A DNA stretch of 64,000 bases from Sacculina carcini. Taxonomy: Eukaryota; Arthropoda; Thecostraca; Sacculinidae. The DNA is taken from contig OU696589.1 of the NCBI GenBank assembly GCA_916048095.2, positions 1,854,948-1,918,947 on the forward strand. The letters run 5' to 3'. Every line of letters begins with the position of its first letter. Within the stretch, counting starts at the first letter, position 1. The notes below the pieces were generated by a model. It saw only the letters and a program-made list of their open reading frames with translations. It made no database searches and was not told the DNA's origin. This document shows positions 1-64,000 of the stretch, piece by piece. The translations under genes were made by a program, and so were the position numbers.

Positions 1-119
1 TGCCCCGCGCGCACCTATAAGACCACACCACACCGTTACCACGCCCGAAAACAGACTCATCAACATGTCACCCGATCACCGCCACATGGTACCTAGCACG
101 CTGCAAACGCTGCATTGTG

Positions 120-143
120 CACACACACACACACACACACACA
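120..143. repeat. (CA)n microsatellite
   Basis: A perfect CA dinucleotide run of about 24 bases, one of many CA tracts in the window. Confidence 0.95.
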
Positions 144-744
144 TAGTTTTGATACAATTCAGTTTGGCGTAAGAAAATTAGCATACACTCGGGGGTGGGA
201 TCACAAGAGCCTAGTATAGTCGACAAGTTGTAAGTTAGTTGTCGACCATCACAGCATGATTACAGGGTGTGCCGTTGCGAACAGAAAAACGGGCACTCGA
301 TGAAGACGTTCAATCGTGAATCAAGCATTGCAGTGTGTACATCTCGGTGGTGTAGCTTTATCAAGGAGACGATCTTGAGTCATCCTTTTGTGGCCTATAT
401 GCAGTCTATTTAGCACTCTTCATCAGGAGAAGCAGATGTATTGAGTGGGTGCCTCATATATTACCAGGCTAGCTTATGAATATGAATAAGACAATGGTGC
501 ACAGCCTCGCATCTATGCTTACATTTATCGTCAATACAAAACATTGATGAGTCCGTGATATCAGTGACCGGAGCCCTGATGCCTGATCTATGGTACTAAA
601 CACCATTTCTGTGTTCAGAGTCATCTGGAAGTTCCATTTTGAGTAATCAAGAGAGAAGTAGACGTGAACATCTGATTCCTCATCAGATTAATGCGAGGTG
701 CAGTCGGTTAGCTTTTTAATGAGTGTTGTGTAGTTACCGTAAGT
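144..744. other. No gene recognised
   Basis: About 600 bases of mixed composition with no coding frame I recognise and no clear repeat structure. It may be the decayed flank of the DIRS-like element to its right. Confidence 0.5.
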
Positions 745-798
745 GCTCTATTTATCCGACATGCTCTAAAAATCCGGCAGGCTCTAATAATCCGGCAC
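745..798. repeat. Three tandem 18-bp units (cluster 1)
   Basis: Three adjacent 18-base units (745-762, 763-780, 781-798) share the pattern GCTCTAnnnATCCGRCAN. The third reads GCTCTAATAATCCGGCAC. A matching cluster lies at 981-1034. They sit just past the 3' end of the DIRS-like coding region and may be element-terminal repeats. Confidence 0.75.
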
Positions 799-980
799 TT
801 CCTGGAAAGGCTTATTGAAACTGCAACCACGATTCAGTTATAGTTCAGCAACAGTTTATTTAGCAATGGGCGATTACTACACAGAACAATACACTATGGA
901 GATACGCGTCTTCTCTCGTCTCTTTTATCAGTGCACTATTTTTTGTTGCAGTTTTTGCGCAATCCTACCGTGCGGAGTGA

Positions 981-1034
981 CCAAAAATAATCCGACGGGC
1001 TCTAATAATCCGGCAGGTTCTTTTAACCCGGCAC
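981..1034. repeat. Three tandem 18-bp units (cluster 2)
   Basis: Units at 981-998, 999-1016 and 1017-1034 follow the same pattern as 745-798. The middle one, GCTCTAATAATCCGGCAG, is nearly identical to the third unit of cluster 1. The outer two are more diverged. The 182 bases between clusters carry no recognised gene. Confidence 0.7.
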
Positions 1035-1106
1035 CATACGCAGGGGGTCGGAAAAAGAGCTAAAACACGACTGACGGCCCTCCACTGCGGCAGCAGTGGC
1101 GGGTGG

Positions 1107-1543
1107 CGCTGTTGTGGAGCGCCATCACGGGCTGACGGGCTGTCAGCCGGGTTGAGCGTAGTGGATATGTACGCCACCGCGAAGGGCATCTGACCGACCA
1201 GGATCCAGAAGGCGGCCACCATCTGAAGAGTGATGCGACGGCGTGCCAGATTGTAAGTGACAACCATGTTGTCGGTGGCCACCAGGGCGTGCCGGCTTCC
1301 ACAGGCGCGGGCTACTGCCAGTCCCAGGATTGTGGCACGCATCTCGGCCAGGTAAATGTTGGCCGGACGTGACGTCCAGGGAATGGCCCAGGACCGGTGA
1401 GGCGTTGCCATGCCGGCTCCGGTGGTTGCCGCATCCGTGGCGATAAGAAAGTCCACTGCCGGGGGTACCTGCAGTGGCGCCAGTGATGAGAAGATCGGTG
1501 CGAACTTGGCTGCCTCGGCCGGGTAGTGCAGTATCAGCGTCAC
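1107..1543 (-). pseudogene. RNase H domain of DIRS-like element
   Basis: The minus frame contains ATDAATTGAG near its start, a Glu in the LAEMRA segment, VATDNMVV about 25 residues later, and LNPADSPS near the end. This is the D..E..D..N/AD layout of a retroelement RNase H, which degrades RNA in the RNA-DNA hybrid during reverse transcription. The TDN and NPADS forms resemble DIRS/Ngaro RNases H. It lies just downstream of the RT but in another frame, so a frameshift separates them. The C-terminal stretch to 965 is not recognised. Confidence 0.6.
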
Positions 1544-1600
1544 GATGGTCGTGGGCAGCCGAAGAACGCGCAGAAGAAAGGAGACATAACCGGCTAGGCG

Positions 1601-2202
1601 TTAGTGCCATTCGAAGGCTCGGCGGGGGGCTTCGGAGAGGGCCCTCTGGAGCGACTGCCTGAGAGTCGGGTGTATATCCACTTGCGGGTGCGGGTCCATC
1701 GCGAGGCGCAGGCCGATAAACTCGAGCGTGCGCGCGGGCGTCCAGTGGCATTTTTCAGGGTTGGTATGAATTCCTAGCTGTTGGAGGTAGGCGGGCACCG
1801 ATTGCAGGACGTGACGCGGGCCCAATACCAAAAAATCTTCCAAGTAAGGTACGACTTTAGCCGGTGGACAGTGCGCTTCGATGGCTCGTGGATCAGCTGA
1901 TGTGCGTAAGCCGTCATCAAGGCGTCCTATATGCGTGGGAGCTTGATGGTGTAAGACACCAGCAGAGGGGTGATGGGTTTCAGGTCGTATATCACCCGCG
2001 CCGTCCGGTTGGCCTTTGGGATGGCAAAGATCCTGAAGACAGGCCCCCTTCGGGAGGGTGAAGGCCGAAGAATGTCGGCCGTGACGAGCGCTGAGATGAT
2101 GCCGTCCATCTCTGGGGACGGCCGAGTGGGATGCCATTCGGCACGTGCGAGAGATTCGCGTTCGCACGCCTTTTCGGAGAATGTCATTGACGATTTGCTC
2201 AT
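1601..2202 (-). pseudogene. Reverse transcriptase of DIRS-like element
   Basis: Two minus frames must be combined. At about 2202-1930 is the palm-entry segment with FRIFAIPKANR and VIYDLKPI (compare the usual F.VPK..G..R.V.DL..LN). At about 1850-1610 is the active-site region with YLEDFLVLG in place of the family's YxDDLLVLG, followed by an LGIHTNPEKC-like motif. Changing the first catalytic Asp to Glu and needing a frame switch show the gene is dead. The downstream neighbour is RNase H. Confidence 0.6.
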
Positions 2203-2234
2203 GGTGCGTATGTGGCTGCATGACCGGTGCCACG

Positions 2235-3016
2235 TTAAACTGTGGCGGTTGAAGCGGTCCTGGGCGGCGGTGACCGTTCATCATGAGAAAGTCTAGGCCG
2301 CTGGTGTCGGGCTCTGAACCTGCATCTGAAGCGGTTGATGACTCCTGTGCTGCGCCTGAGGCAGTCGACCCGTCGGAATAGTCCGTGTCGTAGAAGGCAT
2401 GTTCGCCCTCGATTATATCCCATGGCGCTGACATGTGTCTACCGAAGGGATGGGCCTCGTCCTGAGCGTTGGCCAGCGGTTGGTCCAAATTTATGTCCTC
2501 AGCTAATTTATGTGCGTCTAGCGCTGGGTAGGACTCTTCGTGAAAATGTTCCGCTATCAGGTCGTCTAGCCAGTCGGATGGCTGGGCGACAGGTTGCAGC
2601 TGCGCGTACTGCCCACGCCCCAATAGGGACGTGTCGGGCCGCCCGGAGAGCGGCACCTCCTGCAAGCGTTGCGCGCATCCCTGCAAGAGCTCCCACACCT
2701 GCTCATTTTCAAGCAGGTGGTGGAGTTTGAGCAGCGACGGCGTGGTTCCAATTGCCTGGTCTGACTTGGTCTTGTCCACCTGGCGTTGGAGTTCCTCCAC
2801 GGCAGTGATGAGTGGAAGCGCCCACGTGGGGGTCTTGTTGGTCTTCAGTTGGCGCCGCGGTCGCGGTGGCGTGGTGACGTGCGGTATAGGCCCTTCCAGT
2901 TCCTGCTGAATGGGTTGTGTGTCGCAAGTCGAAGTCTCCATTTCCATGGTCGAGAGATGGCCCTTCCAATGGATTGACTCACTGCACCAAAAAGTGTGTG
3001 AACACAATCGAGACAC
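2235..3016 (-). pseudogene. Gag-like N-terminal frame of DIRS-like element
   Basis: This open minus-strand stretch precedes the RT. It is rich in Pro, Gln and acidic residues and shows no zinc knuckle or other domain I can name. Its position and composition fit a DIRS-type ORF1/Gag. The frame stays open through the dead RT below it. The start is uncertain: an internal ATG near 2950 is as likely as the first codon. The function is inferred from position only. Confidence 0.4.
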
Positions 3017-3214
3017 GCAAGCAACACTATCTGCCCTCGGCGAAAGCTAAAACACGACTCTACGTCCCGTCGAGCACGGGATAGTGACACAAGAGTTCAC
3101 ATGAACAGGTAAGAATGCCGGCGCAGGGTTTAATACACGTTCGAAGTGGTTCTTGAATTCATCATCCCTTGGCCATTATATCACACTTATCTGTTTCAAA
3201 CTTCGCTTTCCAAT

Positions 3215-4340
3215 TTATAGCTTTCCATAATCTCCCATATGACAATACGTGCTATCCCGATTTCCATGTGCGCCTTGCAATCGCTGAGCACGCATCGAAC
3301 ACTCATACAACACATCAGATTTGTTTTTTGTGAAATCATTTACATCTTCCTTCGACTGGAATTCGGGAATAACAGCACACGAAATATTACCTGTTAGTCT
3401 GTCTTTTAGCATGCTTCTATACTTGATAGGTTTCCTTGCAACATGACATTTGGCGGTATTGTCGTGCAATATCGCATGATCTCCAAGCATAGAAGCTATT
3501 GCCGCGATATTATTCAAACACAAGTCGGAACACCGCAGGGCTACACTTATTGGAGCATGGTCAGATGGTAGGTCTCTCTGTATGATGGTAAAATTGTTAG
3601 CACATTGTACCGTTTTAGGGGACATCACACAGGTGTCTAGTTCTGAAACCCACCTATCTTTCTGTAGGTTTTACCGCCTTTGAAATGGCGATCTGTGTTT
3701 TTCAGGTTATTCAATACCACGATACTGTTTTATACGCAAATTGTGGCTAGCAATTCGGGATTGTCATTCCTTCGCTCCATGTCATCTTTTATGTTTGGGT
3801 AGGATACAGTGAAACCTGGTATCTCTTACAGATGAGCCAATTCTCTTATCGCTCGCCCAAACCTCGCATTCATGTCACCAAGAATATCGTACCCGTTGCT
3901 CATGTAATTGCTCATAACCTTTTCTCGAATAGCAATAATGGCCTTGTGTGAGTAATACTGGGACTCACAGGGTGGAATATAACAAATGCCAAACATTACA
4001 CCATTGATAATACTAATTTGCAGCCACGATCATCCTTGTTCACGTCAACACTATGTACATACATACTTGTACTCTTTTTAAGCATTACCACAAAGCCCCC
4101 ACGATCCGCTGCACCTACTGTTCTAATGCGATAGGACACAGCCAGACAGACATACAGGCAAGGTTGTCTTCACTGCACTCAAGGCCACAATATCAAATTG
4201 ATTCAACATACTACACACGAGTTTTTTCCAACTTTATGCAAACGCTATTTTCATTCCATGAAATAATTTTGATTGTCTTAATGCACTGTGGTCCGCTTAG
4301 AAAAAAACAAGGGTTCCAACTATCGATAACTTAGTGGTCT
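3215..4340 (-). pseudogene. LINE endonuclease (EEP) fragment
   Basis: The minus strand carries pieces of an apurinic-like endonuclease that nicks target DNA for LINE integration. GDMNARFG is at about 3895-3870 and SDHAPI at about 3560, both hallmark EEP motifs, and an SELD-type motif lies between them. Several stops and frameshifts interrupt it, with no full-length frame. The reverse transcriptase that should follow (below 3215) is absent, so this is a truncated copy. ORF1 of the same element lies upstream at 4345-4856. Confidence 0.65.
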
Positions 4341-4344
4341 CTGT

Positions 4345-4856
4345 AGAGCTTACGTTCCTTCGTATCAAGTCTGATATCGTATTCAATGTTTTCAGGTCTT
4401 TCTTTCTCTCTTTGTTCTACCTCCCGTAGCCGTCGCCACTCCTTTTTCACTGCAGGGTGTACATCTTTCTTTACATAAATCTAGGAATATACGCCCCCAG
4501 CTGCTTTAAGGCGCTTAGCATTAGTGAGCACTCTAAGACGGTGTCTTGATCTTTAATTGTAACTAGCAAGGGTCTGTTACGCTTCCGGCCGTCCACCCTT
4601 GTACCAAGCCTCCGGTGCTGGCACTGCACATGCCCACCCGTATATTTTGCCACACTTGTCTCATCTTGTCAGTGTCGGTGGACGTGCCATCCAAAGCTTC
4701 GTCATCCTCAGGCAAGCCGAGCACCACAAGATTTAATCCTCTCTCCTTTCTATCCATCAGCTCCAGGTAACGCAGCTGTCGGGCGATAATTTCCGCCTGT
4801 TTTTCCACTCGGTCGTTCAATTCTATTTTCCTCCCCACAAAGCCCTCTGGAGACAA
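4345..4856 (-). pseudogene. LINE ORF1 (coiled coil plus RNA-binding fold) fragment
   Basis: The minus frame begins with a heptad-rich stretch (to about 4760), then NLVVLGLPED, the first strand of an L1-type ORF1 RRM. It continues through frameshifts to a basic C-terminal segment with KKDVHP and RLDTKERK-like motifs at about 4480-4360. Such proteins chaperone LINE RNA in the cytoplasm. The copy is broken by at least two frameshifts and belongs with the endonuclease fragment just downstream. Confidence 0.55.
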
Positions 4857-5148
4857 TAAAGATGTCTTCTACTCTGCGACTTCTGTCATGACCGCGTCCA
4901 GCTTTTCTCCCACTGACCTCAACAGTGGCGTTTCATCCTGTTGCCGAGCAGCCAGTATCGATTCAATTAGTCGATCGATCGATCGATAAGTCTTATTTGT
5001 TGATCATCGCCAATTGTGTGCGCTGCATTTTCTTCAAGTCGACAATTTTATTCACCATGTTGACTCTGAGACCTGATCACGCCTATGTCACCAGCACCAA
5101 TCTTACTATGACTTCGCACGAGCCTGAGTTCAACGCACTCGGCCACGG

Positions 5149-5149
<1 letters not shown>

Positions 5150-5187
<38 letters not shown>
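5150..5187. repeat. (CA)n microsatellite at the end of L2-A
   Basis: A perfect CA run directly abutting the ATTTC-repeat tail of LINE L2-A. It is probably part of, or the target next to, the LINE's 3' end. Confidence 0.95.
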
Positions 5188-5188
<1 letters not shown>

Positions 5189-5300
5189 TTCATTTCATTT
5201 ATTGACCATTTGTACCGCGCTTTTCAGTGTAGCAAAAGCGCACAGGTGAACAAACAATACGGTAAACAATGCTACATAACATTTGAGATAAACTAAACAT
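5188..5300 (-). other. 3' tail of LINE L2-A with stem-loop
   Basis: Read on the minus strand, the L2-A transcript would end with a perfect 8-bp stem (GCGCTTTT at 5217-5224 paired with 5234-5241, 9-base loop), then about 25 bases, then repeats of ATGAA up to 5188. Structured 3' ends with short tandem tails are what stringent LINE reverse transcriptases recognise. L2-B and L2-C tails also carry a GCGC stem. Confidence 0.65.
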
Positions 5301-5308
5301 GACAACAA

Positions 5309-5329
5309 CATAAACACACACATACACAT

Positions 5330-5414
<85 letters not shown>
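5309..5414. repeat. CA then (TA)n microsatellite
   Basis: A short impure CA tract runs into about 70 bases of pure TA ending at the mariner insertion. With the TA run at 6791-6879 it was one microsatellite before the transposon inserted. Confidence 0.95.
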
Positions 5415-5416
<2 letters not shown>

Positions 5417-5444
5417 CAGGGTGTTCCAAAAGAAACAGTGCAGT
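5417..5444 (+). repeat. Mariner terminal inverted repeat, left
   Basis: A 28-base TIR matching the reverse complement of 6763-6790 at 25 of 28 positions by eye. It begins CAGGGTGTTCC. Confidence 0.9.
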
Positions 5445-5571
5445 AGGAATATGCTAATAATCCAAAGAAACAAAACTCACAGAAACATACTATTTATTGC
5501 AAGTATTCACAAATCTAATACCTTATCAACTAAAGTACGATTGAGGATTGACTCGTGCAGTAAGATATGAT

Positions 5572-6618
5572 CTACAATAACTGTTGAAAGTGTGCGCCAT
5601 TCACCTGCAGACATAAACGAGCGCGACGCTGCATGCTTTGAAAAACACACTCAAGTTCATCAGGTTTGATGTTTTGAATAACACTTGTTATTTTCTGCTT
5701 CAGTTCATCCGTAGTTCGAGGATTGTCTGCATACACTGAGCCTTTCAATTTGCCCCACAAATAAAAGTCAGGAGGTGTTAAATCCGGTGATCGAGGTGGC
5801 CACAAACCACGAGAGATCACACGATCCCCAAAGACATCACCAGCTGCAGCCATACTGACACGAGCCGTATGTGCAGTTGCACCATCTTGCTGAAACCAGC
5901 CTTGTTGCTTTTCTTGCTCCGTCAGTTGATCAAAAAATGGCTCCAGGATGTTATGAATGTAACAATCAGATGTGATGGTGTTTTCAAAAAAGATAGGTCC
6001 AATTATACGCCGCCTTGACAAAGCACACCAAACACCAACTTTTTGATCGTGGAGTGGCTTCTGAAACAGAGCATGAGGATTTATTGTAGACCACACTCTA
6101 GAGTTCTGACTGTTCATGTACCCGGACAAATGGAACCATGCTTCATCACTGAAGAATGTATGGTTTAAAATGTTTTCACCTTTCTCTAGAATAAAATTTT
6201 CAAACCACCGACAGAAGAGTACGCGTTTTTCTGAATCCTGAGGCTTCAGTTCATGAACAACATGCACTTTATATGGAAAGAATTTAAGTTGATGCACTGC
6301 TCGGTGAGTTGATGTTAGAGATATCCTAGTTTCTTGAGACAAACGCCTCAAAGACTTTCGTGGGCTCCTCTGAAGTTTGTTGGTAACATTCTGTAATACT
6401 GTATCTGTAACGACTTTTGGGCGGCCACTTTTGGGTTTGTCTTGAACACTTCCAGTTTCTTTGAACTTATGCAACAAAGCGGAAACACAATTTCGATGCG
6501 GCAAACGTTCTGCACCAAATTTTTCTAGAAATGACTCTTGCACTTCTTTTGTGAATTTGCCACCATCTCGGAGAACATTTTCAACAATAAATATCCTTTC
6601 TTGTAAGGTAAGCACCAT
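5572..6618 (-). CDS. Tc1/mariner-family transposase, full length
   Basis: This 348-residue protein would cut and paste the element in the nucleus. Residues 1 to about 110 form the DNA-binding helix-turn-helix region, with GRPKVV near 66-70. The catalytic domain shows FFSDEAWFH (Asp158), WFQQDGATAHT (Asp245) and SPDLTPPDFYLWG (Asp284). Spacing from the second Asp to the third is 38 residues, so it is a DD38D type by this count; the Asp at 279 is a less likely alternative. No stops or frameshifts are present. The ATG at 6618 is the natural start, 172 bases inside the right end. It resembles proteins often labelled Tc3-like transposase in arthropods. Confidence 0.92.
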   Translation of the reverse strand: MVLTLQERIFIVENVLRDGGKFTKEVQESFLEKFGAERLPHRNCVSALLHKFKETGSVQDKPKSGRPKVVTDTVLQNVTNKLQRSPRKSLRRLSQETRISLTSTHRAVHQLKFFPYKVHVVHELKPQDSEKRVLFCRWFENFILEKGENILNHTFFSDEAWFHLSGYMNSQNSRVWSTINPHALFQKPLHDQKVGVWCALSRRRIIGPIFFENTITSDCYIHNILEPFFDQLTEQEKQQGWFQQDGATAHTARVSMAAAGDVFGDRVISRGLWPPRSPDLTPPDFYLWGKLKGSVYADNPRTTDELKQKITSVIQNIKPDELECVFQSMQRRARLCLQVNGAHFQQLL

Positions 6619-6762
6619 TTTCCCTGAAACAAAAGAATATTTAATATAAATATCTAAAATTAGATAACTAAATTATCTAAATAAAATATTTAAAATCTTT
6701 TGGGAAAACATTTTCAACTACATTTAAACATTTAAAATGTATAAATATCCTTTCTCGTGTTC

Positions 6763-6787
6763 AGTGCACTTTTTCTATTGGAACACC

Positions 6788-6790
<3 letters not shown>
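6763..6790 (-). repeat. Mariner terminal inverted repeat, right
   Basis: The right-hand copy, ending GGAACACCCTG, followed immediately by TA. Confidence 0.9.

Positions 6791-6879
<89 letters not shown>
6791..6879. repeat. (TA)n microsatellite
   Basis: Pure TA repeat, the continuation of 5342-5414 on the other side of the mariner element, inside the 3' UTR of L2-A. Confidence 0.95.
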
Positions 6880-6881
<2 letters not shown>

Positions 6882-6932
6882 CATTTTAACATGATCATTC
6901 GCACAATACAATAATACTAAAACAACATATTA

Positions 6933-9900
6933 CTAGACTGCATACTCCGGTTTGATCAAATTAAGTGACGAGTCATAGCACATTGACAGTAAATACTTTC
7001 TCGCTCGTGATTTATATATAGGGAATGTAGGAGACGTTCGGACGTGCAAAGGAAGCGTGTTAAAAATTCGCGGCGCTACATAGCGAAAACATCTGTTGTA
7101 ACGGCTGTCATTGCTAGGAAACTTCGGCACCGTCAATAATTGTAGGCCGTCAGATCGAAGAGTACGCGACGATGAATGAACCTCAAGCATGTCAGCTATA
7201 TAGCGAGGCGATCTCAACTTGACAGCTTGAAACACAATTCACACAGTTCGATATTCCGACAGAGCCTTCACAGGTAGCCACGAGAGCTGTATGAGATGTT
7301 TTGTTATATGAGTCCTCGCTGGCAGGTGGAACACTAGACGACATGACATGTTGATGAGTCGCTGTATCTTGCGAAGCACTCTATGGGGCAGATTCAGGTA
7401 CAGCGAACAACAATACATAATTCGAGACATCACCAGTGCGTTTACTAATTTGAGGGCCGACGAGTTAGAAATATATTTCCGAATTGAGTAAATTTGGCGA
7501 ATATAGTAGCAGCAAATTTTGATAAGATCCGAAATGTGATGGATGAATGACAGCCGATTATCAAAAATGACACCCAAATTTCTTGAGGATTCAGAAAACA
7601 AAAAGTTGAAAGAGCTGGGAGCAAAAGAGGAAATTTTGCTGAGCGAAACAGGTAAAAATGTTGTTTTGTCGGGATTCAGCAGCAGTCTACGGCTAGTGGC
7701 CCAAGATTCAACACGCTGTAAAATGCTAGCAGTAAGTTGGTTCGCGTGACACGCATCATCATATGTGAAAAATATTAGGATATCATCGGCAAATAATTGG
7801 TAATCGATTTCATGAAAATCCTGTAGAGCAAATTTAATCGAGGATAGGTACACATTGAATAAAAGCGGTCCGAGAACAGATCCTTGAGGCACACCATTCA
7901 CAAGAGGGAAGTTTGAGCTGTGACAATCTTTTACAATAACTGACTGTGTCCTCTCACTCAAGTAATCACGCAGCAGATCAAGTGCGAATCCAGAAACGCC
8001 ACAACGCTCAAGGTGATTAATCAAGATTGCATGACACACTGTGTCGAATGCGGCGGAAAAGTCCAGTTGTATGAGTATGACATTTCTGTGTTCTAGGCTG
8101 CGCTCGAGTAAAAAGTTGTAGGCATACAGCAGAGATGTCTCAGTCGAATGGTTCTGTCTGAAACCAGATTGCTGGTGAAGAAAGACATTGTTTTCCTCCA
8201 GGTGAGCGTATACTTGGTCATACATGGCTATTTCAACAAGTTTGGAGAGCCAGGGTATGGTAGAAACTGGTCGATAGTTCGATATAGTTTCGGAATCAAG
8301 ACTAACTTTTTTGAGCAGCGGAGATATAACAGCATGCTTGCCGCCAAGAAACCTTGCATGAAGAAAACATGCATTTAAAAAGTAGGAAACAAATGGTGCC
8401 AACATGTACACACAAGATGCGATCTTATCAAAGCGGGTGGGATCTTGTACCGAAGACTTACCTTTAGACCTGGAAATCAACCTGACGCAGTATAAATAGT
8501 CAACCTGGGCAAACGAAGTCATGAGTGATACAGCAGCAGGAGCAGAATACATGATGGATGAATTGTCTGAACTGAACATATCATTGATTCGACTCAGCTT
8601 CAGTTGGAAAAATGAAGCGAATGTGTTGGCCAGAGTGGAGGGATCACCACTCGGAAGCGGATGATCTCCCCGCCGACCAAGAAGCCGATTCAAAACCCTC
8701 CATTGCCCACGGGAATCACTGGAGCATTCACGCAACTTTCGCTCATAGTAGTCATGTTTAGCCTTATCACAAGCCTCAAAGTATGACCGTCTAAAAATGC
8801 ACAACTTATTTAGTGCTTCATCAGATCTAAGACGTCTCCATCGTCGCTCAAGACAGCGGCATGACCGCTTAACCGATCTAAGTTCAGGACTGAACCATGG
8901 GAGCGAGTGCAATGTCTGAACAGTTTTGTCGACAAAACGGACGTTCCTGTCCAGCACAGTGGTAAGAGCAGTGTTAAAAAAGTCCAAAATGTCATCAAGA
9001 GGAAGACGAACATAGCTAGAGAAGTTGAAGAAGTTTTCAAGATCTACGCAAAGTCCATCCAGGTTACATTTTGTATAGTCGAAATACGCCACTCGTTCGA
9101 GGGCTTCAGAACGTAACTGAGCTTCTACAACAAATTCAATCATTGGCTTCAGAACGTAACTGAGCTTCTACAACAAATTCAATCATTGCATGATCCGATA
9201 TTGAGTTATCAATTGGCGAAACACAGACATTTGAAATTAGCTTGGAGATATGCGGCAAGTCCGGCTCAAGAATAAGATCAAGCGTATGACCGTGTAAATG
9301 AGTGGGTGAATGAATAAGGTTCCTCAATCCATGCGATTCGATGACTTCGAGAATAGCATGAGAGTACGACTTCAATTGTGGACAGTCAACCCAGTAGTTG
9401 AAGTCCCCACAAACAAGAAAGTTCTCGGAGAATAATTCACTACACTTTTCGACCAATGTTGAAAATTCATCGAAAAAATTTAGATCAGAAAGCTTCTCGG
9501 ATCTGTATACTATCAAGACACCCAATACAGGGTTCTTACCCGTAGAACTGGAGACTTTGACACACAGATATTCACATGATTTTACAGCTACACTCAGTGA
9601 TACTTGTTTTACAATAAGACAGCAATTGTAAATGAAAGCGATACCACCACCAATAGTACAAGTATCTCTGCAATGATATATACCCAAATAGCCAGAAGGT
9701 AGATTCGAGGAAAATATAGAAAGCTCCGCCTCTGCAAGCCATGTCTCTACAACAATCATGCAATCAAGACCGGACATGAGCACATCAGACACAACATGAC
9801 ACTTATTTTTCACAGACCGCAAGTTGTGAAGAGCGAATCTTGTTATTCGGCTGGAAGATTCACAGCCTGATGCGTGGTCGTCGATGCGTGAACAATAGCG

Positions 9901-9963
9901 GAGTTTTTTGAAGTTGCAGTGCGTTGAATCAGTCGATGTTTGGCACCAACAAAAACTGGACAT
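6933..9963 (-). pseudogene. L2-A ORF2: endonuclease and reverse transcriptase
   Basis: About 9850-9190 (minus) encodes the EEP endonuclease, with NLRSVKNK, VVETWL, GDFNYWVD and ISDHAMIEF. About 8500-7500 encodes the RT, with NYRPVST, LDFSAAFDTV, GVPQGSVLGPLLFNVYL and FADDILIF. The C-terminal tail runs to 6933 with a YNRCFRYVAPRIFN motif shared with L2-B and L2-C. ORF2 nicks DNA and primes cDNA synthesis. Two lesions are visible: a 43-bp tandem duplication at 9102-9187 that shifts frame between the domains, and an in-frame TGA at 7239-7241. Otherwise it is nearly complete, so the insertion is fairly young. Confidence 0.85.
9102..9187. repeat. 43-bp exact tandem duplication inside L2-A ORF2
   Basis: Bases 9102-9144 are repeated exactly at 9145-9187. 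As 43 is not a multiple of three, the duplication alone puts the endonuclease and RT in different frames. Confidence 0.95.
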
Positions 9964-10818
9964 TCAGTGGAAAAGGCTGAGTGGGACACATTCGACCTAC
10001 CCGCCGCCACACAATTCGCGCATTTTAGTTGATGCTTCTGTTGACACGACAATGATTTGTGAGAACCAGCACAGAATCCACATTTCAAGTTCTCTTTCAA
10101 GTGACAATTGACGGTCTTATGATTATAAGAGAGGCAGTGTGAGCAGCGTGCAACCCAGTATCGGTCATAAACCCTGCACCGGCGAAATCCTATGAAAATG
10201 AAACCGTCGCTCATGATCGCATCACGTACTTTCGTAGAGACAGAGACAACAACAGTCTTGACAAATTCTCCAATCTTCCTCGAGAACAGGATTTTCATGT
10301 CATTTTCATCTTTCAGCAGCTCGGCAAGATGGTGATTTTTCGACACAATATCAGCCATGACGTCATCATCGCTCAGGTTCTGATCCACGGATGATATTGT
10401 GAGTTTTGGTCTCATCAATGGCATCGCAGCAGCTGAGTGTGGTGACGAGCATTCAATTTCACTTATAGCTACGCTGGCGGCCTTTTCATCAGGTAGCGTA
10501 AGCTTCACATTGCCATTACGCAGTTTGGTCATATTCATTACTGGAACTTTTTTCAACGCTGTAGCTACGGCTGTGTTATTCACAGCGTTTCCACTGCTTG
10601 GCTTCACAATGACGTCGTACCTGGTGCTACTGTGGTCTTGACAACAGAAGCAAATGACTTAGTTGACACAGTGTTACTTGGCAAAGCAGAAGACAATTCG
10701 TTCACACGCGTGGGCAGTGCAGTGTACAACTCATTCACACGCGTTCTCAAGTCACTAACAGCGCTCATTACATCTGCCAAACTCGGTTCAATGGCCTCGT
10801 TGAGGTCAACGACCGACG

Positions 10819-10820
<2 letters not shown>
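9843..10820 (-). pseudogene. L2-A ORF1: zinc-knuckle RNA-binding protein, 5'-truncated
   Basis: The frame has a heptad-like N-terminus (to about 10640), a frameshift near 10605, a central region and a C-terminal cluster of Cys/His motifs: CSHCLSYNHKTVNC, CGFCAGSHKSLSC and KCANC (about 10165-10000). It matches the C-terminal half of L2-B ORF1, including the YDRYWVARC lead-in. Such ORF1 proteins bind the LINE RNA. The N-terminal PHD finger is missing because the copy stops at the CA tract. Its 3' end overlaps the ORF2 frame by about 120 bases. Confidence 0.7.

Positions 10821-10864
<44 letters not shown>
10820..10864. repeat. (CA)n at the L2-A/L2-B junction
   Basis: A pure CA run separating the 5' end of L2-A from the 3' tail of L2-B. 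Confidence 0.95.
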
Positions 10865-10865
<1 letters not shown>

Positions 10866-10935
10866 TAACATCACATTTACATTGGGTAGATATTTATATA
10901 GCGCCCTACACCTAGAGGGTCTCTAGGGCGCTGCA
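10866..10935 (-). other. 3' tail hairpin of L2-B
   Basis: AGCGCCCT at 10900-10907 pairs perfectly with 10925-10932, and an inner CCTAGAG/CTCTAGG palindrome (10911-10917, 10921-10927) offers a second fold. The same segment, with one base changed, ends L2-C at 60213-60258. Beyond it, on the minus side, is an AATGT/ATTAC-like tail. It is probably the structure the LINE's own RT recognises. Confidence 0.7.
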
Positions 10936-11040
10936 CACGCACACACACACATACACACAAACGCACACACACACACAGACATACTTACACACACACACAC
11001 ACACATAGCCACACACACACAGAAAGTGAAAGGTAAAGAA
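10936..11040. repeat. CA-rich (minus: TG-rich) 3' UTR of L2-B
   Basis: Impure CA repeats lie between the ORF2 stop and the hairpin tail. L2-C has the same arrangement at 60259-60345, so the TG-rich stretch seems to be a family feature. Confidence 0.75.
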
Positions 11041-11054
11041 AGAAGAGAGATAAT

Positions 11055-13446
11055 TTACACCTTATAATCATCACTAATATAGACAATGTTCTCTAGAGTA
11101 TAATACGATTTCACCATGAAAAATTTCTTTGAGTGTTTTTTGAAGACAGGAATAGAATTGATAGAACGTAGTGTTGGGGAGAGCTTATTGTAAATACGGG
11201 TTCCTAAGATAGAGAAACAACGATTATAGTGAGTATCGGGACGACGCCCAAGAAGAGATGGTGGATAGGATGTCAGAGAGAAAAGACGGAGAAGGAAAAG
11301 GAAGAGGGATATATAACTGAATGTCATCAGCGTAGATATGAAATGAGATGGAATACTTACGAAGGATAGGACAGAGGGAGGACATGTGAAGGTTAAAGAG
11401 TATCGGACCAAGAATAGATCCCTGAGGGACACCTGATGAAAGATGGATAGGATCAGATACAGAGGAATTGAAGTTGACAGAGTAGGTCCTTCCCGAAAGG
11501 TACGATTTAAGGAGAGAGAGGGCAGAAGACGAGATACCAAGATGAGAGAAGTCATGAATTAGGATAGAGTGATTAACAAGGTCGAAGGCGGAGGACATAT
11601 CGAGAAGAACGAGAAGAACAGAGCGACGGTACGAGAAGTGCGAAAGGATGCCATTGGAGATAGAAAGAAGAACTGATTCGGTAGAATGAGAAGGGCGAAA
11701 CCCGGATTGGAAGGGATCAAGAGACTGGCAGATGAAAAGGGAAAGTTGCGCGGAGATAGCGGACTCGAGAAGTTTAGAAGCAAAGCTCAGAAGAGATATA
11801 GGACGATAGTTACTAAGTATAGAAGAGTCAAGGTTCTGTTTCTTAAGAATCAGACGGACAATTGCATGTTTGTCAGCGAGAAACTGGCCGTGAAGAAAAG
11901 AGGAGTTGATAAGATGCAGGAGATAAGGAACCAGGGAAGGAAGGGATTTGGAGATAGCAGGGAAGTTGATTGGATCAGCTGGTGAGAAGGATAGCTTGGA
12001 AGAGGAAACGAGGGAAAGGATATCATGAAGATCAATGTGAGAGAAGGACGTGAACCGGTGATGAGTGGAAGTGTGAGTGAGGGCAGCACAATTGGTGGGA
12101 ATACTCGATTGTGTGAGTTTTACTTTTTCAGAGAAAAATGTTGAGAACTCGGGAGCCGTTAGAGGAGAGGAAAAAGCAGGAGAGTGAAGACCGCAGAGAG
12201 AGTTCAGAGTGGACCACAATAACTTGGAGGAACGAGAAAGGGACGAGAGTTTGGAGCTATAGTAGCTACTTTTAGCAGCAGAAAGAGCAGAAGTGAAAGA
12301 TGAGCGAGCGGAGCAAAATAAAAGCCAATCGGAAGAAGATCGTGAACGCCTCCAAGTACGCTCAAGACGTCGTTGAAGAGACTTGAGTACTCGAAGCTGA
12401 GGAGATGACCAAGGAGGAGAGCGAGAGGAAGATGAGCGAGTGATGATTGGGAACAAACAATTATTTATATGGGAGAGTGCGGAAGAGAAATATGGATAGA
12501 TATCATGGGGAGGAAGATAATACAGAGCAGAGATAGGGAGACAGGAGGATAATAGTGAGTGAAATTGAATGGAATTAAAACATTTGTAGTTACGATAGCT
12601 GGACGGAGTATGAGAAGGGGGACAAGTGAGCGGCAGAGTAGATAAAAGTAGGCTATGGTCAGAGACGGAGGAATCAGGAGGAAATACAAAGATATCGGAA
12701 GGGACAGGATCAGTCGTGAGAAATGGGGAGGGAAACAGGACTAGATCAAGTGTATGACCAGATATATGTGTAGGAGAGAGAGAAGAATAAGATAGACCAT
12801 GGGAAGTAAGTAATGAGATAAAATTCAAGCAGTAAGGATTGGCCGAGGGTGAATCAAGCAAGAAGGTAAAGTCGCCGAGTATGATAAAATGGCTGGAGAA
12901 AATAGACGAGACTGCTTCAATGAGAGGAGGAAACTCTTGAAAAAACATCGCGGAAGTGCCGGGGTGATTGGGACGGTAAATGATAAGGATGAAAAACTTG
13001 TTAAAAGAGGGGACCGAGAGGGTGAGAGCTAGGAATTCGAATGAGATGGGAGAAGAAACCAGATTGGAAAGGGACGAAATGGAGAGACCTTTGGAGAATA
13101 GACAACCTACCCCGCCACCCGAAGACTTAGAACTGTCGCGCGATTTGTGTAGGAATGAAGAACAGGAAGGTAAGTTAGCAGAGAATGAGGAAATATCAGA
13201 ATCAAGGAGCCAGGTTTCGGCAAGACAGAGAATAGAGATATTATGTGAGGCAAAGAGGTGGGATATGTGAGTCGTTTTATTTCGAGCCGATCTGATGTTG
13301 AGAAATCCAATTGAAAGATACTTAGAGTTAAAATGTGGACTAGGTTGAGGTGAGGGAAGTGAGGAACAGGAGAGGGAAGAGATGGAAGAGCGGCAGGGAA
13401 ATTGCGCTGAAATAGAAAGAGGAAGGGAAGAATCGCTAGAAGGCAA
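11055..13446 (-). pseudogene. L2-B ORF2: endonuclease-RT with thumb deletion
   Basis: The endonuclease motifs NIRSARNK, LAETWLLDSD, YRPNHPG, LGDFTFLLD and VSDHSLLL run from about 13310 to 12650. The RT motifs NYRPISLL, LDMSSAFDLV, GVPQGSILGPILFNLHMSS and YADDIQLY run from about 11830 to 11330. The frame ends at 11224. The C-terminal tail with HYNRCFSILGTRIYN (to 11055) is in another frame, joined straight after SWASSR. Compared with L2-C, about 190 residues between these points were deleted, leaving a dead RT. No ATG precedes the endonuclease domain; the frame is continuous with ORF1 except for one UGA. Confidence 0.88.
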
Positions 13447-13452
13447 TAGTCA
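13444..13452 (-). promoter_or_regulatory. UGA-CUA junction between L2-B ORF1 and ORF2 (possible readthrough site)
   Basis: On the minus strand ORF1 ends AAT TGA and the same frame continues CTA TTG into ORF2. UGA followed by CUA is a known leaky stop context in alphaviruses and some animal genes. ORF2 has no in-frame ATG before the endonuclease, so readthrough would explain its expression. A simple nonsense mutation in a once-fused ORF is the alternative. Confidence 0.5.
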
Positions 13453-14619
13453 ATTTAGCATTGGCGAGGGATGACGAGGGATGACGGTCGGTGGTGAGGG
13501 GGTGGGAGCTAAGAGAGTGCGGGCACGGATAGAATTGCGGACAGCCAAGAAGGAAGAACACTGCGGAGAAAAAACAGAATGGTTAGAAGTGTGGCCGTGA
13601 TTAGTGCAGTTGACACATTTCAGTGTGCTGCGATCAGGACAGGCGGAGGAGGGGTGGGGACCAGCACAATAGCCACAGACGGGTACTTTTGTGGGGCAAC
13701 GCTCAAACTTGTGACCAAGTCCACAGCAGCAAGAGCAGCGAGTCACCCAAAACCTGTCATAAACGCGACAACAGCGTAGGTGGACGAAGAGGCGATCACC
13801 TCCCTCACGAATTTTTTGCCGAACTCCCGGTGAGACTCCCAGCACGGCATGAGAGCGACCTTGTTTAGGCGGGGTGATGAAGAATAACTTGAGGTCGGCT
13901 TCTGGGACATCAGTGAGAAAGCTGTTCTTGGCACGCAGGGAGGCCAGCAGACTATCAGGGGACGAGGGTGGCACATCCACGAGGGTGATTTTCGGCAGAA
14001 TTGTTTGCTGCTTATTCAGCACTGCTACTTGCACTCCGTCGATGTTGTCGGCAAGCGACTTGGCTGCCTGGGCAGCGGCGTCTTCGGTGGAGCAGCGCAA
14101 AACAAAACCACCAGATGATGTAGGACGGGCCGTTTTCACTTGTACCGTTTGCAGATGTTGTTGCAAGTTATCAGCTCGTACAGGCTCTTTACTTTTGTTT
14201 TTCACCACAAGAGCAATTGTACGGGCTGGCACGTTGTGGTGGGAAGCGGTATTTTCATCAGCGTTGGCAGAGGCGCAGCGAGAGGGGTGAAAGTCACGCA
14301 GATCATCAAGCAGTTCGGTTCGCAGCTGGGTGAAGCGGGACTCTATCACCGATGTCACTTTCTCGACAGTCAGTGGATTACGCTTGACTAGTACGAAGTC
14401 AGTTTTGCACAAAGCACAAACCCAAAACAGTTTATGCTTCTTGACAGCATTGTATGCCGGTGTAGAAAGCGCCGCGCATGAGGGGTGAAATACGGCGGAG
14501 CATCCTTCGCACATGTGCGCGACGGCGGAAACGGACTCACCGCAACAACACAATCGATCAATGTCAGAACGGTTGAGCATTGCGGTCACAACACTCGCGC
14601 ACAGAAAAAGACAGAGCAA
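13450..14619 (-). CDS. L2-B ORF1: PHD finger and zinc-knuckle protein, intact
   Basis: A 389-residue open frame. Residues about 24-70 form a PHD-type finger (CCCGE, HMCEGC, FHPSC, WVCALC). The middle is a coiled/RRM-like region. About residues 290-345 carry CCHC-like knuckles (RCSCCCGLGHKFERC, CGYCAGPHPSSAC, KCVNC). PHD-bearing ORF1 proteins are known in CR1/L2-type LINEs, where they help assemble RNA-protein particles and possibly contact chromatin. There are no internal stops. The ATG before the PHD, likely the one at the MLNRSDIDRL stretch (about 14580), is a good start; the longer N-terminus is hydrophobic and less certain. It shares ORF2's frame. Confidence 0.85.
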   Translation of the reverse strand: MLCLFLCASVVTAMLNRSDIDRLCCCGESVSAVAHMCEGCSAVFHPSCAALSTPAYNAVKKHKLFWVCALCKTDFVLVKRNPLTVEKVTSVIESRFTQLRTELLDDLRDFHPSRCASANADENTASHHNVPARTIALVVKNKSKEPVRADNLQQHLQTVQVKTARPTSSGGFVLRCSTEDAAAQAAKSLADNIDGVQVAVLNKQQTILPKITLVDVPPSSPDSLLASLRAKNSFLTDVPEADLKLFFITPPKQGRSHAVLGVSPGVRQKIREGGDRLFVHLRCCRVYDRFWVTRCSCCCGLGHKFERCPTKVPVCGYCAGPHPSSACPDRSTLKCVNCTNHGHTSNHSVFSPQCSSFLAVRNSIRARTLLAPTPSPPTVIPRHPSPMLN

Positions 14620-14880
14620 ATAAGGAAGACACGGAGCTTACAGAAACAGCACCACTCGCGACGGCTACTCGACGACGACTGTGACCGTTACCGTTATTAT
14701 AATAAAAATAGAATACACAACAATACCAAGATGTTCATAAATTTTACGTTCTATTGTCTCACCATTCAATGTTACTTTAGGAATTGAAAAATTCATTTAC
14801 CTGTTTTTAAATAAGATGCATTTTGTTTTGTTCGTTTTCAGATTAAAGTCGTTTGCACATATCCAAGTGTTTACTTTTAT
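14620..14880. other. No gene recognised
   Basis: The first part is probably the 5' UTR of L2-B. The rest merges with the old LINE fragment Jk-1. Nothing codes. Confidence 0.4.
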
Positions 14881-15114
14881 TTATTCAACTGTTACTTTGG
14901 CATGTGGAGCTTTCAAGTCCTTACCAGAAAGTAATAGGGTGGTGTAATCAGCATATATTGTATATTTAATTTCCGAACTAGCATTTACAATATCATTCAC
15001 ATATATTGGAAAGAGAATTGAACCTATAACTGAACCCTGTGAGACACCTCTAGTTCTCTGATTCATCGATGAGTACCTATGATTACAGTAGACCGTCTGA
15101 TTTCGAGAGCTGAG
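14881..15114 (-). pseudogene. Jk-1 LINE: RT palm fragment (3' part)
   Basis: The minus frame contains QGSVIGSILFPIYVNDIV and YTIYADYTTLL: the RT box with YADD altered to YADY, so inactive. It is the continuation of the RT at 19336-20100, from which it was separated when the LTR element at 15119-19331 inserted; the GTAC target bases are duplicated on each side. Confidence 0.75.
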
Positions 15115-15118
15115 GTAC

Positions 15119-15452
15119 TGTAGCGGAGTCGTTAGGCGGCGCAATGCTGATATGTTAGGCATTGCGCCGCCTCGCTACACCAGTGAAACACAGCACTCTC
15201 GCCAGAGTTTATTTGACGACTGATGAATTACATGCCTTATACACACAAATACACACACACATACAAACACGCCAGATGCCGCAGCCAGTATCCGTGGCGG
15301 CGCCTGGCGGAAACGTCCGCAAACGCTTGAAGCCATGCCCAGTGGCGCGATGCTCCTGCAAGCCAGCAGCGCGTGAGCGCTCTGGAGAGAGCGGAGAGAG
15401 TGCAGCCACGTGGTGTGTAGGCAGCGGTGCCTTGCTGATACACCGCGCTAGA
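15119..15452 (-). repeat. 3' LTR of the TRIM-like element
   Basis: A 334-bp LTR. Its left 61 bases form a strong foldback: TGTAGCG (15119-15125) pairs with 15173-15179, and a perfect 14-bp stem is AGGCGGCGCAATGC (15134-15147) with 15159-15172. The right end reads GCGCTAGA, a mutated ACA terminus. Confidence 0.75.
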
Positions 15453-15918
15453 CATCTGCCCCTCAGACGGGCGGCCACGGAGAGGACGAACGGCGAATGT
15501 GGCTTTGTTGGAACGATGTGGATCGGAGGACGAGTGGTGGACGAAGTGTGTGACGATGAGGCGAGCGGCGAAATTTTGGAGCTGCAGGAGGCTTATGCGT
15601 TGTGGTGTGCTTGGCTGGGGTGGGAAAACTGAATGAGGCCCAGGCTGAGGCGCCGCCAGTGAGTCGGCGAGGCGCGCGTATCTGGAGAGCAGACGTCGTT
15701 ACCGGGGGCCGTCCAGCTTGGCTGTCACCCGTCGGAGCCGGCCGCTGTCGCTGCTGTGTCGAGGTGACGCGTCCGTGCAGCGATAGCGTTGATGGTGATG
15801 GCCGCGTGCAGCCTCCTGAGCCGGCAGAAAGTCTTGACAAAAATCCGAAAATGATGGAGATAAAACGCGAGGATGAAGACGATGAAAAGCAAAGCAAACA
15901 AAACAGAAGGAAAGAGTG

Positions 15919-15936
15919 TTCTCACAGGGGTCACCA
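15919..15936 (-). promoter_or_regulatory. Primer-binding site of the TRIM-like element
   Basis: On the minus strand TGGTGACCCC starts one base after the LTR end at 15938, matching the layout of tRNA primer-binding sites in Ty3/gypsy elements. The tRNA cannot be named with certainty. Confidence 0.55.
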
Positions 15937-15937
15937 A

Positions 15938-16061
15938 TGTAGCGGAGTCGTTAGGCGGCGCAATGCTGAGATGTTAGGCATTGCGCCGCCTCGCTACACC
16001 AGTGAAACACAGCACTCTCGCGAGAGTTTATTTGACGACTGATGAATTACATGCCTCATAC
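15938..16061 (-). repeat. 5' LTR of the TRIM-like element, part 1
   Basis: Nearly identical to 15119-15242, with only a few substitutions. It is interrupted at 16062 by the hAT insertion, with the rest resuming at 19055. Confidence 0.8.
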
Positions 16062-17077
16062 TAGGGGTGGGCGAGAATCGACTTCAAAATCGATTCTGTC
16101 GATTCTAGTGACCGGGCTGCAGAATCGAGTCTGATTCGTCAAGATCGATTCTGACATTTTCTTGGTTGACTTTATTTGTAGATTCACTCTAACAAAACAC
16201 TAAAATCGGAGAATGCATATGAATAAAACTTCGTTTAGTATTAAATTGATTTAATTTTACCGGGATATACTGTATTAACACTGCGACTGGCCAGAGTTTG
16301 ACCGCTGCCCCACTAGATGGCAATAGCAGTCATCGATGCATATACATGCATATATATGTGTGATTGTGTGTGTGTGTACACGTGTGTACGTGTGTGCGTG
16401 TGTGGGATGACTCGATTGAACAGTGTCAGTAGATCCGCCCACGCTGTATGTATTGAACTTTGTATTATGGATGCGCCATGATTTTAGGCTGATAATCGGT
16501 AATAAAAACCGTGTTGGTATATTCCAGCATATGAATACACGGATGGAAATTTGATATATATAGCGGCTGTACCTACACCAGAGGTTTTATAGTCAACACA
16601 TAGTTTTTGGGGGTACTGCTCTCGGTGTTATTGGGGTACTCCATTTCGGTATGCTAAAATTAGTATTATTATTAATTACAGGCAAATCCAGTAGCATGGG
16701 ATGAGTGCAAGCACTATTACCACCCTGCGGTGACTCCCATGTACCGGAAGCGCCCAAAAGATCTGGAAAGATCTGGATAAGATCACTCCATTGTTTCATT
16801 TCACCTAAACTCTTCCACTATCCACAAACTATCCACAGCAAGTAAATGTATTATTCAATCAATATCAAACAATAAATATGAATAGGTAGGAATAAATATT
16901 AATATATAAGTCAATATATAACAAGCAACAGCTACCAACAGATAAATAAAAACATGATTTGATCCATAACAGCAACCAAGAATAAAAACAACAACCGAAC
17001 AATAGAAAATTCAATTTGAAACAATGAACAGTAAATAAAATATTCAATAAGATATATCGTCCATCCGCTCAGATTCG

Positions 17078-17345
17078 AATCACAGAATCGACTCTGGCCA
17101 TATTCGAATCCGCCAAGGTTCGATTCACAGAATCGACTCTGGCCAGACTCGACTCCGCCCAGATTCGAATCACAGAATCGACTCAGGCCAGATTCGAATC
17201 CGCCCAGGTTCGATTCACAGAATCGACTCTGGCCAGACTCGACTCCGCCCAGATTCGAATCTCAGAATCGACTCTGGCCAGATTCGAATCCGCCCAGGTT
17301 CGATTCGCTCAAAATCGACTCTGGTCAGACTCGACTTCGCTCATT
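17078..17345. repeat. Internal tandem array in the hAT element
   Basis: About eight alternating units of roughly 31 bases are built from AGATTCGAATCACAGAATCG and CTCTGGCC-type blocks. They contain the same AGAATCGA words found at the element's termini, so they may be amplified transposase-binding motifs. Confidence 0.85.
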
Positions 17346-18458
17346 ATTCAATTTGTTATATTGCAGGTTTAAAATGTAACTATCTGGTATTAGAATGTTA
17401 CTATCGGTGTATGATGGTAATTTTCCAGTTTTGTCACTATACACATAATTATACACATTATTTGACATATACTTTTACAACTATGTTTGACTTCAATCAA
17501 AATTATAACAAATTCCATAACAACCGTAATTTCCTCTTACGCCAAGAAAGTTGTAGCATGTGAAACATAATTCAACAGCGAATGTTCAAAATGAATTAAA
17601 TATACAAATAAATACATGTTACAGTGTAGTTTAGTGATTCAGTTATTAATATTTATATGTATTGTTGGTTGCTGTTTCTATTGAGTCATGCTTAATTTTG
17701 TGTATTCAGTTTGCGCACTTGACTAAGACCGAGCTTTCAGTTATTGTTTGTTGTACCGCATCTGCACTCGTTGATTTGGCTCGTTACGAAGCTATACAAC
17801 TGAACAACGTGTAAGTGAACAACGTGAATGCCATGGACCGACTGTATTCACACTCACAGACACAACATGACAGGACGAACCAGACACGCGTACAAAAAAG
17901 TTCACGCACACATGGTCCAACAACAAACACAACGACGCGGACAAACATGACACACAGACAAACAAAGAAATCGACGTACACACCGCTGGTAGGGTCATGA
18001 GGTGGCGCAAGACGAAATTTGTGTCGCACCAAAAATTATCGAATCCAGTTGAGAAATTGCAATATGAAAATGGAGGCAATCATGGATATAACAAATTAGC
18101 CAATTCGTTCGCAGTTTTCTTCACTGCGAGCGCAATTTGTCATATTTGTGACTCAGCGGAGATTCATGAGAACGGCTTATGCAGCGAAACGATCGAAAAC
18201 AATTGAAAGATTGATTCAATTGCTAATAGAAAGATTCATTGCTGTTCCACGTGCGCCTACAGAAACAAACGACACTGAAACTACAAAGTTTGTTGAGCAA
18301 ACTAACTCCGTGCGATGCTCGAGGACAAAACAAGGACACATGCGCACACGCATACACACATTACGACATACCTCAGCCAATCAGAGACGAGCTGATACAC
18401 CAGACACTCCATCTACCGACACATCTCGCACTTCACGATTTACGACACACGTGCAACC
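17346..18458. other. hAT interior without a recognisable gene
   Basis: AT-rich DNA with only short open frames. None shows hAT catalytic or zinc-finger motifs. Confidence 0.5.
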
Positions 18459-18486
18459 AACGCCACCTAGACTACTAGGTGGCGTT
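18459..18486. repeat. 12-bp-stem perfect hairpin
   Basis: AACGCCACCTAG (18459-18470) pairs perfectly with 18475-18486 across the loop ACTA. It lies inside the hAT element just left of a small MITE-like repeat. It could be a terminus-derived palindrome or a remnant of another foldback element. Confidence 0.8.
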
Positions 18487-18509
18487 GATTCTACGCACCA
18501 CATTGTTAA

Positions 18510-18718
18510 CAGTAGCGGATACAGGGCGCAATGTTGTGAGAAGCTGAATTATTTTAGGGGGGAGTTAAACCTTGGGGGCTGTCATTCATGTACATGTATC
18601 ACTATGCAACGTATTTGCAATAATGATTATATCAACAAATTCTACACAAACAATATTTTGACCTCTTAATGAGCTCTTCATCCCCCTGAACCCCTGGATC
18701 CGCCAGTGACTGTCCATT
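18510..18718. mobile_element. MITE-like element nested in the hAT
   Basis: About 209 bases whose ends are inverted: CAGTAGCGGATACAGGG at left and the complement of CACTGGCGGATCCAGGG at right. G-rich and C-rich stretches lie just inside. No clear target duplication is visible, so the boundaries are tentative. Confidence 0.4.
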
Positions 18719-19054
18719 TTGCACGAACAAACACAAAACACACCGACATCCACAGCACGCACGCTCAATGAAATCGTTCAACCATCGTTTGTTTCAATGC
18801 GATTTTAGCACGCGTCAAGAAATTTAATTAGGTTTTCGATAGCTATTTAGTATATACTATCATTTGCTATAGCCCAAACACACCTAATTGGAGCAACTGT
18901 ATTTCGCTTTGTATGCGTATAACCATTGTGCGAAATGTTGGGAGATTCCCCTGGTTACACATCAGACTCGATTCTAGACTCGATTCTGACGATTCTGCTG
19001 TCGGTTACAATCGATTCTGACGATTCTCAGAAATCCGATTCTTGCCCAGCCCTA

Positions 19055-19331
19055 CCTCATACACATAAATACAGGCCTCACACACACATACAAACACGCC
19101 AGATGCCGCAGCCAGTGCCCGTGGCGGCGCCGGGCTGAAACGTCCGCAAACGCTTGAAGCCACGCCCAGTGGCGCGATGCTCCTGCAAGCCAGCAGCGCG
19201 TGAGCGCTCTGGAGAGAGCGGAGAGAGTGCAGCCACGTGGTGAGTAGGCAGCGGTGCCTTGCTGATACACCGCGCTACACATCTCCCCCCTCAGACGGGC
19301 GGCCGCGGTCTTGCTGATACACCGCGCTACA
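19055..19331 (-). repeat. 5' LTR of the TRIM-like element, part 2, with aberrant end
   Basis: 19055-19279 completes the split LTR and ends GCGCTACA. The 52 bases after it repeat the purine-tract neighbourhood (CTCAGACGGGCGGCC) and then the last 22 LTR bases again, ending at 19331. So the terminus is LTR, purine-tract segment, LTR end: a likely strand-transfer or recombination error. Confidence 0.7.
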
Positions 19332-19335
19332 GTAC

Positions 19336-20100
19336 CTTTAAAACAATGCATGGGCTGTGCCTCTTACACCCATATGTTTTAGCTTGTCAAGTCATATTCC
19401 ACGGTTTAATGAATCAAATGCCTTGGACAAGTCCATAAACACTCCCATAGCAAGCGTTTTTCCTTGGAATGACTTCGGCTGTTTTTAGCATATCCGGAAA
19501 TATACATTTAGTGAGAAATTTATTGATGATGTACGTTAGAGGCTGTGATATGAATTCGGCAACGTCACACAAAAGCTTGGCAGGTATCTCGTCAATCCCA
19601 GTAGCATTTGATTTCAATGCTCTTAATACTTTTCTAACTTCCGCTGTGCTTGTTGGCGCCAAATACATTGAGAACGATGGTGGTTCAGGCAGGTACTTTT
19701 TGAATTCTTCATTCATGCATATCGTCGTATTTTCACATATGAAGTAATTATTTAATGTATCTGGAACATTGTCACACGGAGGATCAAGTCTTATGTTGAT
19801 ACGAGCTTTGTCATGAGTCCCTCCCATCAATGAATTGAAGATTTTCCATTGCTTTTTGGAGTTGCCTTGACTATCAGACAAAAAAAATTGTAGTACAATT
19901 TTTTTGCATGACGTAGCACAGATGTCGATCTATTTCTGTGGCGTTTATAAACGTTGCCGTATGTCATGGGCCATTTTTAGAGCGACTCCAAACGGTGTTT
20001 TTCGTTGATAGATTGTTTCAACGCCGGTGTGAGATAGCGAGTCAAATTTTGTCTCTTACATGTTAGGCATCAGAAAAAAGCATGTCTCTCCTTTCTTTAA
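19336..20100 (-). pseudogene. Jk-1 LINE: RT N-terminal half
   Basis: The minus frame holds the linker and RT fingers of a Jockey-like LINE: KKQWKIFNSLMGG, ATGIDEIPAKLL and LTYIINKFL, with a stop at 19414. It continues in the fragment at 14881-15114. Upstream, the linker motif lies directly against ORF1 remnants, with no endonuclease left between them, so the endonuclease was lost by deletion. Several frameshifts are present. Confidence 0.75.
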
Positions 20101-20133
20101 TGATGCCACGAGTATGTCTGAATACATCAATTT

Positions 20134-20690
20134 TTATTCTGACCGAGGCTGTTTCATCTGCGTAATTTGAGCTTGTTTGATGGCGTTTGAAGCGGCGCAC
20201 AAATCCTCATTCACAAATATTCCACTTCCCTTTAGTTTTCGAACATTTCTCATGACAGCTTCTCTGTCGCTGAACTTGTTGAAACGGGCAATTATGTTCC
20301 GTTCTCGAGTCGAGCTAACCGCTCCTGTTCGGCGTGTTTCGTTGATCTCACATGCCGGCATCTGCAGTTTTTAGTGTAATATTTCAGAGACTGTGGTAGC
20401 GGTTTCCTCCCATGTTTTGTTGGCGGCGTCTTTCAACCTGACAAAACGCAAATGTGTCCGTCTGCTGTAGTCCTGGTAGGTTGTCCGCATTTGAAGCTTT
20501 TCGTTGTCTGTCTTGATAACAGTCATGTCTTTCCGGGATTGGTCTTTCATTTTGAGTGTTTTCACTTAAGATTTCAATTCATGAATTTTAGATTGAGAAA
20601 GTTCCAAGCCTTTTCTCAGTTCTTCTACTGTCCTTTCGAGAAAGTCCGTCAATGACTTCATATTGTCTACCATGACATTAGTCACCTCTA
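20134..20690 (-). pseudogene. Jk-1 LINE: ORF1 fragment
   Basis: Two minus frames show a coiled-coil/basic stretch (20565-20371, frameshifted) and then NIIARFNKFSDREAVMRN followed by KLKG and FVNEDLC (about 20310-20190). The KLKG...NEDLC signature recurs in ORF1 of Jk-3 (33425-34057) and, mutated, of Jk-2 (about 41200). These RNA-binding ORF1 proteins package LINE RNA. This copy is broken by a stop at about 20365. Confidence 0.65.
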
Positions 20691-20828
20691 GAAATACTTC
20701 CAATTCTGTTTCAAGCATGACTTTCAATACTTCAGGCTACATGTTGATGATGGAAAATATTCACCTTATCCCACAAGCACGTGCAAACAATGCTCATTCC
20801 ACAACTGTCAAACAAACTTGAGTGAGTC

Positions 20829-21321
20829 GTGCACGTTATCCTACCATTCCTCGAAGCGGCGACGAATTGTGCGGAACGAAAAGATAACATTCTCAAACGC
20901 GGAACGCTTCTCTGGACAGATGGAGTCCACTACAACGAGGGGCATTCCTTGATGAAGTCCCCATCTGTGAATGGCTTCATTCGGCGAGCAAGGATGCGGG
21001 AAACTTCATAACTGGCGCGGGTCACCTTTACAGCTTCAGCACTCTGCTTGCCGAAGAGCGAATGTCGTTTCTCCAAGTTTTCTGATAATCTAACGATGGC
21101 GTCCTTCCTTTCGGTGACAAACATCGACGCGGAGTTTGACGAGCCGTGTTCTGTCTCCTAGTGGCGACGCAAGTTGTACTCTTTTAAGAAGCCAAAGTCT
21201 TCAAGCATATGATGCACTGGACCTGTCCAAAGAGCTTCATGAAAACATACTTCTCTCACTCAAGGTTGAAAATACGACGCTCGAGGTCAACTTTCCTTTT
21301 CTTAATCCGCTGGGTCGCTGA
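20829..21321 (-). pseudogene. hAT-derived ZBED/GTF2IRD2-like N-terminal fragment
   Basis: Assembled across frames, the minus strand shows a QCIICLK zinc-binding motif, an RRH.ETEH segment, and then ASYEVSRILARRMKPFTDGDFIKECPSL (20930-21124), closely resembling the KPFT.GEFIKEC region of animal hAT-derived proteins. A CPEKRSAFENV stretch follows. Stops and a frameshift show it is dead, and the catalytic part is missing. It is either an old transposon copy or a broken domesticated relative; the former is likelier here. Confidence 0.6.
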
Positions 21322-22289
21322 CATGATGAGCTAAAAAGAAAGAAGGTTAAGCATAGACAATAGCATTATTTCACGTTACAAAAAAGAGGCAAAATAGGCA
21401 AATACGAGACACTACCATGTCTATATTTCATCAACACGCAAAGAACTGCTGAGCAATGAATACCACAAAACATCGAATACTGTTATTTTCCACTCTACAT
21501 AAAGGTAAATAACTATGACGGTGGCTTTTTAGGATGTGACACTAATTTATCAATGTGATTCATCACAACAATAAATTCTCACACACACAATCACAATGAC
21601 ACTTAGGTCTACAGACAAACATACAAACGTTCATACACACAAGCTTCACACACATTCGCACAAACTGCCACACTGCTTATATACTCACAGACACACATAC
21701 ACTACACTTGCTTATACACACACGCATACATCGCACTTGCATACACGTACATACACTCAAATACCACAGTCAATCCCCCGCCAGCTGCGGGACAATCAAA
21801 ACAATAACAACGCAGTTGAACTCGACAATGAATGACATAGAGGCAATACATAGGTGTGATAGCAGGAGTCTAGCGCCTACTGCACACAATGACAATCACT
21901 CAAAATAGCAAATAACCTGCAGACACATGTATATATGTGCCACAGCACTGGACGAATTGAACTAATCATTGTTATTACAATCACAACAATAATGTCAACA
22001 CGAAATAACAATCAATCATGATTAAATAACATCGAACATGAATTATGAAAACACGGATCAGCAACAAATCAATAAATCGCGCAAAAACAATAGATGTGCG
22101 CAATATGACTAGAGGTTTACAGTGATAAAATACAGATAATGCAAACATCAAAAATAAAATAAATCCGGCTTGTGTTTAAAACACACTGTACGACCTGAGC
22201 GTGTACGACCTTACACAGTGTGATCAGTGGAATACTGACTGGTAGCTGATGTGTTAGCGTGCGTGCCAGCTGTCGATGCATTTGTGTCT
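21322..22289. other. No gene recognised; CA-rich tracts
   Basis: AT-rich DNA with impure CACA/ACACATAC tracts at about 21580-21760. The part near 22150-22290 may be the LTR or 3' UTR of the gypsy remnant to its right, but no second LTR was found. Confidence 0.4.
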
Positions 22290-22298
22290 GGAGAACAG

Positions 22299-24932
22299 TC
22301 ACCTGAATGATTGAGTCGCAGCTGGATACATGTCCATGTGATATGTAGCTGGTTTCTGCGACGACGGTGAAGGCGGCGACAAGGGCAGCACGGCCGGCTT
22401 TAACCGGGCGATAGAAACTGTGTCGGTAGCGCCAGACTGTAGCTCGATTGCGAACACGACTGGTCCGGGATGAAGCACGCGAAACGGGCCGTGGTACGGC
22501 GCTTCCAGCGCGTGAAGCACCGGTCCACACTTACCCAGACGTGCGTACATCGGTCCAGTTCCATTGGAATGTGTGATGTTGTCTCGTGGTGTGCTGAACC
22601 CGGGGGCAGACGGCGAACATCGACCTCAGACATGCTGTGTGCTAATTGCTTCACAAACTTGTGTTGCACAGTGGTGTAAGCTGCTGGATCAACGAGTACA
22701 CGTGGGCACACCGGTTCGGTTCCCGTCACGAGATACCCGAGACTCGACGAATGCCCGTGCTACTGTCTCGGCGGTGTTGTCTGTCATTGGGACAGCTTCA
22801 ATCCATTTCGATGCTCGGTCAAGCAAGGTCAGCACAAATGGGAAATGGTTTACAAAGGGGTTTCCTGGCAACGGCAACGGTCCCACGATGTTCATGTGAA
22901 CGGTCTCAAAACGACCAGCAGACTCACAGAGCGGCGTCAATGGCGGCTTTGTGTGTCGATGGACCTTCGATCTCTGGCACGCCAAGCATGCTTTTACCCA
23001 TGATTTGACGTCACGGTTCAATGTTGGCCAGAATTATCTGCTCTTGATCAGCTTGATACTTCCTTGCATGTCGGGATGTGAAGTGCCGTGAAGATGAGCG
23101 AAAATGATCTCACTTAGAGGGCCTGACACGAAAGGTCGCGGCTGTGTCGTTGACATGTCGCAGTAGAGAGGGTGGTCTCCACTAATCTCGAACGCTTTGA
23201 GACGAGACATGTTTCTCTGCGTCTCTTCGTCGGACGCCTGAGCTGCTGCCAGAGCAGGGAGATCCCACACGTCAACGTTCACGGCACACACTGTTCGCGA
23301 CAGGCAGTAGGCAACGACGTTATCTGCACCTCTAACGTGCTGCACGTCAGAGACGAATTCTGCCAACACGGACAGATGGCGCTGTTGTTGGTCCAATTTT
23401 GCCGGCTTCGAACTATAATATGCTCCGACCAGTTGTTTATGGTCCGTGAATATGACGACGTGTCGACCTTCTAGGGTATGTCGAAAATGTAACACGGCCA
23501 TATATGCTGCCAGCGGCTCCCGATCAACCAAGTGCATATTTCTGCTGTGACTGTGACAGTTTTTTGGAGAAAAACGCAATGGGCTGCGGAAAGCCGTTTA
23601 CGATCCGATGAAGCGCAGCGCCGGCAGCGTGAGACGAACAGTCCGTGACGAGATGGTAGGTTTCAACCGCAGGGTTAGGAGCGACTAGCAGACACACTTG
23701 CGACAGGGCATTCTAGAGTTTGGCGAATGCTTCCTCAGCAGCCTGTGTCCACTCCAGCGGCACATTCTTTGGCTGTTTTAGGAGTACCTCAGTCATCGGA
23801 AACGCGATATCTGCGAAATGTGGCACCATCCTTCGGTAAAATCCTATCATGCCCACGAATCTGCGCAGACCGGCAATGTCATTTGGACGCTGCAGCTCAG
23901 CGATTGCTGACACACGTTCACGCGGAGGGTCGATACCGTTGGCATTAATCTCGTGATCGAGGAACTGAACACAGTCGCAAAAGTACTGGCATTGCTCCAA
24001 TGCCAGCCGTAGGCGGTGAGGTCACCTTAAACACAGCGGCGAGGTCGGCTGTGTGCTGTTTGGCGTTGTCGGAATAGATTAAAACCTCGTCCAGGTACAC
24101 GAATTATCCATGAACCGCTGAAATGTCGCCCCGCTGTTTATCAAACCGAGCGGCATATATACGTACTCGTACTGCCCGAACGGAGTAGTCACCGCGGTTT
24201 ATGTAAATTCAAGCTCCGCCATTGGAACGTTATAATACGTTTTCACCAGGTCGATTTTGCTAAACACGGACTTGCCGTGTATTCGCGAGGACACATCATA
24301 TATGTGAGGCAGCGGGTACCCATCCGTAATCGTTCGAGCGTTCAACGCCCGATAATCACCGGTGACACGTCACTCACCCGGTGTCCGTTTTTGCACGAGG
24401 TGGAGTGATGATTCCCACGGTGAGTTTGATGGACGAACAACTCCTTGTCGTATAATATATAATGTCCAGGTCGTTAAACACACGCTTGGCCGCTTCTTCG
24501 CGTTCCTGGTTGAGCGGTCGAGGAGACGCAAACGTCGGCGCTGCACTACCCGTGTCGATGGAGTGAGTGCCATTGCAGCTAACATCAGTCGATGCATTTG
24601 CAGGGGCAGTAGACTGGGGCAGTGCTGGGAACTGGCCAATTAGATGCTGAACATTTGTCGGCAGCGGCGAGATCCGCTTGGGAGAACGCACACTCTGCTG
24701 CTATTTTAGTGCTCGGGTCATAAACTCGCCGGCGTCGGCAATCAACAACGAGGCCGAAATGTGCGAGAAAATCTTGTCCTATGATCGGCTGTGTAACTTC
24801 AGCAACAGCAAACGTCCATGAAAATTCGCGACGTAAGCAGCGTGCAACCGGCTGCAAATACACTTCACCGTACACGCTGATAGATTGACCTACGTCAGAG
24901 CTGGTACTCACAGCACTAGACAGAGGAAACAA
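22299..24932 (-). pseudogene. Ty3/gypsy pol remnant
   Basis: The minus strand carries, in order: a protease tail (PIIGQDFLAHFGL, about 24770); RT pieces in several frames including a VFSKIDLVKTYYNVP-like segment (about 24270) and LRRFVGMIGFYRRMVPHF (about 23870); RNase H (VVIFTDHKQL, about 23455); integrase with CLACQRSK and HMNIVGPLP (about 22985-22880, catalytic Asp replaced by Asn); and an integrase C-terminus with EAPYHGPFRVLHPG (about 22490). The middle of the integrase core is deleted. It is cut off at 24911-24932 by another element. Long dead, with no LTR seen. Confidence 0.8.
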
Positions 24933-25486
24933 AAATACTTTGTATATCCATCCTCGAGTCCAATAAGTAATACAGGCATTTTAAAGTCTTCACATACCAA
25001 TTGTGTTGTGCGCAATTAATCATGTTCATTAACATCTTGACATTTTCATAGTCTTTCTTCATGTGACCAGAGTGTCCTACCGGAACTGACGGATGTTGGC
25101 TGCTGTTGTGAAGCAATACAACCTTAAGACTTGTGGTGGATCTGTCAATGAATAAACGCCATCCAGAGGAATTGTACTCAATGCCTATTTCACCAAAAAA
25201 GACCGGAAACATAAGATCAGTAGCAAAGCAGATTGTCTTCCGAAACTTTGTTGAAACTGATAGATTATATGCTTTTCTTGTACACATAAATCTTGCAACT
25301 AGGGTCTAATAAATTCCATTCCTTTGGATGAGATGTCAAAATGTATGCCTTTTCCTTGGTAAGGCTTAAATCGTTGATCAACTCATTTAGTTCGGGTTGT
25401 GCAGAAAAATCTGGAGAGCTGCTTGATCCTGCTATATAGAGAGCTTCATTATTGCTTCCTTCAGGTTCATCAGTTTCTGCAATCAC
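24916..25486 (-). pseudogene. Fragment of an unclassified repetitive-gene family
   Basis: Two frames give DLSLTKEKAYIL (25486-25265) and WRLFIDRSTTSLKVVLLHNSS..PSVPVGHS..MKKDYENVKMLMN (25287-24916). I recognise the pattern, with a conserved IDSSK.SLKAVLLHNGN block, from multicopy arthropod/invertebrate proteins of unknown function, probably transposon-encoded; I cannot name the family. Here it is truncated and frameshifted. It sits directly between the gypsy and hAT remnants. Confidence 0.45.
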
Positions 25487-25734
25487 GGATGGAGTTGGAA
25501 TAGGTTAACATTGACCATGTGGCACTGGAGCAGAAGATGGAATGTCCGGATACACAGCAGCAATTATTATATCCTTACCCTTCTTGTACTATACAAAAAT
25601 ATCAGTCATCATGATGGTTAGTTGGTTCTCTCCAAATGCGAGCAATTACAAATGGCATACACTTGCGACTGCCGCGTAACCACCCTTCCAAGGCGGGTCG
25701 TCCCCTCAAAGGCTGGTTATGAGTATCTTTCTAT

Positions 25735-28205
25735 TTAGCAGGAACCAATTAGAGAGATCCGCTGCGCAGATCTTCCGACAAATTCTCTAACTAGCACATA
25801 TATATCAACTGAATCGAGAATATCCTTGTGTATATGAGCAAGGGCAATGTGGTTCACACGTGTTTGCGACATTGTGCTTCTCAGCCATGTTTTGAGTCTA
25901 CGGAGGGCAGAAAAACTTCTTTCTGACTCACAACTTGTTACAGGACAGACAAGAAGCAGCTTCAACAATGTCCGCATCTCAGAAAACATAGCTCTAGAAG
26001 CCGTCTCCATCGCTCGATAGGCATCTTAAGCAGAACCAACAGACACAGCTTTTGTGGTGCCGATAAACATTTGAAGCTGAAACTTCAGTCGTTCGAGATT
26101 GGTTTCCGGGTAATGAGATACAACGGCTTCATTTATCGTTCCTGTGATGATCATTTTTTCAAGTTGTATGTAACGATGTAGGCCTCTACTCTCCAGTACG
26201 TCATTCAACTGCGTCCTGACACACTCCATCATCTCGAAATACTGCATTTTATAATGTTGGCATATAATTTTAACAGTATCTGGGAGGTATGATTTTGCAT
26301 CTCCGCCGAATTTGAGTGGCAGTTTCCTTTTGCGAGGCTGCATAATGTCCTCCAATCCTAGAGTTCACTTGTAATTATGTATAATCATACATTGCGTCGA
26401 ATTCCTCTTCTCTCCTCCATGAATCTAGCTGGGTGATCGTCGATTTCACGGCTTCAACCATCCCTGGAAAAGTTAACGTTTAAATTATTGCAATAGTAGT
26501 CAAGTGGAATATCACAATGCGATATGGCCAATAACCAAAATAATGTAATACTGTAACCAGAATGATGTTCAAAGTAGAACAACACAAGTTTAGGAGGCAT
26601 ACAAACTAGAATTTTACCTGAAAGAGTTTCAGATCTGGCTTGAAGTCCACGACTCAACTGCTCTAACACTTGAACAGTTTTTCAGCAATGCACAATCCCA
26701 GAAACGTCACTCCTTTGCTGAATCTGTCATGGAGGCCCACTGCTGTTGTTCTAGCGTCGCCGCTGCCTGTTTCAGCCATTTAAGCCAAAGAGTCTAAAAT
26801 CAAGCGGTATTGCTTAATGACACTAACGACGAGTTGTGAGCGGCACAACCAACGAGTCGGACACAGTGGCCGAATTTGACGAGCAGGAGGGTTTCCCTCA
26901 GGCACCACGATCTCTTTGAACATTGACTGCAATAAAGACATCAACATGCGCTTGTTTCAAGTTGAATTTGCTTGTTCGATTTTTGTTTGAAGTCGCATTC
27001 TGAATCGCATCAAACATATAAACAATTTATGCATACGTGCAAGTTTTGCGTTTTGTCTGTCTCGGATGACTACTTCATTTGTATATTATTGTCAACTACA
27101 TCTAATGCTCTGAAAAACCAAAATATGGTGAGTCATTCCAAATACTTGATATGATGTGCTCATATGATGACACAATTTTTTCCAACACTTGGATGCAAAT
27201 ATTAAAAATTACTATACGATGCTAGGAAATTGTCATTGCTAGATAAGATAGTGCTTTGTAGCACTCGTACTAACCTTGAACTTTCCAGACCTGTGCAATA
27301 GCACTCCCAGCTCATGCATCCACTGTATAGCGTCACGTACGCAGACACTAGCATCTACGGCCTTCTGCATGATCAGATTGATCTGGTGATCTCTACAATG
27401 AAAGTACATGACTAGGGACTGCTGCTACAATATTCTCGCTTGACATCCCTTATACGCACCGCTCATATTTGCAGCATCATCGTATGTTTGGCCTCTTAAA
27501 GCTGAGAGCGGAAGACTGAGTCTGGTGAATACGTCAAATACCACTTTGCAGGCAATCTCACCCGTGGTGTTTGGAGTATTGTACATTCCGATAAATGACT
27601 CGGTGGTTGTCAGGTTATCATCAACATGTCGGATGCAGATGGACTCTTGTTCTATGCCCCTTATATCCTGTGTTCCGTCAACAATAACTCCAAAGAATTG
27701 CTCCCCTTTGATTGATTTTGCCAAAATTCTCAGTATATGATGACAGAATATCTCGATGATTTCATTCTGTATTTTGGGAGATACGAAACTGGTTGTCCTT
27801 TGCATGTGAAACCTCAGCTCATTGTCGTCAGCAGCAATCATACTTGCAAGCTGGTAAAAGTTTCCTCCCAGCTTATCCTTGCCCCGAAACGGCAGTACTT
27901 GACGCAGCAGGTAACGAGCACAAGTGAACAGTTTTGTCAGGCAAGTGTATGCTGTTTGCTGCTGCTTTCTTTTGCCGTCATCAATGATACTTTTCACCGG
28001 TTTTGTCTCGACCGCACACAACTGGGAGGTGGCAAATCTATGCTGATGGGAAGCCTAGTGCTCACGGAACTTACACAGTGTTTTTTCCAGTTGCCAAATC
28101 CACGGCTAATGAAGGCGTTTTCCATTGATCGCCCAAACTTTACAGTGAATAAGCCCATACTGTACGCTTTGGCACAGGTAAAACACAGAATCTTTTTAAT
28201 GCTTG
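25735..28205 (-). pseudogene. hAT transposase pseudogene with introns (TTF-finger type)
   Basis: The minus strand has a TTF-type finger (CFTCAKAYSMGL, FGNWKKHC; about 28190-28090), a catalytic-domain start (QNEIIEIF, VIVDGTQDIRGIEQES, GQTYDDAANMSGAYKGCQA; 28021-27425), INLIMQKAVDASV (about 27370), CPTRWLCRS (about 26870), and the C-terminal dimerisation region (SCESERSFSALRRLKTWLRSTM; 26010-25735). Two gaps have splice consensus: AAG/GTTAGT (about 27273) to TTGCAG (about 26927), and TTTCAG/GTAAAA (about 26617) to TTTCCAG (about 26463). Stops and frameshifts in several exons make it a pseudogene. Confidence 0.82.
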
Positions 28206-28213
28206 TCTCGTAA

Positions 28214-29173
28214 TGGATCCAATTGTAGATTGTGTACCATTTGTTCTGGAAATAAATGCGCTATGTTTTTGTTCGTAGTGGTGGAATGTCGTTGACATTC
28301 GGTTGATTAGGAGTATTGCTGGATGTTATGCTGGCACTTTACACCATTGCCATTTGATTGGGCTCAGTAGCTTCACTATTACTTTTAGCAACGAGAAGAC
28401 TGGTCTCAGTTTTATTTCGCTACTTATTATTATTCGACACAGAGGTTCCGAAATATTTTCTTATGTCCGCTCTTTTACCACCATTCTCAGACATTTCCAA
28501 TGCTCACATAGAAATTTGCAGACAAACATTGTGAACGAAAAACTGATGTTATAATGCTGATCGCAATGGTAATAGTAATTTATATGTAATCGTCAAAAAA
28601 TAACTTGACCCAAGAACCGTAAGAATAGCGTCTGGAACCGCTACTTGAATAAATGTCTACATGCTATGCATGAAATAAAATGTCATGAATAGAAATCTCA
28701 GCTCAAGGTATTATCCATGCTTAGTAGCATCGTACGACATCGCTCTTGCTCATATTTATCAAATTTTCAAAAGTCTGGGTGTTTATTTGATCAGTGGGGT
28801 AACTACGTCTTCAACCACTGTCTTGGTAGATCACTTTTGTATAATTTTGTTCATAGGCACATGCACATTCGAAAAGTAATCATCGGGTAGAAATCCCGAC
28901 ATTGAGGTAATACACCCTACATCCCCTAGTATCTACGCTCCTGTCATTGCATAACTTCAAGAGATGTGCGTGGGCAATTTCAACCTAGCATAAATCGCTG
29001 CTAGATGACCTTGTTGGCAAACAATAATATACGCACACACAGGTGGTATTGATGACACAGTGAGAGAGATGAATGAGGGGATATTCGCGTCCAAACTGGT
29101 AGGGATGATTACTCTCATAAACCACTGTAATAATCATCAATCATGTGAAACATTGATGGGAATGAATGCTTTC
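28214..29173. other. No gene recognised
   Basis: About 960 bases of AT-rich DNA. Open frames are short and match nothing I know. It may include the hAT element's 5' end, but no terminal repeat could be fixed. Confidence 0.45.
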
Positions 29174-29513
29174 TTATGACTCCGATGTCATATACGTGAA
29201 TCTATATAAACTTGGTTTAAACATCGAAGGTACACCCCACGTGTAACGTAAAGTGAAGTAAAGTAAATATATTTGCCACTCATCATAACATGTACACAAT
29301 AAAGAAAGATGAAGCAATATATGTAGCGCATGCCCATTAAGCCGGAGCTCCTGATGGACATTTAGGGTCAATATATAGATACATGAACAATTATACACGC
29401 ACAACACATACACGAACACTTATACACTTATACATACATACATACATGTTTGCATACATCAGTGATTCATCTTCATCAATGCGATGGCTGTGAGTCGCAA
29501 CAACCACCGGGCA

Positions 29514-29815
29514 CTATTGCTGCTGCTGAAGCTGTTGTTGGCCAAAGTGTTTTTTTATCTCTATTTTAACAGAGTTCAGTGAGCCAGTGTGTGCTAAGGT
29601 CTTAATTTTTGCTGGTAGATTATTATATATTTGAATGCCTGAATGAAATATACTGTTTCTGAATAGACTGGTTCTGCATTGGGGTGTAATTAGATGCAAA
29701 TTTGTGTCACGCGTATTGTATCGGTTTTGCAAAGTTTTAAAGTAATTTTTGTTGCGACCGGCACGCACAGTTCTTATTATAGTAATAGTAATGTATTGCC
29801 ACAACAAGCACAAGA
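29514..29815 (-). pseudogene. Jk-2 LINE: ORF2 C-terminus
   Basis: The minus frame ends with RYNTRDTNLHL, TSLFRNSIFHSG and IYNNLPAKIK, the usual end of Jockey-like ORF2 and parallel to the Jk-3 C-terminus at 30199-30552. A poly-Gln end follows. It continues the thumb fragment at 34200-34647, from which Jk-3 separates it. The 3' UTR to 29236 is AT-rich, with a TTTAC-repeat tail. Confidence 0.7.
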
Positions 29816-30198
29816 AAAGCAATATTAATAAAGTACAATAGCATAGTCTGTCAAGCCAATTATTGGCTTCTCAACAGACAAAGAAAAAAACGCTATGCAA
29901 AAAAAACTTAGCAAAAAACCTTCAGACTATTTAAAATTGAGAACTTATAATATAAACAAATACAACATGACAACAATACAACAACAAGACATACAACCAT
30001 CAGGAACACAAGACATAAATCCCTTAACAACAACAATTAAAGACATAGTCACAGATCGCAGGACACAATCGCACAGTGTGAATTCACAACACCGAGACCA
30101 AAGGTCAAGGCTATCAAGCAGAACATAAGAACATGTCGACATACAGATAGCATATACGAACACGACTATGAGAGCAATTGTATTTAGCATGAACATAA

Positions 30199-33143
30199 TT
30201 AATATTGGTTATCAAGAAAATGTTTTCGTATCATCTTCTTGAACCTATGCGTGTTGCTACAGTTTAGTAGAGCTTTTATTTCAGTAGGCAAGCAGTTGAA
30301 CAATTCCGGTCCGTAACTCACCACACTCATTTTAAACAGTGTGGTCCTAAACTTCGGTAAAGACAAGTTCAAATTATTGTTTCTAGTGTTACAAGCGTGT
30401 TCATATATTTGAAAAATAGAGTTACGTCCAATTAATTTGTATATAAGGAGGATTGTGCTGTACTTATGGATAGATGAGAACTTGAGAATATCTTTGTTCC
30501 TGAATAAATCTTCCGTGGAGTCGAATTTTTTCCTGTGGAAAATGCAGCGCAAAAATTTTCTCTGTGCAACATTAACTTGAGTTAAAAATGAACTATAAGT
30601 ACTGGCCCAGACTGATACGCAATATATTAAGTGAGGGTAGAAGAGAGCATAATATACATTAATTTTAGCTTATTGTGTTAAACTGTGTCGAACCCGATAT
30701 AAAATCCCCGTTACTTTTGCAAGTTTTGAACAAAGTTCACTGATGTGAACACTCCAGTTCAGGTTCTCATCAATGATAACACCCAAGAATTTGGTGGAAT
30801 GACTCTGTCGCAAGTAAACACCATCCAATACGATTCCGGGGAAGTCGTGTTTAACGGACCGATTTTTAAATATTATATAGGACGTTTTTTTAAATTTATC
30901 ATAAGATCATTGGCCTGAGCCCAGTTACATATATTTTTGAGTTCTTTGTTTATTGTATGATGTAAATCAGCAGCATTATCTGCTTTTAATAGTAAAGTTG
31001 TGTCGTCTGCATATATTGTGAAGTGAATTTTGGAACTAGAGTTAACAATATCATTTATGTAAACTAAAAATAGTATGGGCCCCAGAACCGAGCCCTGTGG
31101 TACCCCATTATTAATTATCTTGACCGATGAGTAACACTTGTTACAGTACACTCTCTGTGTTCGATTTATCAGATAATTTTCAAATAATTTGTAGCAATGC
31201 CCCTTATACCGAAATGTTCCAATTTGTATAATAGTTTTGAATGGTTAATTTTATCGAATGCCTTTGAAAAGTCTACGAATATTCCAGCCGTGAGTTGTTT
31301 TTTCTCTAAGCATTTATAAACACAATTGACAAAATCTAAGATGGCAGACTCCGTTGAGCAACCAGTTCTGAACCCAAATTGTTGTTGGTTTAAAAGTTCT
31401 TTTTTTTCAAGGTATGAGATGAGTCTATAGGATATTACTTTTTCGAATACTTTATTGAATGAAGGAAGCATAGATATAGGTCTATAATTATTGACATCCC
31501 TCCTATCCCCTGACTTAAATATTGGAATAACTTTTGCACATTTAAGTTGATTAGGATAATGTCCGAAGAAAAATGATAGGTTAATAATATGAACCAGAGG
31601 AGCACTTATGGTATCTGCGGTAAATTTCAGTAATATAGGAGGAATTTCATCAAGACCTGACGCATGACTGTTGAATGTACTTAGGATATTTTTTATTTCC
31701 TGTTCATTAGTTGATTGCAGAAACATAGAAGAAGATGGTGATGTTGAAAGGAATGTTTTGAAATCAGGACTACTTTGATTTTTCTGAGCACCAGTATTCA
31801 AAAAGTGTTCATTAAACACATCAGAAATATTTTGACAATTGTTGTGTAGTTCAATATTATTGCCACCATGATTTTTCCTCCCCATTAATGAGTTAATAAT
31901 TTGCCAGTGTTTTTTAGCATTGCCTTTATTCGAACATAATTTATCTTTATAGTATTTGTGTTTTGTCTTTCTCATCAAGGTTGTTAAATTATTCCGATAC
32001 CTCCTATATTCTTCTCTATAAATATTTGGCCACTTTTTCGAAAGTCTTAACAATAGATTTTTTTCTCTAATTTTCGCCTTGATTTCAGGATTGATGTGGG
32101 GGCTCAGTTCACATTTATTTTTTGTTTTGATAATTTTATAAGGAAAATGTTCCTCAAACAGGTCCCTGAATGTGTATTAGAACTTGTCAAAGGCACTTTC
32201 CGGACATTGATCGCCAAGTACTTCATCCCAATTTTCAGAAGCCAATTTGATGTTGAATTCAGTCATGGAAATGTTGTTGAAGGTTCTAAGTATCAAAACT
32301 TTCGGTTTTGATTTTAACTTTATGTGTTCGAAATTGGGAAATGGTGGGGAAGTGATCAGGTATATCAGTTTCAATGATATAATTCACTTCGTTCCTACTG
32401 ATATCTGTGGACCAAATGTGATCGATCAGAGTCGCTGATGAATCGGTAACTCTGGCTGGTCTATTTATTAAGCTATAAAACGAGTACGAATGCATGAGAT
32501 TGACAAAATGTTTGACATTCTCAGTTCTTTCTAATAAGTGTAGATTAAAGTCCCCAAAAATGGAAATGTTTTTATATTGGTTCACTCTCAGCGATTCGAG
32601 TATGTTTTCCAATACTTCGACAAATTCTATAAATTTGCTATTCGGTGGCCTATATACACATATATTGATTAGTTTATTTTGCCCAACTGTAATTTCTGTA
32701 CACAAGGTTTCAACACTTTCCGACTTAACCGTGAACTCATCAATTATCCTGGATGAATGCCTTTCATCGATATAAATTACCACTCCACCTCCATGAACAT
32801 TTCTACAATGTGCATGCATATTATATCCTGGTATTTCATAAAGTTGACAGTGCTCGGAATTCAATCTGACTTCAGTTAGCCCAATGACATCGAAATGATA
32901 AACTTCATTGTGAATGACTTCATCAACAAAAGTTTGTAAATTTTTGGGTATAGATCTTATGTTAAAGCTAATAATATTAAACGTGGAATAAGTTGGGTTG
33001 ATCAGATCAGTTATATTACATATATAGTCGGTTTTTACATTATCCGTTTTTTCAATTGGTTCGTTATCGAGAAAGTTATATGCATCTATAGAATGCTTAT
33101 CCTCAAAATAAAAAGAACGGTAATCATGCATGATATCAACCAT
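30199..33143 (-). pseudogene. Jk-3 LINE ORF2: endonuclease-RT, few lesions
   Basis: Minus strand. Endonuclease 33143-32286: SFNIRSIPKN, GLTEVRLN, HGGGVVIYID, YRPPNSK, FGDFNLHL, IPDHFP. RT: HASGLDEIPPILL, DVNNYRPISMLP, VDFSKAFDKI (32053-31169), then GVPQGSVLGPILFLVYINDIV and FTIYADDTTLL (31151-30873), thumb (about 30850-30560) and C-terminus (30552-30199). ORF2 nicks the target and reverse-transcribes the LINE RNA. Frameshifts near 32280, 31170 and 30880, and stops near 32135 and 30690, inactivate it. The ATG at 33143 follows ORF1 by 281 bases. Confidence 0.83.
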
Positions 33144-33189
33144 GATGATAATCTAATCAGCCAAATAATTATTAGATGACTTGAAACTT

Positions 33190-33365
33190 TACTTGACGTT
33201 TGGTGCGTCCCTCCTGCGCTGGGACGCTGACCGCGCAGGACTGCGCTGACCTCTTGGTCCCGGCCGTGCTGCAGTCGTTGCAGCTGCAGGCACCTCCTCG
33301 GAGACCTGCAGGCCTCGGAGGCCTGTTCCTGTCGGCACGGACACCCGCTGGTGTTCGAATCGATC
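33190..33365. other. GC-rich palindromic spacer between Jk-3 ORF1 and ORF2
   Basis: About 175 bases far richer in G+C than the surrounding LINE, with repeated CTGCGCTG, GCAGCTGCAGG and GGCCTCGGAGGCC palindromic words. It lies between the ORF1 stop and the ORF2 ATG. It could be a structured translational element, or a foreign insertion. No known RNA family is recognised. Confidence 0.5.
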
Positions 33366-33424
33366 CTTGTCCTCATCTTGATGCCATCTTTCTTTGATGA
33401 TTAGCTTGGCACCGCGGAAATAGG

Positions 33425-34057
33425 CTATTTTCCCTCCCTCTTGGCTTGTTGGAGGAGAGGCATCTGTTCTCTTTTCTTCTCACGCGAAGCCGGACAGAGA
33501 TCCTCGTTGATAAACATTTTTGTTCCCTTCAGTTTGTGTGCATTTCTCATCACCATGTCTTTGTCGCTCACATTCTGAAATTTGACCAACACTGGTCTCG
33601 TACCATGTTCCCGTTGTTTTCCAACGCGATGAGCAGTGTCTATTTTAGCCGACGTCACTTGTAATTTGTCATTGAGAATTGTCTCCACTTTTGTTTCAAC
33701 CTCCTCCGATGCTTCATTTCCACCGTCCACAATGCCATCAATCAGTACATTTTGACGGCGAGACTGATCTTCCTCGTAATTCTGTCTCGCTTCCAGCTGG
33801 TTGATTCTGATCTCGTATTCACAAATTTTCTTCGACATTTCTCGTTCTCGCTGATCACTTTCCTTTTTCTCCTTCATCATGTCCTCCATCTTTGCCTGAG
33901 AGAATTCCAGGCTTTTTTGTAGTTCATGGATTTGTTGTTTCATTTCTTCACATTTCGCGTTTGTATTGGCAGTGAATACCTCCAATACAGCCTTGAATGT
34001 CCCAGTTTGAGTTTCCAGCATAAGCTGTAACTGATCATTTGTAATAGGAGCTATCAC
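33425..34057 (-). CDS. Jk-3 LINE ORF1: coiled-coil RNA-binding protein, intact
   Basis: A 210-residue open frame starting at an ATG. Residues about 20-100 are a long heptad-rich coiled coil (charged, with Glu/Lys/Gln). Then QNVLIDGI (first RRM strand), a DTAHRVGK-like region, and RPVLVKFQNVSDKD...KLKGTKMFINEDLC (about 155-195), the C-terminal RNA-binding fold. It resembles L1/Jockey-type ORF1 proteins that trimerise through the coil and bind LINE RNA in the cytoplasm. No damage is visible, in contrast to its ORF2. Jk-1 and Jk-2 hold related, broken copies. Confidence 0.8.
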   Translation of the reverse strand: MIAPITNDQLQLMLETQTGTFKAVLEVFTANTNAKCEEMKQQIHELQKSLEFSQAKMEDMMKEKKESDQREREMSKKICEYEIRINQLEARQNYEEDQSRRQNVLIDGIVDGGNEASEEVETKVETILNDKLQVTSAKIDTAHRVGKQREHGTRPVLVKFQNVSDKDMVMRNAHKLKGTKMFINEDLCPASREKKREQMPLLQQAKREGK

Positions 34058-34199
34058 AATTCAAATCGCAACCACCGAGTACGCACAAGCACAAATCAAA
34101 TCCAAGGTCACCACAAACTTAACTCGTCCACAATCAACCAAGACCAAAACACACACGTCCACACACGACCAAGACCAAAACACAAGTCCAATTATTATC

Positions 34200-34647
34200 A
34201 ACAACGAGACAACGTATTGAATAAGAAACGATATTTTGAGTACATTTGAGGAACTGAACAATGAAGAAGTAGAGTGGTATTTTGGCTTGAAATGAATACA
34301 CCTGATAATTCGTTTTTTTACTTTATCTAGTCTAGTTAGAAATGATGGCCATGTACATGACAATATTGGCATGCAGTATATTAAACGTGAGTAACCTAGA
34401 GCATAATATATACTAAGCATGGCCTCACTTGTCAGTTTATTCCTGATTTTGTATATCACACCGCACAAATTTGACAAGGAGCAAACAACATTATCTGTAT
34501 GAATCCTTCAGTTCAGATGATCATCTATTTGAATTCCTAAAAATTTAGTACTAGTGACATTCTCGACAGACAAATTTTCCCAATATATTCCTGATAGTGA
34601 ATTTTTCAGAGATCCATTTTGAAAAAGAATATATTTTGTTTTACTTA
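34200..34647 (-). pseudogene. Jk-2 LINE: RT thumb fragment
   Basis: The minus frame runs from ISKTKYILFQNGSL and FLGIQIDDHLN (34647-34508) through RNKLTSEAML, YCMPILSCTWPSF and KKRIIRCIHF (34477-34270). It continues 38727-39600 on the far side of the gypsy insertion; ACTTA is duplicated at 34643-34647 and 38727-38731. A frameshift near 34505 is present. Jk-3 begins at about 34200. Confidence 0.75.
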
Positions 34648-34786
34648 TGTGAAGAAAGTATTCAACCAAAACATGGGCTTTATTAAGCTCATAACACCGC
34701 ATGTACACAACTAAACAATAAGAGACAAATATTAGACATAAAGGGCGCAGCTCATGTCAGCGCTAATGTAAATGGAATATACAACA
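34648..34786 (-). repeat. Gypsy 3' LTR
   Basis: 139 bp, TGTGAAG...ACAACA on the plus strand (TGTTGT...TTCACA on the minus). It contains AATAAA within the segment TGAGCTTAATAAA (minus strand). Confidence 0.95.
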
Positions 34787-34800
34787 TTCTCCACCTCTTA
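34787..34800 (-). promoter_or_regulatory. Polypurine tract of the gypsy element
   Basis: On the minus strand TAAGAGGTGGAGAA lies directly upstream of the 3' LTR, the expected position for the plus-strand DNA primer. Confidence 0.75.
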
Positions 34801-34835
34801 GAACAAGGCAACAATATAACAATACGTTAAAATAA

Positions 34836-37800
34836 TTAAAATCGAGGAGGAGAATAACGATCTGGATGTCTCCGTACACGAAGACCACGACGAGGTGGAG
34901 GCGAAGTTTGAGGTGACAACATAGAAGGCGTACATACAGGTTCTCCAACACACTCAAGTTCATGTGATTGAGATAAACATGACCGTGTTTCGATTCCGTT
35001 TTCAACGCCATTCGTTGATTCTGCCGTAGTCTCTCTCGGCCAATGTGATAGATCTTCAGACACTGTATCACTGTTTACTTCAGCGACGCGTGTCCGGTCT
35101 GCACCGATAGGAGTAGCGTTATCAGTAGGATATGGAGCTATATCTCTTAAGGAGACCGAAGACTCGCGACCGTCAGGATATCGTATGTGGGCATACATTG
35201 GATTTGAGTCCAACAGCTCCACTTTGCGCACCAAAGGCTCATCTTTGTTGTTACGGACGAAATTTCGCAGTAGAACTGGTCCCGGGCGAGTCAGCCAAGT
35301 TGGCAACGATTTTCCAATAGATGAACGCCTTTCGTAATTGAACATCCGCTCGTGTGGTGTGCAGTTCGTCGACGTACAGAGGAGGGAGCGTATACAATGC
35401 AGTGCACGTGGTAGCACTTGTTCCCAGTGGGTATCAGGTAAGCCTGTTGAACGAAGCGCTAGTTTCACCGATTTCCACACAATGCCGTTAACTCTCTCTA
35501 CTTGGGAATTACCTTGCGGATGGTATGGCGTCGACTTGCTTGATGCCACGCCTTGTTGCAGTAAGTAATTTCTAACATCTTGAGACATGAACCCAAGTCC
35601 TCTGTCTGAATGGACAAACGCAGGTGTTCCGAAAAGTGAGAATATCTCTTCTAAACAACGGATGACTGTCGACGAGGAGGTGTCTTTGCACGGAAAAGCG
35701 AAAGGGTACCGGGAGTATTCATCAACCGCGACAAATATATACTTGTTGTTGCTCTTGGAAGGCAACGGTCCCTTGAAGTCAACACTGAGTCGGTCCATTG
35801 GCTTAGTGGCTGAAACAAGCGTTCCTGCAGGAACCCTGGCAAACCGAGGCTTCACTTCCGCACAAATTCGGCAAGATGAACACAGAGTTTTCACATCACT
35901 AGTCGAAAATGGAAGATGTTTCGTTCTAACGTAGTGCAACATTCGTGTTACGCCGGGATGACACAGTTCGGTATGTATTTGAGGGAGTGACAATGTGTGA
36001 GACATTCCACAGCACACTAGACTGAGAGCATCCGGTGCAACGTTCAGTTTGCCAGGACGATATTTAATCTGGTAGCAGTAGTTTGCTAGTTCCATCCGCC
36101 ATCCTTGAATTTTATCGTTCTTTATTTTTGAACGTTTTCTACTGTCGAACATGAAAGCAACGGAGCGCTGGTCAGTGACGATAGTGAATTTGTTGCTTGA
36201 TAAGAAATGACGCCATTTTCGTACCGCCTCAATTACGGCGGTCGCCTCTTTCTCTACTGCTGGGTACATTCGTTCATTGGTGTTAAGCGTCCTAGACATG
36301 AAAGCAACAGGCCGACCACTTTGATTTAAAGTTGCTGAAATGGCGACATCCGACGCGTCAGTCTCTACAACGAACGGAATTCCAAAGTCAGGTGCAACCA
36401 GCATCGCCTTGATCAACTTTTGTTTGATGGAAGAGAATGCCAGCTGTGCTTCTGAATTCATCGGAAAAGTTTCTACCGTCAAGAGAGGTTGAACTATGTC
36501 TGAGAATTGTGGGATCCATTTAGCGTAGTACGAGAACATTCCCAGTATCCTCTTCAACTCTTGCTTATTTGTGGGAGCGCTGAGCTGAATGAGGGGCTGT
36601 AAACGCTCCATATCTGGTTTTATCAATCCATTGCAAATTTCATATCCCAGAATGTTGATATTTGACGATGAGATGATGGACTTTTTGTGATTAAGTGTCA
36701 AATGACGACGTTTGGCAGCTTCTATGAATTTATTCACGTTCATATCGTGTTCTCTCTGATCCTTGCCAGCTATGGTTATATTGTCCAGATATACGAACGT
36801 ATTATCTAACCCTTCCTGTTCTACGAAACTGTCCATTGCGCGCTGGAAAGCCGCAACACCATTAGTGATCCCAAATGGTATCCGCTTGAACTGATACAAC
36901 TTCCCATTTGCCTCAAAAGCAGTGTACGGTTCGTCTGCTTGGTTAATAGCCACCTGATGATAGGCACTTTTCAAGTCAAAAGTTGAAAACACGCGGTAAG
37001 TAGCAAGATTTATTATAATATCATCGATTTTAGGCAAAGGATACGCATCCGCACTGGTATATATATTGATAGTGTTAGAATAATCAATGCACATTCTCTT
37101 CTTATGCTTTCCTTTGGTCACCACCACCTGGGCTCTCCAGGGTGATGTGCTGGGCTCGATTATGTCACTTGAGAGCAAGTTGTTAATCTCTTCCTCTATG
37201 AATACCTTATCTTGTGGACTGAACTGTCGAGATTTAGTCGCAATAGGTTTAATGTTCGGCTGCAAGTTGCAGAAAAGTTGTGGTTCCGGAAGTTTGGCGA
37301 CAGCGAGACTGCAAACTTGACGACTCTCCTTCGAATTTACATGAAGTGTAGGTTCTGGACCATCGAACTGGAAATGCACAGCCTCATGCCGTTGTTGAAA
37401 ATCTAGGCCAAGTATTATGTCAACACACAAATCATCAATCACTTCTAGTCGTGTTTTGTCATATACTCTGCCATTCATGACGAGCTTCGTATAACAATGA
37501 CCTTTTATCGTCACTTCGTTGGAAGTTGAAGCTAACGTAATTGTCTTATTTGACGGAAAAATCTTGAGATTGAGTATGTCAGATAGTCTAGAATCAACGA
37601 AGCTACCTGAACTTGCAGAGTCAACCAATGCTGATGCTCGAAACCCATTCACTGTGACGGAGACAGTAGAGGCAGCAAGACCAGGAACAGCAGATAAAGC
37701 GCATAGCGATCCACGTTCAACTGTAGCTGCCACAGCTCCTTGAGATTTCATTTTTGAGCGGCACATTTTTGCCCAATGTCCCTTCTTGTGGCAAGCTAAA

Positions 37801-38522
37801 CATTCGCTGTTGCGAGCCGGACATTTCCCTCTAGCATGCATAGCGCCTCCACAGTACCAGCACCTCTTAGACTGAGACACTGCAGCAAGACTGGAGGAAT
37901 TCGCGTCCTCCTCGTCCCTCGCTACGACATCGTTAGAGAACTCATGATTATCCCTGGGAGTGTCACGAGTGGCCGCAACAGTGTGGTCTGAATGATTGTA
38001 AGCACACGCGTTTTTGCGAGCCAAATCCAGAGATCGCGCAATATCAAAAGCCTCATTCATTGTGATTCCATCACGCTCTAAAAGTCGCTGACGTATTTCA
38101 TTAGATTGGAGACCACTTATGAACGCATCGCGGACTAATTCTCTCCTGTATTCTTCAGCTGAAACAGCACAAAGTTCACAAGCCTTGCTGAGGCGAAGTA
38201 AATCCGAGAAAAAATCATCGATACTTTCATCTGACTGTTGTTTATGTGTGACAAGCAGGTGACGGGCAAATATGACATTTTTCTTACGCATGTAGAGCTT
38301 CTCAAGCATAGAAATTGCCTCCTTATAGTCCACGCAATCGGCAATGTTTTCATACACATTCGACGAAACATACTTGACAAGACACCTGAGCTTATCTGGA
38401 GCATTTTCACCACACTCATCGAGAAAATTATCGAAGGTTCGCTTCCAGTATTTGAATTCTTTCTCAGCATTCTCCGAGGAAGGATCAACAGTTAGTTTGT
38501 CCGGACAAAGCAGTTTTTCCAT
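34836..38522 (-). CDS. Ty3/gypsy Gag-Pol polyprotein, intact (1228 aa)
   Basis: Domains in order: Gag matrix/capsid-like (1-200); two CCHC knuckles (CWYCGGAMHARGKC, CLACHKKGHWAKMC; 221-254); protease with LVDSASSGSF (Asp301; DSA in place of the usual DSG/DTG) and IILGLDF; RT (FDLKSAYHQ, Asp516; FVYLDNITIAG, 578-581, so YLDN not YxDD); RNase H (TDAS, Asp722; TDQRS, Asp784; Asp831); integrase with an HHCC finger (about 850-884) and D915, D973, E1009 (DD35E). It copies genomic RNA and integrates the cDNA. Gag and Pol share one frame, as in Tf1. The ATG at 38522 lies 66 bases inside the 5' LTR. Confidence 0.95.
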   Translation of the reverse strand: MEKLLCPDKLTVDPSSENAEKEFKYWKRTFDNFLDECGENAPDKLRCLVKYVSSNVYENIADCVDYKEAISMLEKLYMRKKNVIFARHLLVTHKQQSDESIDDFFSDLLRLSKACELCAVSAEEYRRELVRDAFISGLQSNEIRQRLLERDGITMNEAFDIARSLDLARKNACAYNHSDHTVAATRDTPRDNHEFSNDVVARDEEDANSSSLAAVSQSKRCWYCGGAMHARGKCPARNSECLACHKKGHWAKMCRSKMKSQGAVAATVERGSLCALSAVPGLAASTVSVTVNGFRASALVDSASSGSFVDSRLSDILNLKIFPSNKTITLASTSNEVTIKGHCYTKLVMNGRVYDKTRLEVIDDLCVDIILGLDFQQRHEAVHFQFDGPEPTLHVNSKESRQVCSLAVAKLPEPQLFCNLQPNIKPIATKSRQFSPQDKVFIEEEINNLLSSDIIEPSTSPWRAQVVVTKGKHKKRMCIDYSNTINIYTSADAYPLPKIDDIIINLATYRVFSTFDLKSAYHQVAINQADEPYTAFEANGKLYQFKRIPFGITNGVAAFQRAMDSFVEQEGLDNTFVYLDNITIAGKDQREHDMNVNKFIEAAKRRHLTLNHKKSIISSSNINILGYEICNGLIKPDMERLQPLIQLSAPTNKQELKRILGMFSYYAKWIPQFSDIVQPLLTVETFPMNSEAQLAFSSIKQKLIKAMLVAPDFGIPFVVETDASDVAISATLNQSGRPVAFMSRTLNTNERMYPAVEKEATAVIEAVRKWRHFLSSNKFTIVTDQRSVAFMFDSRKRSKIKNDKIQGWRMELANYCYQIKYRPGKLNVAPDALSLVCCGMSHTLSLPQIHTELCHPGVTRMLHYVRTKHLPFSTSDVKTLCSSCRICAEVKPRFARVPAGTLVSATKPMDRLSVDFKGPLPSKSNNKYIFVAVDEYSRYPFAFPCKDTSSSTVIRCLEEIFSLFGTPAFVHSDRGLGFMSQDVRNYLLQQGVASSKSTPYHPQGNSQVERVNGIVWKSVKLALRSTGLPDTHWEQVLPRALHCIRSLLCTSTNCTPHERMFNYERRSSIGKSLPTWLTRPGPVLLRNFVRNNKDEPLVRKVELLDSNPMYAHIRYPDGRESSVSLRDIAPYPTDNATPIGADRTRVAEVNSDTVSEDLSHWPRETTAESTNGVENGIETRSCLSQSHELECVGEPVCTPSMLSPQTSPPPRRGLRVRRHPDRYSPPRF

Positions 38523-38573
38523 ACTGGATGAATGATTGATTTACTTACTGGTCGATGATGATTCCATAATAAT

Positions 38574-38631
38574 TGAGCTTAATAAATTGTGAAGAAAGTA
38601 TTCAACCAAAACATGGGCTTTATTAAGCTCA
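38574..38631 (-). promoter_or_regulatory. Putative self-priming site of the gypsy element
   Basis: The 13 bases TGAGCTTAATAAA (plus strand, 38574-38586), one base inside the 5' LTR, are the exact reverse complement of 38619-38631 within the LTR. This is the Tf1/sushi layout, in which the 5' end of the RNA folds onto the primer-binding site. No TGG tRNA-like site starts at the LTR edge. Confidence 0.6.
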
Positions 38632-38726
38632 TAACACCGCATGTACACAACTAAACAATAAGAGACAAATATTAGACATAAAGGGCGCAGCTCATGTCAG
38701 CGCTAATGTAAATGGAATATACAACA
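38588..38726 (-). repeat. Gypsy 5' LTR
   Basis: 139 bp, by eye identical to 34648-34786. Confidence 0.95.
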
Positions 38727-39600
38727 ACTTATATTTATTTTCAAATTATTGGCTTTTATCCACTGCGATAGTTTCACTAATTCGGAGTTTACATCATTTC
38801 GCAGAGAAGGCTGGTTTTCTCCAGCCAATAATACATTTGTGTCGTCAGCATATACATGTATAACAAACTTGAATTTGGAACTAGTATTCATTATATCATA
38901 TATATATATATATATTAAAAATAAAAGTGGTCCCAATACAGACCCCTGTGGGACTCCGGATATGATAGACTTACTAGTGGAAATTTCTCCGTTGCAGTGG
39001 ACACTTTGTCTGTAATATTTCAGATAGTTTTTGAATAAGCCTGAAGAAACCCCTCTAACACCTATATTTTCCAATTTTTCCAGGAGGATTCGGTGATCGA
39101 GTACGTCAAACGCTTTTGATGATTAAAAAATTCTAGGATGGCAGTTTCTGTAGAATGATCAGACCGAATTCCATGCTGATGGTCGGAGAGGATTTTTTAT
39201 TTTTCCAAGTAGTTTTTCAGTCGGCTAGTAATGATTTTCTCAAATACTTTACTGATTGCTGGAAGTATTGAGATGGGGCGGTAGTTGTTTATGCAATCCC
39301 TTGATTCTCTCTTATGCACTGGAATTATTTTGGCATGCTTTAGCAGTTTCAGAAATATGCCTCTTTTAAATGATAAGTTTATTATGTATGAAAGTGGGAC
39401 AGAAATTACTTCGGAGCAGTGTCTCAGTACCTTTGATGATATACCATATATGCCCTCGGCATCAGTGGATAATGACTTTGAATATCTGTTGACCTCCATA
39501 CAATCGGTTGGTGACATGTAAAATGAGAAGTCTGGTGATTTATCAAAATATTTCCTATGTTGTTTAACGGAGTTGTACGCAGCTGATTGATTTACCTATG
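38727..39600 (-). pseudogene. Jk-2 LINE: RT fingers and palm
   Basis: Minus strand. DAEGIYGISSKVL, YIINLSFKRG and CINNYRPISILP (39517-39197), then a degraded FSKAFD region (about 39120), then GVPQGSVLGPLLFLIY and VYADDTNVLL (39074-38740). A TA-rich insertion of a few codons sits after LIY (about 38900). The reading stops at KANNLKIN where the gypsy element enters and resumes at 34647. Frameshifts and a stop mark it as old. Confidence 0.78.
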
Positions 39601-39924
39601 AATTGAGGAAATGTTGGTTGAATGTGTCACTTGCCCTACCATTTGGCGATGCTATATATTATATTATATTATATTATATTATACTATATTATATTTTCGG
39701 TTGACTTGTAACTATTCGGGTTCAATATGTTTTTTATCATTTTCATTTGTGTCTTTGGGTTTCCCTGTGACTCCTTTAGCTTGCTATTGTAGTAATTTCG
39801 TCGAGCATTCCTCAACACACTATTCAAGTTGTATCTGTATTTGCGATATATTTCACCGAAAGTTAGCGGCTGTTTACATGCCAGCTTCTCTAAACTATTC
39901 CGTTCCCTTATACGTCTTTTAAGA
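39601..39924 (-). other. Jk-2 LINE linker between endonuclease and RT
   Basis: The region carries an ATATT-type AT tract (about 39653-39692). On the minus strand it contains decayed linker sequence and has no clean frame. Confidence 0.4.
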
Positions 39925-41115
39925 TCAGAAGTGATGTATGGGCTTGCAGTGTTTTTTTCCTTTGTTGGTGATATATCTCACAGGAAAACATTGTTCATAC
40001 AAGTCAGAAAATTGAGTGAAAAATATTTTGTATGCTTCATCAGGAAATTGACTCGTTACTACTTCTGTCCAGTCAATTTGAATCAGTTCAGTATACATCA
40101 TTTGAAGGGATGATTCATTTATCACTCTTGTCTTATATTTTTGTTTGTCTAAATGTCTCCTGTGACCGAACACGAATTCCCATATGACTGGGAAGTGGTC
40201 CGATACATCAGTTTGGATTATCATATTTCGCATATTGTTATCAATTTCCGTTGAGCAAACATGATCTATCAGTGTGGCAGTTGTTTCTGTTTTTCTTGTG
40301 GGTTCAGTTATAAGCGAGAATATGGAAAATGAATGCATAAGGTCATTAAGCTCTCTAACATTCTCATTGATTTTTTATAAATCTATATTTAGATCTCCCA
40401 TAATGTGGATTCTGGTGATTTTCTTTGTCTGGATTTGGAGCAGAATTTCAGATAGCTTATCTATGAATTTACAAGGCTTGCCACTAGGGGGTCTATAAAT
40501 TGCCAAGAATATATGTTTTTTGTTATTGACAACAATTTCCACCCCAACACACTCAAAGTAGTTTTCAGCTATGATGATAAATAATGATAAATTACGCATT
40601 TGAACACAGCAATTGAAAGGCTAATGTTCGCGTGAATTTATGCATGGGCAAAGCCTCACGGCCCCGGCTGGCACACCGCAGGTCCGGCCGCACGGGTTTT
40701 GCAGTCACCGCCAGCACAGAAACTGCACGGCTGCGCGCACACAAAACCCGCATTGCGACAATTGGGCTACCCTTTCAGAAACGAGCCCAAACGTTTCACC
40801 TCGCCAGGGAACCGAACCCTGGATCTCTCGTGCACAGAGCGTGCGTCTTAGCCACTCGGCTACGAGGCGGATTATTTAGGCGGAGCTATTGTAATTGTGA
40901 TACCTGTGTTTGAACTATATCTATTGGATACATATAGAACGACCCCACCACCATGTGTATTTCTCGTAATGTGATGAGTTCTAAAACCCTTAAGAGAGTA
41001 CAAATTTATGAGATGTTCGCTTAGTGTCACTTCAGTGAAGCATACCACTGCACAAGCATACCCATATTCTTTGGGAGTGATTTAATATTCATGTTGAATA
41101 GTGTGAAAATATTTC
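39925..41115 (-). pseudogene. Jk-2 LINE: endonuclease domain, split by a SINE
   Basis: The N-terminal pieces (41115-40875) show a MNIKSLPK-like start and NTHGGGVV. After the SINE, YRPPSGKP and MGDLNIDL (40599-40375) and TLIDHVCSTEID and VSDHFPVIWEF (40338-39925) follow. These are EEP motifs of a Jockey-like LINE, which nicks target DNA. Multiple stops and frameshifts are present, and the SINE at 40620-40871 lies between the HGGG and YRPP motifs. Confidence 0.75.
40620..40871 (-). mobile_element. tRNA-derived SINE
   Basis: On the minus strand the head (40870-40798) resembles a tRNA: CCTCG...CGAGG acceptor pairing, an A box TAGCCGAGTGGCTAAGACG (40844-40862) and a B box GGGTTCGGTTCCC (40807-40819). 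About 175 bases of GC-rich tail body follow, with AAAACCCG repeats in both orientations. The GCCGAGTGG A box suggests a Ser/Leu-type tRNA ancestor. The long variable arm and proper anticodon loop are missing, so it is not a functional tRNA gene. It interrupts the Jk-2 endonuclease. Confidence 0.75.
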
Positions 41116-41149
41116 CTTCTTTGTGATCTATATCTTCAATATATCTGTT

Positions 41150-41742
41150 CTGAGCCCTTTGCTGAGAGGCCTGACAAAGATCATCATTCATATAAATCTA
41201 TGTCCCCTTAAGTTTCGCTCCATTTTTGATTACAGTGGTGCGATCCCGGTACGTCTTGAAGCGTGCAATTATCGGCCTGTTGCCATTGTTCCGGTGTGGC
41301 CCAACTCTTTCAGTCACATAATCTCCATGTTTGGCAGTTGCAGTTTTTCCTCAATAATTTTCGTCACAAGCACAGTAGTTTGTTCCATAGTTTCCCCCTT
41401 GGGCTCCTCCAATCGATTAATCTTCATGTTGTTCATTCGGCTTCTGTGTTCCAGTTCACACACTGCTGTTTTGCTAGCTGCCAGTTCCTGAGTGAGGAGG
41501 TTGATCTTTTCTTCGTCTCTTTTTTTCTCGTCTTCGTAGACATGTAGCTTGCGCTTGAGGTCTTCAACTTCATCCTGGGTATACTCCAGACTCTTTCTGA
41601 GCTCTTGTACAGTTTCCAGGCATTTCTCCGTTTTTGCGTCAATAGTTTTCACGCAAGCTTCCAGCGCAGCGCGAAATGCCTGCTCCTGCGCTCGCAGTAG
41701 ATTACTCGACGACTCACTCATTGGCAACATTCCCGAATCCAT
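41150..41742 (-). pseudogene. Jk-2 LINE: ORF1
   Basis: The ATG at 41742 opens a frame with a long charged coiled coil (about residues 20-110: QELRKSLEYTQDEVEDLKRKL) and an NNMKINRLEE stretch. After a frameshift near 41320, IIARFKTYRD and a KLKGT...NDDLC motif follow (about 41270-41180). This is the same ORF1 type as Jk-3: trimeric coil plus RNA-binding fold. A stop replaces one codon in the KLKGT region and a frameshift is present. Confidence 0.68.
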
Positions 41743-41899
41743 AACACAGCGCAGCAGTGCGACACAACCGTTCACAGTCAAGTTCAAACACCAAGTGTAT
41801 GACTGTCCCACTGTGAGAGTATCGATATGCACTGTTTGCACGGCTTTTTTGCGAACAGTCATAGATATGAACACACTCTTTTCGTGGGCATTTATAAGT

Positions 41900-42129
41900 A
41901 GCATTTCACGAATTATCAGCCTGATTCTCGGGGGGTATAATTGCATATTCATCCCCCCGGTCAATTTGTCGGGGGGTATATATACACCCCATACCCCCAG
42001 AATTTACGCCCATGGTTGGGAACCATACTAAATTATCATCCACAGATATGAGAAAGCTCATTCCACGTTCCCAACAAAGCCAACGCATCTGCGACAATCC
42101 TGTTTCTTCGCTACACTGCCGTTAATGCT
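41900..42129. other. C/G-tract repeat, possibly a MITE remnant
   Basis: Repeated GGGGGGTAT and CCCCCCGG tracts (41930-41996) next to CAGAATTTACGCCCATGG look like the decayed end of a small DNA transposon. There is no gene and no convincing partner end. Confidence 0.3.
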
Positions 42130-42139
42130 CGAACAAAGA

Positions 42140-43440
42140 CAATTCATTTTGTAATGAAATGAAATTTATTGCCACTTTTGATGTCAAAGTATAGACTTTA
42201 GATGCACGGAAAACAAGTATACATGTAAATACAATATACACATCACAGTCACTTCATACACAGGCTCGTACGCACGTGCAAGCAGAATAATCGACGTAAT
42301 ACTCGACATTGTCGTGTCAGTATTCGCACCCGAGTATTAAATAGTGGACTGGTTCAATAGATGAGTGCGCAGTCTTGACGAAAACTGTTTGAGATTGGCG
42401 GCTGATTTGACGAAATTTGGTAGTCGGTTGAAAAGTCGCGGGGCCGAAAACTGGAATGATCTAGCCGACCATGATGATTCTGAAGTCGCTCTCAACTCGA
42501 CAAGAGAACCTGATTGACGCGTGTCGTGACAGTGGTTGTTGTATTGAAGCAGCGTCGAAAGTATCGGGGCAGGAGAATCGGAACGTAGAAGCTTGTAGGT
42601 GATGCAACTTATTTTGTGTTCAACCATTAGCCTGTAGTGAAGCCAGCCTAGTTTGTTGAGGTAATTCGACGTGGGTGTCCTAGGGACTAATTTAAAAATG
42701 AAACGACAGCTACGGTTTAGTATAGTTTGAAGGGGGCGGTTGGTTTAATGGGAAGAGAATAAAACAAGGAAGAACACTAATTCAGATGAGGAAAGGTTAA
42801 AGCATTTACCAGTAAAGTGGCGGATTTGTTGTCAATAGAACTTCGGATGGTATAGAGGTTTCGAAGAATGACGTTGCATTTTCTAAATGTTTGTGAGATT
42901 TGGCGTGAGAAGGAGGAATCGGTATCAAAAATAATTCCAAGGTTCCTGGCATGTATTGAGAAGTTTAGAACGGGGATATCCACTTGTAGATTAGGAGATT
43001 TCAAAAGGAGAAACTCAGTTTTGAGGAGTTCACTGGTCGTGATCTTTCTTAGGTCCAGACCAGAGACCAGATCCAGGTCGAGACTGATGAAAGGAGAGAA
43101 GGGAGAATGTGTTGATGAGAATACGGAAGGTAGATTGTTATGTCATCAGCGTATACGAGAAATGTTGTTGAAATGACTCGTATGTTGAAGAAAATCGGGA
43201 ATTTGCGTGAAATGGGACATATAGAGAGCATATATATATTGAACAAAAGGGGGCCAAGTTTGGAACCTTGAGGGACACCGCGAGGAAGAGGGAGAATCGA
43301 GGAGGATTTTGAGCCGCAATTATCCGAGAAAGAGCGATTGGAAGAAACGAAGATAGAAAAGAGTTAGCAGAGTCCGATACACCAATATTTGTGATTGGTA
43401 TATGTTTTTCCAGTATTTTCCACATATACAAGTATAGCAA
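42140..43440 (-). pseudogene. LINE L2-D: 3' part of ORF2 and tail
   Basis: Minus strand. About 43290-43140 carry remnants of the GVPQGS/LGP..FNIYML region and VYADDITIYLP. 43004-42777 is the thumb (ARNLGIIFDTDSSFSRQI). 42627-42337 is the C-terminus (SFQFSAPRLFNRLPNFVKSAANLKQF). An ATTTC-repeat tail follows at about 42175-42150. The style is L2/CR1-like, and the tail resembles that of L2-A. It is 5'-truncated and frameshifted. Downstream of its break lies the Nim-1 insertion. Confidence 0.7.
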
Positions 43441-43506
43441 TGAAAATTAGAAATGTAATATACAACTCCGAGCGAAACAATTCGATATAATATATATTCC
43501 GCGGGT

Positions 43507-43520
43507 AAGCCAACTCGAAC
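43507..43520. repeat. Target-site duplication of LINE Nim-1 (left copy)
   Basis: AAGCCAACTCGAAC occurs here and exactly again at 51498-51511, bounding the Nim-1 element. Confidence 0.88.
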
Positions 43521-43880
43521 CCTGTCCCCTGCGGTAGGGGGGTTAGAATTCTGCCGCTGTAGCTGCCGCGTGTCGTAAAAGGCGACTAAAGGCAGACGTC
43601 TGGTCAGGTTTCGGCCTGCTACTGGTATGTAACCCGTACATGTAACCGTAACATGTAACCCGGTACAACCAGCCGCATGGTCGGATTGTCGGCGACTAAT
43701 CCGGCCCCCCACTGGCCTATGCCAGTGAGGAGGGTGGCCAGACACCCAGCAGGAAGAAAAACAAGACCTGTAAAAGGGCGGATGAGCTGTTTAGCAGCCA
43801 ACGGCCATCTGGAAACCCTCCCCCGTCGGATCGGCAAACAGGATCCTGGCCGCTGAGTGTCACGTCGCCCGGGGTATAGT

Positions 43881-46800
43881 GGTGGCGTGACGCAACACTC
43901 GTCTTTGGCCTGCGCGTCGAACCCCGACGGGGCCGCTGTTTGGCGCCTCGACAGTGGAGAGAATGGTCCGACGCCGGTACGGGTGGCCGGATACGGCTCA
44001 AGAGGGTCAAGGGTGAGGTGCCTGGTGCTCGAGGGGGGTCCCGCCCGGTGCAGTGTCCGCCGTTTGCAGTGGGGCTGCAGCTGCCGGGTCCAGATGGACC
44101 GGTGGGGTCACTGGTCCGGGCCCGGCGCTGTAGCTCCCGCGGACTCGTACCGGGCGGAGCTCGCAGCGAGCTCAGGGGTATTCGATGCCCGTACAGCGCG
44201 CACCACCACTGCGTGGCATCCCATGCTGGCTCTGCCCGTCCCCCCAGTAGGGCCCCGTGCAGAGGTGGGTGGTCGTGCGCGCAGAGACAAACAAAAAATT
44301 TATGGCTTCAAAACCGACAACCACCTCAACTGCTGGTCGTCCATCGGGCGATCGGCCACGGCCGCCGAAAGGTGGCCGTACTCTGAGAAACGACCAGGAC
44401 GACACTCGTGTTGTTCCCACTTCGATGGTGTTGGTGTTTGCCAGCACCGATGAGAAGACGAAGCTGTCATCCTTGAACCCGTTCCGTCGTCTGGGTGGAT
44501 TCAGGAACATCGGAGACGTGCCTCTCGAAGCCAGCCGGCAGAGAGATGGTTCGTTGATGGTGAAATACGGCACTGAGACGGCAGCAGCCCGCGCGATAAA
44601 GGCAACCGCTTTCCGATATCGCGTGGGTACGGGCGAAAACAAGTGTTGGGTGAGCACCCCCATTTCGGTGTGTGCGCACTCGACATTGAACCACGCCAGA
44701 GGTGTTCTGTTCTGCCGTGCGCTAGAGGGTGTTGATAACGATGAAATTTGCGACGGTTTGTCATCCCAGGGTGTCATCCGTGTGGAGCGCATCGTCCGAC
44801 GGCGTGAGGGTAGCGAGGTGCCAACGCATTTTTTCTTCCTCACGTTTGACGGTGCTGTTCTGCCGGATGACATCAAGATCGGTGACACCCGTCAGCGTAT
44901 CCGTGTCCGCCCCTACGTACCCAACCCAATGCGATGCTACAGGTGCCAACGTTTCGGGCATACGAGCTCCCGCTGCAACCGTGCTGAGATCTGCGGACGC
45001 TGCTCATCCGAACGGCACACCGCTGCTGATTGCGACAATGAGTATTTCTGCGTCAATTGCAGGAGCAGCGGTCATGCGTCCTCGTCGCGTGACTGCCCGG
45101 AATGGCTCAAAGAAAAGGAGATTCTTGCCATTCGCGCTGCCCAGCGCTGCAGTTTCGGTGAGGCGCGTGCTGTATATCGCAGCTCGCATCCATCAGGCCC
45201 GTCCTATGTCGGCGTAGTCACGAAGTCGGCTCATCCTCCACAGTCTGTCGACTCTTTTCTGGTGAAGCTTACTGTTGGAGACTTCTTGAAGCTGGCGGGA
45301 CGAATGGGCTTGAAGCTGGTTGTACCTGAGGCTGACAAACTTGAGAATGAATCAACACCGGTTGATCGGCGGTCTGAGGGGACTGCCGTGCCGCGGTCGC
45401 CAACGGCCGCACCCCAGCGGTCCCAGGCGTCCGCGACCCAGCGGCCCCAGACGGCCGCAACCCAGCGGCCCAATGGTGGCGTAACGCAACACTCGTTTTT
45501 GGCCTGCGCGTCGAACCCCGACGGGGCCGCTGTTTGGCGCCTCGACAGTGGAGAGAATGGTCCGACGCCGGTACGGGTGGCCGGATACGGCTCAAGAGGG
45601 TCAAGGGTGAGGTGCCTGGTGCTCGAGGGGGGTCCCGCCCGGTGCAGTGTCCGCCGTTTGCAGTGGGGCTGCAGCTGCCGGGTCCAGATGGACCGGTGGG
45701 GTCACTGGTCCGGGCCCGGCGCTGTAGCTCCCGCGGACTCGTACCGGGCGGAGCTCGCAGCGAGCTCAGGGGTATTCGATGCCCGTACAGCGCGCACCAC
45801 CACTGGCGTGGCATCCCATGCTGGCTCTGCCCGTCCCCCCAGTAGGGCCCCGTGCAGAGGTGGGTGGTCGTGCGCGCAGAGACAAACAAAAAATGTATGG
45901 CTTCAAAACCGACAACCACCCCAACTGCTGGTCGTCCATCGGGCGATCGGCCACGGCCGCCGAAAGGTGGCCGTACTCTGAGAAACGACCAGGACGACAC
46001 TCGTGTTGTTCCCACTTCGATGGTGTTGGTGTTTGCCAGCACCGATGAGAAGACGAACATCCTTGAACCCGTTCCGTCGTCTGGGTGGATTCAGGAACAT
46101 CGGAGACGTGCCTCTCGAAGCCAGCCGGCAGAGAGATGGTTCGTTGATGGTGAAATACGGCACTGAGACGGCAGCAGCCCGCGCGATAAAGGCAACCGCT
46201 TTCCGATATCGCGTGGGTACGGGCGAAAACAAGTGTTGGGTGAGCACCCCCATTTCGGTGTGTGCGCACTCGACATTGAACCACGCCAGAGGTGTTCTGT
46301 TCTGCCGTGCGCTAGAGGGTGTTGATAACGATGAAATTTGCGACGGTTTGTCATCCCAGGGTGTCATCCGTGTGGAGCGCATCGTCCGACGGCGTGAGGG
46401 TAGCGAGGTGCCAACGCACTTTTTCTTCCTCACGTTTGACGGTGCTGTTCTGCCGGATGACATCAAGATCGGTGACACCCGTCAGCGTATCCGTGTCCGC
46501 CCCTACGTACCCAACCCAATGCGATGCTACAGGTGCCAACGTTTCGGGCATACGAGCTCCCGCTGCAACCGTGCTGAGATCTGCGGACGCTGCTCATCCG
46601 AACGGCACACCGCTGCTGATTGCGACAATGAGTATTTCTGCGTCAATTGCAGGAGCAGCGGTCATGCGTCCTCGTCGCGTGACTGCCCGGAATGGCTCAA
46701 AGAAAAGGAGATTCTTGCCATTCGCGCTGCCCAGCGCTGCAGTTTCGGTGAGGCGCGTGCTATATATCGCAGCTCGCATCCATCAGGCCCGTCCTATGTC

Positions 46801-47064
46801 GGCGTAGTCACGAAGTCGGCTCATCCTCCACAGTCTGTCGACTCTTTTCTGGTGAAGCTTACTGTTGGAGACTTCTTGAAGCTGGCGGGACGAATGGGCT
46901 TGAAGCTGGTTGTACCTGGGGCTGACAAATATGAGAATGAACCAACACCGGTTGATCGGCGGTCTGAGGGGACTGCCGTGCCGCGGTCGCCAACGGCCGC
47001 ACCCCAGCGGTCCCAGGCGTCCGCGACCCAGCGGCCCCAGACGGCCGCAACCCAGCGGCCCAAT
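43881..47064 (+). repeat. 1.6-kb tandem duplication including Nim-1 ORF1
   Basis: 43881-45474 (1594 bases) is repeated at 45475-47064 (1590 bases) with very few differences; one is loss of GCTGT near 46056. GGTGGCGTRACGCAACACTC begins at 43881, 45475 and 47065, so the duplication joins at a short repeat found both in the 5' UTR and near the end of ORF1. Confidence 0.93.
44302..45981 (+). CDS. Nim-1 ORF1, copy 1: CCHC zinc-knuckle protein
   Basis: The ATG at 44302 (MASKPTTT) begins a Gag-like protein. It has a basic, Pro-rich N-terminus, a central region with FRRLGGF, and three knuckles at about 44932-45090: CYRCQRFGHTSSRC, CGRCSSERHTAADC, CVNCRSSGHASSSRDC. CPEWLKEKEI and an EARAVY motif follow, both typical of I/Nimb ORF1. 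It binds LINE RNA. Through the tandem duplication the frame has lost its natural end and runs on into the repeated 5' UTR, stopping at 45981. The expected protein would end near the second-copy terminus at 47334. Confidence 0.8.
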   Translation: MASKPTTTSTAGRPSGDRPRPPKGGRTLRNDQDDTRVVPTSMVLVFASTDEKTKLSSLNPFRRLGGFRNIGDVPLEASRQRDGSLMVKYGTETAAARAIKATAFRYRVGTGENKCWVSTPISVCAHSTLNHARGVLFCRALEGVDNDEICDGLSSQGVIRVERIVRRREGSEVPTHFFFLTFDGAVLPDDIKIGDTRQRIRVRPYVPNPMRCYRCQRFGHTSSRCNRAEICGRCSSERHTAADCDNEYFCVNCRSSGHASSSRDCPEWLKEKEILAIRAAQRCSFGEARAVYRSSHPSGPSYVGVVTKSAHPPQSVDSFLVKLTVGDFLKLAGRMGLKLVVPEADKLENESTPVDRRSEGTAVPRSPTAAPQRSQASATQRPQTAATQRPNGGVTQHSFLACASNPDGAAVWRLDSGENGPTPVRVAGYGSRGSRVRCLVLEGGPARCSVRRLQWGCSCRVQMDRWGHWSGPGAVAPADSYRAELAASSGVFDARTARTTTGVASHAGSARPPSRAPCRGGWSCAQRQTKNVWLQNRQPPQLLVVHRAIGHGRRKVAVL

Positions 47065-47334
47065 GGTGGCGTAACGCAACACTCGTTTTTCAGCCTTTTC
47101 AGGCTGCTGGGGAGCGGCGACCTCAGCGGGTCGCCGATCGGCCGGTCAACCGGCCGATGGACCGCGCTGGCAAATCGGCAGCGATGCCGGTTAGTCAGGG
47201 CGGCAAAAACCGGCCGCTCAGCAGGCTTCCATGCCAGCAGAGCGGTCGTCTCCAAACCGGAGGAAATCCGGAGACTGGACGGTGTTTCAACACAAGAGCC
47301 GCCGTTCGGTCAAGTCAGCCTCGCCGAGGAGTGA
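46003..47334 (+). CDS. Nim-1 ORF1, copy 2 with the natural C-terminus
   Basis: The same protein as copy 1 from FRRLGGF on, with all three CCHC knuckles (about 46522-46680), ending at the presumed authentic stop at 47334 after a basic Arg-rich tail. A 5-base loss near 46056 puts the MASKP start (about 45896) out of frame, so translation would have to begin elsewhere. ORF2 starts 293 bases downstream. Confidence 0.75.
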   Translation: MLFPLRWCWCLPAPMRRRTSLNPFRRLGGFRNIGDVPLEASRQRDGSLMVKYGTETAAARAIKATAFRYRVGTGENKCWVSTPISVCAHSTLNHARGVLFCRALEGVDNDEICDGLSSQGVIRVERIVRRREGSEVPTHFFFLTFDGAVLPDDIKIGDTRQRIRVRPYVPNPMRCYRCQRFGHTSSRCNRAEICGRCSSERHTAADCDNEYFCVNCRSSGHASSSRDCPEWLKEKEILAIRAAQRCSFGEARAIYRSSHPSGPSYVGVVTKSAHPPQSVDSFLVKLTVGDFLKLAGRMGLKLVVPGADKYENEPTPVDRRSEGTAVPRSPTAAPQRSQASATQRPQTAATQRPNGGVTQHSFFSLFRLLGSGDLSGSPIGRSTGRWTALANRQRCRLVRAAKTGRSAGFHASRAVVSKPEEIRRLDGVSTQEPPFGQVSLAEE

Positions 47335-47627
47335 CCGGCGAGCATCTCCCGGTCACAAAGCGAGTGCGGTCCCTGCATCTCCGCGCTCGGCGGTTGCTAG
47401 CGCACCGCCTTCCGCACACGACGGAGCGACTCCCACCACTGCCATAGAGGTGGAGAGTTCCTCTAAGCGGAAGCTCTCGGCCTCTCCAAGTGGGTCCCCA
47501 CCTGACGCGGAGAGAGGACGATCGGCCAAGCGATGCGATTAGGGACCTGTGCAACCTGGTTGCTGGTGTATATGTGCCTTTTTAACGGGAGTATTTATTT
47601 GTATTTTATTCTATTATATTTATTTTT

Positions 47628-50600
47628 ATGTCCATTTTACAATGGAATATTAGAGGTATTAGACCGAATTTTAATTATTTACTGCATATTTTACACTCCC
47701 GACAATCATCGATTTTAGCACTACAGGAGACTAAGCTTTTAAATTCTTCGTATTTTAGTATTCAGGATTTTAATGTTTTTAGGTATGATAATCCCAGCTC
47801 GACTATAGCCCACGGCGGGGTTATGCTGGCTGTTCGCACCAGTGTACCCTGTCGCCGCCTGCATATTCAGTCAGATTTGCAGGTGGTTGCGGTTCGGTGC
47901 TGGCTGGGTGGTAGGGAGGTGAGTGTGTGCTCATTGTACCTGCCGCCTGGTCGCCCGTTCCCAAGGGCTGACATCGAGTTTTTAATCAGTTCACTTCCAC
48001 CCCCTTTTTATGTGTTAGGCGATTTTAATGCTCACAGCCCTTTTTGGGGTTGTGATGCATATTGTAGCCGTGGTTTTATTATGGAGGATATTTTAACTGT
48101 TTTAGACATAGGTATTTTAAACACAGGCACATATACGCATTGCACCATGCCATCGGGAAGCATGTCCGCTCTGGACCTCAGTCTGTGCAGTCCCAGTCTG
48201 CAGGCATCCACGAGCTGGACCGTTGAGAATAGTCTGTATGGGAGTGACCACTTCCCTATATGGATCTATCTCAATGAGGTACCTAGGTTGGGAACACGAC
48301 CACCGAGATGGAATTTCAAACGAGCTGATTGGGTCCGCTATGATTGCTTGACACTGGAAGCCATGGGCAACCCCACACTTCGACCCAGCGTCGAAGATTT
48401 TACTGAGGCCATTGTCACCTGTGCCAAGCAGAGCATTCCGCGTACGGCATCGTGTCCCCGGCGGCGTTCTGTCCCTTGGTGGGCAGACGCGTGTTCTGCG
48501 TCGTTGCGAAAGCGACGTCGTTGCTGGGGTCGCTTCCTGCGCAACAGCACGGTGGCAAACATGCTTTGCTTTCGCCACGCTCGCGCACAAGCTCGATGGA
48601 CCTTTCGCGAGGCGAAGCGGGCCTCCTGGGTGTCCTATGTGTCCAGCATTAATCGGCATTGTCCTATATCCACCATATGGACCGTATATAGCGCATCTCT
48701 GGGAAGTACCATCCCACTCCACTGCTTTCTCTGAAGATCAGTGGCGTGGACGTGATAAATCCGGAGCATGTTGCTCACAAAATTGGCCGATATTTAGTGG
48801 AGTGCTGTCGTGCAAACGTAGACGACCCTGATTTTGCGGCGATCAAACAGCAGTGCGAGATATCACCCGTTGATTTCTCCACCAACTGTCAGCTGCCAAT
48901 CAACAGCGATTTTTCAGCATCTGAGCTGAGAACAGCCTTGCGATCGCTTTGCGATGTGGCTTAAGGCCCTGATGAGGTTCACAACCTCATGCTGAAACGT
49001 CTGTCGCCCGCAGTGCTGTCCACTTTGCTGCAGGTCTTCAATGATCTGTGGAATGGTGGACAGTTTCCAGCCTCCTGGCGACGGGCAATCGTGATACCCA
49101 TCACAAAACAGGGCAAATCGTGCGATCACCCGTCTGACTATCGCCCGATATCGCGGACCTCCAGTCTCTGCAAACTGTTTGAGAAAATGGTTTGCAGACG
49201 GCTGGTATGGCTTCTGGAACGCGGTCGGCTGTTCAATGATGCTCAGTGAGGATTTCGCCAAGGTCGCTCAACGTTAGACCACTTGGTGACCATTGACTCT
49301 CGCGTACGTGAAAGTTTCGCGCGAGGTCACCACGTCGGGGCGATATTCTTTGACATCGAGAAGGCATATGACACCACATGGCGACATGGTATTCTTCGCA
49401 AACTGCATCGCTGTGGTGTCAGAGGCAACATGGGGAGTTTCGTACACAATTTCCTTTTGCACCGCACATTCTGTGTGCGTGTTGGGAACTCCTTGTCTCG
49501 TCCGTTCGATCAGGCAGAAGGCGTTCCACAGGGTAGTGTGCTCAGCGTGGCCCTTTTTGCCATAATGATCAACGACATTGACAATCATTTGCCTCCCTCG
49601 ATTGGACGGTCTCTATTTGTGGACGATTTTGCCGTATGGTGTTCTTCCCGCAGCACTGTTGCTGTCCAGCGTCAACTGCAGCTGGCGGTGAATAAAATAG
49701 AGACTTGGGGAACGCGTAACGGCTTCCGCTTCTCGACGTCCGAAACGGTCGGTGTACACTTCTGCCGCCGTCGAGGTGCCTGCCCTGACATGGAAGTGGA
49801 ATTGTACGGCAGTGCTGTCTCATTCCAACGCACGGTTCGGTTTTTAGGGGTCACGCTGGACTCGCGCTTGACCTACACCGACCATATTTCACAGCTGAGA
49901 ACCACATGTCTAAAGGCACTGAATGTGTGACGACTGTTTCCCGCATGCGTTATGGGGCAGATCGACAGTCCCTTCTCCTTCTGTACCGCTCGTTAGTCAG
50001 GTCGCGTCTCGATCACGCAAGCATTGTATTTGATCTGGCTTCGGAGTCAGCAAAAAGCCGTTTGAATGTCGTACACCACGCAGGGATACGCATTGCCACC
50101 GGCGCGTTTCGCACGTCGCCAATAGTCAGCCTCCTCGTTGAGGCTGATGAGGCTCCGCTGGCGCTCCGTCGTCAAGAGCTGGGCATGCGTTATTCTTGCA
50201 AGCTGGCAAGCACCCATGAAAACCCCGCGTATGACGTGGTATTTTCTCAGCATGTGCCTGAGCAGCAGCACCTTCCAGGACCTCAGTGTTCTGTGCTGTT
50301 TTGCAGCAAAATGAAGGCACTGCTGGAGTCATGCGGGATGGGTGCTAACGACATCCTCAGACAAGAATACACGGCGGAGTCACCCTGGGAATTGGTCACA
50401 CCCGAGGTTGACGTCTCGCTAGCAGCTCTGCCGAAACACCGTACAGTGTCCAGTGTGCTTCGCTCAAACACACTGGAGCGAATTCATTCTTACGGACGGT
50501 ATACTGCCGTGTACACTGATGGATCTAAGTCGGCCAGTGGTGTGGGTTGTGCGTTTGTAAGTGGAGGTACGTGCCGCTCGAGCACGCTGCCACCGAGCGC

Positions 50601-51291
50601 CTCCATTTAAACGGCTGAACTTCACGCTATCCTGCTGGCCCTGGTTTTTATTCGCTCATCTTCTTTTTCATTGTTTTTAGTTTTATCTGACTCCCTTAGT
50701 GCTTTAACTTCATTATCGTCTTTCTCCTTACATCCTCTTATACAGAGGATTTTTATCTCTCTTGACATCATCCACTACCAGGGCAAGCGTGTAAAGTTCT
50801 GCTGGATTCCGGCCCATATTGGTATTTTGGGCAACAAGCGAGCTGACAGAGCCGCAAAAAGAGCTGCTGAACGAGACTTTTATTCATTTTATTTTAACTT
50901 TCCCATTCCGTATTCGGACTTTTATCCTATTATACATCGTTTTATCCGTTCTCGCTAGCAGCTCTCCTGGGACGAATGTGGTTCTAACAAATTAAAAGCT
51001 GTGAAGCCCGAAATCGGACATTGGATGTGCTCTTGTCGCCGGAAGAGGTCCGAGGAAGTGGCGCTCTGTCGTCTGCGTATGGGTCACACGTACGATACGC
51101 ATCGCCATCTTCTACTCGGACAACCTGAACCTACGTGCAGCGCATGTAATGCACGTCTCTCCGTGCAGCACATCCTGGTGGAATGCCCATCATTCTCAGA
51201 GGCGCGTCAACGTTTTCTTGGATCCGTTCGGACAATTCACGATGTTCTCGGACAGGAGCAATCGGCGGTCATTGAGGGCCGCATTTTTTAG
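47628..51291 (+). pseudogene. Nim-1 ORF2: endonuclease, RT, RNase H
   Basis: Endonuclease 47628-48290: ILQWNIRG, LALQETKL, AHGGVMLAV, LYLPPGRP, LGDFNAHSPFWG, YGSDHFPI. RT about 48965-49930: SDYRPISRTSSL, FFDIEKAYDTTW, GVPQGSVLSVALFAIMIND, FVDDFAVW (FVDD for YxDD, as in many I-clade RTs). RNase H: YTDGSKSASGVGCAF (about 50510), SDSLSAL (about 50690), HIGILGNKRADRAAK (about 50820). C-terminal CSACNARLSVQHILVEC (about 51140-51190). It copies and integrates LINE RNA. Stops or frameshifts near 48735, 48963, 49247, 49928 and 50610 inactivate it. Confidence 0.87.
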
Positions 51292-51438
51292 TTTTTACTG
51301 CTTTTGCTTTTTAGAATTATTTATTGAGTTTTATTTCTTGACTTTCACATTCATTTTGTTCACTATCACACTTATTTATTTCATCATTCCATTCCTCATG
51401 TCCATCATTTTAGGGTGTTTGGGCTGTGAATAGACTGG

Positions 51439-51497
51439 GGGGTGCCGTATGGTCCCAGAGGCCGGTGCACCCCATAAACACAAATAACGAACGAACG
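51439..51497 (+). other. 3' end of Nim-1: hairpin and AACG tail
   Basis: GGGGTGC (51439-51445) pairs with GCACCCC (51467-51473). It is followed by AT-rich bases and AACG repeats ending at the right target duplication (51498-51511). Confidence 0.7.
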
Positions 51498-51511
51498 AAG
51501 CCAACTCGAAC

Positions 51512-51967
51512 GATTTGCTTCAAAACAGGCGCAGCCACACAAAGTGAAATGAAATATAATATAGGCTTAACTGAAATTTGCAGAAGAGGAATGTGATGAG
51601 AGAATTCAGCAGGAAGGTGTAAACGAAAACAAAAACACTAAGATATATTCAGACAGGCGCACGTGGGCATCACTGCCCCACGCGCGCCTACAAGACGTCA
51701 CACTCCAACAACACCTCGAACGCGACTCCCTCACACAAACACTCTCTCACTGCACACGATCACACCACACCTCCACCTGTTTTTACAGAAACATGAATTA
51801 AGTAGACGTGCAGCTTTGTCTGGCCACAAACCAGATCCAAAGCTGCATACCCCCAATTCGCCCTTGATATCCTAAACCAAATTACAAATTATGGACAGAT
51901 TACATAAGAGGGTAAAGAAGAAGCAAAATGATTAAATAATTTGGGACCAGAACATACACATAGCAAT
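51512..51967. other. No gene recognised
   Basis: Mixed sequence between Nim-1's right target duplication and the tail of LINE Rx-1. It is presumably the continuation of the DNA left of 43507, but I cannot identify it. Confidence 0.45.
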
Positions 51968-52009
51968 GGTTACTTTGGTTACTTTGGTTACTTTGGCTGA
52001 TTCCGACAT

Positions 52010-55000
52010 CTAGTGTCGCAGCTGAAGTGGGCTTCCGCTGACTGCAGTTCGGACTGCTGATATTGTTGCTAGTCGTCCCATCATCTCCGGCAGTGAGTTG
52101 TGATGACAGCTCTGATATCCTGGTATCGGTGGTTCATCAGGAATATCGTTCAGCCATTTGTCCAGTCTTCGCTTGAACAGCTCTGTCTTCACTCCAGTGA
52201 TGTTTCTCAGTTCTCGAGGTATACAGTTAAACAGACGTCTGCCATTGTGTCTGAACGAGCTATGGATGATAGTACCCAGTTTCTGTGAGAATGCCTGAGT
52301 TGCTTCCACATAGCATAGCCTGCCTCTTCTTTGGTGAACTTGCTGCTGCAGGCCTACGTTTGGGACACTTCCTTCTAGTATTTTCCAGACATATATCACT
52401 ATGTATCTCTCTCTTCTTCTTTGCAGAGAGTACAGCCTGAGAGTTTTCAGCCTCTCCCAGTAGTTGAGTGTCTCCATCCCTTGGATCTTGCTGGTGAAAG
52501 ACCTCTGGACACTTTCCATTTCTGCTATATCTTGCATTTTCTTGGGGCACCACAGTTGGCAGCAATATTCCATTCTGGACAAAATCATTGCTTTCCATAC
52601 TCCAACCATGCAACTTGGTTCTCTCGTTTGGAATGTCCGAAGCACCCACCCACTCATCTTTCTAGTTAATTATGATGTTATAGTGATGATTGAATGTTGC
52701 ATCGCTGCTCATATATATGCCGAGATCTTTAACTTGCACCTGTTGTGGTATAATCCGACCATTGCACTTATATGTCGTTTCCTGCTTCAATTTTTCGTTT
52801 GGACCGTATCTCAACAGCTCGAATTTGTCACTGTTTAGTTTCATATTATTTGATGAGGCCCATGTTAATACACAGTCTAGGTCAGATTGCAGTTTGACCA
52901 CATCTTCGGTACTTTCAATTTTCAACAACATTATTGTGTCGTCAGCGAAAGATGTGGTCTTGGAGCACTGGAGACTGCCATCAATATCTCCTATATGGAC
53001 GATAAACAGCAGTGGTCCTAGTACCGATCCTTGCGGCACTCCACTTCTTACTTCTCCTGGAATTGAGAGGTGCCCTCGAACCGATACTCTCTGCTGCCTG
53101 TCTGTAAGGAAGTTATGAAGCCATCTTCCAATGTGCCCTGTGATACCCAGGTTTCTCAGTTTGTGTAACAGAACTCCATGATCGACCTTATCGAACGCCT
53201 TTTCGAAGTCCAGATAGATGACGTCAGCATTGCATCCATCTTGTATGTTCTTCAATACTTCTTCATAATGGGTCATCAATTGAGACAGGCAGGATCTTCC
53301 TCTCCTGAATCCATGCTGTCCTACATTGAAGTAACCATGATCTTCTAAATAGGTCGTTATTTTCTTCTTTACTATGCGTTCAAATATTTTAATAATATGT
53401 GACGTTAGTGTTATTGGCCTGTATCTGCTGGCTAGTCCTCGACTGCCTCCTTTATGTATTGGAGTTATGATGCCTGTTTTCAAACACGAAGGTATTTTGC
53501 CTGTTTCTAGTGATAGAGACCAAAGTATTTTCAGCGGTAGTGCGATTTGATGTCGACACTTTTTCAATAATATTGGATGAAATCCATCTGATCCTGGAGC
53601 TGCGTCGTTTGAGATATCTTCGATAGCCTCTACAATGTCCAGCTGTGTGAAGTCAAAAAACGACAGTTGACCAGTTCGTGTTGACGTATCTGTAAAGAAG
53701 TCATTTGGATTTTCCACCGCTTTGTCTACTAGCGGACTACTGAAGACACTTTCATATTGATCTTTCAATATATTGGCCATCTCCAATTCGTCTCCTGTGA
53801 GCTCACCGTCTTTTCTCGTTAGTGGACCAACTGTTGACGTTGTTTTTATCTTCTTGTTTGCATATGCAAAGAAGTATTTGGGATTTGTTTTTATTTTTTC
53901 GACTGCTTGTATTTCTTCTCTCATTTTTTGCTCAGTATGTGACTGCTCAAGTAGAAGTTCGATCAAACGAAGCTGCTCATTTATTATATTTATATTTTGT
54001 TTTCCGTTCCTTTGTAGTTTTTTCTCCAGTAAGCGTCTCTTTCTCATGAGTATTCTCCTGTCTCTCGGGATTATTGACCTGTTACGTCGCTGCTTCTTAC
54101 ATGGAATAAGTTCAGCACAAACAGCCAAACATTCTTTCACAATCACTTCATTTATTGTGTCGACATCGTCCAGTCTTGAAAGGAGTCCATTCAAATCTAT
54201 TTGTCCAATGGCAGCTGTCACATTGTCCCAGTTTATGTTTGGAGAATAGAAATTGTATTTTCCCAGATTATTTTCAGCATCATGCTGTTTTTCTACACAA
54301 CTGTTTTTTCCACTGAGGGAGAGTAGTCTACCCTGTATAACATTGTGATCTGACATGATGGTGCCTTTGACATACCAAGAGTGTACTATACCAGTATTGC
54401 TTGTTATTAGCAGATCTAGGACGTTATGTGATCTAGTTGGTTCTTTAATTAACTGCACCAGATAATGTTCCTGTATCAAGTCAATGAGAGCCTGTGCTTG
54501 TTGTCTCTCTTCCAGTGTAATAATACCACTTCTCACTCTCAGAGTATCCCAGCAAATGGTAGGAAAGTTGAAATCTCCCAACATAATTACTTCTGTCTCA
54601 GGGGTTGGCAGATTTCGTAGTGCTCTGTATATTTTTTCTAATGCTTCAGAAAAAAGTTGTACCGTGGTATCAGGTGGTCTATACACCGTTAACAGCAGAA
54701 TGTTTACACCTTTCAGGTACATAATCAACAATTCTGTTCTTCCGTTCGAGAAACTCGTTATTTCCTCCGTGTTAGCCGCAATGTCATCTCTAATGTAGAC
54801 GGCCACACCTCCGTGTTTTCTTTGTTTTCTGTCTGCTCTGTAGACAGAATAGTTTTTTATATTTATTTCTGCATCAAATTGCTCTTGATTGAGATGTGTT
54901 TCTGTTAGAGCAAGGAACATCAAGTTCTCTTCCAGTGCATATTCACTCAACATCGGGATCTTGCTTTGATTACATTTGGGATAAAGACCCCTGATGTTGA

Positions 55001-55133
55001 GGTATATAAAATTGTTTAGTGTATACATCGGTTGCATGTTCTTTCCCGAGTCTCTATTCTTTCCATTCTTGTCAACAGAGTATCCAGTATCTTGGTTGTT
55101 CTCTCTTCCATCTGTTCTATTCTTCGAAGACAA
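52010..55133 (-). pseudogene. Rx-1 ORF2: endonuclease-RT with one frameshift
   Basis: Endonuclease about 55020-54320: YLNIRGLYPK, ALTETHLNQ, KHGGVAVYI, YRPPDTT, LGDFNFPTI, MSDHNVI. RT about 53480-52800: SRYRPITLTS, YLDFEKAFDKV, GVPQGSVLGPLLFIVHIGDI, SFADDTIMLL. Thumb and C-terminus in a second frame (52657-52010): SRMEYCCQLW, RRRERYIVIYVWKILEG. It nicks target DNA and reverse-transcribes the LINE RNA. The only lesion I see is a frameshift at about 52660-52690. A likely start is the ATG of the MQPMYTLNN stretch (about 55038), overlapping the stop of the CCCH frame. Confidence 0.87.
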
Positions 55134-55780
55134 GTTTCTAAAAAATTTGCACCATCATATTCCCTCTGTGCTTGAGTCCGAGTTTCTATCACCTTCTGGC
55201 GATTTTTTTCTGTTGTCTTGTATTTGTTTGTGTTGTTCATACTGTGTCCATTTTTGGGTTTGTTTTTCACGGTCTCTCCTGTACCAGCGTAGTTTGTAGT
55301 CTGGTTTGTCAAGGCATCCCGATCTTTTCTCATTGTACCTCTGACATGGGGGAATTTGCAATTTTCATTCAGGCAAACCCGAGACTTCAATGAACCCCTG
55401 CACATGTTCGGATGGAAGTGTGGACACTCCTTCCCCAGCTTGCATCCCAATTTGTTATTTGTTCCATGTTTCAGAAACTTGGGGCATGGTTTAGGGTGGC
55501 TATGTGTACAATCTACGCCTCTGATTCCATGTTTGCAATTACCATTTCTATAGTACCTACAAATGTTTTGACTTGGGTTTTTTCTAACTTCAGCGGACGA
55601 ATGTTTTCCTACTTGAGTGTTCTTTTTCAACTCCTTTTTTGGGTCAACATCTACAGACTCCCATGCTGTATCGCACTCAGACTTACAGGTACATGCTTTT
55701 TCCGCGTTTTCATTCCTTTCCTCCTCGTTTTCCTTTGCTTCCGTGTAGTCTGTATTATTCGACAACTGCTCTTTATTCAT
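55016..55780 (-). CDS. Rx-1 ORF1b: CCCH-type zinc-finger protein
   Basis: 254 residues. A charged N-terminus leads to three CCCH-like fingers at about residues 75-150 (CRYYRNGNCKHG..CTHSH, CPKF..C..GKECPHFH, CRGS..C..NCKFPH), then a Lys-rich linker and a C-terminal coiled coil (RRIEQMEERTTKILDTLLTRMERI). CCCH fingers usually bind RNA. Its ATG at 55780 overlaps the stop of the PHD frame as ATGA, and its own stop overlaps the start of ORF2, suggesting coupled translation. Alternatively ORF1a and ORF1b were once one ORF split by a frameshift. Confidence 0.8.
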   Translation of the reverse strand: MNKEQLSNNTDYTEAKENEEERNENAEKACTCKSECDTAWESVDVDPKKELKKNTQVGKHSSAEVRKNPSQNICRYYRNGNCKHGIRGVDCTHSHPKPCPKFLKHGTNNKLGCKLGKECPHFHPNMCRGSLKSRVCLNENCKFPHVRGTMRKDRDALTNQTTNYAGTGETVKNKPKNGHSMNNTNKYKTTEKNRQKVIETRTQAQREYDGANFLETCLRRIEQMEERTTKILDTLLTRMERIETRERTCNRCIH

Positions 55781-56088
55781 ATTTGCATTGACATGTTTTG
55801 CGCTTTTCTGAGTTTTTCCTCTGATTTATCTTCAATCATGGATTCCTCACTTTCAAGCGCTCTGCACTGATCTATCTTCTCTTTCAGTGTGCTGAAGTTT
55901 GCATGATTTTTTTTGGTGCATAGCTCGCATGTGTACTTCCTATTTGTAGCGGTGAAATTTATAATGGCATAGTCTGGCAGCAAAGTGCAAGAATAGTGAA
56001 TCCAACTTTGGCAGTCACTACATTTTATGCCACTTCCACAGTGTTTTTCACAAACAATACATGGGCAGACATGGTTATTTTCGGCCAT
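55777..56088 (-). CDS. Rx-1 ORF1a: PHD-finger protein
   Basis: 103 residues from the ATG at 56088. Residues 8-57 form a PHD-like finger: CPCIVC, CGSGIKCSDC, WIHYSC, YTCELC. An acidic coiled tail follows. PHD fingers occur in ORF1 of CR1-group LINEs and usually read histone tails; the role here is inferred. The stop codon overlaps the next ATG (ATGA). Confidence 0.75.
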   Translation of the reverse strand: MAENNHVCPCIVCEKHCGSGIKCSDCQSWIHYSCTLLPDYAIINFTATNRKYTCELCTKKNHANFSTLKEKIDQCRALESEESMIEDKSEEKLRKAQNMSMQI

Positions 56089-56283
56089 TATTCAATCTCA
56101 AATATCAACCAATAGGTAATTTACCTGAATTACCGTGAATGACGATTATTCAACGCCGTTAAATAATCAACAACCCAAAACAACTATCTAAATTAGGCCA
56201 AAATTGAAGACACCAAAATATCACGTCCAAAGAGCACGATGAGACGAATACGAATGATGTTATAATGATTTTATTGTCTAGTA
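56089..56283. other. 5' UTR of Rx-1 and flank; no gene
   Basis: AT-rich and non-coding. On the minus strand AATAAA at 56270-56275 could serve as polyadenylation signal for the helicase-USP gene upstream of it. Confidence 0.45.
56270..56275 (-). terminator. Possible polyadenylation signal (AATAAA)
   Basis: It lies about 112 bases past the USP stop codon, after the 16-bp repeat array. A hexamer alone is weak evidence. Confidence 0.35.
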
Positions 56284-56369
56284 CCTCACACACAAACTCA
56301 ACCCGACACAAACTCAACCCGACACAAACTCAACCCTACACAAACTCAACCCGACACAAACTCAACCCC
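56284..56369. repeat. 16-bp minisatellite
   Basis: Five near-identical copies of GACACAAACTCAACCC, one with T for G, immediately after the USP stop in the presumed 3' UTR. Confidence 0.92.
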
Positions 56370-56386
56370 TAGTTAGTGATCATTTC

Positions 56387-57330
56387 TTAGAGGAGGTACG
56401 CATTATTCGTCCTCACGATTGACTCGCTGATGGGGGACACGTGCACGTCGTCGAACTTGACCCACTTCCCGCTTGCCTCGGAATAACAGACGGCGGTGTA
56501 GTGGCCTGCGGACACCCCCAAGATCCAAGATGGGTGACGACGCCGCTGAGCCTGTACTCCTTGTAGATGTTCTTCTCCCCTCCGTAGTCTGTCACGAAGG
56601 GTGCGATGTCCAAGGAACCCGTGGGGAAGTCCACAAGGGTGTCCGCTTTCTGGAATTCGCCGTCGAACCGCTTGATGTTGATGATGAGGATGGGAGGGAG
56701 GCAGGCGATCTGCAGCCGCATCGTAGAGGTGCAGGTGAAGCATTTCGGTCACATCCTGTCTTCCAGTGTCTCGACCTCCAGGTACTTGTTGAGACAGTCG
56801 GCCAGTAATCTTCCAGCTACTGGAACCGAGATGCTGGAGAAGTACTCGTATTTGATGATGACGTCCTGGTACGTGTGGCATTGGACAGTGGACATCTGCT
56901 GGCCGTTGAACATGTTCCACATCAGAGGACTGTTGGAACCCGTCGTGAAGAGCTCTCATACCCTGTCAACATCGGTTTCGCCCTCTATGGAGTACAGAAG
57001 GGGGTCTGAGAGTCTGAGCTCAATCTCTAGCTGGTCCAGTGAGAACATTAGGAATTCTTGGGCGTCCTCTTGCGATTCACCGTCGAATTCTTCACGGTAG
57101 AACATGGCTTCTTCTAAGAGGTCTGCAGGTGAGACGGTTTCCCCGTCGTTGCGCAGCAACTTTTCAATGAGGGCTGCAAAGGTGCCGGCGATGGTGTTCT
57201 CCTTCTCGCGACAGCCCTGCACCAGCTGCCAGGAGAAGGCCCCAAGATTGGCCAAACACTGGATGGTGCTGTTGACGTAGCAGTTGTTGATAATGTTCAC
57301 CAGTCCGACGGGGCGAGCTTCTGCGGTGGT
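56387..57330 (-). pseudogene. Ubiquitin-specific protease (USP) domain fused to the helicase
   Basis: Minus strand. The Cys box GLVNIINNCYVNSTIQCL (about 57300-57250, catalytic Cys in NNCYVNS), the QEDAQEFLMFSL box (about 57070), a stop near 56958, then LPPILIINIKRFDGEF (about 56700-56650), and after a frameshift the His box SAGHYTAVCY with WVKFDDVHV (about 56510-56450) and a terminal AYLL. These are the standard boxes of USP/UCH-type deubiquitinases, which cleave ubiquitin from proteins. It is in the same reading direction and frame as the helicase end just upstream (57792-56956), so this is a true fusion, now frameshifted. Confidence 0.85.
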
Positions 57331-59870
57331 CTGCTTTTCGGTGGTGGTCTCCTCTTCCATGGCAGCTTGGTCTTCTGCACTGGTGACTGTAACCGGAGAG
57401 TCAACATCATCCACCTCCATTGCCGCCTCTTCCGGTGTCTCGATTGCAGGCTCGTTCCCCAGGGTGATCTGCTCCAGCTTCTTTATCCTCTCCTTTTCCT
57501 CGATCCTCGACCTGGCGATCTGCTCAAAACGTTCAAAGTTGGGCAAAGGATGCAGCGACAGACCCTTGAACGTTTTGACCCTTGTGGCTCCAACGAGAAG
57601 AAGGTCGAGGGCAAACTCTCTTTTCCCGGGGTTCAGGATGACCTTGTCGAGGGTGGCTCCCTGCAGCTTGTGGATGGAGAGGGCATATCCGAGGATGACG
57701 GGAAGCATGGTCCTCGTGCAGTCGACATTGTTGGAGTACCAGTTCCTGGAGACGGGCAGATCGGTACGGCCTTCTTGATGCCCTTGTACCACGGTCCCTT
57801 GTAGGCCTCAAAGATTGCGATGATGGCGACGGGGAGCTGAGGAGGCTTCTTGCCTGGCGCGTAGATGATGGAGTGGACCTGGCCCACTGCTCCGTTCGTC
57901 AGCCCCGCTGCGGTCCACAGATTGGAGGTGAGACGGAAGATGGTGTTGCTGCAGAGGATGATCTTGCTGGGCAGTCCAGACAGGCTCCCTCCTTGGCTGC
58001 CTCTGGCTAGGGATGGATTGCTGCCTTATCAGGGCCATGGGCTGCTTGTTGTCGCAAATCTTCCTCCTGTTGTGCTCGATCATATCCTTGGTATAGGCAC
58101 AAGCAAGGAATCCATTGTCCAGGAAGCTCTGCCTCTCATCCGTGGGGAGATCGTCGAGTGAAAGGGACCTCCAGCGGTTCCAGTCCTGGAGGTTGAACTT
58201 TCCCTCTCCCAGGCGGTGAAGCTCCTCTCTGAACTGGTTCTGCTCGTCCCCGTCCTGCCGCTGGATCTACTCAAAGATGATGGTCTTCTTGAAGCGGAGG
58301 TAGAGGCTGTGCGCAGGACCGGTCATCTCCCTGTGCTTGGCCTTCTTGTCCTTGGAGGGGTTGTGGTAGAGGAGAGTGTCCAAGACGGGCGGCAGCTGTT
58401 TCCAGTCCCCGAGGGGGAGGACGGACATTCCCCCAAATGGCTCGTTGCAATAGTGAGGACGCAGCTCTTTCAGCCTCTCCTTGATGAAGAAGAACATCTT
58501 GAGCCCGATCATGCTCTTCTCGTCGATGATGATAAGGCGTTCTTGAGGTCCTGCTGCAGCGTTGCGAGCCTCCCGATTGACAGAGGGGCGAGGAAGTTCT
58601 TCCCGACAGGCAGAAGGAGGAGGCCGTGCAGAGTTTCTTCCCCGATCTGGAATGCATCTGTCTGACGGAGCTGCTGACCTGACAAAGTCCTTGGGCAGGG
58701 AGGTGGACCTGGCATACCTCCGGACGGCGTTGAGGAAGTAGGTCTTCCCTGTCCCTGCTGGCCCCGAGATGTTGAATAGCAGTGGTTCCGTGCTATCCAG
58801 TCCACTGGCCTCCATCTTGTCCAAGAACTCCTTGACAATGTCGAAGGCCACGCGTTGCTTGGCTTTGAGCTGGTCCGGAAGCGGTCCCTCTTCGTCGTCT
58901 TCTTCTGGCATGGCCGTTCCGTCCTTGTCATCCTTGAGCTTCTTTGGCAGGCTCTTCAGATCCTCTCCCGTAAGGCCCAGCTCTCTCGAATCCCTCTGCC
59001 AGTCGTGGTCGTGGGCGTCGCTTTGGAACTGGTTCTTGTTGTAGTCGTCCTCAGGTTGCCCTCTGTAGACCAGTTCCTGCTTCTCTTGGCGTATCTCTCC
59101 AGCGAACGTCTGGTACTGGTCCTGCTCGTAGACCTCGGGAGGAGTCATCGGATGGTGCAGGAGCTCGGTCTTCTGCGCTGCTTCGTCATCTGCCCCGAAC
59201 TGGGTCTCCTTTTCCCCCAGAACCCTCTGGCTCTGCTTGAACTCTTCCATGACAAGCTTGTGGCAGTTGGGGCCATTGAAAAAAATTTCAACCTCCTCCT
59301 CGAGGACTTTCTTGTCGAGGGCCTGGATGACGCTGAGGGTGACTCCGGCCTTGAAGACGAGGAGGATCGCTCGCAGGAAAATGAGGTACCTCTCCCCCTG
59401 TTCGGCTTTGTGCTTGTTGGGGACGTAGGAGACGTTGGGTGTGATGTGGGGGGCCTTCTCCTCTCCGTGGATCATCCAGTTCCTCTTGTAGTTGGAGACA
59501 AACTCGTAGAGCGTAATGTCGAGGGTAATGAACTGGATCTTCCCCTCCTCGTAGTCCTTGACCATCCTCTTGAAGTTTTCGTTCTCCTCACGGTCCCAGT
59601 ACCTTGTGGCCATGTTCTCCTCGGCCAGGTCCTTGTCTTTGGCTTCCGGGGCGTTGAGCTTCCTCGTACCCATGACGTTGACGGAGACGATCTTCCTGCT
59701 GAACTCGATAAAGTCCAGGCCGTTGAGGATGTGGGCGCACTCCTGCTTGGAGAGGTCATGCTCTCCGACCGTCTTCATCAGGATCTTCTAGAAGGCCTTC
59801 CTGGTGGAGTCTCTTTCGTCTGGGTCTTCGATGACGGCTGCACAGATGGCACTGAAGGGCTTGGAGTCGG
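57331..59870 (-). pseudogene. Helitron-type PIF1 helicase (C-terminal part of Rep-helicase)
   Basis: Minus strand. The segment at about 59870-59640 (RDSTRKAF, KILM, DLSKQECAHILNGLDF..SRKIVSVNV) matches the Rep-helicase linker of Helitrons; the Rep nuclease itself is missing, cut off at the TA microsatellite. Then Walker A SGPAGTGKT (about 58765-58740), FQIGEETLHGLLLLP (another frame, about 58640), LIIIDEKSMIG (about 58525), FGG and GDWKQLPPV (about 58410), NLW..GLTNGAVGQV (about 57910) and SIHKLQGATLDKV (about 57680). Helitron helicase unwinds DNA in rolling-circle transposition. At least four frameshifts and a TAG (58267) make it dead. GC-rich codon use differs from its neighbours. Confidence 0.83.
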
Positions 59871-59897
59871 GTTAGTCATTCATTTTGACTAACCCGA
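59867..59897. repeat. 12-bp-stem perfect hairpin at the helicase break
   Basis: TCGGGTTAGTCA (59867-59878) pairs with 59886-59897 across a 7-base loop, exactly where the helicase homology ends and the TA repeat begins. It may mark a foldback rearrangement. Confidence 0.85.
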
Positions 59898-59902
59898 CCC
59901 GA

Positions 59903-59903
<1 letters not shown>

Positions 59904-59972
<69 letters not shown>
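59904..59972. repeat. (TA)n microsatellite
   Basis: About 69 bases of pure TA. Confidence 0.95.
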
Positions 59973-59973
<1 letters not shown>

Positions 59974-60190
59974 TAAACGAATAACAATGAAATTAACCAA
60001 TTGGCAATAAAACCGCCAATTAGAAATGAAACAACCGTTTCGACACTTCCAAACGCAACACTCGCTAGCACGCTCACTAAAACCACTAACGCGCCACACA
60101 CTCTAAAACCGATTCACGGTCCAGGCCACGCATAAACACCAACACACACGTTCAACATGAACAGCGCATACACACAATTAGGCAAACACA

Positions 60191-60253
60191 CATTACATTA
60201 CATTACATTAAGATATTTATATAGCGCCCTACACCTAGAGGGTCTCTAAGGCG

Positions 60254-60258
<5 letters not shown>
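60191..60258 (-). other. 3' tail of L2-C: TAATG repeats and hairpin
   Basis: On the minus strand the hairpin AGCGCCTT...AGGGCGCT (60255-60223, one mismatch) is followed by ATAAATATC and four TAATG units. The same about 43 bases end L2-B (10893-10940), with one substitution. Confidence 0.8.
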
Positions 60259-60289
<31 letters not shown>

Positions 60290-60886
60290 AAGCAAAGTAC
60301 ATACACATTCACAATCACACACACCAACACACACACATGCACACATACAGAAAGAAAACAGTGAAAAAGAAAAAAAACAAAAAAACTCAAAACACAAAAC
60401 ACAAAACAAAAAAACACACAACAATACACAGACAGGACATAGAATGGGACAACAAACATACACAAGAACAGGAAACACATACGCGCGCACAAAGAGAAAA
60501 AAAGAGAGAGGGGGACAAGGACACTCACACACACGCACATAAACACAATAGATAAGTACATAAACGCACAAAATAAACAATACATTCACGTTTACAGATA
60601 GCATATTAAAACTACACAGCAGATAACACATTTAGACAACACATCAGTCATACAAGGACATAAGCTCAGATTGACAACACACGAAACAATAGACATATTA
60701 ATGCAAACAAAACTGAACGCAACACACACACAGACAGAAAGGGACACACAAACACAGATAGCGGAACTCACAGAACAATACACAGACAGAACATACAATG
60801 GGAAGACATACATAAAAAAGATAGAGACACATAGATGCACACACAAACAATTTATATTAGACCTAGTAGACAAGAAGAGGAAACTA
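60259..60886. repeat. CA/A-rich 3' UTR of L2-C
   Basis: Low-complexity CA, ACACAA and AAAAC tracts with no gene. They are equivalent to, but longer than, the CA-rich 3' UTR of L2-B. Confidence 0.7.
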
Positions 60887-61925
60887 TCAGACCTTGTAAT
60901 CACTACTAATATACGTATTATTATTAAGACAGTGAAAAGACTTACTTAGGAAAAAAATTTCAGTGTGTTTTTTGAAAAGAGAAATAAATTTGATTGAGCG
61001 TATTGAGGGAGATAGCCTATTGTAGATGCGAGGTCCTAAGATAGAGAAACAGCGATTGTAGTGAGAATGCCTAGAAGGAAAGGGAGGTTCAACTAGTAGA
61101 AAATGATCCTTAGAAGACCTAAGAGAAAGAGATGAGGTTTTATAAGACAGAAGGTCAAACAGATACGTAGGCTTACGAAGATGAAGAGCTGAATGAATAA
61201 TTAAACAAATACGATACTCAATAAGAGCCTTGATTGGAAGTAACTTAAGTTTGTGTAGAGAAGAAGAAACATGAGAGCCCGAAGGAAGATTAAATATCAT
61301 ACGACAAGCTTTATTAATAATATATTGAAGTTTCCTAAGCTGGCGGTGGTTGAGTGATAGTAGAAGAGAACAGCAATACTGAACTTTGCTAAAGATGAAT
61401 GAGTTAGCTAACTTGAAAGCAGCAGAAATAGTTATATATCTACGAATGGAATAGATACGCATGAGCTGAAAGTTACAGCACCTAATAATGTCAGAGATGT
61501 GTGGATCAAAAGAAAGAGAGCTATCAAAAATGATACCAAGACTACGTACAGAGCAGGATAGAGGTATACTAAGAGAAGTAGTACTATTAGAAGATGGAAA
61601 GAGAATATACTTAGTCTTATCAGGATTAAGTTTGAGATGACGAGTGAACGCCCAACTTTCAATATCAGATAGAATAGAACTGACTGAAGAGCGAGAAATA
61701 GACACGGACGAGAGAAGGATTTGAATGTCATCAGCAAATATTTGAAATGACACATCGTGACGTCGAAGTACTTTACCTACAGAGGTTAGATAGATATTGA
61801 AGAGGAGAGGGCCTAAGACAGAGCCTTGAGGGACACCGCAAGTTAGTGGGCAAGCCTCACTACAAGAATCAGCAGAGGTAGATACGTATTGAGATCTATC
61901 ATAAAGATAAGAGCGAAAGAAAGAA
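60887..61925 (-). pseudogene. L2-C ORF2: RT C-terminal half, open but truncated
   Basis: The minus frame has no stop from the truncation to 60887. It holds SYLYDRSQYV, GVPQGSVLGPLLFNIYL and FADDIQILLS (about 61850-61720), the thumb (RSLGIIFDSSLSFDPHISD, about 61540) and the tail HYNRCFSILGPRIYNRLSP (about 61050). It lacks endonuclease and RT fingers, so it is inactive. It is the best reference here for what L2-B has lost. The first about 30 codons, rich in Cys/Ala/Val, are chance flank. Confidence 0.85.
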
Positions 61926-62221
61926 AGAGAAACCACCAACACATACGCACACATACGGGCACACGCAGAACTCAAGAGCGCATGCACACATACAGGCGTA
62001 CGCACACACGGACACTAGCGGATACACGCACAAGCACACACACTCGCTTCATTTTTGGAGGAAGAATATGTGTCAATATCTCGTGATTTGGTAATTGACG
62101 GCGCTTCCACTGCACATTTTGTATAATAGATTAGGCTTCGTTTTCAACTTTGGATGTGTTTTGTACGTATGCTTCGGTAATGCTATTCTGACAACGAGTG
62201 GAAGAGTCAACGCGACCCACA
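61926..62221. other. CA-rich flank and leader of the right-edge element
   Basis: Impure CACA/ACGCACAC sequence to about 62045, then about 175 bases that may be the 5' UTR of the element starting at 62222. No gene. Confidence 0.4.
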
Positions 62222-62515
62222 ATGCCTAACCACTGGAGCCCCAACGCTAGGACAAGAGTCTCGAAACCACCGTCCGACTACACATGCAGGGTATGTGACG
62301 ACACCGCTCGCATAGGACTCAACTACGGCGTTCGGTCCTGTCCCTCTTGTCGCGAGTTTTTCCGACGTTTTCTGTTAAAACACCCGGGCACCTGCAAGAT
62401 GAACGGTGAATGCCACATCGACAGAACCACACGCGCCGGCTGTCCAAGTGCCACGCCGAGTGTCATTGTCCAAGTGCCACGCCGAGGGCATGACTCTGCA
62501 GTGGCGGCCAGGTAA
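62222..62515 (+). pseudogene. Nuclear-receptor-type C4 zinc finger (start of right-edge retroelement ORF)
   Basis: The ATG at 62222 opens a frame with CRVC, 14 residues, then CPSCREFFRRF (P-box/FFRR motif), C-KMNGE-C (five-residue gap), HIDRTTRAG and CPS, from 62285 on. This is the C4-C4 spacing of nuclear-receptor DNA-binding domains. The last part (LSKCHAEGM, 62466-62492, matching the family's C..KC...GM) is in the next frame. The switch occurs at a 20-base direct repeat, TGTCCAAGTGCCACGCCGAG, at 62441-62460 and 62467-62486. The second frame goes straight on into PHD and RT. One codon extra between the first two Cys pairs is unusual. Confidence 0.72.
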
Positions 62516-63257
62516 CACGGACGACAACTCTCGAACACCTGGCGTGTCAACTTGCCAAGTCTGCGACACGGCTAATGCTAGGAAGAGGACCATCTGCTGT
62601 TCCAGCTGCAGCGCCACGGCTCATCTCACCTGCGTAGGGTTGTCGCGTGCTCAGGCCAGCGAACTTCCTATTTGGCACTGTCAAACGTGCATCAATGCTG
62701 AGCTGCAGCATGGCGCCGTGGTACAACCTGTTGTCGACGAGACGGCACCAGATGACCTGGCAGAGGCCCTAGCCCAGCTAAGAAAGCGCTCACGCTTTGC
62801 TCATCACATAGCTCTCAGACACAGGCACCGAGCCGCCACAGAACTGACAGAGCTCATCACTGCTGCAGCCGAACAGCGTACAGCTCTGTCCTGGTGGCGT
62901 ATGCTGTCCTATGCATACACCGGTTTCAGTGCTGCCAAAAACGATATCAAACAGGACGAGCATCAATCAAACAACAAGCTGAACCAGAGCGACGACTTCG
63001 GCTTCAATAATGCCTATGTAGCTCGTCGCATTCGGTCAAAATGTGCTGACGGTGATGTCAGGGGAGCCCTGCGTCTAATCACAACGCCGGACACAGTAGC
63101 TCCTCTCAACGCTGAGTCGTTAATGGAACTCCACAACAAGCAACCACCAGCACCGCCCGATGAAGACCTGGACTCCATAGTGTACAAGCACCAGATGCCT
63201 CTTTCACCCACTGAAGACGATGTCGCCGCCACCATCCAGTCGATGTCCCCGGGCTAA
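62406..63257 (+). pseudogene. PHD finger and RT N-terminal region of the right-edge element
   Basis: The frame continues from LSKCHAEGM to a PHD-type finger (62553-62690: CQVC, CCSSC, HLTC, WHCQTC). It then has an Arg-rich helical region, a stretch KCADGDVRGALRLITTPDTVAPLNAESLMELHNKQPPAP (about 63040-63150), which is the usual lead-in of a non-LTR RT, and TEDDVAATIQSMSPG. A TAA at 63255-63257 cuts it just before SAGLDGVRPLHL. The fingers would bind DNA or chromatin and guide the RT, by inference. A neighbouring endonuclease is not visible. Confidence 0.7.
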
Positions 63258-63982
63258 TCAGCCGGTCTTGATGGAGTGAGACCGCTCCACTTGTGTCAGT
63301 TGGCGTCTAAAAAACTCCTGAGGCCGGTCGTCAGCAGCTAACCGCATTGACCGCTCTCTGCCATTGCGCTGTGGAAGGTGGCATACCAGACCAAGCCAGG
63401 AATGCATTTTATGGATCGTCTCTGATTGATATCAGGAAAAAGAGTGGAGGGATGCGCCCAATCGCAATCGGCAGCTCCTATCGCCGCCTAGCCTGCAAAC
63501 TTGTTGCGAGCCGCCTCCTAGCTGCAGTCGCGGGCGAGTTACGACCCACTCAGCTAGGAGTCGACACACCACTGGGGTGTGAGGCAAACGTGCATGCAGT
63601 TCGCGAATATGTCTCGGCGGCCGACCACGGCGTGTTGGTAAAGGTCGACCTAAGGAACGCCTTCAATTCGGTGCACCGACAAGTGCTACTTCAGGAGGCT
63701 TCGCGGCGCTATCCCGCCGCCATGCCCTTGCTTCGTCAGGCTTACGACAGTCTAACACCCCTCTTTGTCGCCGATCAGGTCATCTGGTCATGCAGGGGCG
63801 TGCAGCAGGGTGACCCACTCGAGCCAGTGTTATTTGCTTTAGCCATTGATCCAGTGTTCAGACAGTTGCGCTCTCCGTTGAACGCATGGTATCTGGACGA
63901 TGGTATGTTGGCGGGTCCGGTCGACCTGTCTCAGCCGACATCGCCAGGCTCATCCCAGCTATGGAGACCCTCGGCCTCATAG
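63258..63982 (+). pseudogene. Reverse transcriptase palm of the right-edge element
   Basis: After SAGLDGVRPLHL (63258-63290) and a frameshift or stop near 63340, the frame 63347-63982 gives RKKSGGMRPIAIGSSYRRLACKLV, LGVDTPLGCEA, VKVDLRNAFNSVHR (catalytic Asp), CRGVQQGDPLEPVLFALAI and WYLDDGML (YxDD intact). The QQGDPL and YLDDG forms mark a non-LTR group common in aquatic invertebrates; I cannot place its clade firmly. A frameshift near 63920 ends the frame, and the element runs off the window edge. Confidence 0.78.
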
Positions 63983-64000
63983 TCCATGATGCCAAGACAG

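Follow-up and report, generated by a model that had tools for sequence, protein, structure and literature searches.

A nuclear-receptor-type zinc finger in non-LTR retrotransposons of Sacculina carcini and its possible part in the choice of CA repeats

What is a zinc finger of nuclear-receptor type doing in front of a reverse transcriptase, and does it belong to the same element at all? The question is raised by positions 62222-63982 (+) of a 64,000-nucleotide stretch of Sacculina carcini DNA (hereafter, the window), where a broken copy of a non-LTR retrotransposon contains, in this order, a nuclear-receptor-type double C4 finger, a PHD finger and a reverse transcriptase (RT). The original prediction was that a non-LTR element had captured a receptor finger for target choice. 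The capture by a non-LTR element is supported; the use in target choice is plausible. Our reading, to which we give a probability of about 0.6, is that the copy belongs to a set of R2-like single-ORF non-LTR families with the arrangement C4 finger, PHD, RT and putative restriction-like endonuclease (RLE), in which the captured finger helps to target the DNA of CA repeats.

The copy in the window and its neighbours

The three predicted segments are matched by Pfam domains in three frames of the forward strand: zf-C4 in 62192-62515 (E 2.4e-12, 47.6 bits at a cut-off of 21.1), PHD in 62403-63257 and RVT_1 in 63311-63982 (Table 1). The layout of a nuclear-receptor DNA-binding domain (DBD), which had been recognised by eye, is also supported by comparison with the PDB: phmmer matched the finger frame to 88 distinct sequences at E <= 0.01, and the best 60 of these 88 are all nuclear receptors or their DBDs. 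For the RT of this copy, R2 retrotransposon proteins rank first in the PDB (E 1.2e-11).

The motif that closes the finger, LSKCHAEGM, indeed lies in the frame that runs on through the PHD finger, as claimed at the outset, and outside the frame of the finger's first part. At this site a 20-bp sequence is directly repeated, at 62441 and at 62467, and the copy is 10 nt longer than its relative L010 at the end of the finger; the frame is therefore shifted and the end of finger 2 disrupted. The copy is further damaged by a stop (63255-63257) and by changes of frame beyond it. The leader, compared by eye, matches from about 62128 onwards the leaders of L009, L010 and L012-L014 (and L011 over a shorter part), and before about 62128 it resembles that of L020. 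Leaders seem, again by eye, to have been swapped between families: L009, L010 and L012-L014 have leader sequence in common with L024, and L020 has some in common with the window copy. Beyond the window, where this copy has its 3' end, a short CA tract is found (L015, about 130 nt after 5241).

Table 1. Features of the element copy and its 5' flank (positions in the window)
Feature	Position	Strand	Evidence or remark
Decayed CA-rich tract, 5' flank, taken as the old target repeat	61936..62048	+	CA 27 times vs TG once in 61931-62050
5' UTR-like leader of the element copy	62049..62221	+	likeness to leaders of relatives, by eye
ATG and nuclear-receptor-type C4 double finger	62222..62446	+	zf-C4 match at 62282-62446; PDB nuclear receptors
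Two 20-bp direct repeats; 10 nt extra vs L010, frameshift inside finger 2	62441..62486	+	
LSKCHAEGM, end motif of the finger, read in the PHD frame	62466..62492	+	joined to the finger in relatives
PHD finger	62553..62690	+	Pfam PHD, E 2.5e-6
PHD-to-RT interval	62691..63254	+	part of the genome-search query frame 62403-63257; closed by a stop
Reverse transcriptase, to beyond WYLDDG	63431..63913	+	RVT_1, E 1.3e-15; R2 proteins best in the PDB
RT frame carried on after a frame change	63850..64000	+	remaining coding region and 3' end outside the window

Retroelements abound in the window. A partial RT of a different LINE (60890-62014, minus strand; RVT_1 E 1.2e-15) ends at the CA-rich tract that precedes the finger element. 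LINE RT frames are also present at 7242-9167, 11227-13449 and 52665-55154 (all minus), and an APE-type endonuclease is found in the LINE frames 11227-13449 (-), 52665-55154 (-) and 47586-48731 (+). Just upstream of a LINE frame, a frame of 395 codons (13453-14637, minus strand) has a cysteine cluster near its start and no Pfam match at E <= 1e-4. A PIF1-type helicase frame at 58270-59787 (-) (Pfam PIF1, E 1.3e-11) perhaps belongs to a Helitron.

Relatives across the genome and the class of the element

The PHD-region frame 62403-63257 was used as the query against the genome of Sacculina carcini (264 Mb, 43 contigs), in which the window has the coordinates G000:C24:1854948-1918947, and yielded 137 matches, the window copy included. 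Six of them are 89-92% identical to the query and some broken ones 62-90%; many, at about 35-48%, represent other families, a good part of which are in long open frames. Twenty regions around the matches were fetched for reading. The end of the finger shares one open frame with the PHD finger in all six close relatives, and the full finger pattern lies within that frame in five of them; that of L006 begins within the finger. The finger, the PHD finger, the RT and a conserved C-terminal region are all found in one frame in ORFs of some 1030-1140 codons. The finger is uninterrupted and in frame with PHD-RT in 10 of the 11 aligned ORFs, the remaining one being 5' truncated. In nine element ORFs, Pfam places zf-C4, PHD and RVT_1 over the cut-off in eight each: zf-C4 is absent from L022, which is 5' truncated into a CA repeat between the finger and PHD, and L014, with a frame broken in the RT, falls short of it for both PHD and RVT_1. 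In another ten ORFs zf-C4 exceeds the cut-off without exception, four of these ORFs having been picked as zf-C4 matches and hence dependent.

On the genome scale, at least 96 of the 137 PHD-region matches have a zf-C4 match on the same strand no more than 500 nt upstream (this is a lower bound, as 150 of the 213 zf-C4 candidates were scored), and zf-C4 was found on the opposite strand within 1.2 kb of none of the 137. The other 41 have no nearby zf-C4 match among those 150 scored; truncations are among them. The predicted position of the finger upstream of PHD-RT in other copies thus holds, the exceptions that were read being 5' truncations; L022, L119, L120 and L121 are truncated in this way. 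At least 148 zf-C4 matches were obtained in all, and the 54 away from any PHD-region match include host receptor genes or exons together with element copies. Four such lone matches were fetched: L116-L118 have the PHD finger and L115 runs into a repeat. The L115 stretch carries, at 257-706 (-), a finger variant with a C-W-A-C P-box soon followed by an AT-type repeat, and a PHD match is absent from it.

These counts bear on the simplest alternative, namely that an exon of a host receptor lies upstream of a LINE copy by chance, with no fusion. The window copy taken by itself would agree with it, having the finger and PHD in different frames; the finger accompanies most of the PHD-region matches, shares one open frame with the RT in nearly all aligned ORFs and keeps its eight cysteines in 13 of 14 cases, so that we consider this explanation refuted and its probability negligible. 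A chance match or a lone host exon was likewise rejected on the Pfam scores, the copies in the genome, the in-frame relatives and the frequency of upstream fingers.

The C-terminal 710 residues have 63 genome matches, 28 of which stand in a frame that stays open for 1020-1062 codons; of these 28, 26 are at 96-100% identity and two at 71%. One family has many near-identical intact copies; we infer recent activity of the element. The 3' end is A-rich by eye in 16 of 20 copies, and in L063, L064, L068 and L074 the 3' UTR passes into CA without an A-rich end. No long terminal repeats were noticed as the copy ends were read. The RT domain, the dispersion in many copies (137 and 63 matches), the A-rich 3' end and the variable 5' truncation are those of a LINE.

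The C-terminal region of six ORFs has invariant C-x-C-x9-H-x3-C and RPDG-x14-D, which presumably fit the motif of a restriction-like endonuclease, and this CCHC plus PD..D region looks like a putative RLE. A profile of the C-terminal 210 residues gave three unrelated PDB matches with E 0.5 or worse. By likeness, the element is probably an R2-like LINE of RLE type. We do not assign it to R2 itself because two R2 features were not found: Pfam shows no match at E <= 0.1 to CCHH/CCHC finger(s) or Myb at the N-terminus in nine ORFs, and the copies read sit in CA-type repeats on many contigs instead of 28S rDNA.

A finger-less sister lineage was sought with a distant RT (290 aa of L114); among the 135 matches, many were already-known copies, and three of the previously unlisted ones, read because of their long frames, proved to be 5' truncations inside or near PHD. 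L114 (JAPLLI010000168.1) is itself the one distant relative found outside this genome, a LINE-like RT of 34% identity from a contig binned as Nitrospirae, which is probably a eukaryotic contaminant; no receptor finger was noticed by eye in its listed frames. No relatives were found in viral contigs.

Residues, constraint and descent of the finger

The element finger has the features of a receptor DBD: it is a zf-C4 domain with eight zinc cysteines, and their spacing is close to that of host DBDs. The seven element families with all eight cysteines show the spacing 2-(12 to 15)-2-(13 to 16)-5-(8 or 9)-2-4. Of the six host DBDs, four have 2-13-2-15-5-9-2-4; one spacing is different in L033, and L048 is partial. 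The 14th aligned finger, L021, has an incomplete first pair; the 13 others have all eight cysteines. Where families were read by eye, an ATG precedes the first cysteine by 4 to 22 residues. C-E-[GS]-C-K-G is the P-box that reads AGGTCA. It occurs in five of the six host DBDs (L048 has C-D-S-C-K-A) and in none of eight element families, where the P-box is C-[PRW]-[AS]-C-x-x-F. A ligand-binding domain has no Pfam match at E <= 0.1 in nine element ORFs.

The finger is under purifying selection in the informative pairs. Its dN/dS is 0.15 in L023/L024 (64 codons) and in L027/L024, which are the two most informative pairs, and 0.22 in L016/L017; the respective values for the RT are 0.18, 0.24 and 0.47. 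Very close pairs, with few changes, give 0.31 (L016/L028) and 0.10 (L009/L010) for the finger. Constraint is not visible in L010/L014 (0.59, with few changes in the pair) and in L025/L026, where all changes are nonsynonymous, and L012/L014 has no changes. The older pairs, with dS high or saturated, have finger dN/dS of 0.24-0.44, or pN/pS of 0.43-0.61 where saturated, and in them the finger is mostly less constrained than the RT. Finger dN rises with RT dN (r 0.97 over 14 pairs, which are not independent; 3 of 17 pairs were dropped for want of a usable RT stretch, and the RT comprised 60 codons in the L010 pairs). It was also observed that the finger dS in L023/L024 and L027/L024 is three to four times the RT dS, perhaps owing to exchange between copies.

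A tree was built from 12 element fingers and 8 host fingers, in which one change separates the two groups, with a branch support of 88/90; a single-copy host exon, which the original prediction had set against itself, is not what is observed. With midpoint rooting, the window's family falls on the side of the host fingers (81/76); the tree rests on 68 columns and has long branches. The tree allows a single capture, short of proof. Probably a receptor gene supplied the finger in a single ancient capture, and the families retained it as they diverged, its P-box having changed meanwhile.

Insertion sites and the role of the finger

In most of the thirteen copies that were read whole, the 3' end is followed by a CA-type repeat in the sense strand, and a CA-type repeat is found at the 5' side, too, where it is readable. 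CA runs of 8 nt or longer lie within 260 nt in 8 of the 11 whole copies with a readable 3' side (in L019, no A-rich end comes before the run), and the longest TG run on these eleven sides is not above 6; L020 and L022 have shorter CA runs, and L025 is within (CACAAA)n. Twenty 3' ends were then drawn from the 63 C-terminal matches, mostly from the upper list and from copies not fetched earlier. Within 80 nt past these ends, CA runs of 8 nt or longer are present in 19 of 20 and TG runs in none, against 7 and 1, respectively, of the eighty 80-nt control windows taken from 20 stretches at round-number positions; by a stricter measure of CA richness the figures are 18 of 20 and 6 of 80. The 5' side of the same copies has a CA run in 13 of 15 and a TG run in one of 15 (6 and 1 in 40 control windows of 120 nt). 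The two misses, L085 and L088, were placed by calculation, L088 from a shorter frame, and the true junction may be missed there.

A defined repetitive target is common, but not universal, among RLE-type LINEs; the target here is CA-type repeats entered in one orientation. A single orientation in a strand-asymmetric repeat is the outcome given by strand-specific nicking. Receptor half-sites, which the original prediction proposed to look for at the insertions, are not enriched: AGGTCA occurs twice in 6,496 nt of the 3' stretches vs three times in 6,500 nt of control, and CA-type microsatellites are found in their place. In places, copies of different families stand close together in one tract (L011, L027), and at G000:C31:5951942-5957830 two copies of the same family, about 3.8 kb apart, share one CA tract and one orientation. 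The flanks of L018, L019, L023 and L027, open in six frames and considered as long repeats, are runs of N in all four.

The mechanism can be drawn by analogy with R2, in which the target DNA is bound by zinc finger and Myb motifs at the N-terminus and the first strand is nicked by the endonuclease, as a passage of PMC12203849 describes. The N-terminal finger, with PHD, would substitute for R2's C2H2/Myb module, and the finger-PHD module would keep the RNP on CA/TG repeat DNA. Nicking of the GT strand would fall to the putative RLE, and from the 3' OH at the nick the RT would begin to copy the RNA at its A-rich end (target-primed reverse transcription). By the same analogy, it is plausible that the finger helps to pick the CA target.

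The six families whose ends were read (A to F) are all in CA-type repeats and differ in their P-boxes, which would be unexpected if the P-box residues alone read the repeat. The same fact favours another explanation, in which the finger (and PHD) binds the element RNA, some other RNP component or proteins of host chromatin, the RLE and RT being the sole source of CA specificity. This explanation also agrees with the loss, from the finger, of the P-box pattern that five of the six compared host DBDs share, and zinc fingers are known to bind RNA in other elements; however, a receptor finger by descent reads double-stranded DNA, and this one is N-terminal, as is the target-binding module of R2. 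On balance we consider this explanation unlikely, if worth keeping in mind. Much less probable, in our opinion, is a role in expression rather than integration, with the finger bound to a site inside the element or to host promoters. Receptor fingers are parts of transcription factors, and a leader of several hundred nucleotides has room for a response element, but the finger lies in one frame with the RT wherever the aligned ORF is not 5' truncated, the families have different leaders, and the ligand-binding domain is missing from the Pfam matches mentioned above.

We return to the reading that the captured finger helps to target CA repeats. It is tempting to go further and to propose that a receptor finger captured once was turned from AGGTCA-type half-sites to CA/TG repeats and now gives an R2-type integration machinery its address; we put this forward tentatively, at somewhat less than even odds. 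If true, it would be a case of natural retargeting through the capture of a transcription-factor DNA-binding domain.

Comparison with known systems

RLE-type LINEs comprise the clades CRE, R2, R4, NeSL and HERO. According to PMC4640811, these five clades include many target-specific elements, and the fish elements Togen, related to NeSL, are specific to (TG)n. A CA/TG target is thus already known for RLE-type elements. Compared by description only, our element is like Togen in having a TG/CA dinucleotide repeat as the target; our element carries a receptor-type finger and PHD, and the words "nuclear receptor" and "PHD" are absent from the main text of PMC4640811. Dong and HERO, R2-group or RLE-type LINEs of which some are in microsatellites (passages of PMC3636483 and PMC4640811), are similar, again by description only, in the R2-like, probably RLE-type character and the microsatellite target. 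Among open-licence PMC papers, none was found that describes a LINE with a finger of receptor type, either with or without PHD; within this scope, the original remark that no described family is known to have this combination can be kept.

The element resembles nuclear receptors in the double C4 finger with a CRLxKCxxxGM-like end, and the best receptor matched in the PDB by a profile is VDR (E 6.3e-9). It differs from them in the lack of a ligand-binding domain (by Pfam), in a P-box distinct from those of the six host DBDs compared and in the fusion to an RT. It thus presents a metazoan transcription-factor domain inside a selfish element.

To our knowledge, R9Av has no receptor-type finger. 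This rotifer relative of R2 occupies another rDNA site, and a passage of PMC12203849 ascribes the change of site to a different N-terminal domain. Our element is like R9Av in combining an altered site with a different N-terminal domain, and unlike it in that R9Av goes to rDNA.

The closest likeness in overall plan is to R2: a single ORF, an N-terminal zinc-finger module, a central RT, a conserved C-terminal region and site-specific insertion, with R2 proteins as the best PDB matches of the element RT. R2 has CCHH/CCHC-type zinc fingers and Myb and mostly a 28S rDNA target, as stated in passages of PMC12203849 and PMC5035012, whereas our element has a C4 receptor-type finger with PHD and a CA microsatellite target. 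R2-type enzymes are under development as site-specific gene writers, and their readdressing via the N-terminal domain is an aim stated in PMC12203849. About eight diverged versions of the finger, of which the six with ends read share one kind of target, offer a ready-made comparison for such retargeting.
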